Below are positions 1-44,395 of a DNA stretch of 44,395 nucleotides, one piece after another. Origin of the DNA: Bacteroidota bacterium (GTDB lineage Bacteria > Bacteroidota > Bacteroidia > Flavobacteriales_D > Sanyastnellaceae); contig JAQBTQ010000021.1 of assembly GCA_027624855.1 (NCBI GenBank), positions 1-44,395 on the forward strand, given 5' to 3'. Made by a program: the position numbers and the translations under genes. Every line of letters begins with the position of its first letter. Positions within the stretch are counted from its first letter, which is position 1. The notes under the pieces were generated by a model. That model saw only the letters and a list, made by a program, of their open reading frames with translations, did no database searches and was not told the DNA's origin.

Positions 1-1001
1 AAATCAGTGATGATTTTCATGAACGAACGCAAATCATGGCCATCGCCCAGTTCATTGGTCAATGGGCCTGGGTCATTGCCCCTTGGTTCTGGGTAATCCT
101 TTACGATCCTGCCTGGTTTTCGGCTACGGACCAGGGAGTTCGACAGTTGTCGGTATGGGTGGCGATCCCTTGTACCATTTTTGCGTTGATACCTGCGATT
201 TTTTTGAAGAGCAAGTCAACCCTTGATCGAGCGGATTTTATGCCAATCAGTGCTCACCACATCTTGCGAAGTCTAAAAGGAATCTTCACCTCAGCTTTTG
301 AAGCTTTTAAAATCAAACAATTCCGACAGATCGCAGGAGCGACATTTTTGATTTTCAATTCTTTCAATGTCATAGCGGCGTACACCTTCCTTATCATCGT
401 TCATTACATGTTTAACAGCGACCCCGCTAGTGCAGGCAATTGGCCGGCACTGCACGGTTCTGTGGGTGCCCTGGTCACAACATTTCTGGTAATCCCCATT
501 GTTACATGGATGTCAAAAGTTCTGGGTAAGAAAAAAGCATTCATCGTTTCTCAATTGATTTCCATTGTCGGTTACATTTTGTTCTGGTTCTTATTCATTC
601 CTGGAAAGCCTTATTTATTCCTTTTTGCGTTGCCTTTCCATTCGTTTGGAATTGGAAGCTTGTTCACGATTATGATGAGTATGACAGCGGATGTTTGTGA
701 TTTGGATGAACTTCAAACGGGACAGCGACGAGAAGGTGTGCTCGGTGCGGTGTATTGGTGGATGGTAAAGTTGGGCTTCGGGATTGCAGCCTTGCTTGGA
801 GGTGCCATCTTATCCTTCGTTGGATTCGATGCAGAAAATGTAACTGAATCAGCAGTGACAGGAATGCGGCTATTCTATACATTATTGCCCATTGCGGGTG
901 TCATAGGGGCCATTCTGATCATGAAGAATTATGACATTTCTGAGGAAAAAGCCGAGAAAATCAAAGAAGAGCTACTCCAAATCCGTAGCCAATCAAAATA
1001 A
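1..1001 (+). CDS. GPH-family (MFS_2) sugar:cation symporter, 5' truncated by window edge
   Basis: C-terminal part of a multi-pass inner-membrane transporter. The frame is open from base 3 to the stop at 999-1001, and an ATG at 36 lies inside the gene rather than at its start. The residues just before that ATG read DDFHERTQ, resembling the conserved ERT segment after an early helix in MelB-like symporters. At least nine hydrophobic segments follow, with a cytoplasmic loop holding ADVCDLDELQTGQRREG, typical of the glycoside-pentoside-hexuronide:cation family. The tail is charged and lysine-rich. It lies 13 bases upstream of a GH17 glycosidase, so the likely substrate is a beta-1,3-glucan oligosaccharide or glucose; that substrate is inferred from context only. 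The N-terminal helices are outside the window. Confidence 0.85.
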   Translation, partial: ISDDFHERTQIMAIAQFIGQWAWVIAPWFWVILYDPAWFSATDQGVRQLSVWVAIPCTIFALIPAIFLKSKSTLDRADFMPISAHHILRSLKGIFTSAFEAFKIKQFRQIAGATFLIFNSFNVIAAYTFLIIVHYMFNSDPASAGNWPALHGSVGALVTTFLVIPIVTWMSKVLGKKKAFIVSQLISIVGYILFWFLFIPGKPYLFLFALPFHSFGIGSLFTIMMSMTADVCDLDELQTGQRREGVLGAVYWWMVKLGFGIAALLGGAILSFVGFDAENVTESAVTGMRLFYTLLPIAGVIGAILIMKNYDISEEKAEKIKEELLQIRSQSK

Positions 1002-1014
1002 CTGATTCAAATAG

Positions 1015-1902
1015 ATGATGTCGTACAGAAAAGACAAAATTCTCTCTTTGACGGGAGTTGAGGTGAATGACTTAGGTCTCGATGAGATTAAAGAACAAAG
1101 TCGTTTAATGCTCGAGCAAAAGATGCATGGAATCTGTTTCAGTCCTTATGAAGGCAGCCAGAAACCAGGTGATGACATTTCAGAAGACCAAATCCGAAGA
1201 AAACTAGCCTTACTCCAGCCTTATACAAAATGGATTCGAGTATTCTCCTGTTCGCAAGGCAACGAACTCATTCCGAAGCTTGCTCGTGAATACGGATTCA
1301 AAACGCTCGTTGGCGCATGGCTTGGCGATGACTTTGAGAAAAACGAAATTGAAATTCAAGGATTGATCGATTTAGCGAAGGCTGGTTTTGTCGATGTCGC
1401 TGCGGTCGGAAACGAAGTGATGTATCGCAAAGAAATGACGGAAGAGGAATTGATTTCGTACATCAAACGAGTCAAACTCGCCTTACCAGAAGTTCCAATA
1501 GGGTATGTTGATGCCTATTATGAATTTACAAATCGCCCTGAAATCACCAATGCATGTGATGTGATTTTGGCCAATTGTTATCCTTATTGGGAGGGTTGCA
1601 GCATTGAATATTCTCTTCTTTACATGAAGCAGATGTATTATCAGGCAAAACAGGCCGCTCCGGATAAGCGGGTTATCATAACTGAAACGGGTTGGCCAAG
1701 TGCAGGCGATGCCTTGGGCGCGGCTATCCCAGGATATGAAAATGCTTTGAAGTACTTCGTTAACGCCCAAGCATGGTCGCAAACGGAAGGGATAGAGATG
1801 TTTTACTTTGCTGCCTTCGATGAAGGTTGGAAGGTTGGTGATGAAGGAAGTGTAGGAGCATCCTGGGGATTGTGGGATGAGAATGAAAAGCTGAAGTTCT
1901 AG
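1015..1902 (+). CDS. GH17 family glycosidase (beta-1,3-glucan active), no signal peptide
   Basis: A 295-residue TIM-barrel glycoside hydrolase. The GH17 acid/base glutamate is E134 in AAVGNEV, and the nucleophile is E224 in ITETGWPSAG, both classic family signatures. The C-terminal FYFAAFDEGWK segment and SWGLWDEN also match GH17. GH17 enzymes cleave or transglycosylate beta-1,3-glucans such as laminarin. The N-terminus (MMSYRKDK) is charged, with no signal peptide or lipobox, so the enzyme should stay in the cytoplasm. It probably acts on oligosaccharides brought in by the preceding symporter, with which it appears co-transcribed (13-base gap). Start codons at 1015 and 1018 are equally possible. 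No terminator hairpin was found after it. Confidence 0.88.
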   Translation: MMSYRKDKILSLTGVEVNDLGLDEIKEQSRLMLEQKMHGICFSPYEGSQKPGDDISEDQIRRKLALLQPYTKWIRVFSCSQGNELIPKLAREYGFKTLVGAWLGDDFEKNEIEIQGLIDLAKAGFVDVAAVGNEVMYRKEMTEEELISYIKRVKLALPEVPIGYVDAYYEFTNRPEITNACDVILANCYPYWEGCSIEYSLLYMKQMYYQAKQAAPDKRVIITETGWPSAGDALGAAIPGYENALKYFVNAQAWSQTEGIEMFYFAAFDEGWKVGDEGSVGASWGLWDENEKLKF

Positions 1903-2055
1903 CCACGGATCTTATTATTCCATTTCTTTTACAGGGCATCGCTTCTTGCGTCTTGCTCTGTATGAATATTCTATTCGTTTAATTTTTTCACACTCCTGGC
2001 TCAGAGGGTTTCGGTATAATTTGTATATTATTCGCTGAATAATCAATTTACACCA

Positions 2056-5028
2056 ATGAGCCGGCATTATATCCATTTATTGTGGATGGTTATGTCTTGT
2101 CTATTTGTTGGCATTTCAAATGCCCAACTTGTAGGACTAACCTCTGAACTGCACGCTAATTCAGTTTATGGATCAACTCATAGGGTTTACGTTGAATTCG
2201 ATAGTCCTACAGATTACATCACGAGCATTTATGCGCTTGAATCGTATATAGGAGCACCAGACATCATTCTATCTTCAAGTAGCTCAAATGGTTTTTTTCA
2301 GGCTTCCATTAATTATGATTTTGCGGAAGGAGTGAATCCGCTATTTTTTGGAGTATTTCCTGATTTGGCTTACGATTCATGGCTGACCATTGGCGCAGCA
2401 CCGGGAGAAACTGGTGAAGTTCAATCAATCAATTTAAACGGGCCTCTCGCCTCATTCAATAGTGGCGGGTCATTTGATACCGGTGGACTAGAGTTTGGGG
2501 GTTCTTGGTTCACAACCACTCCAAATCCGTTTTTTCCTGATGCGGAAGGCAGAATTCTTATCGCACAGTTGACAACTGAAGAAGATGCGACGATTGAAAT
2601 TCAATGCAATGTTCAATGGAGAAATGCTGCAAATGTCACCACGAACTCTGAGGGGTTGACCTTGGTCATTGGAGATGATGGTTCTGGGTGCACTGATCCA
2701 ACAGCTTGCAACTTCGACAGCGGAGCAACTGCAGATGATGGTTCATGTGCATACCCAGTAGATGAATTTCATGACTGTGCGGGTGAATGTCTTCAGGATG
2801 ATGATAATGATGGCATATGCAATGCGTTTGAAGTACTAGGATGTCCGTATTCCTCAGCTTGCAATTATGATCCGAACGCAACAGAAAATGATGGTTCCTG
2901 TGAATTTCCTGAACCCTACTATGATTGCAATGGGTCTTGCTTCCTGGATTCGGATTCTGACGGTATTTGTGATGCCCTTGAAGTTTTAGGTTGCACAGAT
3001 CTCTCGGCTTGTAATTTTGACGCTACAGCAACCGATTCAGCTCAATGTGATTATCCAGTGACAGGGTACGATTGTGCAGGTGAATGCTTGATGGATTCTG
3101 ATGGTGACGGGGTTTGCGACGCATTTGAAATTGAAGGTTGTCAAAATCCTGTTGCGTGTAATTTCAATGAATCAGCAACGGACCCCGGTATTCCTTGCAT
3201 ATTCTCATATGGTTGTGATTATTGTTCAGGCGAGAATGACGGCAGCGGAACCGTCCTTGAAGGAGATGGTGACAATGACGGTATTTGCGATATAGACGAG
3301 GTAGCCGGTTGTCAGGACTCATGGGCATGTAATTATAATTCCATCGCCACTGATTCAAGTGACTGCATTTATGCCTTGGGCTGTGACACTTGTTCAGGTG
3401 AAGCAGATGGCTCGGGTTTTGTTGTAGACAATGATGCGGATGATGATGGCGTATGTAATGACGTAGAAATAGCAGGATGTACGAACCCAATGGCCTGCAA
3501 CTTCAACGAAAATGCAACCGACGAAGCTGGAAATTGCCTTTTCGCATTGGGTTGTGATCAATGTTCTGGATCTGCAGATGGATTGGGTTATGTGATTGAT
3601 GGCGACTCCGATGACGATGGTGTCTGCGACATCGATGAAGTAACGGGATGCATGGATCCAGTCGCTTGCAATTTTCTTATCACGGCAACAGACGTTGGTC
3701 CTTGTGAGTATCCTGCATCAGGTTACGATTGCCAGGGCAGTTGTCTCAATGACTTGGACAATGACGGCGTTTGCGACGGTTTCGAAATTTCAGGATGTAC
3801 CTACGTAACGGCATGCAATTACGATGCACTCGCCACCGACGACGACGGAAGCTGCAACTACGCCGCTACCGGATTTGATTGTTTGGGGAATTGCTTGTTC
3901 GACGTCGACGGAGATGGGGTATGTGATCAATGGGAGGTAGCGGGCTGCCAGGACGAAAACGCCTGCAATTATGATGCATCCGCTACAAACACTGGAACCT
4001 GCATTTATCCGGAGACGCACTACGATTGTTCAGGAAGCTGCCTAAATGACACCGATGGCGATGGCGTATGCGATGAATTGGAAGTTTTGGGTTGTACAGA
4101 CCATGCATCTTGCAATTACGATTCAGGCGCTACCGACCACGACGGAAGTTGCAACTACGCCGTTTCTGGGTATGATTGTTCGGGAAATTGCTTGTTCGAC
4201 GTCGACGGTGATGGGGTATGCGATCAATGGGAGGTAACGGGCTGCCAGGACGAAAACGCCTGCAATTATGATGCATCCGCTACAAACGCTGGAACCTGCA
4301 TTTATCCGGAGACGCATTACGATTGTTCAGGAAACTGCTTGAATGATACCGATGGCGATGGGGTGTGCGATGAATTGGAAGTTTTGGGGTGTACAGATTA
4401 TGCATCGTGCAATTACGATTCGGACGCTACCGACGACGACGGAAGTTGCAACTACGCCGTTTCTGGGTATGATTGTTCGGGAAATTGCTTGTTCGACGTC
4501 GACGGAGATGGGGTGTGTGATCAATGGGAGGTGACAGGCTGCCAGGACGAAAATGCCTGCAATTATGATGCATCCGCTACAAACGCTGGAACCTGTATTT
4601 ATCCGGACGCGAACTACGATTGCTCGGGAAACTGCCTCAATGACACCGATGGCGATGGAGTATGCGATGAATTGGAGTTTTTGGGTTGTATGGATGAATT
4701 GGCGTCCAATTTTAATTTGTTTGCAACCGATGACAATGGAGGCTGCACCTTTGAAATATTGGGATGCACGTACAGCGATGCTTGTAATTTTGATCCAGAA
4801 GCGACTGCCGATGATGGAGGTTGTATTTGGGATTGCTTTGGCTGTTTGGACCAAGAGGCAATCAACTTTTCTCCTGGTGCTAACCAAGATGATGGAAGCT
4901 GCATGTATTGTACGGAGGAAAACGTCACTACAGAGAACCCCTGTACAGCGGATTTGGATAATGACGGTGTACGAGGCACCCCAGATTTACTCATCTTGCT
5001 TTCATTCTATGGTATGGAGTGTGAGTAG
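2056..5028 (+). CDS. Giant secreted Cys/Asp-rich repeat protein (TSP3-like), 990 aa
   Basis: Exported protein with a signal peptide (residues 1-24, ending SNAQ). An N-terminal beta-rich domain spans about residues 25-205. Sixteen Cys repeats follow (residues 211-952), then a short dockerin-like tail (963-990). Each full repeat is about 50 residues: GC....ACNY...AT..DGSC, then YDC.GNC, then a D.DGDGVCD..EV stretch resembling thrombospondin type 3 calcium-binding repeats. That gives six cysteines per unit. The first 13 units are long; the last three keep only the Cys part. The likely role is an extended calcium-stabilised surface stalk or adhesin, an inference from composition. It lacks a T9SS type A C-terminal domain. 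The N-terminal domain matches the protein at 25057-26025. Units 8-13 are three near-identical 297-base copies. A terminator hairpin follows the stop. Confidence 0.85.
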   Translation: MSRHYIHLLWMVMSCLFVGISNAQLVGLTSELHANSVYGSTHRVYVEFDSPTDYITSIYALESYIGAPDIILSSSSSNGFFQASINYDFAEGVNPLFFGVFPDLAYDSWLTIGAAPGETGEVQSINLNGPLASFNSGGSFDTGGLEFGGSWFTTTPNPFFPDAEGRILIAQLTTEEDATIEIQCNVQWRNAANVTTNSEGLTLVIGDDGSGCTDPTACNFDSGATADDGSCAYPVDEFHDCAGECLQDDDNDGICNAFEVLGCPYSSACNYDPNATENDGSCEFPEPYYDCNGSCFLDSDSDGICDALEVLGCTDLSACNFDATATDSAQCDYPVTGYDCAGECLMDSDGDGVCDAFEIEGCQNPVACNFNESATDPGIPCIFSYGCDYCSGENDGSGTVLEGDGDNDGICDIDEVAGCQDSWACNYNSIATDSSDCIYALGCDTCSGEADGSGFVVDNDADDDGVCNDVEIAGCTNPMACNFNENATDEAGNCLFALGCDQCSGSADGLGYVIDGDSDDDGVCDIDEVTGCMDPVACNFLITATDVGPCEYPASGYDCQGSCLNDLDNDGVCDGFEISGCTYVTACNYDALATDDDGSCNYAATGFDCLGNCLFDVDGDGVCDQWEVAGCQDENACNYDASATNTGTCIYPETHYDCSGSCLNDTDGDGVCDELEVLGCTDHASCNYDSGATDHDGSCNYAVSGYDCSGNCLFDVDGDGVCDQWEVTGCQDENACNYDASATNAGTCIYPETHYDCSGNCLNDTDGDGVCDELEVLGCTDYASCNYDSDATDDDGSCNYAVSGYDCSGNCLFDVDGDGVCDQWEVTGCQDENACNYDASATNAGTCIYPDANYDCSGNCLNDTDGDGVCDELEFLGCMDELASNFNLFATDDNGGCTFEILGCTYSDACNFDPEATADDGGCIWDCFGCLDQEAINFSPGANQDDGSCMYCTEENVTTENPCTADLDNDGVRGTPDLLILLSFYGMECE
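2686..4911 (+). repeat. Array of 16 Cys/Asp-rich protein repeats
   Basis: Coding tandem repeat inside the 990-aa protein. The unit core is G-C-x4-A-C-N-[YF]-x3-A-T-x-D-D-G-S-C, followed in the first 13 units by a linker with two cysteines and an acidic D-x-D-x-D-G-[VI]-C-[DN]-x2-E-[VI] segment. Units 4-6 carry a longer linker with GCD.CSG and DG.G.V.(D/E)GD. Units 14-16 are short, without the acidic segment. Confidence 0.9.
3793..4683 (+). repeat. Three tandem copies of a 297-bp higher-order repeat
   Basis: Two protein units (99 codons) form a higher-order block starting at 3793, 4090 and 4387. Blocks two and three differ at 7 of 99 residues and at roughly 28 of 297 bases by eye, so they were duplicated or homogenised recently. 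Block one is slightly more divergent, mainly in its first 30 codons. Confidence 0.88.
4942..5028 (+). other. Dockerin-like C-terminal tag of the 990-aa protein
   Basis: The last 28 residues contain C-T-A-D-L-D-N-D-G-V-R-G-T followed by PDLLILLSFYGMEC. The pattern D-L-[DN]-x-D-x-[VI]-x-G-T-x-D-L-L-I-L-L-S-x-[YF]-G-x-x-C is shared with the end of the 1503-aa protein. It resembles one calcium-binding half of a type I dockerin flanked by cysteines. Confidence 0.7.
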
Positions 5029-5041
5029 AATGTTCAGGGAC

Positions 5042-5070
5042 AAAAAAACCCTCCGATTGGGAGGGTTTTT
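5042..5070. terminator. Bidirectional rho-independent terminator
   Basis: Six-base GC-rich stem (CCCTCC at 5049-5054 with GGAGGG at 5060-5065), preceded by a run of seven A and followed by five T. It can therefore end transcription from both the + strand repeat gene and the convergent RRM gene. Confidence 0.8.
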
Positions 5071-5098
5071 GAAATGCAAGTCTCTTAATCCGAAACAA

Positions 5099-5350
5099 TT
5101 ACCTTCGTTCTCTCGCTTCGCTTTCGTTGCAGCGGATTGCTCGGCCCATGAGATCTTTGCCTTCCATGGCTTCTAAGGCCGCTCTGGCTTCATCATCATT
5201 GGGCATTTCAACAAACCCAAAACCTCGACTCCTTCCGGTTTCTCGATCATGGATGACTTTGGCTCGTTCTACCGCTCCGTGAGCTTCGAACGCTTCTCGG
5301 AGGGCAATGTCATCGACACCCCATGCGAGGTTTCCTACAAATATGTTCAC
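5099..5350 (-). CDS. Small RNA-binding protein with one RRM domain
   Basis: An 83-residue single-RRM protein of the glycine-poor bacterial Rbp type. RNP2 is IFVGNL (residues 3-8) and RNP1 is RGFGFVEM (42-49), with the usual beta-alpha-beta spacing, and the tail is short and charged (ESEARERR). The start chosen is the GTG at 5350, because family members typically begin MNIFVGNL. An ATG 13 codons upstream (5389) would add a hydrophobic extension unlike the family. Such proteins bind single-stranded RNA in the cytoplasm and are often cold- or stress-responsive in Bacteroidota and cyanobacteria; the target here is unknown. The gene is convergent with the 990-aa repeat gene and divergent from the 1503-aa repeat gene. 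Confidence 0.87.
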   Translation of the reverse strand: MNIFVGNLAWGVDDIALREAFEAHGAVERAKVIHDRETGRSRGFGFVEMPNDDEARAALEAMEGKDLMGRAIRCNESEARERR

Positions 5351-5539
5351 GCTAAATAGTGTTTTAAAGTGCGAAAGTACACCAACCACAAGTCAAAATG
5401 ACATTTTCCCAAAATTATCGAACCTTTTCTGGAAATATTCGTAAGAGTAGTCGAATAAAATTTGATAGCGTAATACCCGTTCATCTTGCGGATTAATAGA
5501 TAAAAATGTTGGAATTAATAATTCGTCGACTTTTTTTTG

Positions 5540-5547
5540 TATCTTTA
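5540..5547 (+). promoter_or_regulatory. Candidate Bacteroidota -7 element for the 1503-aa repeat gene
   Basis: TATCTTTA matches TAnnTTTG at all but the last base and lies 23 bases before the ATG at 5571, implying a very short leader. No TTTG was found at the expected -33 distance, so the call is weak. Confidence 0.35.
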
Positions 5548-5570
5548 TTTAGAATTATCACAATAACACC

Positions 5571-8500
5571 ATGCGATTTCTACTAATCTTCCTATTGGCT
5601 ATACCTTCCATGGTATTCAGTCAGTTATGTTCTGAACCGTCGCCAATTTCTTATGCAGGTTTTGGAGCCCAACAGACTGAAGCCGATCTATTTTCGAGTA
5701 CTTGGAATCTGAATGATTTAAATACTTCCTCTTATTGGTCCCTAGGTACAGGTGTCAGTGACAACAATTTGTGCATTAAAGAAAATGCCTATGTCACAAC
5801 TTTTCTTGGTGTGAAGAAACGAAATACTACCGCAATATATCCTGGGGCTGACATTCCAGGAGACAACTGGCCAACGGATGGCAATGTTTACTATGTAGAG
5901 CCAGGTTTCAGCCCTTCTTCACTGGACGGCCCAGCTGGGTCTGGTCCAGAAGCAAGTTGGAATATTCTGATGTATGCTGGAATCGATGGAGGAGCTTTCG
6001 ATAGTGTAGATGTGGTGTTACATATTGATTTTGATCCTTGCTTTGGATACGATGAAGAAGACATGTATTCAATCAACATCGGTCAAGCCTTCGATGCCAA
6101 TCCCTTTACCCAAGCTTCGGATTTTTCGTCTTTCGGGATCAACACGAACATGGGATCCACGGAGATTGCAAATTTGAATCCAGCAGGAACAGGATTTGAT
6201 GCAACAGCTGAAGGCTACTACACTTTTGCAATTGAGGTGTTGAATAATTGTGGTACCCGAAAGATGTGGAATGAGATCACTGTTTATGTTCAATCTGAAA
6301 CAACTTCAACAGGTGATCCAGTAGCAGATACCAATGGAAATGGTGTTTATGATGACAACGAAGTATTGGGTTGTCAGAACGACTTAGCTTGTAATTACGA
6401 CTGCACGGCTACAACAAACAGCGGTTGTGAGTATGTTTCTTGTTCTGGTTGCACGGTTGCCGAAGCTTGCAACTACAATCCAGATGCAACCATTGCGGAT
6501 TCAGAATCGTGTGATTATCCGCTTGACTTGTATGGAGCGACGCATTTTGATTGTGACGGGAACTGTTTGAACGACTCAGACAGTGATGGCGTGTGTGATG
6601 AAGATGAGATTTCAGGTTGTCAAGATGCTGCGGCCTGCAATTACAATTCCTCTGCGACGGATGATTCTGGGGCTTGTACTTATCCTGCCACTTACTACGA
6701 TTGTGGAGGAGACTGCTTGAATGATTCAGATGGTGATGGTGTTTGTGATGAATTAGAAATTTTAGGTTGTACGTACAACTTAGCTTGTAACTACAGTGCA
6801 TCTGCCACTGATGACGATGGTTCGTGTGAATATACATCTTGCGCGGGTTGCACAGTTTCAAACGCTTGTAACTACGATGTCAGTAAAACCATTTCGGACT
6901 TGAGCTCTTGTGTTTATGCCACCGGGTGTGACACTTGCTCTGGCGAAACGGATGGTTCAGGAACGGTAATAGACAATGATGCGGATAATGATGGCGTTTG
7001 TGATGCTGATGAGATTGATGGATGCACAAACAGCGCTGCTTGTAACTACGACGCTGCCGCTACAGACGACGACGGAACATGTGCTTCTTTGGATGCTTTG
7101 GGAGTTTGTGGAGGATCTTGCTCGGCAGATACGGACGGCGATGGCATTTGTGATGACATAGACAATTGTACCAATACTTCAGCATGTAATTATGCTGATG
7201 CTGGAAATGCTGCATGTGAAAGTGTTTCTTGTGCTGGTTGCACTGTCGTACAAGCTTGTAACTACGATGCCTTTGCTACTATAAGTTCTGCAACGTGTGT
7301 ATATGCAACGGGTTGTGATTATTGTTCTGGTCAGACAGACGGAACCGGAACTGTAGTAGACGGCGACACAGATAACGACGGAGTTTGCGATGTTTCTGAG
7401 GTGCCAGGTTGTACAAACAGTTCAGCATGTAATTATGATGCTTCTGCAACCGACGACGATGGATCATGCCAATCCAATGATGCATTAGGGGTTTGCGGTG
7501 GTTCATGTGCAGCCGACATTGATGGTGATGGCATTTGTGACGACGCTGACAACTGCACCGACACAACTTCATGCAATTATTCAGATGTAGCTAACGAGGC
7601 TTGTGAAAGTGTTTCTTGTGCTGGATGTACCGTCGTTCAAGCTTGTAATTATGACGCAAGTGCTACGAAAAGCATTCCAACGTGTGTTTACGCATCAGGG
7701 TGCGATACTTGCTCTGGAGAGACAGATGGAACAGGGTCGGTAGTTGACGGAGACACAGACAATGACGGAGTATGCAATGACAATGAAGTTGCTGGTTGCA
7801 CCGATTCAAGTGCACCGAACTTCGATGCGCAAGCGACAGATGACGACGGATCATGTCTTCCGAGCAACTATGGATGTATGATTCCATCAGATTGCAATTA
7901 TGATAGTTCTGCCACGTATTTCGAAATCTCTCTTTGTTCACCGGACAACGGTGGCTCGACTCCTTGTTCAGGTGGCTTAGCTGGTAATCCTCCTCCAGCT
8001 GGTATGATGGCGATTTGTAACAATCCTTCTGCCTGTAATTTCGGATTGGAAGGTGACTGTGAGTGGAGCAGCTGCACTGGTTGCATGAACGAAGATGGCT
8101 GTGATTACGACCCAAACAATTTGTATCCAGTGCCATGTGATTTCGACTCTTGCTACGGATGTACTAACGCTGCAGCAGATAACTATGATGAAACAGCTAC
8201 CAACGATGACGGTTCGTGTGTGATTTCTGGATGCACCAATGATGATGCATGTAATTACAATAGTGCCGCGACTTCAGATGATGGTAGCTGCGACTTCACT
8301 TCTTGTGTAGGTTGCATGGACGCTACTGCTTGTAATTATGATGCTTCTGCAACATTGAACGAGTTGCTCCAGTGTGTATACGCTTCTGGTTGCGACAGTT
8401 GTTCTGGAGAAACCGACGGAACAGGAACCGTTGTGGATGGTGACTCCGACAACGACGGTGTTTGCGATGCAGATGAAGTTGCCGGTTGCACCGATAGCAA

Positions 8501-10082
8501 TGCTTGTAACTACGATGTTAATGCTACCGATAATGATGGCTCGTGCCAGTACCTCGATGCTTGTGGAGTATGCGGCGGACCTGGAGTAGATACTGATGGT
8601 GATGGCGTTTGTGATACAGATGAGATTGCTGGATGCATGAATGATGACGCATGTAATTATGATGCAACAGCTACGGATGATGCTGGTTGTGATTTCACAT
8701 CTTGTGTTGGATGCATGGATGCAACTGCTTGTAACTACGATGCCTCTGCTACATTGAACGAATTATTACAATGCGTTTATGCAACAGGCTGTGATACTTG
8801 CTCTGGTGAGACTGACGGCACCGGTTCTGTAGTTGACGGAGACGCTGATAACGATGGTGTTTGTGACGCTGATGAGGTATCAGGTTGCACGAACGCTAGC
8901 GCCTGTAACTACAATGCGTCAGCAACGGAAGACGATGGTTCATGTGAATTTAATGATGCTTGCGGTGTTTGTGGAGGAAGTGGTGTTGATACCGATGGCG
9001 ATGGAGTTTGTGATGCAGAAGAAGTGGTTGGTTGTATGAACTCAGCGGCTTGTAATTACGACGCAAGTGCAACTGATAATGCAGGTTGTGACTTCACTTC
9101 TTGCGTAGGCTGTATGGATGCTACAGCATGTACTTATGATCCAACAGCTACTTTAAATCAACCTTTGGATTGCGATTACCCAGATGCGGGCTATGATTGC
9201 GCCAATGAATGTTTGAATGATGCCGATGGGGATGGAGTATGTGATGAATTCGAGGTATTAGGCTGTACAGACAGTGATGCGTGTAATTACAGTGCTTCCG
9301 CTACAGAGGAAGATGGTTCATGTAGCTATCCGACAGAAGATTATCTCGACTGTGCAGGTAACTGCTTGACAGATGAGGATGAAGATGGCGTTTGTGATGA
9401 AATCGAAGTACTTGGATGTACAATCGTCACAGCTTGCAACTATGATTCTGATGCTACAGAAAATGATGGCACATGCGAATTTTCTACCTGTGCTGGATGT
9501 ACTGATGCCACAGCCTGTAACTATGATGCTACAGCTACTTTGAGTAACAACGTTACATGCACTTACATTCCTGCTGGTTGGGATGATTGCGATCAAACCA
9601 TTTGTACAGATAGCGACGCTGATGGAATTTGCGATTTCGATGAGCCTGCTGGATGCATTGGAGAATTCAACGAGCCTCATTTGAGCCTAACAGGCGTTGT
9701 AGAAACTGCTGTTGCCACTTCAGATTGGGCTTCTACAGATTTCGCTGGAACTGCATCAGATGATACGGGAGTAAACACTGTGCTTTATGTAGATTTTGCT
9801 GGCCGTCTCGATGACGGACGCTACAGTGTGACCCGTGTTTACACTGTAACAGATGTCTGCGCAAACGTTTCACAAGCTGCTCAGCTGCTGATTGCTGATG
9901 CTTCACATCCCGAAGGATGTACGAATCCGAACGCTACGAGCTACGATGCAGCAGCCATCAACGACGATGGCAGCTGTGATTACTCTCCAGCGTGTTTGGG
10001 TGATTTGAATCTTGACAGCATTGTTGGAACTTCCGACTTGTTGATCTTATTGAGCTCATTCGGTCTACCTTGCCCGGAATAA
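5571..10082 (+). CDS. Giant secreted Cys/Asp-rich repeat protein (TSP3-like), 1503 aa
   Basis: Exported protein with a signal peptide (about residues 1-18, ending VFSQ). A unique N-terminal domain of roughly 240 residues follows, then about 28 Cys repeats. Roughly half the repeats are long, carrying a D.D.DGVCD..E calcium-binding-like segment, and half are short Cys-only units. Between units 27 and 28 (residues 1361-1448) sits a beta-sandwich-like insert with YSVTRVYTVTDVCANVS, resembling the HYR/Ig-like modules of Bacteroidota surface proteins. The protein ends in the same dockerin-like tail as the 990-aa protein. It has no T9SS type A domain. The N-terminal domain is unlike that of the 990-aa protein and I do not recognise it. 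The expected product is a long, disulfide- and calcium-stabilised extracellular fibre or adhesin, inferred from composition only. A strong terminator follows. Confidence 0.85.
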   Translation: MRFLLIFLLAIPSMVFSQLCSEPSPISYAGFGAQQTEADLFSSTWNLNDLNTSSYWSLGTGVSDNNLCIKENAYVTTFLGVKKRNTTAIYPGADIPGDNWPTDGNVYYVEPGFSPSSLDGPAGSGPEASWNILMYAGIDGGAFDSVDVVLHIDFDPCFGYDEEDMYSINIGQAFDANPFTQASDFSSFGINTNMGSTEIANLNPAGTGFDATAEGYYTFAIEVLNNCGTRKMWNEITVYVQSETTSTGDPVADTNGNGVYDDNEVLGCQNDLACNYDCTATTNSGCEYVSCSGCTVAEACNYNPDATIADSESCDYPLDLYGATHFDCDGNCLNDSDSDGVCDEDEISGCQDAAACNYNSSATDDSGACTYPATYYDCGGDCLNDSDGDGVCDELEILGCTYNLACNYSASATDDDGSCEYTSCAGCTVSNACNYDVSKTISDLSSCVYATGCDTCSGETDGSGTVIDNDADNDGVCDADEIDGCTNSAACNYDAAATDDDGTCASLDALGVCGGSCSADTDGDGICDDIDNCTNTSACNYADAGNAACESVSCAGCTVVQACNYDAFATISSATCVYATGCDYCSGQTDGTGTVVDGDTDNDGVCDVSEVPGCTNSSACNYDASATDDDGSCQSNDALGVCGGSCAADIDGDGICDDADNCTDTTSCNYSDVANEACESVSCAGCTVVQACNYDASATKSIPTCVYASGCDTCSGETDGTGSVVDGDTDNDGVCNDNEVAGCTDSSAPNFDAQATDDDGSCLPSNYGCMIPSDCNYDSSATYFEISLCSPDNGGSTPCSGGLAGNPPPAGMMAICNNPSACNFGLEGDCEWSSCTGCMNEDGCDYDPNNLYPVPCDFDSCYGCTNAAADNYDETATNDDGSCVISGCTNDDACNYNSAATSDDGSCDFTSCVGCMDATACNYDASATLNELLQCVYASGCDSCSGETDGTGTVVDGDSDNDGVCDADEVAGCTDSNACNYDVNATDNDGSCQYLDACGVCGGPGVDTDGDGVCDTDEIAGCMNDDACNYDATATDDAGCDFTSCVGCMDATACNYDASATLNELLQCVYATGCDTCSGETDGTGSVVDGDADNDGVCDADEVSGCTNASACNYNASATEDDGSCEFNDACGVCGGSGVDTDGDGVCDAEEVVGCMNSAACNYDASATDNAGCDFTSCVGCMDATACTYDPTATLNQPLDCDYPDAGYDCANECLNDADGDGVCDEFEVLGCTDSDACNYSASATEEDGSCSYPTEDYLDCAGNCLTDEDEDGVCDEIEVLGCTIVTACNYDSDATENDGTCEFSTCAGCTDATACNYDATATLSNNVTCTYIPAGWDDCDQTICTDSDADGICDFDEPAGCIGEFNEPHLSLTGVVETAVATSDWASTDFAGTASDDTGVNTVLYVDFAGRLDDGRYSVTRVYTVTDVCANVSQAAQLLIADASHPEGCTNPNATSYDAAAINDDGSCDYSPACLGDLNLDSIVGTSDLLILLSSFGLPCPE
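6369..9983 (+). repeat. Array of about 28 Cys/Asp-rich protein repeats
   Basis: Same family as the array at 2686-4911, with a GC...ACNYD..AT core, but long and short units alternate. One long variant has GCD.CSGETDGTG.VVDGD.DNDGVCD; another has CGVCGG followed by D.DGDG(V/I)CD. The array is interrupted by a non-repeat domain at 9651-9914 before the last unit. Confidence 0.88.
8310..9107 (+). repeat. Two copies of a 399-bp higher-order repeat, plus a partial third
   Basis: Three protein units (58+49+26 residues) form a block starting at 8310 and 8709; a third copy begins at 9108 and diverges after about 20 codons. The protein copies are very similar, yet the DNA differs at most wobble positions. 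Confidence 0.82.
9993..10082 (+). other. Dockerin-like C-terminal tag of the 1503-aa protein
   Basis: The tail reads C-L-G-D-L-N-L-D-S-I-V-G-T then SDLLILLSSFGLPC. It lines up residue for residue, without gaps, with the tail of the 990-aa protein and is flanked by the same two cysteines. Confidence 0.7.
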
Positions 10083-10113
10083 AGGCATTAGGACCAACTT
10101 AACCAACCAAATG

Positions 10114-10141
10114 AAAAGGCCCGCTTCAAGCGGGCCTTTTT
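10114..10141 (+). terminator. Rho-independent terminator after the 1503-aa gene
   Basis: Near-perfect palindrome: 13-base arms (10114-10126 and 10128-10140) rich in GC, with A-run and T-run flanks. It may also serve the convergent TlpA-like gene that ends at 10190. Confidence 0.88.
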
Positions 10142-10189
10142 GTTTCCATGAACTTCAGCATTGAACTGCCGTTAGCTGAATGAATAGGA

Positions 10190-11707
10190 TCAATATTTGA
10201 TACCCTTTCGCTCCATCTCTTCAAGGCGACCTAGAATATCTCCCATTTGTTCAGCTCCGATTTGTTTCGCAACAATTCTTTTATTCTCATCAAGTAAAAA
10301 AACCTTCGGGGTAGCAAACACGTCAAAAGTGGTTCTGAAATTCAAGCTCTTCAAATTGGTCACCCCTGAATAAATCAACACCGTGGCGCTATCCTGTGCG
10401 TTTACCAATGGGTTGTCACTCACATTGATCCAATCGGTATAACCTTTTTCTGTGACGAATTCTTGCCACGGTTCGGGTTCGAAATCATTTCCAATAGCAA
10501 AAATCTCCAGCCCTTTCGGATGCCATTCAGCGTAGAGTTCCTTGTACTTTGGAAGTTCCTTTTTACAATGGCCGCAAGTACTTTCCCAAATGAGGACAGC
10601 GGTATATTTCGCTTCTACGTCATAGAGGGAAATCCATTCTTCCTGATCCAATCCTGGCAAAATAATATTGGGCATGATGTTTCCGCATTGACTATCGCGA
10701 AGTTCATTGGCCCGATCAATGACTTTTTGAAGCTGGCTGTCATTCATCCATTTTGCTTTGCCTGTTTGGTAGTAGGTGTCAATCATATGAACAAACACCT
10801 TATCCATGCACATGACTTGAGAAGACTCGGAATTGAATGTGATGTAATGGGTGATGTATTTAAACATTTCGTCATTTCCAGCGGCTTTATTCAATAATCG
10901 ATTTGCCTCTACGATCAAAGAATCAGGCACTTGTGGGATGGCTCGATTCCAATATTTATCCAGTAACTGATGAAAACTGCCATCATGAACCAAACGCGGG
11001 TCTGAAAAATCTACGCGATCCCAGTAATGGTCTCGGTACCACCTGTATTGTAATTCCTGCGGCTTTGCAATGTTTTCTGGCACTTCTGGAATTTCCGGTT
11101 CCAGAACCATATTCAAGTATTTTACAAACAACTTGTCAGAATGGACCTCTAAGATTCTCTTTTGTTCGTTAGCGACCTCATCACCCAGTGCCTGTAATTG
11201 CTGACGAGATTCATTGACGCTTGATTCCGACGCTGTGCTATCACTTAATATGGCTTCTAAGGGCTCAGCGATTTTCCTGCGCTCTTGGATGAATTTCAGG
11301 TAATCATAAAACACCTTATTCTCATCACTTTTAACAACCAAAACGTTGTTGGTTGGGTCAGAAGCAGTCGTCTTTAAAACAATGTCTTCTGTTACAGCCA
11401 TGAATTCAAAAAACTTCGGTCCAGGGATCACGATGGCGTGTTTTCCGCATCGTTCAAAGGTTCGACCCGGAAATGTGAGCCTTCCTCTGGCGTCCGTAAC
11501 CGTTGTATCGGAATAATAAAGTTTGTTCCCGTAATAGTGAGCTAAATAGACTGTATCATTTGCCAATCCTTCAACTGTCACATCAATTTGATAATCGGGG
11601 GTGGTCGTTGATGCCTCCTTAATTTTGATAGAGGGCTTTTGCCCTTGTGCAATAACAATCGAAAAGGAGAAAACCACAGTTCCTATCCACTTGTATTTTT
11701 CTTTCAT
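10190..11707 (-). CDS. TlpA-like thiol-disulfide oxidoreductase with DUF4369-type N-terminus
   Basis: A 505-residue exported protein with a signal peptide ending about residue 21 (VIAQG). Residues 35-115 form a beta-rich DUF4369-like domain common in Bacteroidota redox proteins. A helical middle region (about 130-340) follows, then a thioredoxin fold with the redox motif CGHC at 378-381 in a WESTCGHCKKELP context. The family reduces or exchanges disulfides of periplasmic or surface proteins. The start at 11707 was chosen because it begins the signal peptide; the frame stays open 40 codons further upstream, but that stretch is basic and non-coding in character. It lies directly downstream of, and convergent with, a protein with well over 100 cysteines. 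A role in its oxidative folding is possible but unproven. Confidence 0.85.
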   Translation of the reverse strand: MKEKYKWIGTVVFSFSIVIAQGQKPSIKIKEASTTTPDYQIDVTVEGLANDTVYLAHYYGNKLYYSDTTVTDARGRLTFPGRTFERCGKHAIVIPGPKFFEFMAVTEDIVLKTTASDPTNNVLVVKSDENKVFYDYLKFIQERRKIAEPLEAILSDSTASESSVNESRQQLQALGDEVANEQKRILEVHSDKLFVKYLNMVLEPEIPEVPENIAKPQELQYRWYRDHYWDRVDFSDPRLVHDGSFHQLLDKYWNRAIPQVPDSLIVEANRLLNKAAGNDEMFKYITHYITFNSESSQVMCMDKVFVHMIDTYYQTGKAKWMNDSQLQKVIDRANELRDSQCGNIMPNIILPGLDQEEWISLYDVEAKYTAVLIWESTCGHCKKELPKYKELYAEWHPKGLEIFAIGNDFEPEPWQEFVTEKGYTDWINVSDNPLVNAQDSATVLIYSGVTNLKSLNFRTTFDVFATPKVFLLDENKRIVAKQIGAEQMGDILGRLEEMERKGIKY

Positions 11708-11825
11708 ACTCGTCATCTCTTGAAACATCAAATTTAAATCCATAGAGAGAGAATGGGGCTTTCGCTTAAGCCTACATTTCTTAACACGTCGATGGCAATA
11801 ACCATACCGGAAAGAATTTATGGAC

Positions 11826-11854
11826 AAAAAAAAGAGCTCGCAGTTGCGAACTCT
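11826..11854 (-). terminator. Rho-independent terminator for the laminin-G-like T9SS gene
   Basis: Read on the minus strand, a nine-pair stem (AGAGTTCGC with GCGAGCTCT, one G:T pair) with a four-base loop is followed by eight T. It lies 24 bases after the stop at 11878. Confidence 0.8.
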
Positions 11855-11877
11855 TCTCTAAAACTAATTCTTTACAA

Positions 11878-12774
11878 TTACTGGCTGATCACCAATCGCT
11901 GCGTAGTTCGTTGATTTCCTGCCACTACTTCCAAAAAGTATACGCCATTGTCAAGGTTCAGCTCGATGGTTTGTCCCTTATTCATGTTGTTTACGATTTG
12001 TTGGTGTACCAATTGACCATTCAATGCATGAATGCGTAGCGTCGCATTGTTAGGTTGGCCCTTCAGATTGATGTAATTGGTTGCAGGATTGGGTCCAAAG
12101 TTGAATGAGACCTCTGCTGCAGGTGTTGCAATGTCGGTAGGGATAGCGAGTGTGATGTCGTCTACGAAATAGTTTCCGACGGTAGTTCCATCACCCATAC
12201 CGTAGAAATTGATTCCTCCAAAAGGTGAATCAAACGCAAAAGATCCAACTTCGGTACCATCAATCAGGATGGTAACCATGTCGTTGTCTAAGTCGAGTAA
12301 ATGCTTTACTTCAAACCATGTTGCTATCGGGAAGGTGCCAGATCCGACAGTCGCTCCATCTGCAACAATTTGCATGTCTCCTGTGAAGGCAAAAGTGGCT
12401 TCAAAAGCCCAACCTACGCCAGGGGATTGATCTTCTTGAACATTGTAGTAGGCTGAGTTTCCATCTGGAACGTACATCCACCAAGCACCCTCATAAACAC
12501 CCTCGTCCAATCCTGCGAGCAAAACCACATCCATTGGACCACCTGTGGCACTGTTTGCATAAATATTCAATGAGTTCGACCCCGTGTGGGCTTGCTCATC
12601 AGAAATCTGAGCGTCTCCGGCAGAACCTTCTTGTCCAGAAGTCCAAGTAATCCAAACTGGGCTGTCAGAAACATAATCACCTGCAGCGAATCCTTCGAAT
12701 CCTTCCTCATAAAGGGCTTGTGAGAATGAAAGTGTGCTAAAAGCCAAAGTTGCAAAAAGTAAAAATTGCTTCAT
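11878..12774 (-). CDS. T9SS type A sorted protein with laminin-G/concanavalin-like domain
   Basis: 298 residues with a signal peptide (1-18, ending SFSQ). Residues about 22-210 look like a jelly-roll lectin or laminin-G-like domain: an EGFEG start, many aromatic and acidic strands, and a DDIT strand near the end. The last 75 residues form a T9SS type A sorting domain: FNFGPNPATNYINL, then LNGQLV and LDNGVYFLEV, ending in RLVISQ. The protein should cross the outer membrane through the type IX system and be surface-attached or released. Binding of a glycan is plausible, but no catalytic residues are visible. It is transcribed alone, with its own terminator, and is divergent from the DUF2797 gene. 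Confidence 0.85.
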   Translation of the reverse strand: MKQFLLFATLAFSTLSFSQALYEEGFEGFAAGDYVSDSPVWITWTSGQEGSAGDAQISDEQAHTGSNSLNIYANSATGGPMDVVLLAGLDEGVYEGAWWMYVPDGNSAYYNVQEDQSPGVGWAFEATFAFTGDMQIVADGATVGSGTFPIATWFEVKHLLDLDNDMVTILIDGTEVGSFAFDSPFGGINFYGMGDGTTVGNYFVDDITLAIPTDIATPAAEVSFNFGPNPATNYINLKGQPNNATLRIHALNGQLVHQQIVNNMNKGQTIELNLDNGVYFLEVVAGNQRTTQRLVISQ

Positions 12775-12797
12775 GTGTGTTCAATTAGTTCAAAGCG

Positions 12798-12829
12798 CAA
12801 AATAATCATTTTTTTCGAGAATATTGCAA
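12798..12829 (-). promoter_or_regulatory. Candidate promoter of the laminin-G-like T9SS gene
   Basis: On the minus strand, TTG (12829-12827) is followed after 21 bases by TTATTTTG (12805-12798), close to the Bacteroidota TAnnTTTG element. The predicted leader is about 15-20 bases. Confidence 0.33.
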
Positions 12830-12857
12830 TGCAAAGCGCACATGAAACCTGATCACC

Positions 12858-13685
12858 ATGGAATGGAGAGGAAATCTAAGGAAATTAACAGCGAGCGAAA
12901 GTTCAAATAGCGAAGAAAATGTTTCTTATGCGCTTAAGGGAGCAGTCGTCAAGGAGCCCCTTCCTGCGATGGAAATGGCTGATTGGATTGGGCAATTTGT
13001 AAAAATTGAATTCACAGGGAGAATTCACTGCCGCATCACAGGACAATTAATTAGAAAATCTTTTGGGGAAGGCATGAGTTACGCAGCATGGATGGAGCAT
13101 CCTTCCGCAACACCAAGTGTTTTCAGGCCTGAATTGAGTCGCATTCATGAAGGAATCGCCTTACGCGATTTTGATTGGGAGAATGAACACCACAACCAAC
13201 CGCATTATGTGTACTTAGCCCAAACAAGTGGTTTAAAGGTTGGAGTGACACGTTGTACAAACATTCCTTCAAGGTGGCACGATCAGGGTGCTGTGGGTGC
13301 AGTCCCCATTGTTCAAACTCCTTACCGCCAATTGGCAGGAGAAATTGAAGTGAAATTGAAGTCCATCCTCTCGGATAAAACGAACTATCGTCAGATGCTT
13401 CAAGACGTTCAATTCGATCCCGTAGAGATGCTGGAATGGGTGGAGCATTGCTTTGAAGAGTTGGGGTCGGAGTATGAACCTTTCTTCGTAGAGGATTTCG
13501 AACCTAAGCGATTCAAATATCCCGTTTTAAAATATCCCGATAAAATAACGTCCAAGAAACTCGAAAAGGCACAAGTCCTTCAAGGGATGCTGCTAGGTAT
13601 AAAAGGTCAGTATTTAATCTTTGAATCTGGCGAAGTCCTCAACGTTCGAAGTCACAGTGGGTATGAAGTCATTATGACCGGCTGA
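12858..13685 (+). CDS. DUF2797 family protein with degenerate cysteine motif
   Basis: 275 residues matching DUF2797 along the conserved core: QPHYVYLAQTSGLKVGVTR (about 115-133), then IPSRWHDQGA and LAGEIEV, followed by SDKTNYRQML. The biochemical function of the family is unknown. Family members as I know them carry a zinc-like cysteine set before this core (CxxCGK ... GYCYxC). Here only the first cysteine remains, in CRITGQ, and the second pair is replaced by GMSYAAW. The downstream PELSRIHEGI and RDFDWE anchors are intact, so this is substitution rather than deletion. The start at 12858 gives a family-typical MEWRGNLRKL opening. The gene is convergent with yqgE, with a 9-base gap. Confidence 0.88.
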   Translation: MEWRGNLRKLTASESSNSEENVSYALKGAVVKEPLPAMEMADWIGQFVKIEFTGRIHCRITGQLIRKSFGEGMSYAAWMEHPSATPSVFRPELSRIHEGIALRDFDWENEHHNQPHYVYLAQTSGLKVGVTRCTNIPSRWHDQGAVGAVPIVQTPYRQLAGEIEVKLKSILSDKTNYRQMLQDVQFDPVEMLEWVEHCFEELGSEYEPFFVEDFEPKRFKYPVLKYPDKITSKKLEKAQVLQGMLLGIKGQYLIFESGEVLNVRSHSGYEVIMTG

Positions 13686-13694
13686 CCAACCAGA

Positions 13695-14273
13695 CTAGTT
13701 CAATGAAGGGTCTGCCGGAGCGTTCGCTATATGCTGGAACTGATCTCCCATATCAGTTATTAGACTTTTCCAAAGTTGTTCCTCTTCTATTGTTGTATCC
13801 ATGATGGATTGAATCGAGGCGCTCGTAATAAACCAAGAATGACTCCGAATTTCATCTTCCAATTGTCCAGGTGTCCAACCTGCATATCCGATAAAGAACC
13901 TGAGTTTTCCATCCAAGGCTTTCTCTTGATGGATGAGTTCTCGAACCCATTCAAAATCGCCACCCATAAATAGACCTGGAAGGATTTCAATGGAATCTGG
14001 GGCATTCGAATAGGTATGGAGGTAATACAAATTCGAATTTTTTACCGGGCCACCCAAACTTAGTTTGCTGTGGAAAGGAGGGAGGTCATCCAAGAGTTCG
14101 TTTAAGCCTACCTGAATGAAGTTATTTAACACAAATCCAAATGAACCTTCTTCATTGTGCTCGCATAATAGAATTGCTTTGCGACCGAAGTGCGCATCAT
14201 TCATGAACGGTTCAGCTAGCAAAATGTCTCCTTGTTTAGGAATTCCGCTTGATGATGGAGTGAAACGAATCAT
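13695..14273 (-). CDS. YqgE/AlgH family protein
   Basis: A 192-residue member of the UPF0301 (YqgE/AlgH) family. It has a characteristic opening (KQGDILLAEPFMNDAHFGRK), then HNEEGSFGFVLN, LGGPV, a long LFMGGDFEWV region, and FIGYAGWTPGQLEDEI near residue 135. The family is widespread, small and cytoplasmic, linked to alginate regulation in Pseudomonas, but its molecular role is unknown. The start was placed at 14273 because the family begins shortly before the KQGDIL segment; the open frame extends 39 codons upstream into the divergent peptidase gene and is not family-like. The intergenic gap to that gene is 43 bases, so the two share a regulatory region. Confidence 0.9.
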   Translation of the reverse strand: MIRFTPSSSGIPKQGDILLAEPFMNDAHFGRKAILLCEHNEEGSFGFVLNNFIQVGLNELLDDLPPFHSKLSLGGPVKNSNLYYLHTYSNAPDSIEILPGLFMGGDFEWVRELIHQEKALDGKLRFFIGYAGWTPGQLEDEIRSHSWFITSASIQSIMDTTIEEEQLWKSLITDMGDQFQHIANAPADPSLN

Positions 14274-14316
14274 TTCGCCAAAGTTCCGACTTTTGTGGAG
14301 AATAAAAAATGTGGTG

Positions 14317-16104
14317 ATGCATGGACCATTGAAGTTTAAGTACCTCGGTATGATAATGGCGTTGGGTTTAGTCTTTTTTTCTGACGCCATTCAATGTCAA
14401 GATACGAAATCCGACCCCGAGGGGCTTCCACTCAATAACAGGACACCAACTTGGAAAGAAGTGGTGTCGATCTACCGAGAATTAGCGGTAAATTCTGCTA
14501 ATGCGGCCTTCTTCGAAGTGGGTTCGAGTGATGTTGGGAGACCCATCCATGCGATGGTTATTGGAAAGGATGGTCAAGAAATCAAAGATTTGGAATCTTT
14601 TAAGACCTATCGCCAATCAAATCCCAATCGTTTGGGGTTGCTCATTAACAATGCGATTCATCCCGGTGAACCTTGTGGAGTCGATGCTTCGATTAGCTGG
14701 TTGAGGGAACTTTTATCTGACAAGTCAACTCTGGATGAACTGACAGCCACCATCGATATTGTGATTATTCCGATGTACAATGTGGGTGGAGCATTGAATA
14801 GGAACTGTTGTACCCGAACCAATCAAGATGGTCCCGAAGAATACGGTTTCCGGGGAAATGCACGAAATCTCGACCTCAATCGTGATTTCATAAAAATGGA
14901 CAGCAAAAATGCTTTTGCCTTTGCAGCTCTTTTTCATGCTTTTGCTCCAAATCTCTTCATCGATACACACACGACCAATGGGGCAGATTACCCTTATTCG
15001 ATGACCTTGATTTCAACCCAACACAACAAGGCAGGCCCCGTTTTGGGTCCTTTCATTCAGAATACAATGGAACCGTTCTTGTACGAATTCATGGCAGAGC
15101 AAGAGCAATCGATGTGTCCCTATGTGTTTTCAAAGGGAGAGACTCCGGATGACGGATTGATTGGCTTTTTAGAGACTCCGCGATATAGCACAGGCTATGC
15201 CGTTCTCTTTGGTTGTATCGGATTAACCTCTGAGGCCCATATGCTCAAGCCATTTTCAGAGAGAGTGAAGGCAACCATGTCACTTATTGAGGGTGTGGTT
15301 CAATTCATGAAGGCACATCACGATGAGATTCTAGAACTAAAGGGATTGGAGTTGGATCGCTGCTTTTTATCAGATTCATTGCCTGTGCATTGGGAACATG
15401 ATGTTGATCGATACAATCCGATCACCTTTAATGGATTCGAGGCACGGAAAGAGATAAGCAACGTAACCGGTGATGTTCGATTGAAATACGACAGGACAAA
15501 GACTTGGACGAAAGAGATTCCTTTCTACAATCAGTATAATGCCTCCCAATACGCTCTCATTCCGGATCACTTTGTTGTTCCTCAAGCTTGGCGTCAAGTC
15601 ATTGAGCGAATGCAGCAAAACGGCGTAATCATGAGAAGATTTGAAAATGACACCCTCATCAACATGGAAGTAACGTACATCCAAGGCTTCCGCTCTACGA
15701 ATAAACCTTATGAGGGTCATCATTTGAATTCATTCGATTCGCTGGAGATTCGCATTGAGCCTGTCCAGATTTATGCAGGTGACTTTATTATTGAAAGCCA
15801 CCAGCCTGCAATGCGTTATATCATTGAAGTACTCGACCCTAGAGGCCATGACTCATTTTTTCGATGGAATTTTTTCGACAGTGCAATGCAACAAAAGGAA
15901 TATTACAGCGCATACGTTTTTGAAGAAACCGCCGAAGAAATGCTCAAGTTGGATGACGATTTAAGGATGAAATTTGAATTGGAACTTGCGGATAATCCGG
16001 AATTAAAAGAAGACGGACGTGCGCAGCTCGACTGGCTCTATCGAGCATCCATGCATTACGAGGGTTCGGCGAATCGTTATCCTGTTTTTCGTTCTAGTCA
16101 ATGA
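14317..16104 (+). CDS. M14 family zinc carboxypeptidase, exported
   Basis: A 595-residue protein with a signal peptide (about 1-27, ending AIQCQ). M14 zinc ligands are visible as H115 and E118 in NAIHPGEPCG and H218 in FIDTHTTNG; the substrate-binding N-x-R area appears as GNARNLDLNRDF (180-191). A probable catalytic glutamate lies in LTSEAHM (about 375). The C-terminal 200 residues are an extension seen in large bacterial M14 proteins. It likely trims peptides in the periplasm. The start at 14317 begins the signal peptide; upstream in-frame codons overlap yqgE on the other strand and are ignored. It is followed after 9 bases by an esterase gene, so the two probably form an operon. Confidence 0.87.
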   Translation: MHGPLKFKYLGMIMALGLVFFSDAIQCQDTKSDPEGLPLNNRTPTWKEVVSIYRELAVNSANAAFFEVGSSDVGRPIHAMVIGKDGQEIKDLESFKTYRQSNPNRLGLLINNAIHPGEPCGVDASISWLRELLSDKSTLDELTATIDIVIIPMYNVGGALNRNCCTRTNQDGPEEYGFRGNARNLDLNRDFIKMDSKNAFAFAALFHAFAPNLFIDTHTTNGADYPYSMTLISTQHNKAGPVLGPFIQNTMEPFLYEFMAEQEQSMCPYVFSKGETPDDGLIGFLETPRYSTGYAVLFGCIGLTSEAHMLKPFSERVKATMSLIEGVVQFMKAHHDEILELKGLELDRCFLSDSLPVHWEHDVDRYNPITFNGFEARKEISNVTGDVRLKYDRTKTWTKEIPFYNQYNASQYALIPDHFVVPQAWRQVIERMQQNGVIMRRFENDTLINMEVTYIQGFRSTNKPYEGHHLNSFDSLEIRIEPVQIYAGDFIIESHQPAMRYIIEVLDPRGHDSFFRWNFFDSAMQQKEYYSAYVFEETAEEMLKLDDDLRMKFELELADNPELKEDGRAQLDWLYRASMHYEGSANRYPVFRSSQ

Positions 16105-16113
16105 TGCTAAAGG

Positions 16114-17061
16114 ATGCCCAAGGATACAGACAATAGCGCTTCATCGTCCATTTCGGATCATTTCTTATCCATCTCAAACCTATTTGGCCGATTTGTCCGA
16201 AGGAATTTTTTGAAATTGACGCCAATCCAATTGAGGACACTATTGGATCGGTTATCTGGTTTGTATCCAGGGAATCGTTCTGTGGTGTTCAAAATGAAAG
16301 AATTGAATGGAATCCCTGCAGCGCATCTTTTCCCGAAAAAAACCATTGGAGATCAGCAGAGAAAGACCGTAATTTTGGTTCATGGAGGTGCCTTTGCTTT
16401 TGGGTCGGTGCAGACTCATCGTGCATTGGCGACTGCTCTTGTGAGAAGTGTTAATTGTGAAGTTTGGATACCAGCCTATCGATTGGCCCCTGAATTTCCA
16501 TTCCCAATTCCATTAGAGGATGTGGTTCGCTCTTGCGAAGCAATTATCGGAGATGCACAAGATTGGTGGTTGCTCGGTGATTCCGCAGGTGGCAATTTGG
16601 CGATGTCGGCATTGTTCGAAATTGCTAACAAGCATCAAAAGATTCCAAATGGTTTGATTTTACTCTCACCATGGTTGGACTTAGGTTACTGGTCCGAGAG
16701 TAATCTCTTTGAGAGAACCAAGATGAGTCCATTCAATCGAAAAGATGTTTTCGAATACGCGCGCTACTACTTGAAAGATCTTTCTCCTGATAATCCAAAA
16801 GTTTATCCTTTAGCGAATGACCTATCCAAGTTACCAAAGGTGTATGTAGAAGCGTCTGAAGCTGAGTATTTATGGTATGATTTCGAGTTAATTCGCAAAA
16901 CATTTGCGAATCAAAACCGGTCGTTATTCACGCGGATTGAACGCAGTGCGCTGCATGGATGGCAGCTATTTCCTGATATACTGCCTGAGGCGAAACGCAG
17001 CATACGATCAATCAGTCAATTCATTTTTACGACCAAGACTCAACCTGAGAATCAAAATTGA
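16114..17061 (+). CDS. Alpha/beta hydrolase, HSL-type esterase/lipase
   Basis: 315 residues. The oxyanion-hole motif HGG is at 90-92 (LVHGGAFAFG) and the nucleophile elbow GDSAGG has S157. The aligned acid is D256 (YLWYDFELI) and the base H281 (ALHGWQLFP). YRLAPEFPFP matches the hormone-sensitive-lipase family. It hydrolyses short acyl esters; the natural substrate is unknown. There is no signal peptide, so it is likely cytoplasmic. The ATG at 16114 is preceded by AAAGG, one of few purine-rich leaders here. It is the second gene after the M14 peptidase and is convergent with the aminotransferase (8-base gap). Confidence 0.87.
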   Translation: MPKDTDNSASSSISDHFLSISNLFGRFVRRNFLKLTPIQLRTLLDRLSGLYPGNRSVVFKMKELNGIPAAHLFPKKTIGDQQRKTVILVHGGAFAFGSVQTHRALATALVRSVNCEVWIPAYRLAPEFPFPIPLEDVVRSCEAIIGDAQDWWLLGDSAGGNLAMSALFEIANKHQKIPNGLILLSPWLDLGYWSESNLFERTKMSPFNRKDVFEYARYYLKDLSPDNPKVYPLANDLSKLPKVYVEASEAEYLWYDFELIRKTFANQNRSLFTRIERSALHGWQLFPDILPEAKRSIRSISQFIFTTKTQPENQN

Positions 17062-17069
17062 GCATCGCT

Positions 17070-18254
17070 TTAAGAATCTAGCAGAGTAAGCTGTCTCTTG
17101 ATTACGTCCAATCCCAGCTCCAAATCTTCGTGACTGATATTCAAGTGGGGCGCCATTCGAAATGCTTGCGGAGTGCTCAAAAAGTAGAACAGCAATACTC
17201 CATTATCCAGACAGCCTTTTACGACTTGATTCACTTGGTCGGCGTTTTGAAGTTCAACAGCAATGAATAACCCCATTCGTCTGACTTCTTGAACAACATC
17301 TATACCCTCCAATTCCACTTCGATTCGGGATCCAATCCGTTCCAGCTCCTCCCAGTCCACATCTGCAAGGAGTTGCGAGGCTGCAGCCGAAGCCGCGCAT
17401 GCCACAGGATGGCCCCCAAACGTTGTGATATGACCAAGATCCGGCGCATACGCAAGCTGTTCCATCAATGAAACGTTGGAGACCATGGCTCCTATGGGCA
17501 TCCCACCACCCAATGCTTTTCCTAAGCACAAAATATCCGGAACGACGTCGAAATGTTCAAATGCAAATGGCTTTCCTGATCGTCCCATTCCACATTGTAT
17601 CTCATCAAGTACCAGCAGAGCACCTTTCTTGGTGCATGCTTTTCGCAAGGATTGAATCCAGTGAACATCTGGAATTCGAATCCCTGCATCGCCTTGAATG
17701 GTTTCAAGAAAAACCCCCGCCGTTTCATTGTCTATTGAGTCAATTGAACTCGGCTCATTCCAAGGGAGAATGCTCACTTGATCGAGTAAAGGTTGGAAAG
17801 GGGCCTTTCTTATTTCGTTTGCGCTGATGCTCAAAGCTCCAATGGTATTTCCATGGTAGGCACCCGTAAATGAAACGATTTTTTTCTTTCCGGTTACCCT
17901 TCTGCAAAGTTTGATGGCTCCGTCAATGGCCTCGGCGCCAGAATTAACGAAATAGACGGCATCCAATGCATCCGGAAGCAAGGCCAGTAAGTTCTTCGCA
18001 GCGCGTTGTTGGGAAGATTGATGAACCTCACCGTAAACCATGACATGCAAATGCGTGTTGATTTGTTCTTGAATTGCCGCATTGATGATGGGGTGTCCAT
18101 GACCAAATGAACTCACGCCTATACCTGAAATGAAGTCGAGTACTTTGGTTCCGTCCTCCAAAATCAAATATCCGCCCCGGGCGCTTTTGACTTTGAGGTC
18201 TAAAGGATGCATGGTGGTCTGCGCCAGACCTTGATTCAAGAATGCTCGACTCAT
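17070..18254 (-). CDS. Class III PLP-dependent aminotransferase
   Basis: 394 residues of fold-type I, class III (acetylornithine/ornithine aminotransferase group). Visible are VNSGAEAIDGAIK (about 103-115), AYHGNT, the PLP-binding D217 in LVLDEIQCGMGR and the Schiff-base lysine K246 in LGKALGGGMPIG. FGGHPVACAAS and the C-terminal APHLNISHEDLE complete the pattern. The exact amino donor cannot be read; ArgD-like, ornithine or 4-aminobutyrate activity are all possible. The ATG at 18254 overlaps the GH92 stop by one base (TGATG), so translation is probably coupled. No arginine-biosynthesis genes are nearby, which weakens an argD call. It is last in the paaZ-S41-GH92 operon. Confidence 0.87.
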   Translation of the reverse strand: MSRAFLNQGLAQTTMHPLDLKVKSARGGYLILEDGTKVLDFISGIGVSSFGHGHPIINAAIQEQINTHLHVMVYGEVHQSSQQRAAKNLLALLPDALDAVYFVNSGAEAIDGAIKLCRRVTGKKKIVSFTGAYHGNTIGALSISANEIRKAPFQPLLDQVSILPWNEPSSIDSIDNETAGVFLETIQGDAGIRIPDVHWIQSLRKACTKKGALLVLDEIQCGMGRSGKPFAFEHFDVVPDILCLGKALGGGMPIGAMVSNVSLMEQLAYAPDLGHITTFGGHPVACAASAAASQLLADVDWEELERIGSRIEVELEGIDVVQEVRRMGLFIAVELQNADQVNQVVKGCLDNGVLLFYFLSTPQAFRMAPHLNISHEDLELGLDVIKRQLTLLDS

Positions 18255-21200
18255 CAATCCTGGGTAATGATATCAATTTCGTCTAGGAAGGTCCAACTGG
18301 GGTTACCAGCTCCTAAGTGCCAGTCTGGCAACGTTCCAAATGGTTCAATTCTGAATCGAATCCATTGTCCAACCATTTCGTTCCTCAAGGAGTAAACAAA
18401 CTTTTCTGGCGTTGGGTCTTCCTGAACTTCTTCAATTGTAATCGTTCCGAAGGTTGTCCAATTCAGTTGATTCATGCTTGATTCAAAAGTGACAGATTTT
18501 GGCAAGAATATCCAAGGTCGAATATCCCTCAAAGCTCCAATTTTCACCTCTGTGATTGTTTTAGCGTTTCCTAAATCGATGACACCCTCTACTGTCTTTC
18601 CCCAGTATCCTTGCCAATCACCAGTCTGATATTGATGTTCACCGTGGATTCCATCAATCAAGGCCTGATCTCCTCCTGCTGCATATTGCGCATCATATTC
18701 ACTGATGGACAAGAGTCGATGGCCGTGATTAACTTGGTAAACCGTTTGACCAACAATTGGGCTCGAAACACCATCTGAGCGTAAGGCTTTCGCTTCAATC
18801 ACGGTCGTATTAGTGATGTTGATTGGCGTTTGATAGGTTCGCCATGGCTCAAACCCCTGGAGCTCATTTAAATCTTGGTTCAATCTGAAAAGAATCTGCG
18901 CGCTCGCATCTTTTTCGTTCAAATTCAACTCCAACTGTGCTGAATCCTTAAACGTCCGAGGTGCGTTAACAATCGGGACAGAGATGAAATCGCGATCATC
19001 CCAGCGACTAACAGGTAATTGGGATGGATTCGGAGAAGGACTTTTCGGAGTTGTGCTACAATTCACCACCAGAGTTCCACCACGCAAAAGATCGATTTTT
19101 TGAATAGAATTCATCAACGCTAGGGTGTCTGCATAGCTCTCGAATCGAACTTGTTGCGGATAGATGCCATTGCCTTTTCTGAGGATGGTAGTTTCTGTCC
19201 CGATCGCGTTTCCACCCGATGATTGAGGTCGAATTTTGACCGATTCAAACTGAGGCGTACCAAAAATCAGCTCGGAAGATCCTGGGCAAACCGGATACAT
19301 TCCAAGTGCGCTCCACACGTACCATGCGCTCATTTGACCGCAATCTTCATTTCCAGAAAGACCATCCGGGAGGTTGGTGTAGAGTTCATCTCTAATTTGG
19401 TCGACCAATTCGGCTGTTCGATGAGCCTCACCTACATAGGGGAACAGGTAAGCCATATGGTGACTGGGCTCATTTCCGTGGGCATATTGACCAATAAGTC
19501 CAGTGATGTCTGCTTGCTGGCGTCCAGTCGTTTCGCTTGAAGATGTGAACATGGAATTCAATTTGTCGCCATAGGCTGAAGGCCCTCCTAAAAGCTGGAT
19601 GTGGCCGTTCACATCATGAGGAACGAAAAAATTATACTGCCATCCATTGGCTTCCGTATAATTGAAATTGACTTCTTTTGGGTCAAAGCGCTCCAGCCAA
19701 GCTGCCCCTCTTTTGGGTTGGAAGAATCCTGTTTCTGGATTGAATAAATTTCGGTAGGATAGGGCCCTTCTGGAAAAACGTTCAATGATCGAATCAAGTT
19801 CAAATGGATAAGCTTTGTCATTGGACTGGTCCGACAAATGTTTCGCCACCCGGGCGATGCATGCATCATCGAAAGCATACTCCAGGGTTTTGGATACTGA
19901 CTCATGCTCTTTTTCCAATGGTATGTAGCCCAATTCCGTATAAGCTGGAATGCCCAAATGAGCGCTGTCGGCAGCTTGAATCAGACCATCCAATGCCATT
20001 GTCAAATCAAAATCTTCGATTCCCCAAGTAATTGCATCGGCGATCACCGGGGCACTGTGGTAACCAATCATACAGCCGGTATAATTGCTCGATAATTCCC
20101 ATACGGGGAGTTGCCCACCATCGGTATACATCCTGAGCATGGACCTCATGAAATCCCTCGACTTCTCAGGCTCAATCCAATTCAGCAGCGGATGCAGCGC
20201 ACGAAAAGTGTCCCATAAAGAAAACACGGTGTAGTGATCTCCTTCATCTTCCTCAAGCTGATGAATATTTAGGTCTGTTCCCCTGTACTCGCCAGTTACG
20301 TCGCTGGCAATGTTCGGAGTAGTGAGGCAGTGATACAATGCGGTGTAAAAGATTTCAAGTTCTCGGTCACTTCCTCCGTTTACTTCAATTCCGCTTAGAT
20401 GCTTGTTCCATTCCTTCTCCGCAGCAGATCGATATCCTTCAAAGCTCTCATGCACCGCTTCTTCAGCTAAATTTGCTAGCGCTCCTTGGATGCTCACAAA
20501 ACTCAGCGCGACTTCGATATTTAACTCTTCAATGATTCCAAAATCGCACCCAAAGACTGGTACAAACTCAACATCTTGAACCCATTCTCCAGCGTCATTC
20601 TTAATGGGTGGATTGACCTCAGTGAATTGATCAAGCCACTCGAATGGCTGGTCAAATCGCGCTGCGAAATAAACGTGCTGTTCGGTAGCCCAATTGTTTG
20701 AAATCCGATGCCCGACCAATGTCGTGTCATTCAAAGGATAAATACTATACTCCAGCAGTTGATCCCGATGTTGCATGTCTATCACGAGGGTCATCGTATC
20801 GGGCTTTGTCATTCGATAACGATGGATTCCTACATGCGGAGTGGTGGTCAATTCAACCTCAATCCCTTGGTCTTCAAGTAAAACTGAATAATATCCAGCC
20901 TCAGCAAACTCATGATCATGTGAAAAAGCACTTGAATACCGTTCAGACCAGTTTTCTGCACCTTCCTTGTACCGCGTGCAAGGAGCAAATAAGATATCTC
21001 CATAATCAGACACACCAGTCCCTTGAAGGTGGGTGTGACTAAAACCATAGATAATGGAGTCGCTATAGTGGTATCCGCCGCAACCATCCCAACCAGTTAA
21101 TCGCGTGTCTGGACTGAGTTGAACCATTCCGAAAGGGGAGGTGGCACCGGGATAAGTGTGCCCATGTCCACCCGTTCCAATGAATGGGTTGACCCTTTCA

Positions 21201-21286
21201 TGTGGCTCAAGTGGTTTCGTTTCACAACCAATAAAAACCATGAATAACACACTCCAGAGAAGAAAAGAGGATAATCGTTGTCTCAT
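18254..21286 (-). CDS. GH92 alpha-mannosidase lipoprotein with C-terminal accessory domains
   Basis: A 1010-residue lipoprotein with lipobox cysteine C21 (FMVFIGC). The GH92 beta-sandwich begins with VNPFIGTGGHGHTYPGA and FGMVQLSPDTR; the (alpha/alpha)6 domain shows SLWDTFRALHPLL and GNEDCGQMSAWYVWSALG, the region holding the catalytic base and calcium site. A Fn3-associated/CHB_HEX_C-like module at about 780-860 is followed by a discoidin (F5/8 type C)-like module to the end. GH92 enzymes are calcium-dependent exo-alpha-mannosidases acting on N-glycans or mannans, by inversion. Being a lipoprotein, it sits on the outer membrane or in the periplasm. It lies 10 bases after the S41 peptidase gene and overlaps the aminotransferase start. 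No SusC/SusD pair is visible. Confidence 0.9.
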   Translation of the reverse strand: MRQRLSSFLLWSVLFMVFIGCETKPLEPHERVNPFIGTGGHGHTYPGATSPFGMVQLSPDTRLTGWDGCGGYHYSDSIIYGFSHTHLQGTGVSDYGDILFAPCTRYKEGAENWSERYSSAFSHDHEFAEAGYYSVLLEDQGIEVELTTTPHVGIHRYRMTKPDTMTLVIDMQHRDQLLEYSIYPLNDTTLVGHRISNNWATEQHVYFAARFDQPFEWLDQFTEVNPPIKNDAGEWVQDVEFVPVFGCDFGIIEELNIEVALSFVSIQGALANLAEEAVHESFEGYRSAAEKEWNKHLSGIEVNGGSDRELEIFYTALYHCLTTPNIASDVTGEYRGTDLNIHQLEEDEGDHYTVFSLWDTFRALHPLLNWIEPEKSRDFMRSMLRMYTDGGQLPVWELSSNYTGCMIGYHSAPVIADAITWGIEDFDLTMALDGLIQAADSAHLGIPAYTELGYIPLEKEHESVSKTLEYAFDDACIARVAKHLSDQSNDKAYPFELDSIIERFSRRALSYRNLFNPETGFFQPKRGAAWLERFDPKEVNFNYTEANGWQYNFFVPHDVNGHIQLLGGPSAYGDKLNSMFTSSSETTGRQQADITGLIGQYAHGNEPSHHMAYLFPYVGEAHRTAELVDQIRDELYTNLPDGLSGNEDCGQMSAWYVWSALGMYPVCPGSSELIFGTPQFESVKIRPQSSGGNAIGTETTILRKGNGIYPQQVRFESYADTLALMNSIQKIDLLRGGTLVVNCSTTPKSPSPNPSQLPVSRWDDRDFISVPIVNAPRTFKDSAQLELNLNEKDASAQILFRLNQDLNELQGFEPWRTYQTPINITNTTVIEAKALRSDGVSSPIVGQTVYQVNHGHRLLSISEYDAQYAAGGDQALIDGIHGEHQYQTGDWQGYWGKTVEGVIDLGNAKTITEVKIGALRDIRPWIFLPKSVTFESSMNQLNWTTFGTITIEEVQEDPTPEKFVYSLRNEMVGQWIRFRIEPFGTLPDWHLGAGNPSWTFLDEIDIITQD

Positions 21287-21296
21287 AGCCGATTCA

Positions 21297-22757
21297 TTAG
21301 TGAGTAGAATGCCAAATGATTGCCTGCTCCAGCACAGGATCTTTGCCCAACTTTAAGTCTTCGACGGTCTGGTTAATTGGAATGTCAGGCAGAATTGGCT
21401 TTGCTTCCCATTGAATAGGGTTTTGAGTAAAATACCGCGCAGAGGCAATGTTCACATGCAATCCTGATTCTGGGAGTATTAATTTCAGCGGATTACCAAA
21501 AGTTCCGCTGATGCTGCCCATTGGAGATTCTCCTATTGTCACTCCACGATTCGACCGGATAAACCAAGAAGCAATCGTTACCGATGCAGATGCAGAAAGG
21601 CCATTGAGCAGGAGGGAAGTTGGCCCTTCAAAAGCAAATCGTCGATTCGGATGAATCTCTGCATTAAAAGGGATAAAAGCGATGGAATCACGTGGGAATG
21701 AACACAAGGTTCGGTTCATCGCTATCAAATTGGAACCATATTGTTTTCCACCTGTTCTCCGGAAAGACCTTCGACCCGACAATTGTTCCTCGGCCAAATC
21801 TGTAACATTCACCTGAACTCCAAATGGAATTTTAGTATCTTCTTGAATCAAGAATTGCAAAAAATCAGCCATGGCAGCAATATGACCGCCGCTGTTATTT
21901 CTCAAATCTAAAATTAGCCCCTTAAATCGGTTGCTATCTTGGGTATGAACAAAACGGAAAAAATTTCGAAGCTCTCGATTGAACTTTTGAGGTTGATCTG
22001 GGTGAAAATTCCCAATGGTCAATTTGACGGCAAAGTTTCCCTTTTCATCAAGTTCAATGGCCTCCCAACCCCATCCTGGTAGATCAGCTTCCTCTAAATG
22101 TTCCATTTGCTCGTTGTCATGGACAGGAAGTAGAATGGTTACTCCATTTGACAAGTAAACTTGCACGGAATCGCCAGGCCGAGAACCAACGGCAAAAGGT
22201 GCCAAATCATTCCATAACTTCTCAGCTACTCTGAGGCGACCAATTTGGGCATCACCTTCCTGCGAGACCAAGGGCAGGGCGCTCCCGAGTATTGATCGTG
22301 CGGGAGTTTGTTCAACCAGAACCACTTCTTCCCCTATGATAGACTGGTCTTCCAGTGATTTGACGATAATGAGTTGATTGTTAATTGCTTCAATTTCTAT
22401 GGGAAGGTGCCCATGAATCGTCCCAAGACGGTTTGACAAATCTTGAAGGCTCAATCCCGTATGACTGTCTTTTAACGTATTGCAAATCCGAGCAATCATT
22501 TGAGCCTCTGAAAACAGCGAACCGCCTCCAGCAAATGTCATTTTCGCCTGGTCATAGGACGAAGAAAGTTCATCCTCTGAGCAATGGACGAAAGGTGATG
22601 GATGGTACCTCAATATCCATGAGTACAATGAATCAAGATCGCGGCTTATTTGATCACCTGAAAGGAAGTCCAATTGACCTGTATCACGATATGATTGGCC
22701 GTGCATTTGCAAATACACGCTGAATGCGAGTGACACAAGTAATACTTTAATGTGCAT
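21297..22757 (-). CDS. S41 family (tail-specific protease-like) peptidase, exported
   Basis: 486 residues with a signal peptide (about 1-21, MHGQS). An N-terminal helical region has KDSHTGL (96-102), typical of S41 proteins. A degenerate PDZ-like region follows, then the S41 core from about 245 with LILDLRNNSGGHIAAM (281-296) and the nucleophile loop LLLNGLSASASVTIASW (383-399). The usual lysine-containing catalytic stretch is less clear, so activity is not certain. The role would be cleavage of periplasmic or surface peptides. Its ATG overlaps the paaZ stop by one base (TAATG). It is one of three peptidases in the window, with M14 and M28. Confidence 0.83.
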   Translation of the reverse strand: MHIKVLLVSLAFSVYLQMHGQSYRDTGQLDFLSGDQISRDLDSLYSWILRYHPSPFVHCSEDELSSSYDQAKMTFAGGGSLFSEAQMIARICNTLKDSHTGLSLQDLSNRLGTIHGHLPIEIEAINNQLIIVKSLEDQSIIGEEVVLVEQTPARSILGSALPLVSQEGDAQIGRLRVAEKLWNDLAPFAVGSRPGDSVQVYLSNGVTILLPVHDNEQMEHLEEADLPGWGWEAIELDEKGNFAVKLTIGNFHPDQPQKFNRELRNFFRFVHTQDSNRFKGLILDLRNNSGGHIAAMADFLQFLIQEDTKIPFGVQVNVTDLAEEQLSGRRSFRRTGGKQYGSNLIAMNRTLCSFPRDSIAFIPFNAEIHPNRRFAFEGPTSLLLNGLSASASVTIASWFIRSNRGVTIGESPMGSISGTFGNPLKLILPESGLHVNIASARYFTQNPIQWEAKPILPDIPINQTVEDLKLGKDPVLEQAIIWHSTH

Positions 22758-24811
22758 TACGCCTCTTGATTCCTACATTTTACCATTGTGAGTATGGTAG
22801 CAATGGCAACACTTTCTCCTGACTCGTCATACATATCCACATAAAATTTGACAATACCTTTTCGGATATCCTCTGGGTCTTTTTTCTCTTGTTCAATCTT
22901 ATCCTGGACGGTTAACCGAACACCAACCGTCGTCCCAGGATAAACAGGCTTTGTAAATCGAGCCTGTTCAATACCATAGTTCAACAATACAGGACCCTTT
23001 TTCGGGTCTACAAAGAGCCCTGCAGCTTTACTCAAAAGGTAGTAACCATGCGCTACCCTCTTTTCAAAAATCGTCCCATCAAGGCTTGTTTCGTCGACGT
23101 GGGCGTAAAAATGATCTCCGCTGACATTAGCAAAATTCACAATATCAGCTTCCGTCACAGTATGTTTTGCAGTTGTCACCGTGTCACCTATGATCAAATC
23201 TTCAAAATATTGCTGAAAGAGATGAGGATTCGCCTCATTGCGGTTACCGCCTGGCTGATAGGTTTGGGTGATTTGCGTCAACATGGTAGGAGAGGCTTGA
23301 ATCGCCGTGCATTGCATGTAATGGTTTACACCTCGCTTTCCGCCCATCTCTTCGCCGCCACCGGCGCGACCCGGTCCTCCATGGGTTAACAATGGGAGCG
23401 GGGAGCCATGGCCAGTGGATTCTTTTGCGCAATCACGATCCAAAACTAGAATGCGGCCGTGCATGGGGGCCGAACCTTGTACGAAATCAAAAGCCTCTTT
23501 GGCACCGTGAGTAATCAAGGAACAGCATAACGATCCCTTTCCTTTGTTCACCAAGTGAATGACTTGATCAGTAGAATGGTATGGCATGAGGGTTGCAACT
23601 GGCCCAAACGCCTCTATATCATGACATTTTACTGCATTTTCAGGGTCGTTATTTCTCAGCAATACCGGACCGAGAAAAGCGGAGTCTGAAATTTTTTGCC
23701 CTATTGGTTCTTGCTCGTGTTTGTAGATTAGTTCAGCTTCCGACAAAAGTTCCTGAACTTTAGCTTCTACTTCATTTTTTTGATCAGCATTAACCAATGC
23801 TCCCGTTCGGACACCATCCACTTGTGGATCCCCAATTGTGGTCTTTGATAAGGCGTCAGAAAGTTTCTCCTGCACCTGGTCAATCAGATGGTCAGGAACA
23901 AAGATTCGACGAACTGCTGTGCATTTTTGACCGCATTTAACAGTCATTTCCTTTCTGACCTCTTTTATGAATAGATCAAATTCAGGGTCGGTAGGATCGG
24001 TACTCAATCCCAATACGGTAGCGTTTAATGAATCAGCCTCCATATTAAATGGTACAGAATGAGAAAGCAATCGCTGGTGAGATTTCAAATGCATTCCTGT
24101 AGAAGCTGACCCTGTAAAAGTCACGACATCTCTTTCGTCTACAAAATCCAATAAATTTCTAGCTGGACCGCAAATGAGTTGTAAAGCGCCAGGCGGTAAG
24201 ATTTTTGAAGCTATGATCTCTCGGGCTACAGCTTCGGTAAGAAATGCAGTAGCAGAAGCAGGTTTCACAACAGCAGGCACTCCAGCGAGCCAATTCACGG
24301 CCACTTTCTCCAGCATTCCCCAAACAGGGAAGTTAAATGCGTTAATATGAACGGCTACACCAAGTTTTGGAGTTAAAATGTGCTGCCCTCCAAAAGAACC
24401 CTCTTTTCCAAGTGGAATGAATGCACCCTCTATTGCAAAAGGTTGATCGCCATATTGACGTCTAAGGCTCGCATAACTAAATAAATTCCCGATTCCTCCC
24501 TCGATGTCAATCCATGCGTCTGTCCTGGTGGCTCCAGTAGCCCAACTGGCAGCATAAAATTTCTCTTTGTGCTTTAATAAGTGCAAGGCCAATCTCTTGA
24601 GCATCAAACCACGTTGCTGAAAGGTTAGCTTCCGCAGATTCGGGTTGCCGACAGTTCGGCTAAACTCCAAGATGGACTCGAAATCCAAGTCTTGCTTACT
24701 AATTCTTGCAACAGGATCGCCACTTATTGCATTCATCAATAATTCGTCTCCATAATTTTCATCATGGATCCACTCATCTAGGACGTAGTGCTGTACAAAA
24801 GGGGTGCTCAT
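22757..24811 (-). CDS. paaZ: PaaZ-like bifunctional aldehyde dehydrogenase / MaoC enoyl-CoA hydratase
   Basis: 684 residues, the normal length for oxepin-CoA hydrolase/3-oxo-5,6-dehydrosuberyl-CoA semialdehyde dehydrogenase. The ALDH domain has the general base E258 (NMEADSLN) and nucleophile C297 (GQKCTAVRR). The C-terminal R-specific hydratase (MaoC) domain has D566 and H571 in SGDHFYAH. These positions parallel E256/C295 and D561/H566 of the E. coli enzyme. The reaction opens the oxepin ring of phenylacetate degradation and oxidises the aldehyde with NADP+. The start at 24811 (MSTPFVQHYV) is the family start; a GTG 15 codons upstream is less likely. No other paa genes lie in the window. 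It is first gene of a four-gene operon. Confidence 0.92.
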   Translation of the reverse strand: MSTPFVQHYVLDEWIHDENYGDELLMNAISGDPVARISKQDLDFESILEFSRTVGNPNLRKLTFQQRGLMLKRLALHLLKHKEKFYAASWATGATRTDAWIDIEGGIGNLFSYASLRRQYGDQPFAIEGAFIPLGKEGSFGGQHILTPKLGVAVHINAFNFPVWGMLEKVAVNWLAGVPAVVKPASATAFLTEAVAREIIASKILPPGALQLICGPARNLLDFVDERDVVTFTGSASTGMHLKSHQRLLSHSVPFNMEADSLNATVLGLSTDPTDPEFDLFIKEVRKEMTVKCGQKCTAVRRIFVPDHLIDQVQEKLSDALSKTTIGDPQVDGVRTGALVNADQKNEVEAKVQELLSEAELIYKHEQEPIGQKISDSAFLGPVLLRNNDPENAVKCHDIEAFGPVATLMPYHSTDQVIHLVNKGKGSLCCSLITHGAKEAFDFVQGSAPMHGRILVLDRDCAKESTGHGSPLPLLTHGGPGRAGGGEEMGGKRGVNHYMQCTAIQASPTMLTQITQTYQPGGNRNEANPHLFQQYFEDLIIGDTVTTAKHTVTEADIVNFANVSGDHFYAHVDETSLDGTIFEKRVAHGYYLLSKAAGLFVDPKKGPVLLNYGIEQARFTKPVYPGTTVGVRLTVQDKIEQEKKDPEDIRKGIVKFYVDMYDESGESVAIATILTMVKCRNQEA

Positions 24812-24975
24812 ATTGCTTCTAAGTATATATGCGAAATTAAGACTGAGAAAATCCACCGGGATTGAAATGCAGAAAATTGTTCGTTTGGAAATCCGGATAT
24901 ATTAGTGTTTCTTTGATTCATCGTTGAGATATCGCGTTCCGTCTATGAAATTTTTATTAACTTCGACAAAGAAAG

Positions 24976-25007
24976 TTTGGGAATAATGATGAAATGACTT
25001 ATCTTAG
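24976..25007 (+). promoter_or_regulatory. Candidate strong promoter of the T9SS protein gene at 25057
   Basis: TTTG at 24976-24979 and TATCTTAG at 25000-25007, separated by 20 bases, match the Bacteroidota primary-sigma pattern TTTG-N19-21-TAnnTTTG in all but one base. The leader would be about 40-45 bases. Confidence 0.55.
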
Positions 25008-25056
25008 CCTCAACAGACATCAAATCTTGACCAGAAATAACTAATAATTCATTCAA

Positions 25057-26025
25057 ATGAAGAACCTTTTCACACTGGCTGCGGCCTCTTTCCTCGCCTT
25101 TGGTGCGAGTGCCAGCAATGTTGAGTTGGTCGTCGAAGCTGTAAATAACGGCGGCCAAGTTGAAGGTAACACGTACCGAGTTTACGCTGTACTTCCCTCA
25201 GCAGAGCATTCATTGCACGCTGTTTTCGCTGACGGCGAGCACGTATTAAACGTGGCTACCACCACATCTTTCTACCAGCACCAATATGGTAGTTTTTCGT
25301 CTTTGGACGTAAACGAGCAAATTGTTGCTTTAGAAGGATCTCTTGCTTATGATAGTTGGGTTACTATTGGAGCTACGAATAGCACCAATAACAACCTATG
25401 GACAGTTGGTGTAGACTATAACAACTTCTTGAATGGTTCTGAATTGACCGTCACTGATGGAGCTTGGTTTGTAGTTCCTACTGACGTTCAGGCTGCTACT
25501 CAAGCTGGAAACCGTGTGTTGTTGATGCAATTGACTACTGACGGAACTGCCACAGGTATCATCAACCTTCAGGGATGGGATGCCGAAGGTGCTGCTTGGA
25601 GAGCTTATGACCTGACTTTCACTTCTACTGATGCTCAAGTATTTGGTTGCACTGACCACAATGCTGCGAACTTCAATGCTGAAGCTACTTACAACGACGG
25701 TTCTTGCTTCGGTGAGAGCAACGGTGCGAGCCATGGCTTGTCAAACATTGATAACACCACTGAGTGGAACATTTTCCCTAACCCAGTTTTCGAAAGCACT
25801 TTCAGCGTCAAATTTGATCGTGAATTGAATTTGGGAGGAGAGAACATCATCTTGGAAGTAACTGATATGTCTGGAAAGGCTGTTATTTCTCAGGAGATTG
25901 CTCAAGAAAACATTGTTGGAGGAAATCGAATCGTAGTAAAGCACGGTTTGTCTGCTGGTAACTACACAGTTTCTGTGAAGCATGCTAACTTCAATGATGC
26001 TCAAAACATTGTTGTTGCGAAGTAA
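25057..26025 (+). CDS. T9SS type A sorted surface protein sharing modules with the 990-aa repeat protein
   Basis: 322 residues. The signal peptide is 1-19 (FGASAS). A beta-rich domain at about 20-195 carries NTYRVYAVLPS, LAYDSWVTIGA and RVLLMQLTTDG. These line up with THRVYVEFDS, LAYDSWLTIGA and RILIAQLTTEE of the 990-aa protein. One Cys repeat follows at 197-217 (GCTDHNAANFNAEATYNDGSC, with one usual Cys replaced by A). The end is a T9SS type A domain (WNIFPNPVFESTFSV ... AGNYTVSV). It is therefore exported through T9SS to the cell surface. A good promoter, a UUCG-loop terminator and a monocistronic layout suggest a high level of expression; this is inference. Function unknown. Confidence 0.87.
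   Translation: MKNLFTLAAASFLAFGASASNVELVVEAVNNGGQVEGNTYRVYAVLPSAEHSLHAVFADGEHVLNVATTTSFYQHQYGSFSSLDVNEQIVALEGSLAYDSWVTIGATNSTNNNLWTVGVDYNNFLNGSELTVTDGAWFVVPTDVQAATQAGNRVLLMQLTTDGTATGIINLQGWDAEGAAWRAYDLTFTSTDAQVFGCTDHNAANFNAEATYNDGSCFGESNGASHGLSNIDNTTEWNIFPNPVFESTFSVKFDRELNLGGENIILEVTDMSGKAVISQEIAQENIVGGNRIVVKHGLSAGNYTVSVKHANFNDAQNIVVAK
25645..25707 (+). repeat. Single copy of the 21-residue Cys repeat
   Basis: GCTD..AANFN.EAT.NDGSC matches the core of the repeat arrays at 2686-4911 and 6369-9983, but stands alone between the N-terminal domain and the T9SS domain. Confidence 0.8.
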
Positions 26026-26046
26026 TTACTTCTCAAAAAATATTTG

Positions 26047-26075
26047 AAAGGGACCCTTCGGGGTCCCTTTTTTTT
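26047..26075 (+). terminator. Rho-independent terminator with UUCG loop
   Basis: Ten-base arms (AAAGGGACCC and GGGTCCCTTT) around a TTCG tetraloop, followed by five further T, 21 bases after the stop at 26025. Confidence 0.92.
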
Positions 26076-26114
26076 GGTAAGATGAAACAACTACATTTAT
26101 CGAAATATTGATTC

Positions 26115-27515
26115 ATGAGGACGTTCAAATCGGTTGTGCTCTTTTTCTTCTTAGGGATATTGAGTTGCAGTGATCAGCCGGAGACTAAGGAAGTCATTAT
26201 TAATTGGGAGGAAGGTGAGTCTTTTGGAATTGTTGGAACGCCATTTTGGGGTGATGTTCAAATGCGAGAGGCGCGATTGTGGTGTCAATTGGAAGATGCT
26301 GATTTGGATTCCTATCGCCTCACTGTGTGGAATGATTCCATAGAGCCGGCAACCTTTAAGCCTATTTTATCGGGATTGGCGAATTGTGTCCATTTCCTTG
26401 CCAATGGGCTACAACCGGGGACATCCTATTTAGCGACCGTTGATGACGGAGCTTATCCGGTATCAGACACGTTGAAATTCACGACTCAGACCTTATGGCA
26501 ATACCGAACGGACCCTCCAGCTTTGAAGCTAGCGCTTGGAAGCTGCACCTTCATTAATGAGCCTGAATTTGATCGTCCTGGGGATGGATATGGCGGAGAT
26601 TACCACATTTTCCAAACCATGGCGAAAGAAGAACCAGATGCCACCTTTTGGCTAGGAGACAATGTTTATCTCCGTGAAGTGGACTTCAGCAGTATCCATG
26701 GTTTTGTTCATCGATACGAGCATACGAGGTCAAATAAAGAGCTTCAAGAGCTATTGGCAGTAGGCAGTCATTATGCGATTTGGGACGATCATGATTTTGG
26801 TCCAAATGACTGCGATGGTTCTTGGATTCATCAGGATTGGTCCAGAAGGGTGTTTGATGCATTTTGGGCCAATCCCGAATCAGTTATTCCCAATGCGCCT
26901 GAATTGAATGTCACTACATTTGAATTGGCCGACGTTCAGGTATTTCTTCTTGACAATCGAACCCATCGCGTAAATCATGAAATGGGTTCAGCTCAAAGGC
27001 AGATTCTTGGGCCAATCCAAAGAAAATGGCTCCTGAATGCGTTGAAAAATAGTCGAGCTCGATTCAAGTTGATTGCCATAGGTGGTCAGATGGTCAGTGA
27101 CGCAGCGATTTTTGAAAATTTCGCTCAATTTCCTGAGGAGCGTAAACTGCTTTTATCTGAATTAAATCGACTGGACATTCGTGGCGTGATCTTCCTTACG
27201 GGAGATCGACATAATTCAGAATTGAGTAGGGTTCAATTGAAGAACGGCAATTGGGTATACGATTTGACTGTAAGCCCACTGACAAGTTCAAGTTATGACC
27301 ATACGGATGAACCAAATTCATTGCGCGTTCCGGGCACTATGGTTGGAAATCGCAATTATGGAATCATCGAAGTGTCAGGACCACGAAAAGAGCGGGTGCT
27401 TGCCATGACAGTCAAAAATGCTGACGGTGAAGTTCACTGGAGTGGACGGATAGATGCCGCAGATGATTATAGTCTGAGCATGGATTCAGTTTACCAATCT
27501 TCGTCTAACAAATAG
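26115..27515 (+). CDS. PhoD-like alkaline phosphatase (metallophosphatase) lipoprotein
   Basis: 466 residues with lipobox cysteine C18 (GILSC). A short Fn3-like N-terminal domain (to about 125) precedes the PhoD-like metallophosphatase core: GSCTF with metal-binding cysteine C144, WLGDN (179-183), IWDDHDFGPND (222-232) and FLTGDRHNSEL near 360. PhoD enzymes use Ca2+/Fe3+ to hydrolyse phosphodiesters and monoesters outside the cytoplasm, and the lipid anchor suggests the outer membrane. It sits just after the terminator of the preceding gene and overlaps the 3' end of the convergent small ORF by 25 bases. A Pho box could not be identified. Confidence 0.88.
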   Translation: MRTFKSVVLFFFLGILSCSDQPETKEVIINWEEGESFGIVGTPFWGDVQMREARLWCQLEDADLDSYRLTVWNDSIEPATFKPILSGLANCVHFLANGLQPGTSYLATVDDGAYPVSDTLKFTTQTLWQYRTDPPALKLALGSCTFINEPEFDRPGDGYGGDYHIFQTMAKEEPDATFWLGDNVYLREVDFSSIHGFVHRYEHTRSNKELQELLAVGSHYAIWDDHDFGPNDCDGSWIHQDWSRRVFDAFWANPESVIPNAPELNVTTFELADVQVFLLDNRTHRVNHEMGSAQRQILGPIQRKWLLNALKNSRARFKLIAIGGQMVSDAAIFENFAQFPEERKLLLSELNRLDIRGVIFLTGDRHNSELSRVQLKNGNWVYDLTVSPLTSSSYDHTDEPNSLRVPGTMVGNRNYGIIEVSGPRKERVLAMTVKNADGEVHWSGRIDAADDYSLSMDSVYQSSSNK

Positions 27516-27715
27516 TCTGTGTTTTTGGGACGTTGTTCCAGTTTGATTAAATAATTGACACCTTCAATGGTGATTCGAAGCGCCTTACAAATCATTTGAC
27601 GTCCAGGCAATTCAAATTCAAAAACGTCGTCTTCATAACCATGAGGATACATAGTATTCAATGAGTCTCGAACATGGGCAGGAAGCTTCCGATAACTGAT
27701 GATTAAATTTCGCAT
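27491..27715 (-). CDS. Small protein of unknown function (74 aa)
   Basis: I do not recognise a named family. The protein is compact, with mixed alpha/beta character: basic start (MRNLIISYRKLPAHVRDSL), an acidic YPHGYEDDVFEFELPG middle, then strands ALRITIEGVNYLIKLEQRP. It has no signal peptide. It looks real because it fills the gap between convergent phoD-like and divergent pdxH genes, starts with ATG, and has balanced composition. It overlaps the phoD-like 3' end by 25 bases tail to tail. Confidence 0.62.
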   Translation of the reverse strand: MRNLIISYRKLPAHVRDSLNTMYPHGYEDDVFEFELPGRQMICKALRITIEGVNYLIKLEQRPKNTDYLLDEDW

Positions 27716-27781
27716 ACTGAATAGGGTTTTGCACGCCTATACTGGGTTTCTTTGCAAAAGGTTACAATACACCTTGTGAGC

Positions 27782-28423
27782 ATGAACAAATCATTGAACT
27801 CAACTAGAAAAGATTATCAGAAAGGAATTCTTGATTTTTCGATGTTACCTGCCAATCCATTTCAGCTATTGCAACAGTGGTTAGATCAAGCGCAACAAGA
27901 GGACCCGCAAGACTTTAACGCCATGTGCTTGTCAACGGTTTCAATGGATGGTGGAAGCAATGCGCGAGTGGTCTTATTGCGAGAAGTTTTATCCAACGGC
28001 TTGAGGTTTTACACCAATTACAAATCAAATAAGGGCCAAGAGTTGGAGCTAAATGATGGGGTATCCTGCTTGTTTTTTTGGCCGCAAATGGAGCGACAAA
28101 TAAGAATCAGAGGTAAAGCAAAAAAGTCTTCAGTTGAAGTGAGTGACAGCTACTTCGCGTCGCGACCTCGACAAAGTCAATTAGGCGCATGGGCATCTAA
28201 ACAAAGCCACGTTGGCAATGAGTCAGATTTGCTGGATCGACTGAAAAAGCTTGGAGAATTTCACAAGGACGAACCGATTTCACGTCCAGACTTTTGGGGA
28301 GGATATGACGTCTTTTGTACTGAAATAGAGTTTTGGCAAGGGCGTCCTAGCAGACTTCATCAGCGGGTGCTATACTCCCTTATTGACGATGCGGAGTGGA
28401 ATCATGAACGGCTAGATCCTTAA
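27782..28423 (+). CDS. pdxH: Pyridoxamine 5'-phosphate oxidase
   Basis: 213 residues, standard length. FMN-dependent oxidase making pyridoxal 5'-phosphate from PNP or PMP in the cytoplasm. Family marks: the RKDYQKG opening, NPF.LLQQWLDQA, NARVVLLREV, FYTNYKSNKGQEL, QIRIRGKA, YFASRPRQSQLGAWAS and the C-terminal EFWQGRPSRLHQR. The ATG at 27782 gives the usual N-terminus; the frame stays open 10 codons upstream but without family similarity. The stop overlaps the convergent methyltransferase stop by four bases. Confidence 0.94.
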   Translation: MNKSLNSTRKDYQKGILDFSMLPANPFQLLQQWLDQAQQEDPQDFNAMCLSTVSMDGGSNARVVLLREVLSNGLRFYTNYKSNKGQELELNDGVSCLFFWPQMERQIRIRGKAKKSSVEVSDSYFASRPRQSQLGAWASKQSHVGNESDLLDRLKKLGEFHKDEPISRPDFWGGYDVFCTEIEFWQGRPSRLHQRVLYSLIDDAEWNHERLDP

Positions 28424-29610
28424 TCTATGCGGAGTACGAGCCCTTTTAGATAAGCCCCTTCTGGATGAAATGCACTAACGGGATGGTCAGCGGGCTGATG
28501 AAGACGATGCAATATCCGCACCATTCGATTGGATTGAATGGCCGCTGCAATTACAGTATGTGTAAACAACCGGTCATCAACAGCCTGTGAGCATGAAAAA
28601 GTGAAAAGCAGGCTTCCGGCTTTCATCGTTTGAATCGCGCGCTGATTGATTCGCTTGTATCCTTGAACGGCCTGGTGTCTGGCGGAGGCACTTTTGGCAA
28701 AGGCAGGAGGATCGAGCACTACAATATCATATTCAGCTACGCCATTCTTTAGAAACTGCATGGCATCAGCTTCTATGGACTTATGCCTTTTCGCATCGAA
28801 ACCATTCAGAGTGACGCTTTCCTCAGCTAAGTCCAAAGCGCGTTTTGAACTATCTAAGCTATGCGCCAATTCACATCCGCCTTGCATGGCAGCAATGGAG
28901 AATCCTCCTGTATAACTGAATACATTCAGGACTTTTTTGCCTTTAGATAACTGACTTAGTAGTGATCGGTTTTCTCTTTGATCGATGAAAAACCCTGTTT
29001 TTTGTCCTTGTTCAAGATCAATGACAATTTTCCGACCAAATTCAATGGGGCTCCAATCTTCAGGAAGGCTTCCAAAGACCAGCCCGTCTTCTACGTCAGC
29101 TAGCCCTATTTTCTTAAGTAGTTTCGACGATTTATCGAATACTCCCTTTAATTCTGGTAATTCCACCTTCAATGCCTGAACAATTTCATTCAATGCACAA
29201 TGCATGCCCATTGAATGAGTTTGGACCACAGCGACACGGTCGTAGTAGTCGACAATTAAACCCGATAAACCATCCCCTTCCGCATGAATCAAACGACAGA
29301 TGTTTTGATTCGATTCTGCCAATAAATTGAGGTCTGATCTTACCTTGAGAGCTTGCCGGATTTTGGATCGCCACCAATCCCCGTCAATTTCCTCTTCCTG
29401 AAAGGTGAGCATTCGAATAGCAATGGACGTATTTGGACTGAAATGGCCGTACCCAAGAAGGCGACCTTTATTCGCGCAAACCTTGACCAAATCCCCATCT
29501 TTTGGATGTCCGTCAATTTTTCGGATTGCCCCACTAAAAACCCAAGGATGCCGTCTTATTAAGCTCTCTTCCTTGCGTGGTTTCAGAAAAACAGTGTGCT
29601 CATATTCCAT
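28420..29610 (-). CDS. RlmI-like class I SAM-dependent rRNA (cytosine-5) methyltransferase
   Basis: 396 residues. An N-terminal PUA domain (about 5-80, HPWVFSGAI ... GYGHFSPNT) precedes a Rossmann methyltransferase domain with GQKTGFFIDQRENR, the AdoMet loop NVFSYTGGFSIAA, and DPPAFAKS. The catalytic cysteine is in FTFSCSQ near residue 340. This is the RlmI/YccW group, which makes m5C in 23S rRNA. The ATG at 29610 fits the PUA start; ten upstream codons are excluded. It follows recQ after 22 bases on the same strand and probably shares its transcript. Confidence 0.88.
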   Translation of the reverse strand: MEYEHTVFLKPRKEESLIRRHPWVFSGAIRKIDGHPKDGDLVKVCANKGRLLGYGHFSPNTSIAIRMLTFQEEEIDGDWWRSKIRQALKVRSDLNLLAESNQNICRLIHAEGDGLSGLIVDYYDRVAVVQTHSMGMHCALNEIVQALKVELPELKGVFDKSSKLLKKIGLADVEDGLVFGSLPEDWSPIEFGRKIVIDLEQGQKTGFFIDQRENRSLLSQLSKGKKVLNVFSYTGGFSIAAMQGGCELAHSLDSSKRALDLAEESVTLNGFDAKRHKSIEADAMQFLKNGVAEYDIVVLDPPAFAKSASARHQAVQGYKRINQRAIQTMKAGSLLFTFSCSQAVDDRLFTHTVIAAAIQSNRMVRILHRLHQPADHPVSAFHPEGAYLKGLVLRID

Positions 29611-29632
29611 CTCTGCGAAGATAGGGGAAGGG

Positions 29633-31531
29633 CTAGGCATTTATTCGGTAAACAAATCCACGCGAAAAGTAAATGTCTGCTTGGTCATATCCTGATCTCA
29701 CTGCTTTAATGAATAGTGCTAGATCTTTTGGTTTCTGTTGGGACTGCCAATGTTTCCAATCGATTCCTGAATCTGGAATTTGACTCATCAAGTCTTCCCA
29801 TAAGTCTTTGATTTTTTTGGACTTGCATACATCACAGTTTCCACATTCAAGGGTGTTTTCAAATTGGAAGTACTCATTGATCATTTGCTGTCGACAATTT
29901 GGTTTTTCGACGTATTCCCGTATGGCGTCCCATTTGACCAAACGTTGGTTGAACGGTCGACTCCCTATTGCCTCAGGAATCAACACATTTGAGGCAGATT
30001 CTCTTGGTCTTAGAAATGCGACATTCACAATTTCTTCGTCTATTTCAAAGTCGATCCACCCCCAATTTTGATATTGATTCAGTTCCGTTTCACAAGATGC
30101 TTTTGAATATCCCAATTCATTGAGCGTTTTTTCATCGATCACCACCAATTCATTGGCTGCGTTATGTTTACCAAGGTATTGTACCAACGGGGTGTCGAGT
30201 TGCCCAGAGAATTGAAGCCCATTTTTTTGAATTTTAATTCGAAACTGGACCGGTCGCTTCGTTTTTTTACTCTTTAAGTACCCTGCTTGGCACAGAAGTG
30301 ATAAGACTTGGTGTGTTTCGAAAGCATCTGCTCCGTTTACCATTGACCAAGGCTTTAAATCAATTGGAAAGTATCGCAAGGGGAGGTCTCCAACCGTTGT
30401 AATACTCTGATTTGCAATGTGCTGGTACAATGATTTGATCCAATCAGGATTAGGTCTAGATTTTTGCACCAAACGTGAACCTTGATCAATCTTTTGATCG
30501 TCTAGGAAGAGAATACACTGGCTTGCTTTTCCATCCCTGCCTGCACGTCCGGCCTCCTGAACATAGCTCTCGAGATTTGGCGGGAGATGGGCGTGATATA
30601 CCCATCGCACATCAGGTTTATCGATTCCCATACCAAAAGCGTTGGTACTGACGATTACTCGAATATCTCCACGAATCCATTGTGATTGACGTTCATTTCT
30701 TATGTCAGTTGACAATCCAGCATGATATGAACGAATGCCGCCTTTAATGTTTGTCAATCTTTTGGACCACATCTCAGCTTCTAGACGGGTTCTAACGTAG
30801 ATGATTCCTGACCCAATTGAGTTCATGACAGCGCTAAAAAGAAGACCATCAGAATCCTTAATTCGACAGACAGAATAATGGAGGTTTAACCTCGTCATAG
30901 GGGTAGTAAAGGCCTTAGCGTCCTTTAAACCGAGGACTTTTTGAATGTCATCAATGACTTCTCGAGTAGCAGTAGCTGTAAAACATCCCCAAGCAGCATG
31001 CTTTAAAAGTGGGCGAATGGATTGAATCAATCGATAATCAGGACGAAAATCATGACCCCATTCAGAGATGCAGTGAGCTTCATCAATTGCAATGGTTTTA
31101 ACGTTCAATCGATTGATCCTGGATTGAACGATTTCACTGTTCAATCGCTCAGGTGATAAAAACAAAAAGGACGCTCCAGAAAATTCAACATTATTGAGCA
31201 CGCGCTCAACATCATTTCGATCGCCTAATCCAGCGAGATGGTATGCCTTGACACCCCTGGATTTTAAATCATCAACCTGATCTTTCATCAAAGCCACCAA
31301 TGGAGAGATAACCAAGGTCAATCCACCTCGAACTAGACCTGGTAACTGATAACATAAAGATTTGCCCCCTCCAGTTGGTAATACAGCTACAACATCCTTT
31401 CCTGATATCAGGCTCTCAATGGGCCCCACCTGGTGCTCACGCAAAGAAGTAAAACCCCAATATTGATTTAAGGTGCAACTTATTGCATCTTGGTCTTGAG
31501 GGTTTAAGTTTTTGCGATTTACTATTTCCAT
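29633..31531 (-). CDS. recQ: RecQ family ATP-dependent DNA helicase
   Basis: 632 residues. Helicase motif 0 (QYWGFTSLREHQ), Walker A LPTGGGKS (51-58), DEAH box (150-153) followed by the aromatic-rich loop CISEWGHDFRPDYR, motif VI QEAGRAGRDG, and a RecQ zinc-binding segment ending ECGNCDVC. A winged-helix region lies at about 400-500. No HRDC domain is evident. RecQ unwinds 3'-overhang DNA during recombination repair. The start is ATG at 31531, 42 bases from the divergent tpiA, so regulatory sequence is shared. Confidence 0.93.
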   Translation of the reverse strand: MEIVNRKNLNPQDQDAISCTLNQYWGFTSLREHQVGPIESLISGKDVVAVLPTGGGKSLCYQLPGLVRGGLTLVISPLVALMKDQVDDLKSRGVKAYHLAGLGDRNDVERVLNNVEFSGASFLFLSPERLNSEIVQSRINRLNVKTIAIDEAHCISEWGHDFRPDYRLIQSIRPLLKHAAWGCFTATATREVIDDIQKVLGLKDAKAFTTPMTRLNLHYSVCRIKDSDGLLFSAVMNSIGSGIIYVRTRLEAEMWSKRLTNIKGGIRSYHAGLSTDIRNERQSQWIRGDIRVIVSTNAFGMGIDKPDVRWVYHAHLPPNLESYVQEAGRAGRDGKASQCILFLDDQKIDQGSRLVQKSRPNPDWIKSLYQHIANQSITTVGDLPLRYFPIDLKPWSMVNGADAFETHQVLSLLCQAGYLKSKKTKRPVQFRIKIQKNGLQFSGQLDTPLVQYLGKHNAANELVVIDEKTLNELGYSKASCETELNQYQNWGWIDFEIDEEIVNVAFLRPRESASNVLIPEAIGSRPFNQRLVKWDAIREYVEKPNCRQQMINEYFQFENTLECGNCDVCKSKKIKDLWEDLMSQIPDSGIDWKHWQSQQKPKDLALFIKAVRSGYDQADIYFSRGFVYRINA

Positions 31532-31573
31532 TCAGAAAGAGATGAGCGAACTTGCAATCAGAATTCAAATTTG

Positions 31574-32332
31574 ATGAAGAACATAGTCGCAGGGAACTGG
31601 AAAAGCAACAAATTGATTGATGAGGCCCAACAGTTGTTTAATGATATTCAATCAATCATTCGAAATGTAGAAAAAACGGAGGTCATCATTGCTCCTCCGC
31701 TTCCTTATCTAGGTCAGTTGGCAGCTTTAAGTAACTCTAAATTATCGATTGGAGCGCAGCAAACCAGTGCATTTGGAATGGGCGCTTTCACCGGCGAAGT
31801 GACGAGTGAGATGCTGAAATCCGTCGGTGTGACATGGGTAATTATTGGGCATTCTGAAAGAAGAGAGGGATTTGGTGAAACAAACGAAGTCGTTAGAAAG
31901 AAAGTCCGATCTGCATTGAACAATGGTTTGAAAGTGATTTTGTGCTGCGGAGAAAATCTGAGCGACCGACAATCCAATGATCATTTTGAATGGGTAGGAA
32001 ATCAAATCCGAGACGGATTGTCTGGGGTGTCGGCTGAGGAAATGAATGACGTGGTAATCGCCTATGAACCCATTTGGGCGATTGGAACTGGGCAGACTGC
32101 CAGCTCTGCTCAAGCACAAGAAATGCATGCACATATTCGTGGAATAGTCAAAGGCTTGTTCGATGAAACTGTCGGTAATCATTGCAGGGTTCTCTATGGA
32201 GGAAGTTGTAAACCAGATAACGCCCAAGAGCTCTTCAGTCAGCCCGACGTCAATGGAGGTTTGATAGGTGGTGCTTCATTGCAGGCAGATTCCTTCGCGG
32301 CGATTGTTTCGGCATCTGAAATGCAACATTGA
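31574..32332 (+). CDS. tpiA: Triosephosphate isomerase
   Basis: 252 residues, normal length. It interconverts dihydroxyacetone phosphate and glyceraldehyde 3-phosphate in glycolysis. Active-site residues are N8 and K10 (AGNWKSN), H93 (IGHSERR) and E165 (AYEPIWAIGTG), with the phosphate-binding YGGS and GGASL loops near the C-terminus. The start is ATG at 31574, one codon after a TTG. It is first in a four-gene operon with prmA following after 4 bases. Confidence 0.97.
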   Translation: MKNIVAGNWKSNKLIDEAQQLFNDIQSIIRNVEKTEVIIAPPLPYLGQLAALSNSKLSIGAQQTSAFGMGAFTGEVTSEMLKSVGVTWVIIGHSERREGFGETNEVVRKKVRSALNNGLKVILCCGENLSDRQSNDHFEWVGNQIRDGLSGVSAEEMNDVVIAYEPIWAIGTGQTASSAQAQEMHAHIRGIVKGLFDETVGNHCRVLYGGSCKPDNAQELFSQPDVNGGLIGGASLQADSFAAIVSASEMQH

Positions 32333-32336
32333 TCCA

Positions 32337-33191
32337 TTGAAGAAAAAAGATCGATTCCTTCAATTGAACTTGGAGTTTAACCCCGTCAATCCAGCTAAGG
32401 AAATTGCCGTAGCCTGGCTTGATGGATGCGGATTTTCAATGTACCAGGATGCACCTGAAGGAATCATTGCATTTGCAATGGAATCAGAGCTGCATGAATC
32501 AGAAATGGAGGATGCTTTGAAAAACCTCACGTCCATTTCAAAGATGAAGGTGGTCCGAAAATGGGTTGAATCTGAAAACTGGAATGAGCAATGGGAAGCG
32601 CATTATGAACCCATTGAAGTAGAGGGGAGATTGACGATGCGGGCTCCATTTCACAATCCACCAGATGCTGGAATTGACATCATTATTCAACCTGAAATGT
32701 CCTTTGGTACAGGACATCACCCAACGACATGGCAAATGATGAAGGGGCTGTTGGAAATTGACTTAACAAACAAGTCTGTACTAGACATTGGCTGCGGAAC
32801 AGGAGCCTTGGCAATAGCTGCAAAAAAAATGGGAGCTGATCAAGTCGTAGCTTTTGACATTGATGAGTGGTCTTTTCAGAATACTCAAGCGAATGTGGAC
32901 CGAAATGCACTAACAGGTACAATTGAAATTTTTCAAGGGAACATTGCGAGTCTCGAGCAAGACCTCGGGAGATTCGACGTCATTTTGGCTAATATCAATC
33001 GAAACGTATTGATAAAAGAAATGAGCGCCTACTCAAATCATCTCATTCCGAATGGGTCAATTTTATTCAGTGGGTTTTACAAAGACGACGAATCGATTAT
33101 TCGAGAAGCGGCAGAACGGAACAACCTAGAACTTAAACACTCCAGTAATCGAGAAGATTGGTCATTCTTAATGTTTGAAAAGATTTCGTAA
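32337..33191 (+). CDS. prmA: Ribosomal protein L11 methyltransferase, TTG start
   Basis: 284 residues if started at the TTG at 32337. It trimethylates ribosomal protein L11 using AdoMet. The N-terminal L11-recognition part (FLQLNLEFNP ... ENWNEQWEAHYEP) precedes SFGTGHHPTT, the AdoMet loop VLDIGCGTGALAIAAKKMGA and LANINRNVL. No ATG or GTG is available between the tpiA stop and the conserved N-terminus; the next methionine would remove the first strands. Hence TTG, 4 bases after the tpiA stop, is the best start, with translation probably re-initiating from tpiA. The larger open frame overlapping tpiA is not family-like. Confidence 0.88.
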   Translation: MKKKDRFLQLNLEFNPVNPAKEIAVAWLDGCGFSMYQDAPEGIIAFAMESELHESEMEDALKNLTSISKMKVVRKWVESENWNEQWEAHYEPIEVEGRLTMRAPFHNPPDAGIDIIIQPEMSFGTGHHPTTWQMMKGLLEIDLTNKSVLDIGCGTGALAIAAKKMGADQVVAFDIDEWSFQNTQANVDRNALTGTIEIFQGNIASLEQDLGRFDVILANINRNVLIKEMSAYSNHLIPNGSILFSGFYKDDESIIREAAERNNLELKHSSNREDWSFLMFEKIS

Positions 33192-33233
33192 GAATTGTTT
33201 CGAACGGGAAATGGTCAACTTATCTTGGACCTG

Positions 33234-36200
33234 ATGCCCCGACTCTCAAGCATTTTTCATCTTCAATGGCTGGCTAAAGCATGGATATTGGCGGTATTTC
33301 TAGTATCCCAATTTTCGATTACGGGTCAGACCATCGAATGCGAAGAAGTCGCACGTTCAATACGATCTTTTGGATTGGCAAAAGAGGACGCTAAATGGGC
33401 CAGTAATGAACTACAGCCTTTACTGTGTCAAGGATTCATCTCCAGCACCCAACTGAATCAAATGAATCGGGTTCTTGAAGGGTTTAAAAAGTACCGAATG
33501 GGTTCAAACAATGGTGTGCGTGATTATGTCTTCACGGCCCATTCTATTCTTGTCAATGATTCTGCACGATGGGATGGTTGGCATCAGGTCATTCTGCAAA
33601 TGCTGGACGACAAAGGCCAACGAAAGTCCTTGCCCGTTTTTTTAGAAAATTCGGCGCAACTGATTTTTGAAAACGTTTTATGGGAAGACCGGTACCACAC
33701 TTGGGAAATCGATGGAAAGTCGTGGGAGTTTGTCGTTGCTGATGATAAACCGTATGTGCGTTTTGAATCTGTGAATTTGTGGATGCTGAATGACCAAGAC
33801 ACCATTGAAATAAAAAATATTGCGGGCCAGTGGGATGTTTCGGATGATGAGCTAGATCTATCAGGATTTCGTTTACCATGGAAAGGAACGATTTTTGACG
33901 AGCAATCGACGTATGCTGAATTCCCTGAATCACAGATTAGCCTGAAAAAGGACTACTTAAGCAATGCCTCTGTCGTTTTTCATTCTGAATTCATAAAGAC
34001 TCCAATAAAAGGAAAAATCAAAGCGGAATTAACTAAATCAACGTCGAGAGAGACGAAAGAAACGCCCGTCTTTGAATCAGTGCAATCCTCTTTGAAACTT
34101 GATTCCTTGTATGAACATTTCACATTTCAAGGAGGAATTCGAATAGAGGGGTCCAATATCAACGGCATAAGCAGTCAAGGAAAGCCTGGTAAGATGCAAT
34201 TGGTTGTTGAAGATTCCGTTTTTATGCAATTTGAAGGTGCAGAGTTCAAGTTCATGCCGGACGGATGGGAATCTAAAAGATCGGGGAGTGCCTTTTATTA
34301 CAAAGGTGATACGGTTGTGCATTCAGACTCCGATATCCGATTTTTTGAATCCAACCAGACAATTGATGTTTTGCGACAAACGGAAGGGATCGGTCAACAA
34401 CCATTCTACGATGGATACCACAAATTGTTTTGGGATGTCAGTGGATATTCTTGGACGGTCGGGAGTCCTCAAATTGAAATTGGAAAGCGGATTTTCAATG
34501 GCCCCATTTCTGCCGCATTCATGAGCGATCAATTTTTTGAAAAAAGTGAATTTGAACGACTCAGAGGCTATGATTATATCCATCCGATCATTGAATTGGT
34601 AGACTTCGGGAATCAAAGGGGTATAAAAACATTTGCTTCATCGGATTATGCCCAATACTTGAGGTTGGATTTAGCACAAACGCAAGCCCTGCTAATGGGT
34701 ATGGCGAATCATGGATATGTTGCTTACGACCTCATACATAATCGCGCGACGATTGAAGACAAGGCATTCGCTCACGTCCTTTACTCAGGTAAACGCGCCG
34801 ATTATGATTTGCTGCGTTTCATTTCAACACCACAATCTGGTGCTAATGCAACCTGGAGCTTGAACAATGGATTTTTTACGGTGCGCGGGGTGGATGAGGC
34901 CATGATCAGCCCTTCACGAGAAGTTTCAATTGTCCCTTCGGATAAAAAGGTTGTCATCAAAGAAGACTGCGACTTCATCTTCAATGGACTTGTGCATGCC
35001 GGAAACATGGAACTCGAGGGCAATCAACTAGACTTTGATTACTCGGAGTTCACGTTGTCATTTGATAAGATCGAGCACGTAAGGTTTGCGATTACCGAAT
35101 CTGACTCCACCACATCACCGCCCACTGAAAACGATCAGTGGTTGAAGAGTCAATTGAGCCAAGTATCAGGACGCCTATCCATCGATCACCCTTTGAACAA
35201 ATCGGGCACAGCGATCGAACAGTTTCCGGATTTCCCAACGTTTAAAAGCCAAGACCCAAGCTTTGTTTACTACGACCCAGAAGCTTTCCAAGGAGTATAT
35301 TCTTCCAATTCATTTTATTTCGCTGTTGTACCCTTCGAGTTAAATGACTTGGACAATTTATCCAGGGAAAATTTGAAACTTGACGGGACCTTGGTTTCTT
35401 CAGGAATCTTTCAAGACATAGAAGAGCCCTTGGTAGTAATGGAAGATTATCATTTTGGATTTCGGGTACCTTCTCCAAATTCAGGATTTCCTATCTATGA
35501 TAGTGACGCCAAATTCACATCTGACGTATTGCTTGATGGGAGCGGCCTGCACGGAGACGGCACGTTCGAGTTTAATAACGCGCGAATTGAATCCCATGAC
35601 ATCTTCTTCCTTCCGGATTCAGTTGTTGCTAGAATGGATCGGTTCACCCATCAATCTGACATCAATAACAACCTTCCATATGTTCAAGGTGAGACGGGAT
35701 TGCTTCGTTTCATGCGAGAGGACGAAAGCTTGCGGCTAATAAGTAAGGCCGATCCTTTTCAGCTCTACGATGCTGAAGCGAATTTTTCTGGCGAAATATC
35801 ATTGTTTGCCAACGAAATGACCGCAAATGGCGAAATTGAAATGAAGCAAGCCCGGATTCTTTCCGAACGATTTTTGTTGGGCCATTCAAAATTGCGTTCG
35901 GTCAAGGCTGATTTTAGCTTGTTTGCTGAAACAGAAGCTGTGTCAGCTTTCAGAACAACCGATGTTACATGCGCCATCGACTTCTCAGACAGGGAGGGAT
36001 TGTTTGCACCCAATTCAGGAGAAACGGCCATCGAACTTCCAATTCAACAGTACCTCTGTTACATGGATAAATTCCGATGGTTCATGGACCGCGATGAAAT
36101 CATCTTGATTTCTGAACGTGATGTTTCGTCTTTGCCATTGGATTATAGTCGGCAAAAGAAAATTTCAAATTTCGTGAGTATTCATCCGGCTCAGGACTCA

Positions 36201-37700
36201 CTTCATTTTTTGAGCTCAAAAGCGGTGTATTCCATTGGACAGGATGTGCTTAATTGTGATGGAGTAAATGAAATTGCACTAGCTGATGCTACAGTTTTAC
36301 CAGGGAATCAAGCCATTATCATTCGGCAAAATGCTCAGATGGATCCATTAGTCGATGCGGAACTAATCGCAAATTCAACCACGCAGCATCATTATTTCAA
36401 AAATGTCGGATTGAGCGTTTTTGGAAAGAACAACTTCATAGGATCAGGCGACTACCAATACACTCAGGCGGACAAAACCGTCCACTCCATTTCAATGAAT
36501 CAGATTTATGTTGATGAAACATTGCAGACGCATGCCATTGGTGCAGTTACCGCAAAGGATCATTTTAGCTTAAGCGAGGCATTCGAATTTGCTGGAGAAA
36601 TGGAGGTGTTCGCTTCAAATCCATTGCTACTCTTCAAAGGAGGGGCACGTCTCGTTAAGGGATGTGATCGATTTCAATCACAGTGGTTGGCTTTCGAGTC
36701 ATACATCGATCCTAAAAACGTGGCCATTCCAGTTCCTGAGCAACCACTGGATGTGGATGGAGAGGTACTTGCACTGGGAATGATGGCCTCAAATCGTCCC
36801 CCATATGATCTATATCCATCATTCCTTCAGCCAGCAGGTGAGTCAGATGAGCTGATGTTGATGTCACCTGAAGGAGCTCTACAATACAAAAACGGAATTT
36901 ATTCCATCGCATCGCAGAGTAAAATGGAGAACACCAAAGAGCCTGGCAATTTGATTCAGCTAAATCCTGCGACATGCGCTCTTACAGGAAATGGTTCTTT
37001 CAACTTCCCCTTGAATTTTGGTCTGGCCGAATTTAAGATGGTCGGTGATTTCAGCATGGACAACCGAGGGTCGGCCCATTTTCAAGGCACCATCATGCTG
37101 AATTATCACTTCGAGCAAGATTTGTTTGATCGCATGGCCTCACAAATCCCAAATTGGACTGCAAGTTCTTCTTTGAACTTGGGTGAAACCAATTTTGAAA
37201 CCGCACTTTCGACATGGCTTGGTAGAGAAAGTAGTCAAGATCTAATCAATGATTTGGCGCTTACAGGACAATTGAAAAACATCCCAAAACAAATGCGCAA
37301 TGCAATGATTCTTACCGGTGTTGACCTCACATGGGATGATCGTGAAGAGGCTTGGATCTCTTCGAGCCAACTGGGTATTGCTACATTGGGAAAAGCTTCT
37401 GCGTTCATTCAAATGCCGGGTAAATTGGAATTGAGAAGAAATCGAAGTGGAGACGAATTCTCTCTTTACTTGCACGGAAATGAAGAGAACTGGTATTTCC
37501 AGGATTATAAACTTGTGGATGGTCTTCATGGTAAATTGAACTTGACCGCAAGTGACAAAGTCTTCTATGAAATATTGAATGACATTCGAGTTGAGAAAAG
37601 AACGGATAAAGGGAAAGAAGGCCAAACCATCACGTATCAGCCTATTACTTCAACGCGCAAAAGAGATAATTTGGTTGATACCTATCGAGACTTTGATTAA
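33234..37700 (+). CDS. Giant uncharacterised envelope protein (1488 aa)
   Basis: I do not recognise a named family. The protein has an N-terminal hydrophobic segment consistent with a signal peptide (about 10-31, ending SITGQT), so it should leave the cytoplasm. The rest is almost all alternating hydrophobic/polar beta-strand-like sequence without further membrane segments. A helical N-terminal region (about 35-90) is followed by repeated strand-turn elements such as GSGDYQYTQADKTVHSISM and LDGSGLHGDGTFEFNNARI, somewhat reminiscent of OstA/LptA-like beta-jellyroll proteins; that comparison is only by eye. There is no T9SS domain; the C-terminus is polar (TYRDFD). The start was taken at 33234, where the hydrophobic segment begins. 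It overlaps fadH by one base (TAATG) and follows prmA by 42 bases. Confidence 0.75.
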   Translation: MPRLSSIFHLQWLAKAWILAVFLVSQFSITGQTIECEEVARSIRSFGLAKEDAKWASNELQPLLCQGFISSTQLNQMNRVLEGFKKYRMGSNNGVRDYVFTAHSILVNDSARWDGWHQVILQMLDDKGQRKSLPVFLENSAQLIFENVLWEDRYHTWEIDGKSWEFVVADDKPYVRFESVNLWMLNDQDTIEIKNIAGQWDVSDDELDLSGFRLPWKGTIFDEQSTYAEFPESQISLKKDYLSNASVVFHSEFIKTPIKGKIKAELTKSTSRETKETPVFESVQSSLKLDSLYEHFTFQGGIRIEGSNINGISSQGKPGKMQLVVEDSVFMQFEGAEFKFMPDGWESKRSGSAFYYKGDTVVHSDSDIRFFESNQTIDVLRQTEGIGQQPFYDGYHKLFWDVSGYSWTVGSPQIEIGKRIFNGPISAAFMSDQFFEKSEFERLRGYDYIHPIIELVDFGNQRGIKTFASSDYAQYLRLDLAQTQALLMGMANHGYVAYDLIHNRATIEDKAFAHVLYSGKRADYDLLRFISTPQSGANATWSLNNGFFTVRGVDEAMISPSREVSIVPSDKKVVIKEDCDFIFNGLVHAGNMELEGNQLDFDYSEFTLSFDKIEHVRFAITESDSTTSPPTENDQWLKSQLSQVSGRLSIDHPLNKSGTAIEQFPDFPTFKSQDPSFVYYDPEAFQGVYSSNSFYFAVVPFELNDLDNLSRENLKLDGTLVSSGIFQDIEEPLVVMEDYHFGFRVPSPNSGFPIYDSDAKFTSDVLLDGSGLHGDGTFEFNNARIESHDIFFLPDSVVARMDRFTHQSDINNNLPYVQGETGLLRFMREDESLRLISKADPFQLYDAEANFSGEISLFANEMTANGEIEMKQARILSERFLLGHSKLRSVKADFSLFAETEAVSAFRTTDVTCAIDFSDREGLFAPNSGETAIELPIQQYLCYMDKFRWFMDRDEIILISERDVSSLPLDYSRQKKISNFVSIHPAQDSLHFLSSKAVYSIGQDVLNCDGVNEIALADATVLPGNQAIIIRQNAQMDPLVDAELIANSTTQHHYFKNVGLSVFGKNNFIGSGDYQYTQADKTVHSISMNQIYVDETLQTHAIGAVTAKDHFSLSEAFEFAGEMEVFASNPLLLFKGGARLVKGCDRFQSQWLAFESYIDPKNVAIPVPEQPLDVDGEVLALGMMASNRPPYDLYPSFLQPAGESDELMLMSPEGALQYKNGIYSIASQSKMENTKEPGNLIQLNPATCALTGNGSFNFPLNFGLAEFKMVGDFSMDNRGSAHFQGTIMLNYHFEQDLFDRMASQIPNWTASSSLNLGETNFETALSTWLGRESSQDLINDLALTGQLKNIPKQMRNAMILTGVDLTWDDREEAWISSSQLGIATLGKASAFIQMPGKLELRRNRSGDEFSLYLHGNEENWYFQDYKLVDGLHGKLNLTASDKVFYEILNDIRVEKRTDKGKEGQTITYQPITSTRKRDNLVDTYRDFD

Positions 37701-39727
37701 TGAGCCATCCCAAATACCCCCATCTTTTTGAACCCATAAAGTTTGGCTCGATGACATTGCCAAATCGAGTGATCATGGGTAGCATGCATACCGGTCTTGA
37801 AGAAGAACGGGGCGGTATTGAAAAATTGGCTCGCTTTTATGAGGAGCGCGCAAAAGGTGGAGTAGGGCTCATTGTAACAGGAGGAATCAGCCCAAATCGT
37901 GAAGGTGCATTGGGACCTGGTGGGGCCCGCATGCAAAGTTTTCGCCAAGCTAAGAAGCATCGCATTGTCACTGATTCGGTGCATGAGGCCAACGCTAAAA
38001 TATTCATGCAGATTTTGCATGGTGGACGCTATAGTTACCACCCATGGAACGTTGCACCATCGGCTATTAAAGCCCCAATCAATCGGTTCAAACCCAGGGC
38101 ACTGAACTCGTGGGGAATACGCCGAACTATCAAATCATTTGTCCGAAGTGCTGTGCTAGCAAAGGAAGCGGGGTACGACGGCGTTGAGATTATGGGATCA
38201 GAAGGCTATCTGATTAACCAATTCATCGTTTCGTCGACCAATAAACGCACGGATGAATATGGTGGTGCATTCAAGAATCGAATTCGTTTTCCAATTGAAA
38301 TCATCGAAGGAATTCGCGAGACACTAGGCAATGACTTTGGGATAATGTATCGCTTAAGCATGCTGGATCTGGTGGATTCAGGAAGCTCTTGGGATGAAGT
38401 CGTTGAATTGGCTCAACGTGTGGAATTGGCTGGGGCTGATGCCATTAATACAGGCATTGGGTGGCATGAAGCGAGAATACCAACCATTGCGACATTGGTC
38501 CCACGAGGCGGCTTCACTTTTGTTACAAAGAAATTGATGGGATCGGTGAAAATTCCATTGATTACGAGCAATCGACTCAACACGCCAGAGGCCTGCGAAT
38601 CGGCGATAGCTGAAGGCCATGCAGATATGGTTTCCATGGCTCGACCATTTTTGGCAGACCCAGTTTTCATCAACAAGGCAGCACAAGAAAAATCCCATTT
38701 CATCAATACTTGCATTGGCTGCAACCAAGCGTGCTTAGATCATATTTTTCAGCGTAAAGTAGCTTCTTGTTTGGTTAATCCAAGGGCTTCTCATGAAGAC
38801 ACATGGCCATTAAAGGCCAGGACGAAAACGCCTAAATCCATTGCAGTTGTAGGAGCTGGGCCAGCCGGTTTGAGTGCCTCAACCGAGCTCGCTCGATTGG
38901 GAAATAACGTGAGTCTTTTCGAACAAAATGAAAAAATTGGAGGCCAATTCAATCTCGCCAAGTCCATTCCAGGAAAAGAGGAATTCAACGAGACCCTCCG
39001 GTATTTTACCCATTTATTGGAGGCTTTAGAAATAGATGTTCGTTTGAATACACGCGCAACTTTAGAGGATTTAAATTCCTTTGATTTGGTGGTTGTTGCA
39101 AGTGGGGTGCAACCCAGGAAATGGAATATTCAAGGTGTAAAGGATTCCTCTCGGGTACATTCCTACACGGAAGTCCTCAGCGGCCCTCTAAACCTAGGGA
39201 AGAACGTGGCAATCATTGGTGCAGGAGGCATTGGCTTTGATGTGGCGGAGTTTTTACTTCACGAGGAAAGCTCCGATAATTTTTTTGATGAATGGGGAAT
39301 CGATCGAGATATAGCAGACCGTGGTGGATTGAAATCACCAACCCTTGTTAAGCCCATTCGAAACATTACCATGTTCCAACGGTCCGAAGAAAAAGTAGGT
39401 GGTAGACTCGGGAAAACCACTGGCTGGATCCATCGAAATGGACTAAAGCGTCGAGGAGTGGTCATGAAAAATGGAATTTCATACTCTAAATTGGAAGGGA
39501 ACGTACTTTATTTTGAGGAGAGAGGACAAGCGAAATCGGCCGAATTCGATGATATCGTTGTTTGCATAGGACAAGAGGCATTTCATCCACTGAAAGAAGA
39601 ATTGGAGCAGGCCGGAAAGAAAGTATATACCATTGGAGGAGCCCATAATGCCTCCGGCTTAGACGCCGAAAGAGCTATTCTTGAAGGATTGCAGCTGGCG
39701 TATAGTCTGGATGAATGGCGGGCTTAG
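37700..39727 (+). CDS. fadH: NADPH-dependent 2,4-dienoyl-CoA reductase
   Basis: 675 residues, as in E. coli FadH. An N-terminal FMN TIM barrel (old yellow enzyme type) has active-site Y170 (GSEGYLINQF) and H256 (GWHEAR). The 4Fe-4S cysteines are C338, C341, C345 and C357 (C-x2-C-x3-C-x11-C). The C-terminal FAD/NADPH part has VVGAGPAGLSAS and AIIGAGGIGFDVAEF. It reduces the 2,4-dienoyl-CoA formed when unsaturated fatty acids are beta-oxidised. The ATG overlaps the stop of the giant unknown gene by one base. Convergent plsC ends 8 bases downstream. Confidence 0.93.
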   Translation: MSHPKYPHLFEPIKFGSMTLPNRVIMGSMHTGLEEERGGIEKLARFYEERAKGGVGLIVTGGISPNREGALGPGGARMQSFRQAKKHRIVTDSVHEANAKIFMQILHGGRYSYHPWNVAPSAIKAPINRFKPRALNSWGIRRTIKSFVRSAVLAKEAGYDGVEIMGSEGYLINQFIVSSTNKRTDEYGGAFKNRIRFPIEIIEGIRETLGNDFGIMYRLSMLDLVDSGSSWDEVVELAQRVELAGADAINTGIGWHEARIPTIATLVPRGGFTFVTKKLMGSVKIPLITSNRLNTPEACESAIAEGHADMVSMARPFLADPVFINKAAQEKSHFINTCIGCNQACLDHIFQRKVASCLVNPRASHEDTWPLKARTKTPKSIAVVGAGPAGLSASTELARLGNNVSLFEQNEKIGGQFNLAKSIPGKEEFNETLRYFTHLLEALEIDVRLNTRATLEDLNSFDLVVVASGVQPRKWNIQGVKDSSRVHSYTEVLSGPLNLGKNVAIIGAGGIGFDVAEFLLHEESSDNFFDEWGIDRDIADRGGLKSPTLVKPIRNITMFQRSEEKVGGRLGKTTGWIHRNGLKRRGVVMKNGISYSKLEGNVLYFEERGQAKSAEFDDIVVCIGQEAFHPLKEELEQAGKKVYTIGGAHNASGLDAERAILEGLQLAYSLDEWRA

Positions 39728-39735
39728 ATGAACAC

Positions 39736-40494
39736 TTAGTTTGGTGTGTCTAGATGAGATTCGTGCCATTCTTTCATTTTTAAAATTGCCTGCTCTGCTT
39801 GATTTTTGAATGCGTCAATGTCAGTTTTGGAGGCAGTCTTTGGCGGATCTATTGGTGCTCCGAATCGAACATGAATGGGATTCCTTCGCACGAAAAAGCT
39901 CCCTTTAGGCAACGCGAATTGCGTTCCGTGAATATGAATTGGAATCACTTGAGTTTGCGTTGCTTGAGCTAAATGGAATGCGCCCTTTTTGAAAGGCAAT
40001 AAATCACCCTTTGAAGACCTCGTGCCTTCTGGATAGACAATGACAGATATTCCATCATTGATTGTCCTATGCAATCGTTCTATGGATTGCTTTGCCGATT
40101 GCGGATTGGATCGGTCAATGAAAACCGTCCCAACACGCTCATTTAACAAACCTAATAAAGGGACTTTTCGAATGCTCTCTTTCGCTAAATACACAATAGG
40201 CCGCGGAATTGAAGCAGCGGAAGCATTGATATCCAGTTGACTCATGTGATTCGAAACAAAAACAGCGGCTACTGGCCAATTACTGGGATCTGCTTCCGGG
40301 GAATGAAATGTGACATTCAGATTATTGTTGCCAAGCAACCGCAGCATGTTTCGACTCCAGAACCTTTGCCCAATATTTATCAAAACCCACCTCGAATTTC
40401 TCTTGCTGACTAAAACCAAAGTCAAAGCAATGAAGCAGCTTATCATGGTCCAGCATAGAACGACAGCAGTTAAAAACGGAGAATACCATTTCAT
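39736..40494 (-). CDS. plsC: 1-acyl-sn-glycerol-3-phosphate acyltransferase
   Basis: 252 residues. An N-terminal membrane helix (about 7-29) is followed by the acyltransferase HX4D motif (NHMSQLD, H83 and D88), the FIDR segment, and the EGTR motif at 156-159 (YPEGTRS). It makes phosphatidic acid from lysophosphatidate at the inner membrane. The ATG overlaps the stop of the pseudouridine synthase gene by four bases (ATGA), so it is probably translated by coupling. Confidence 0.9.
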   Translation of the reverse strand: MKWYSPFLTAVVLCWTMISCFIALTLVLVSKRNSRWVLINIGQRFWSRNMLRLLGNNNLNVTFHSPEADPSNWPVAAVFVSNHMSQLDINASAASIPRPIVYLAKESIRKVPLLGLLNERVGTVFIDRSNPQSAKQSIERLHRTINDGISVIVYPEGTRSSKGDLLPFKKGAFHLAQATQTQVIPIHIHGTQFALPKGSFFVRRNPIHVRFGAPIDPPKTASKTDIDAFKNQAEQAILKMKEWHESHLDTPN

Positions 40495-41093
40495 GATTGA
40501 GACCTTATGGATTGGATTGCTTCGAGGTGCTGGGTTGTCAAGGAAGTCACTTCACCTGGTCTTAATTTAAGTTGAGTTAACCGCAATTGTCCAATTTGAA
40601 ATCTGATTAATCTCAATGTGGGATTTCCAACTTGGGCGGTCATCCTTCGAATTTGCCTGTTTTTTCCTTCTGATAGACCAATTTCAAGCCATGAGGTAGG
40701 CACCGTAGCCCTATAGCGAATATCAGGTATGCGCCGTTGAATTCGAGGTTCCTCAATTTTTATTGCTGAAGCTGGAGAGAGTCTGACATTTTTACTCTTA
40801 ATCCTAACCGTCATGGGAGATCTCAATGTAGTTAGAGTTTCTTCCGACACCTCTCCTTCAACTTGGACCCAATATTTTTTTAAGAACCCTGCATCTGGAT
40901 GAGTCAAAAGAGACTTGAAGCGATTGTCATTTGTCAAAATCAACAAGCCTTCAGAATCCCTATCCAGTCTGCCAACAGGATAGACGTCTTTTGGTAAGTT
41001 CAAATTCAATTCTAGAATTCCCGGATGTCCCGATTCGCTGCTAAATTGACTTAAAACCCCAAATGGCTTGTGTAAGGCAAAATAATGATGCAT
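40491..41093 (-). CDS. rRNA pseudouridine synthase, RluE-like
   Basis: 200 residues, short and lacking an S4 domain. The catalytic aspartate D44 is in GRLDRDSEGLLILTND; KYWVQVEGEV and GKNRQIRRMTAQVG (about 153-166) complete the RsuA/RluB/E/F signature. RluE modifies U2457 of 23S rRNA; the absence of S4 makes RluE the closest fit, but the target is inferred. The ATG at 41093 overlaps the upstream stop by one base (TGATG). Confidence 0.87.
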   Translation of the reverse strand: MHHYFALHKPFGVLSQFSSESGHPGILELNLNLPKDVYPVGRLDRDSEGLLILTNDNRFKSLLTHPDAGFLKKYWVQVEGEVSEETLTTLRSPMTVRIKSKNVRLSPASAIKIEEPRIQRRIPDIRYRATVPTSWLEIGLSEGKNRQIRRMTAQVGNPTLRLIRFQIGQLRLTQLKLRPGEVTSLTTQHLEAIQSIRSQS

Positions 41094-42205
41094 CAATCTA
41101 CCCAATCAGCAACAAAGACATTGGTACTGCGGGTTCTTCCGTTGTTTCGATTACTTGAAAAGGCGATCTTTTTTCCATCAGGCGAAAACATTGGAAAAGA
41201 GTCGAAAGCTTCATCGAAAGTGATTTGTTCCAGATTATCCCCACTTGTTTGAATTCGAAAAATATTGAATGGAAAACTTTTTGTCTTGTGGTTGCTAGAA
41301 AATAAAACCGACTGACCATTGGGATGAAAAAAAGGTGCCCAATTCGCCCCTCCCAAGTGTGTCAATTGACGCTGCTCAGTTCCATCAGCATTCGCGATGA
41401 ACAGTTCCATGGAAGTGGGTTCGACTAACCCTTTGCTGAGCAAGTCCTTGTAATGAGCGACTTCCTGTTCTTCAGTGGGTCGACTCGCCCTCCAAATTAA
41501 CTGACTTCCATCTGGTGAAAAGAAAGCTCCACCATCATAACCAAGCTCATTTGTTATTTGAACAACATTTCCTCCATCGAGATCACACGTATAAAGCTCT
41601 AAATCTCCCGATCTCATGCTTGTAAAAACCATTCGATCTCCGGTTGGACTCACTGTGGCCTCAGCATCATATCCAGCTACGTTGGTTAATTGTCTGACTG
41701 GATTTCCTGACAAATCATAAATGAATATGTCATAGTCCTCGTAAATCGGCCAAACGTATTCACCTTTTGGACCTCTTGGAGGCACTTCGGGACACAATGA
41801 GTCACCCAAGTGCGTTGAAGCAAATACAACTGTGGAATCCCCAGGCATGAAATAGGCACAGGTTGTTCGCCCAAGTCCATTGGAAATCTGATTCAAACCA
41901 GCATTTTCAACTTTACCACCATCGGACACATTCAGCCAGAAAATTTGATCACACTTCACGCCCCACGATGGGTTATTCGCTTGAAAAATGAGTTTTTTGC
42001 TATCAAATGACCAATATGCTTCGGCATTGTCTCCACCATAAGTGAGTTGATGTACGTTTTTTAAATGGACTTCCTCATTGTATCTCAAGGTGTCAACAGA
42101 TTCAATTTCGAGTTGACTGCTCTCACCTGGTGTTTCAGAGGTGTTTTCCTCACATCCAAGGATAACCATCGAAGAAATCAGTAAATAAGCGTGGCAATAT
42201 TTCAT
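41093..42205 (-). CDS. TolB-like PD40 beta-propeller lipoprotein
   Basis: 370 residues with lipobox cysteine C18 (VILGC). At least five WD40-like/PD40 blades are visible: YWSFDSKKLIFQA, YDAEATVSPTGDRMVFTS, YDGGAFFSPDGSQLIWRA, WAPFFHPNGQSVLFSS and FDSFPMFSPDGKKIAFSS. The last one is followed by RNNGRTRSTNVF. Such proteins act in the envelope as scaffolds or binding partners, or as the propeller half of peptidase systems. It heads an overlapping operon with rluE-like and plsC. A TAATTTTG element lies just upstream. Confidence 0.85.
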   Translation of the reverse strand: MKYCHAYLLISSMVILGCEENTSETPGESSQLEIESVDTLRYNEEVHLKNVHQLTYGGDNAEAYWSFDSKKLIFQANNPSWGVKCDQIFWLNVSDGGKVENAGLNQISNGLGRTTCAYFMPGDSTVVFASTHLGDSLCPEVPPRGPKGEYVWPIYEDYDIFIYDLSGNPVRQLTNVAGYDAEATVSPTGDRMVFTSMRSGDLELYTCDLDGGNVVQITNELGYDGGAFFSPDGSQLIWRASRPTEEQEVAHYKDLLSKGLVEPTSMELFIANADGTEQRQLTHLGGANWAPFFHPNGQSVLFSSNHKTKSFPFNIFRIQTSGDNLEQITFDEAFDSFPMFSPDGKKIAFSSNRNNGRTRSTNVFVADWVD

Positions 42206-42224
42206 AGAGTGTCCGAGTTTTGTG

Positions 42225-42232
42225 CAAAATTA
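42225..42232 (-). promoter_or_regulatory. Candidate -7 element for the PD40-rluE-plsC operon
   Basis: On the minus strand TAATTTTG is an exact match to TAnnTTTG and lies 19 bases before the ATG at 42205. No clear -33 TTTG was found. It also lies within the 34-base gap shared with the divergent M28 gene. Confidence 0.4.
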
Positions 42233-42239
42233 GATTGAA

Positions 42240-43538
42240 ATGCGCTCACCTTATTTTCAGCTGTGTAATAGAATTGTCTTAAATGCCACTGTGATTTGTT
42301 ACTCCTTCATCCTTTTGCAAGGATGCAATTCAACTTCAAATTTAGATGAAGTTGATACCCAATCGCGATTAAAAGAGACGGTTGCAGCATTAACGGATTC
42401 CACAATGGAAGGCCGCGAAACAGGCACTGCAGGTGAAAGACTTGCTGGGAATTGGATTGCGGATCAATTTGAAAAAGCAGGACTTACTGTCCGCGGTGAC
42501 TCAGGTGCCTTTCAACAGTTTAGTTACAAACCCCATCCTCCGATGCAGATGCACGGTTCAGGTGATTCTTTGCAATTGGGGATGGCCGTTGTAAAAGAAA
42601 TTATTGGGCAAAACGTATTGCATTCAATCGAGTCATCATGTGGAACGCATTGGGGAGTGATTGGCGCCCACTACGATCACCTTGGGTATGGGGATGAAAA
42701 TTCATTGTTTCGGGGGGAACCAACAATTCACTTCGGAGCAGATGACAACGCCTCCGGAGTTGCTGGCATGATTGAATTGGCTCAACGAATGAAAAATCAT
42801 CCCATCGGTCATTCATTGCTTTTTGCTGCTTTCTCTGGAGAGGAAAAGGGATTGTGGGGTTCGAATTATTACTGTGAGCATCCTACCATTCCTCTTGACT
42901 CGGTTCGTTTCATGATCAATTTTGACATGATTGGACGGCTACGAGGAGACACCTTAGCTGTTTATGGCACAGGTACTTCACCTGGTTGGATGGAATTATT
43001 AGAAGCGTGCAATGAGGATTCACTGATACTCGTCCCTAGTGAAAGTGGAGTAGGACCAAGTGATCATACCAGTTTTTATTTGGAAGACATCCCGGTCCTT
43101 CATTTTTTCACGGGGCAGCATCCTGATTACCATAAACCGACGGATACTGCTGATAAAATTGATTATGAAGGAATCGAAAAAATTGTCAATTTCGTTGAAC
43201 GGGTGGTCCGAAAATTAAGTCAGGAGTCATCTTGGGAATTCACTGCGACCAAAGATGAAGATGAAGAGAGCACACCTTCTTTCAAAGTTACGCTCGGCGT
43301 TGTGCCAGATTATTTGTTTTCAGGCCAAGGCATGCGCATCGATGGTTTGACTGAAGGAAGGCCCGCTTCCAATGCTGGGATGAAACGGGGCGATGTGGTA
43401 ACAGCAATTGACACCATTCAAGTAATCGACATGATGACCTACATGAAAGCTCTTGGTCAATTTGAAGCAGGGGATACATCTCTTGTTCAAATTCAACGAG
43501 ATGGTAATTCTGAAATTCTTACGGTAACTTGGGATTGA
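42240..43538 (+). CDS. M28 family zinc aminopeptidase with C-terminal PDZ domain, lipoprotein
   Basis: 432 residues with a probable lipobox at C29 (FILLQGC). M28 dizinc residues are H144 in GAHYDHLG, D168 in GADDNASG, E201/E202 in SGEEKGLWGS, D229 in NFDMIGR, and a histidine in TGQHPDYHKPTDT. A PDZ domain (about 345-432) carries GLTEGRPASNAGMKRGDVV. Typical of envelope-associated aminopeptidases that digest imported peptides. It is divergent from the PD40 lipoprotein gene (34-base gap) and followed by the RNase P RNA. Confidence 0.9.
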   Translation: MRSPYFQLCNRIVLNATVICYSFILLQGCNSTSNLDEVDTQSRLKETVAALTDSTMEGRETGTAGERLAGNWIADQFEKAGLTVRGDSGAFQQFSYKPHPPMQMHGSGDSLQLGMAVVKEIIGQNVLHSIESSCGTHWGVIGAHYDHLGYGDENSLFRGEPTIHFGADDNASGVAGMIELAQRMKNHPIGHSLLFAAFSGEEKGLWGSNYYCEHPTIPLDSVRFMINFDMIGRLRGDTLAVYGTGTSPGWMELLEACNEDSLILVPSESGVGPSDHTSFYLEDIPVLHFFTGQHPDYHKPTDTADKIDYEGIEKIVNFVERVVRKLSQESSWEFTATKDEDEESTPSFKVTLGVVPDYLFSGQGMRIDGLTEGRPASNAGMKRGDVVTAIDTIQVIDMMTYMKALGQFEAGDTSLVQIQRDGNSEILTVTWD

Positions 43539-43564
43539 TCAAAATATTCTAAAACTAGACATCT

Positions 43565-43892
43565 ACATGTGAATTCATCGCTCCATTCGTGGAGAGGAAA
43601 GTCCGGACAACACAGAGCGCCACACTTCTCGAAAGGAAGGCAAACAATTATTTGTTTGACAGAAAGTGCTACAGAAATTTATACCGCCAATGGCCCCAGC
43701 GGCACAGGTAAGGGTGAAAAGGTGAGGTAAGAGCTCACCAGATTTGAAGTGATTCAAATGCTTTGGTAAACCTTGTGGGTTGCAAGACCATGTACACTAA
43801 CGTTAAGAGCTGCTCGCTCATGTTAGGGGGTAGGTTGCTGAGATAAATGATGAATTGCGAAAGCAAACAGAATCCGGCTTACGTCATGTTTT
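43565..43892 (+). ncRNA. rnpB: RNase P RNA (bacterial class A)
   Basis: Catalytic RNA that removes tRNA 5' leaders. The universally conserved GAGGAAAGTCC lies at 43594-43604, ACAGAAA at 43671-43677, and the 3' P4 strand ACAGAATCCGGCTTA at 43867-43881. The 5' ACATG (43565-43569) can pair with CATGT (43885-43889) to close P1, which sets the approximate ends (uncertain by a few bases). The total length of about 330 bases is normal. An open frame on the opposite strand is not a gene. Confidence 0.93.
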
Positions 43893-43896
43893 TGTC

Positions 43897-43936
43897 AAAA
43901 GGAGTGTCGAGCAAACCAATTCGCACTCCTTTTTTG
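43897..43936 (+). terminator. Terminator after rnpB
   Basis: AAAAGGAGTG pairs with CACTCCTTTT across a short loop, followed by T-rich sequence; it starts a few bases after the RNA 3' end. Confidence 0.75.
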
Positions 43937-43964
43937 TTTTTTCCTGTTTTTTTCGAAATATTTG
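43933..43964 (+). promoter_or_regulatory. Candidate promoter of the right-edge gene
   Basis: TTTG (43933-43936), 20-base spacer, AATATTTG (43957-43964), one mismatch from TAnnTTTG; about 21 bases before the ATG at 43986. Confidence 0.42.
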
Positions 43965-43985
43965 AGTACTGCAATTAATGAAACT

Positions 43986-44395
43986 ATGCATTTAACTCAA
44001 AGTGAATCTGACGCCATTTTAGAATTTTACAAAACAGAACGAATTCGCGTCGCTGCTAACCTGAAGCACATCGACAGAACCATTCGTTTGTTGTCTGGAA
44101 AGAATGTGGATGAAGAATCTGGTGTTCTTCTCACTCGAAAAGGGGATAAAGCCAAGAAACGAGGACCAAAAAGTGTTTGGGGTAAATTCATCCTCGATGA
44201 ACTGAAACATCAAAAGAAACCTCTTGCCTACAAAGATTTAATGGATCAGGCAATGAAGAAGAAAAATATTCACCGTTCAAAATATTCAAACGTTCGAGCG
44301 AGTATTTTGAACAGTGCTTTTCGACTTCGAGCAATTCAAGGAAAGATTACAACAATTGAGGAAGACGGAAAAAAAGAGAAGTTCATCGTTGATGT
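43986..44395 (+). CDS. Basic protein of unknown function, 3' truncated by window edge
   Basis: Open from ATG 43986 to the window end (136 codons visible, no stop). No family recognised. An N-terminal helix (MHLTQSESDAILEFYKTERI, then VAANLKHIDRTIRLLSG) looks coiled-coil-like. A basic linker KAKKRGPKS precedes VWGKFILDELKHQKKPLAYKD, a helical region LMDQAMKKKNI, and a strand-like TTIEEDGKKEKFIV. The order helix - 'PLAYKDL' - helices - beta hairpin is reminiscent of a winged helix (HARE-HTH-like), suggesting nucleic-acid binding; this is inference only. It has its own candidate promoter after the rnpB terminator. Confidence 0.7.
   Translation, partial: MHLTQSESDAILEFYKTERIRVAANLKHIDRTIRLLSGKNVDEESGVLLTRKGDKAKKRGPKSVWGKFILDELKHQKKPLAYKDLMDQAMKKKNIHRSKYSNVRASILNSAFRLRAIQGKITTIEEDGKKEKFIVD

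Follow-up and report, generated by a model that had tools for sequence, protein, structure and literature searches.

Two giant proteins are encoded in the window, the whole stretch of 44,395 nucleotides that was analysed, derived from a genome of the family Sanyastnellaceae. P0001 (990 amino acids; positions 2056..5028, forward strand) consists of a leader recognised by eye, a CLM module, GC-T-D/TSP3-like repeats and a C-terminal single-repeat tag, while P0002 (1503 amino acids; 5571..10082, forward strand) comprises a leader, likewise recognised by eye, an N-domain, GC-T-D repeats and, again, a C-terminal single tag. CLM is the name used here for a beta-sandwich module with the motif TTYRVY...YDSW.TIG; in P0001 it occupies, short flanks included, positions 2116..2685 of the forward strand, forms a row of the CLM alignment and matches the profile at 1e-47. 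The repeats of P0001 resemble TSP3/EF-hand-like calcium motifs in a Pfam scan. A link of P0001 to toxins was dropped, as the match to a Pfam toxin-B calcium-binding domain falls on its D-x-D-x-D-G repeats.

The tags lie at 4942..5025 (P0001) and 9993..10079 (P0002), both on the forward strand, with the last cysteine one and two residues ahead of the C-terminal end, respectively. P0001 terminates in ...CTADLDNDGVRGTPDLLILLSFYGMEC-E and P0002 in ...CLGDLNLDSIVGTSDLLILLSSFGLPC-PE. Their common tail pattern is C-x2-D-...-D-L-L-x2-L-x2-[FY]-G-x2-C, located 1-2 residues ahead of the stop. The two tags are 57% identical, and the best match between the first 235 and 265 residues of the giants, 21 columns long, is not significant (E 0.85); the tag is therefore their more conserved part. 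The sequence-only reading of this DNA had described a shared tag between two cysteines at the very end of both giants, better conserved than their N-termini; its coordinates proved exact. The tail motif in its pattern is genuine, but the stretch G-T ... L-L-I-L-L-S is peculiar to the P0001 and P0002 tags.

Type A sorting domains of the type IX secretion system (T9SS) had been noticed on two neighbours, at 11878-12774 and 25057-26025, and TIGR04183 recognises both (47.4 and 30.6 bits, cut-off 23). In the first the domain was placed by profile match at 11887..12093 of the reverse strand. The second, P0004 (322 amino acids; 25057..26025, forward strand), contains a CLM module (25111..25638 with short flanks; AlphaFold2 pLDDT 91.5), one GC-T-D repeat and the type A domain (25771..26016 by profile match), both on the forward strand; judged by its sequence, P0004 is the T9SS-tailed counterpart of P0001. 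P0001 and P0002 themselves matched neither TIGR04183 nor PF18962 in NCBIfam and Pfam scans and are thus not of T9SS type A; the NCBIfam scan to E 1 returned no family at all for them, T9SS type B (TIGR04131) included.

Occurrence and conservation of the tag

A profile made from the two giant tags matches P0001 and P0002 in the source genome at E 5e-20 and 1e-18, values inflated by the origin of the profile from these very tags. In the fetched stretches of the source genome the tag is present in 35 open reading frames (ORFs), namely 34 tag proteins and one ORF of 66 amino acids (C39_7103), and it is C-terminal in 32 of the 35. Control profiles derived from a 30-row alignment, 20 with shuffled columns and one reversed, retrieved no ORF from the same stretches, as opposed to 35 for the real profile. 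The tag occurs beyond chance and is a genome-wide module. A repeat artefact was dismissed: GC-T-D repeats occur on T9SS-tailed proteins too, and good tag matches represent the terminal unit.

The tag measures 27-29 amino acids. Among 30 source-genome tags only D4, D15, L17 and the last cysteine are invariant; L16 and L20 are kept in at least 90% and D8 and G9 in at least 70% of them. A crude leader test predicted a leader in 30 of the 34 tag proteins. These include peptidases, GH81, nuclease, esterase, UnbV/ASPIC and LTD proteins, and TSP3 and reprolysin domains are also found on them. The possibilities that the pattern would be mostly internal, or absent from other secreted proteins, did not materialise. 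At the best-scoring loci of related genomes, some of them overlapping, 46 of 52 frames stop 0-1 residues past the tag match.

The tag was detected in 98 of the 101 genomes of the family, often with 30-80 matches each, and in 4 of 395 genomes sampled across the phylum. The host group belongs to little-known uncultured bacteria, in which dozens of exported proteins per genome are tagged.

Relationship to dockerins

In the PDB, the tandem and the single tag profile both match the dockerin 2y3n_B best (1.3e-11 and 6.8e-9, respectively). One tandem tag, that of an M43 peptidase, exceeds the cut-off of the dockerin family PF00404 (28 vs 22.9 bits), and another source-genome tag remains slightly below it (22.0 bits). 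The GC-type dockerin model NF041540 is passed by the tandem tag of a choice-of-anchor B protein (29.9 bits, cut-off 29), and tandem tags of the source genome align with this model from the first cysteine through the last. The single tags of P0001 and P0002 matched neither PF00404 (Pfam) nor NF041540 (NCBIfam, E up to 1); of ten other tag proteins scanned with NF041540, one passes and three reach 21.6-26.6 bits over the full length of the model or close to it.

Homology of the tandem tags to dockerin is demonstrated at the level of profile comparison; the single tag amounts to half a dockerin. An acidic calcium-loop pattern followed by a helix is present in it, given the invariant D4 and D15 and a helix modelled at residues 42-51 (single-tag model, pLDDT 88.4, pTM 0.44); calcium binding is putative. 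As the name and the model ends of NF041540 suggest for that family, the tag is a cysteine-bracketed module ending exported proteins. A fold search with the single-tag model found no dockerin: there were two matches at E >5, and none with Z of at least 2 in a second look. The term dockerin-like, used in the sequence-only reading, holds for tandem forms, which match PF00404 and NF041540, but is not borne out by family models for the single forms of the window. The latter are not filed as classical dockerins because PF00404 matches a tandem tag elsewhere and not the window giants; nevertheless, they may act like them.

Exchange with T9SS type A domains

T9SS substrates are usually recognised by their C-terminal domain. 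None of the 34 tag proteins of the source genome is among its 67 T9SS type A ORFs (of 69 TIGR04183 matches, three of them below the cut-off, 67 were retrieved). At the same time, 20 of the 34 share a low-cysteine domain with a T9SS type A protein of the same genome, the best pair with 68.6% identity over 414 amino acids, when matches with >3% cysteine or <80 columns are left out. Of 72 named esterase loci, 26 possess a tag tail, 36 a T9SS tail, none both and one neither, the remaining 9 being cut. The tag thus avoids T9SS-bearing proteins, as had been surmised, with one exception beyond the family (G674), where tag matches are internal on a T9SS-tailed protein. T9SS labels at the esterase loci, in G674 and at the tag-CLM loci discussed below come from a profile of source-genome T9SS tails, not from TIGR04183.

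An esterase tree of 44 rows requires two exchanges of the tail, and a single exchange fits 0% of 200 bootstrap trees. These rows are a subset of 66, from which near-copies and long-branched rows (own_C29, L242, L243 and L223 included) had been removed; the 66-row tree also gives two changes, with long-branch and outgroup warnings. Tag and T9SS tail evidently replace each other on homologous cargo, as both the shared domains and the esterase phylogeny demonstrate.

CLM, a candidate receptor

The CLM alignment contains 31 of 33 listed copies, and the CLM table of the source genome covers the fetched stretches, a further CLM gene at C29:523-2310 lying elsewhere. The genomes outside the family (399 minus 114 family genomes, i.e. 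285) divide at a tag threshold of E 1e-4 into 33 with the tag and 252 without it. CLM (E 1e-5) was found in 31 of the former and 9 of the latter (Fisher 5e-31, uncorrected for shared ancestry); the mismatches are 9 genomes with CLM and no detected tag and 2 with the tag and no CLM. In 27 of the 33 tag genomes the nearest CLM gene is located <400 bp from a tag gene on the same strand. CLM beyond the family is divergent, with best E of about 1e-10 to 1e-21, and is often matched as two pieces.

Within the family, CLM counts track tag counts (Spearman 0.79 vs 0.04 for first-look T9SS candidates; 21 genera, uncorrected for ancestry). This sample consists of the first-listed genome per genus (21 of 101 genomes), and its highest counts are lower bounds (at least 82 for the tag, at least 33 for CLM). 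Weak CLM matches persist in tag-poor genera. Tag and CLM are often united in one protein within the family, nine such proteins being present in the source genome. Tag and CLM co-occur, and their genes are adjacent. Two independent components of a single surface operon would also account for this adjacency.

In the second look at CLM fold matches, 24 of the 50 rows shown were cohesins (Z 5.0-6.2, rmsd about 4-5). The best row was not a cohesin, and Z <8 may, according to the tool's own note, reflect the common jelly-roll arrangement. CLM matched no PDB sequence at E up to 1, and P0001 and P0004, both with CLM, gave no match to Pfam cohesin (PF00963) at E up to 1. A 1217-residue neighbour of the tag in another genome (G041) had no match in the fetched source-genome stretches beyond its T9SS tail. 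We regard CLM as the best candidate receptor of the tag, with a fold that, as its model suggests, is possibly cohesin-like.

Cohesins proper are scarce. In the source genome none exceeds the Pfam cut-off, and since the sole match is sub-threshold (E 0.15) and has a stop inside, Pfam cohesin was rejected as the partner there. At E 0.01 it occurs in 16 of 101 family genomes (5 of 101 over the cut-off), all of them outside the source genus, which counts 14 genomes. One relative (G402) encodes a 656-residue protein with cohesin modules (Pfam cohesin 51.7 bits) and a C-terminal tandem tag. Its four cohesin repeats, divided by eye, were recovered by their own profile, which picked up no further ORF among the loci examined. 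A multi-cohesin scaffold accompanied by dockerin-bearing enzymes would be clearest in G402, and would exist in the source genome only if CLM counts as cohesin. The anticipated cohesin-like partner is thus found in part: Pfam cohesins are scarce, but CLM, which co-occurs with the tag and adjoins its genes, is a candidate for that role.

Discussion

Since the tag replaces the T9SS tail and tag genes travel with those of a candidate receptor, a plug-and-socket type of surface fixing is suggested. We propose, with a probability of roughly 0.6, that the tag is a dockerin-type plug on Sec-exported proteins, which replaces the T9SS type A domain and docks on cohesin-like modules displayed by T9SS. 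The plug would be minimal and disulphide-bracketed, ending Sec-exported proteins and standing in for the type A domain on a large share of the proteins exported in this group of Flavobacteriales. Tagged proteins would most likely be held non-covalently at the cell surface, docked on cohesin-like modules of T9SS-bearing proteins. T9SS-tailed CLM proteins could then act as anchoring scaffolds and giants that combine a tag tail with several CLM modules as adaptor scaffolds, with tagged enzymes as cargo, in a layering like that of the cellulosome; passage through the outer membrane might be achieved by being carried along with the T9SS-exported scaffold. We infer the calcium binding, the disulphide, the contact between tag and CLM and the surface location of tagged proteins. 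A wider version, in which half-dockerin and a hitherto unrecognised cohesin-like CLM form a second, non-covalent surface-sorting code of the whole family, with T9SS-less cargo carried or held and proteins switching between codes, is tentative and we would not yet favour it.

One rival reading, which we consider unlikely, adds the tag to types A, B and C as a further class of T9SS signal; the translocon, or a shuttle reserved for it, would then read it directly, and a cohesin-like receptor would play no part. Exchange with type A on the same cargo and mutual exclusion in the source genome would suit such a signal; so would the presence of T9SS type A proteins in every one of the 101 family genomes, an opposite lean of tag and T9SS densities per Mb, which is not significant (Spearman -0.40, p 0.07), and the several published signal classes, of which some use shuttles of their own (accessible parts of PMC12618676 and PMC10202324). 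However, published C-terminal domains (CTDs), as far as the accessible sources describe them, comprise about 100-235 amino acids vs 27-29 in the dockerin-related tag, and the linkage with CLM and the tag-ending cohesin protein of G402 would be left unexplained.

We find it improbable, too, that the tag is a mere calcium-binding, disulphide-closed cap, providing stability or protease protection to proteins that are periplasmic or take another route and have no specific receptor. The calcium-type loop, the calcium-motif repeats of P0001 and the two bracketing cysteines, each conserved in all of a selection of 47 single-tag rows (made up of the window tag and 46 of the 57 thinned others), agree with a cap, but a cap has no need to exclude T9SS domains, to recur on dozens of proteins that differ in their domains or to co-occur with CLM genes. 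Very improbable is a third alternative, in which the terminal cysteine is processed or anchored covalently, as happens with other anchor signals at the C-terminus, and loop and helix only present it: the last cysteine does lie 0-2 residues from the protein end in 30 of the 32 ORFs with a C-terminal tag (a cysteine within the last five residues occurs in 1 of 67 T9SS type A and 9 of 192 other ORFs), but the selected single forms conserve the first cysteine just as strictly, which suits a disulphide, and no hydrophobic segment with basic tail was seen by eye after the last one.

Should the tag prove to be a plug, it would represent a minimal docking handle (about 28 amino acids), CLM would be a new candidate for a receptor module, and the trading of a T9SS domain for docking could be tested directly on the cargo. 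As T9SS substrates are usually found by their C-terminal domain, much of the exported proteome here would be missed or called orphan.

Comparison with known systems

NF041540, a model which we take to have been made for Planctomycetes, resembles the tag in being a dockerin-type domain named by NCBI as an anchor; most tags here, both window tags included, are by contrast single repeats. With the PF00404 dockerins of the cellulosome the tag shares the calcium-loop and helix, and the domain orders found here allow a layering of scaffold, adaptor and enzyme to be drawn. Unlike them, the tags are mostly single repeats with a terminal cysteine, Pfam cohesins are few, the cargo is not evidently cellulolytic and the host possesses T9SS. 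On shared cargo the T9SS type A CTD stands where the tag otherwise does, at the C-terminus, but type A, B and C CTDs are larger domains, and no NCBIfam model matches the window giants.

In Ca. Stygibacter (Cloacimonadota), enzymes with C-terminal dockerins take part in a cellulosome-like complex whose cohesin scaffold bears its own C-terminal surface-attachment domain (PMC8542988), the same arrangement as proposed for tag and CLM; that complex differs in its named cohesin and dockerin domains, small number of named proteins and other phylum, and the accessible part of the report describes no T9SS exchange. The planctosome of freshwater Planctomycetes has been put forward as a non-cellulosomal complex of cohesins and dockerins that includes LTD, TSP3 repeats and M12B reprolysin peptidases, with an LTD as its presumed anchor (PMC6461901). 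It belongs to another phylum, and in its description, as far as accessible, neither T9SS exchange nor a single-repeat C-terminal tag appears, but LTD, TSP3 and reprolysin recur on the tagged proteins here. A tag that does act as a plug would widen the range of such proposed non-cellulosomal complexes to include Bacteroidota, where the proteins per genome would far outnumber those in the accessible descriptions.

Tag copies in the window and its genome

The N-termini of the two giant proteins of the window, P0001 (2056-5028) and P0002 (5571-10082), resemble signal peptides by eye, and in both proteins cysteine-rich repeats of the GC-T-D and TSP3-like kinds form long arrays. As the sequence-only reading had claimed, the cysteine-bracketed, dockerin-like tag lies at their extreme C-termini, one (P0001) and two (P0002) residues before the stop; the type A sorting domains (T9SS-A) assigned to the neighbours 11878-12774 and 25057-26025 were confirmed as well. 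In Pfam and NCBIfam scans of P0001 and P0002 the tag went undetected. Just upstream of the giants, at 36-1902, lie MFS sugar-transporter-like and GH17-like genes, which together with a tagged GH81 protein elsewhere in the genome possibly indicate use of beta-1,3-glucan. Between the giants, at about 5090-5355 on the minus strand, a small frame looks by eye like an RNA-recognition motif.

Used as queries against the own genome (2.29 Mb, 40 contigs), the two window tags had 44 matches with E no higher than 10, and the stretches read around them yielded 34 tag proteins. A later pass over all fetched own-genome stretches counted 35 tag ORFs with 46 copies, one in 24 ORFs and more than one in 11; a 30-row profile run on the whole genome listed 48. 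Twenty column-shuffled profiles and one reversed profile had zero matches in the fetched own-genome stretches. The tag proved to be mainly terminal, not internal, being C-terminal in 32 of the 35 ORFs; in 30 of these 32 no more than two residues follow the last cysteine. C10_44350 and C33_191781 end in a unit without the terminal cysteine, C33_192952 has a first unit followed by a decayed second, and C39_7103 bears the tag in a 66-aa frame. The sole clearly N-terminal copy among those seen in this genome belongs to C19_85974 (L044:2975-3649, minus strand, contig C19), where it occupies residues 24-51, between the leader, which it directly follows, and an LTD domain. The end of a 1227-aa frame in locus L053 (contig C10) shows a variant that lacks the terminal cysteine and retains the Asp and helix positions. 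At L047:2628-14701 (contig C35), five consecutive tag-tailed genes share one strand, four of them of FG-GAP/UnbV-ASPIC type.

The tag is also present on other proteins, with varied Pfam cargo domains (27 of 34 tag proteins scanned). The tagged enzymes comprise GH81, M43 and M12B peptidases, endonuclease I, a BD-FAE-like esterase and an endonuclease/exonuclease/phosphatase; further domains are UnbV/ASPIC, LTD, plastocyanin-like, Kazal and carbohydrate-binding. NCBIfam, run on ten tag proteins, recognized one as a choice-of-anchor B protein.

Taxonomic distribution

Across the phylum the tag occurs in 4 of 395 genomes, counting the own genome and G365, whose match is weak and not cysteine-ended. 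It is found in 98 of 101 genomes of the window's family, with up to at least 82 matches per genome, and in 144 of 399 genomes of the order, 33 of which lie outside the family and mostly have one match each. Every genome of the family's genera g174 and g189 has 0-2 matches. T9SS-A proteins are present in all 101 family genomes. Titled records with a tag-bearing esterase are metagenome assemblies labelled Flavobacteriales, Crocinitomicaceae or Bacteroidetes, one "bacterium" and one Euryarchaeota.

Exchange with the T9SS domain

TIGR04183 gives 69 matches in the own genome, 66 above cut-off, and none of the 67 fetched T9SS-A ORFs is a tag protein, in agreement with the proposed mutual exclusion. 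Once cysteine-rich and short matches had been removed, 20 of the 34 tag proteins had a domain in common with some T9SS-A protein encoded in the own genome. The closest pair are esterases (68.6% over 414 aa); others are choice-of-anchor B domains (43% over 343 aa), the tag protein C38_34506 with its T9SS-A counterpart (33% over 460 aa), and pairs involving UnbV/ASPIC proteins, LTD or the CLM module described below. The weakest match covers 86 columns at E 1e-4. The 72 esterase loci, some of which share a genome, split into 26 ending in a tag, 36 in a T9SS domain, none in both, one in neither and nine cut by a contig end. A 44-row esterase tree requires two changes of tail, forced by well-supported branches; one change fits 0% of 200 bootstrap trees, and the tag clade includes two T9SS copies, one from the own genome. 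A quick 66-row tree also needs two changes, with long-branch warnings. Rooted on the T9SS outgroup, the history reads as T9SS domain to tag and back.

Relationship to dockerins

PF00404 scores 28 bits in a tag-carrying M43 peptidase. With the model NF041540, "GC-type dockerin domain-anchored protein", the choice-of-anchor B protein scores 29.9 bits (cut-off 29); three more of the ten tag proteins scanned lie below cut-off, at 21.6-26.6 bits, their alignments spanning the model completely or almost completely. The best PDB-sequence match of both profiles is the cellulosomal dockerin 2y3n_B (tandem 1.3e-11, single 6.8e-9). Further dockerins and many calmodulins rank below it, which means that the calcium loop these proteins share contributes part of the signal. 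Each window tag consists of a single unit, a loop-helix that two cysteines close off, and all 47 single tags selected have both cysteines. Either half of a dockerin is able to bind, as is known from cellulosomes.

A candidate receptor

The cohesin-like partner that had been suggested stands in part: Pfam cohesin stays below its cut-off in the own genome and passes it in 5 of the 101 genomes of the family, but a beta-sandwich module (CLM), common to P0001 and P0004 (25057-26025) and collected from the loci read, co-occurs with tag genes and adjoins them. Its AlphaFold2 model, of high confidence (pLDDT 91.5, pTM 0.88), found nothing in Foldseek at E 0.001. In a second-look fold search cohesins took 24 of the 50 rows listed (Z 5.0-6.2), beside adhesins and other sandwiches, which is suggestive only of a cohesin-like fold. 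Within the fetched own-genome stretches, CLM is carried by four T9SS-tailed proteins (P0004, C19_552, C19_8094 and, in three copies, C19_3069). It also occurs on nine proteins that terminate in a tag unit, of which three have four or five copies, and on two frames truncated at a contig end. The genome has at least one further CLM gene outside these stretches.

CLM is present in 100 of 101 family genomes; tag-poor g174 and g189 have weaker matches only (best E 1e-6 to 1e-26), and one genome none. With one genome from each of 21 genera, tag count correlates with CLM count at Spearman 0.79 and with T9SS candidates at 0.04. Outside the family, 285 genomes of the order were compared: 31 have both, 2 the tag alone, 9 CLM alone and 243 neither, all co-occurrence counts being of related, not independent, genomes. 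G524 and G674 are tag genomes without any CLM; in G674 the tag match falls on a repeat inside a T9SS protein.

Gene linkage was sampled up to 10 kb either side of one tag in all 33 tag genomes outside the family. The fetched stretch held a CLM gene in 29, less than 400 bp from the tag gene in 27 and farther off in G645 (3.7 kb) and G729 (1.6 kb); the nearest was on the tag gene's strand in 29 of 29. In G787 and G780, CLM lies outside the stretch. No ORF with both tag and CLM occurred in the stretches read outside the family. G549, G740 and G686 also have second tag genes, of tandem type, and in the stretches read these had no CLM nearby. The G041 cluster runs CLM, CLM-T9SS, TonB-dependent receptor, CLM-T9SS, Fib_succ_major gene, outer-membrane-barrel-like gene, tag protein, 1217-aa CLM-T9SS protein and PKD-T9SS protein; most of the other stretches outside the family also have CLM-T9SS genes around the tag gene. 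The cluster (loci L255-L259, L261-L282, L285 and L286) looks operon-like, with a tag protein and mostly T9SS-tailed CLM genes. When compared with the tag proteins of six other genomes, the G041 tag protein matched in every case. Its own-genome homologues are C38_34506 (tag-tailed) and C5_36331 (T9SS-tailed); after C5_36331 comes a gene homologous to that of G041's TonB-dependent receptor. A Pfam cohesin-matching protein of G424 is homologous to the 1217-aa protein (34% over 729 aa) and to the PKD-T9SS protein (31% over 342 aa). By these associations, CLM may be the receptor for the tag.

The tag-rich relative G402 (64 matches) encodes a 656-aa protein (L251:433-2403, minus strand) in which cohesin modules, scored by Pfam at 51.7 bits and divided by eye into four repeats, precede a C-terminal tandem GC-type tag. 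An adaptor scaffold would be expected to have this module order, and no other single observation hints as strongly that one system may include both tag and cohesin. By eye, the adjoining frame (L251:2286-3296, minus strand) has internal dockerin-like units and a T9SS-type tail.

Comparison with known systems

No description of the tag was found in the accessible portions of the open-licence literature on dockerins, cohesins, T9SS sorting, choice-of-anchor domains and Flavobacteriales MAGs, and a survey of cellulosome-displaying bacteria names neither Bacteroidota nor Bacteroidetes in its main text (PMC11557425). The putative tag system is as a whole read from sequence. Close precedents, as far as their accessible text goes, are the planctosome (PMC6461901) and the complex of Ca. 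Stygibacter, whose scaffold bears a C-terminal attachment domain (PMC8542988), both of them hypothetical; type A, B and C signals of the T9SS, together with their shuttles, are also documented (PMC12618676, PMC10202324). Given these precedents and the known signal types, the tag system is therefore not a new category.
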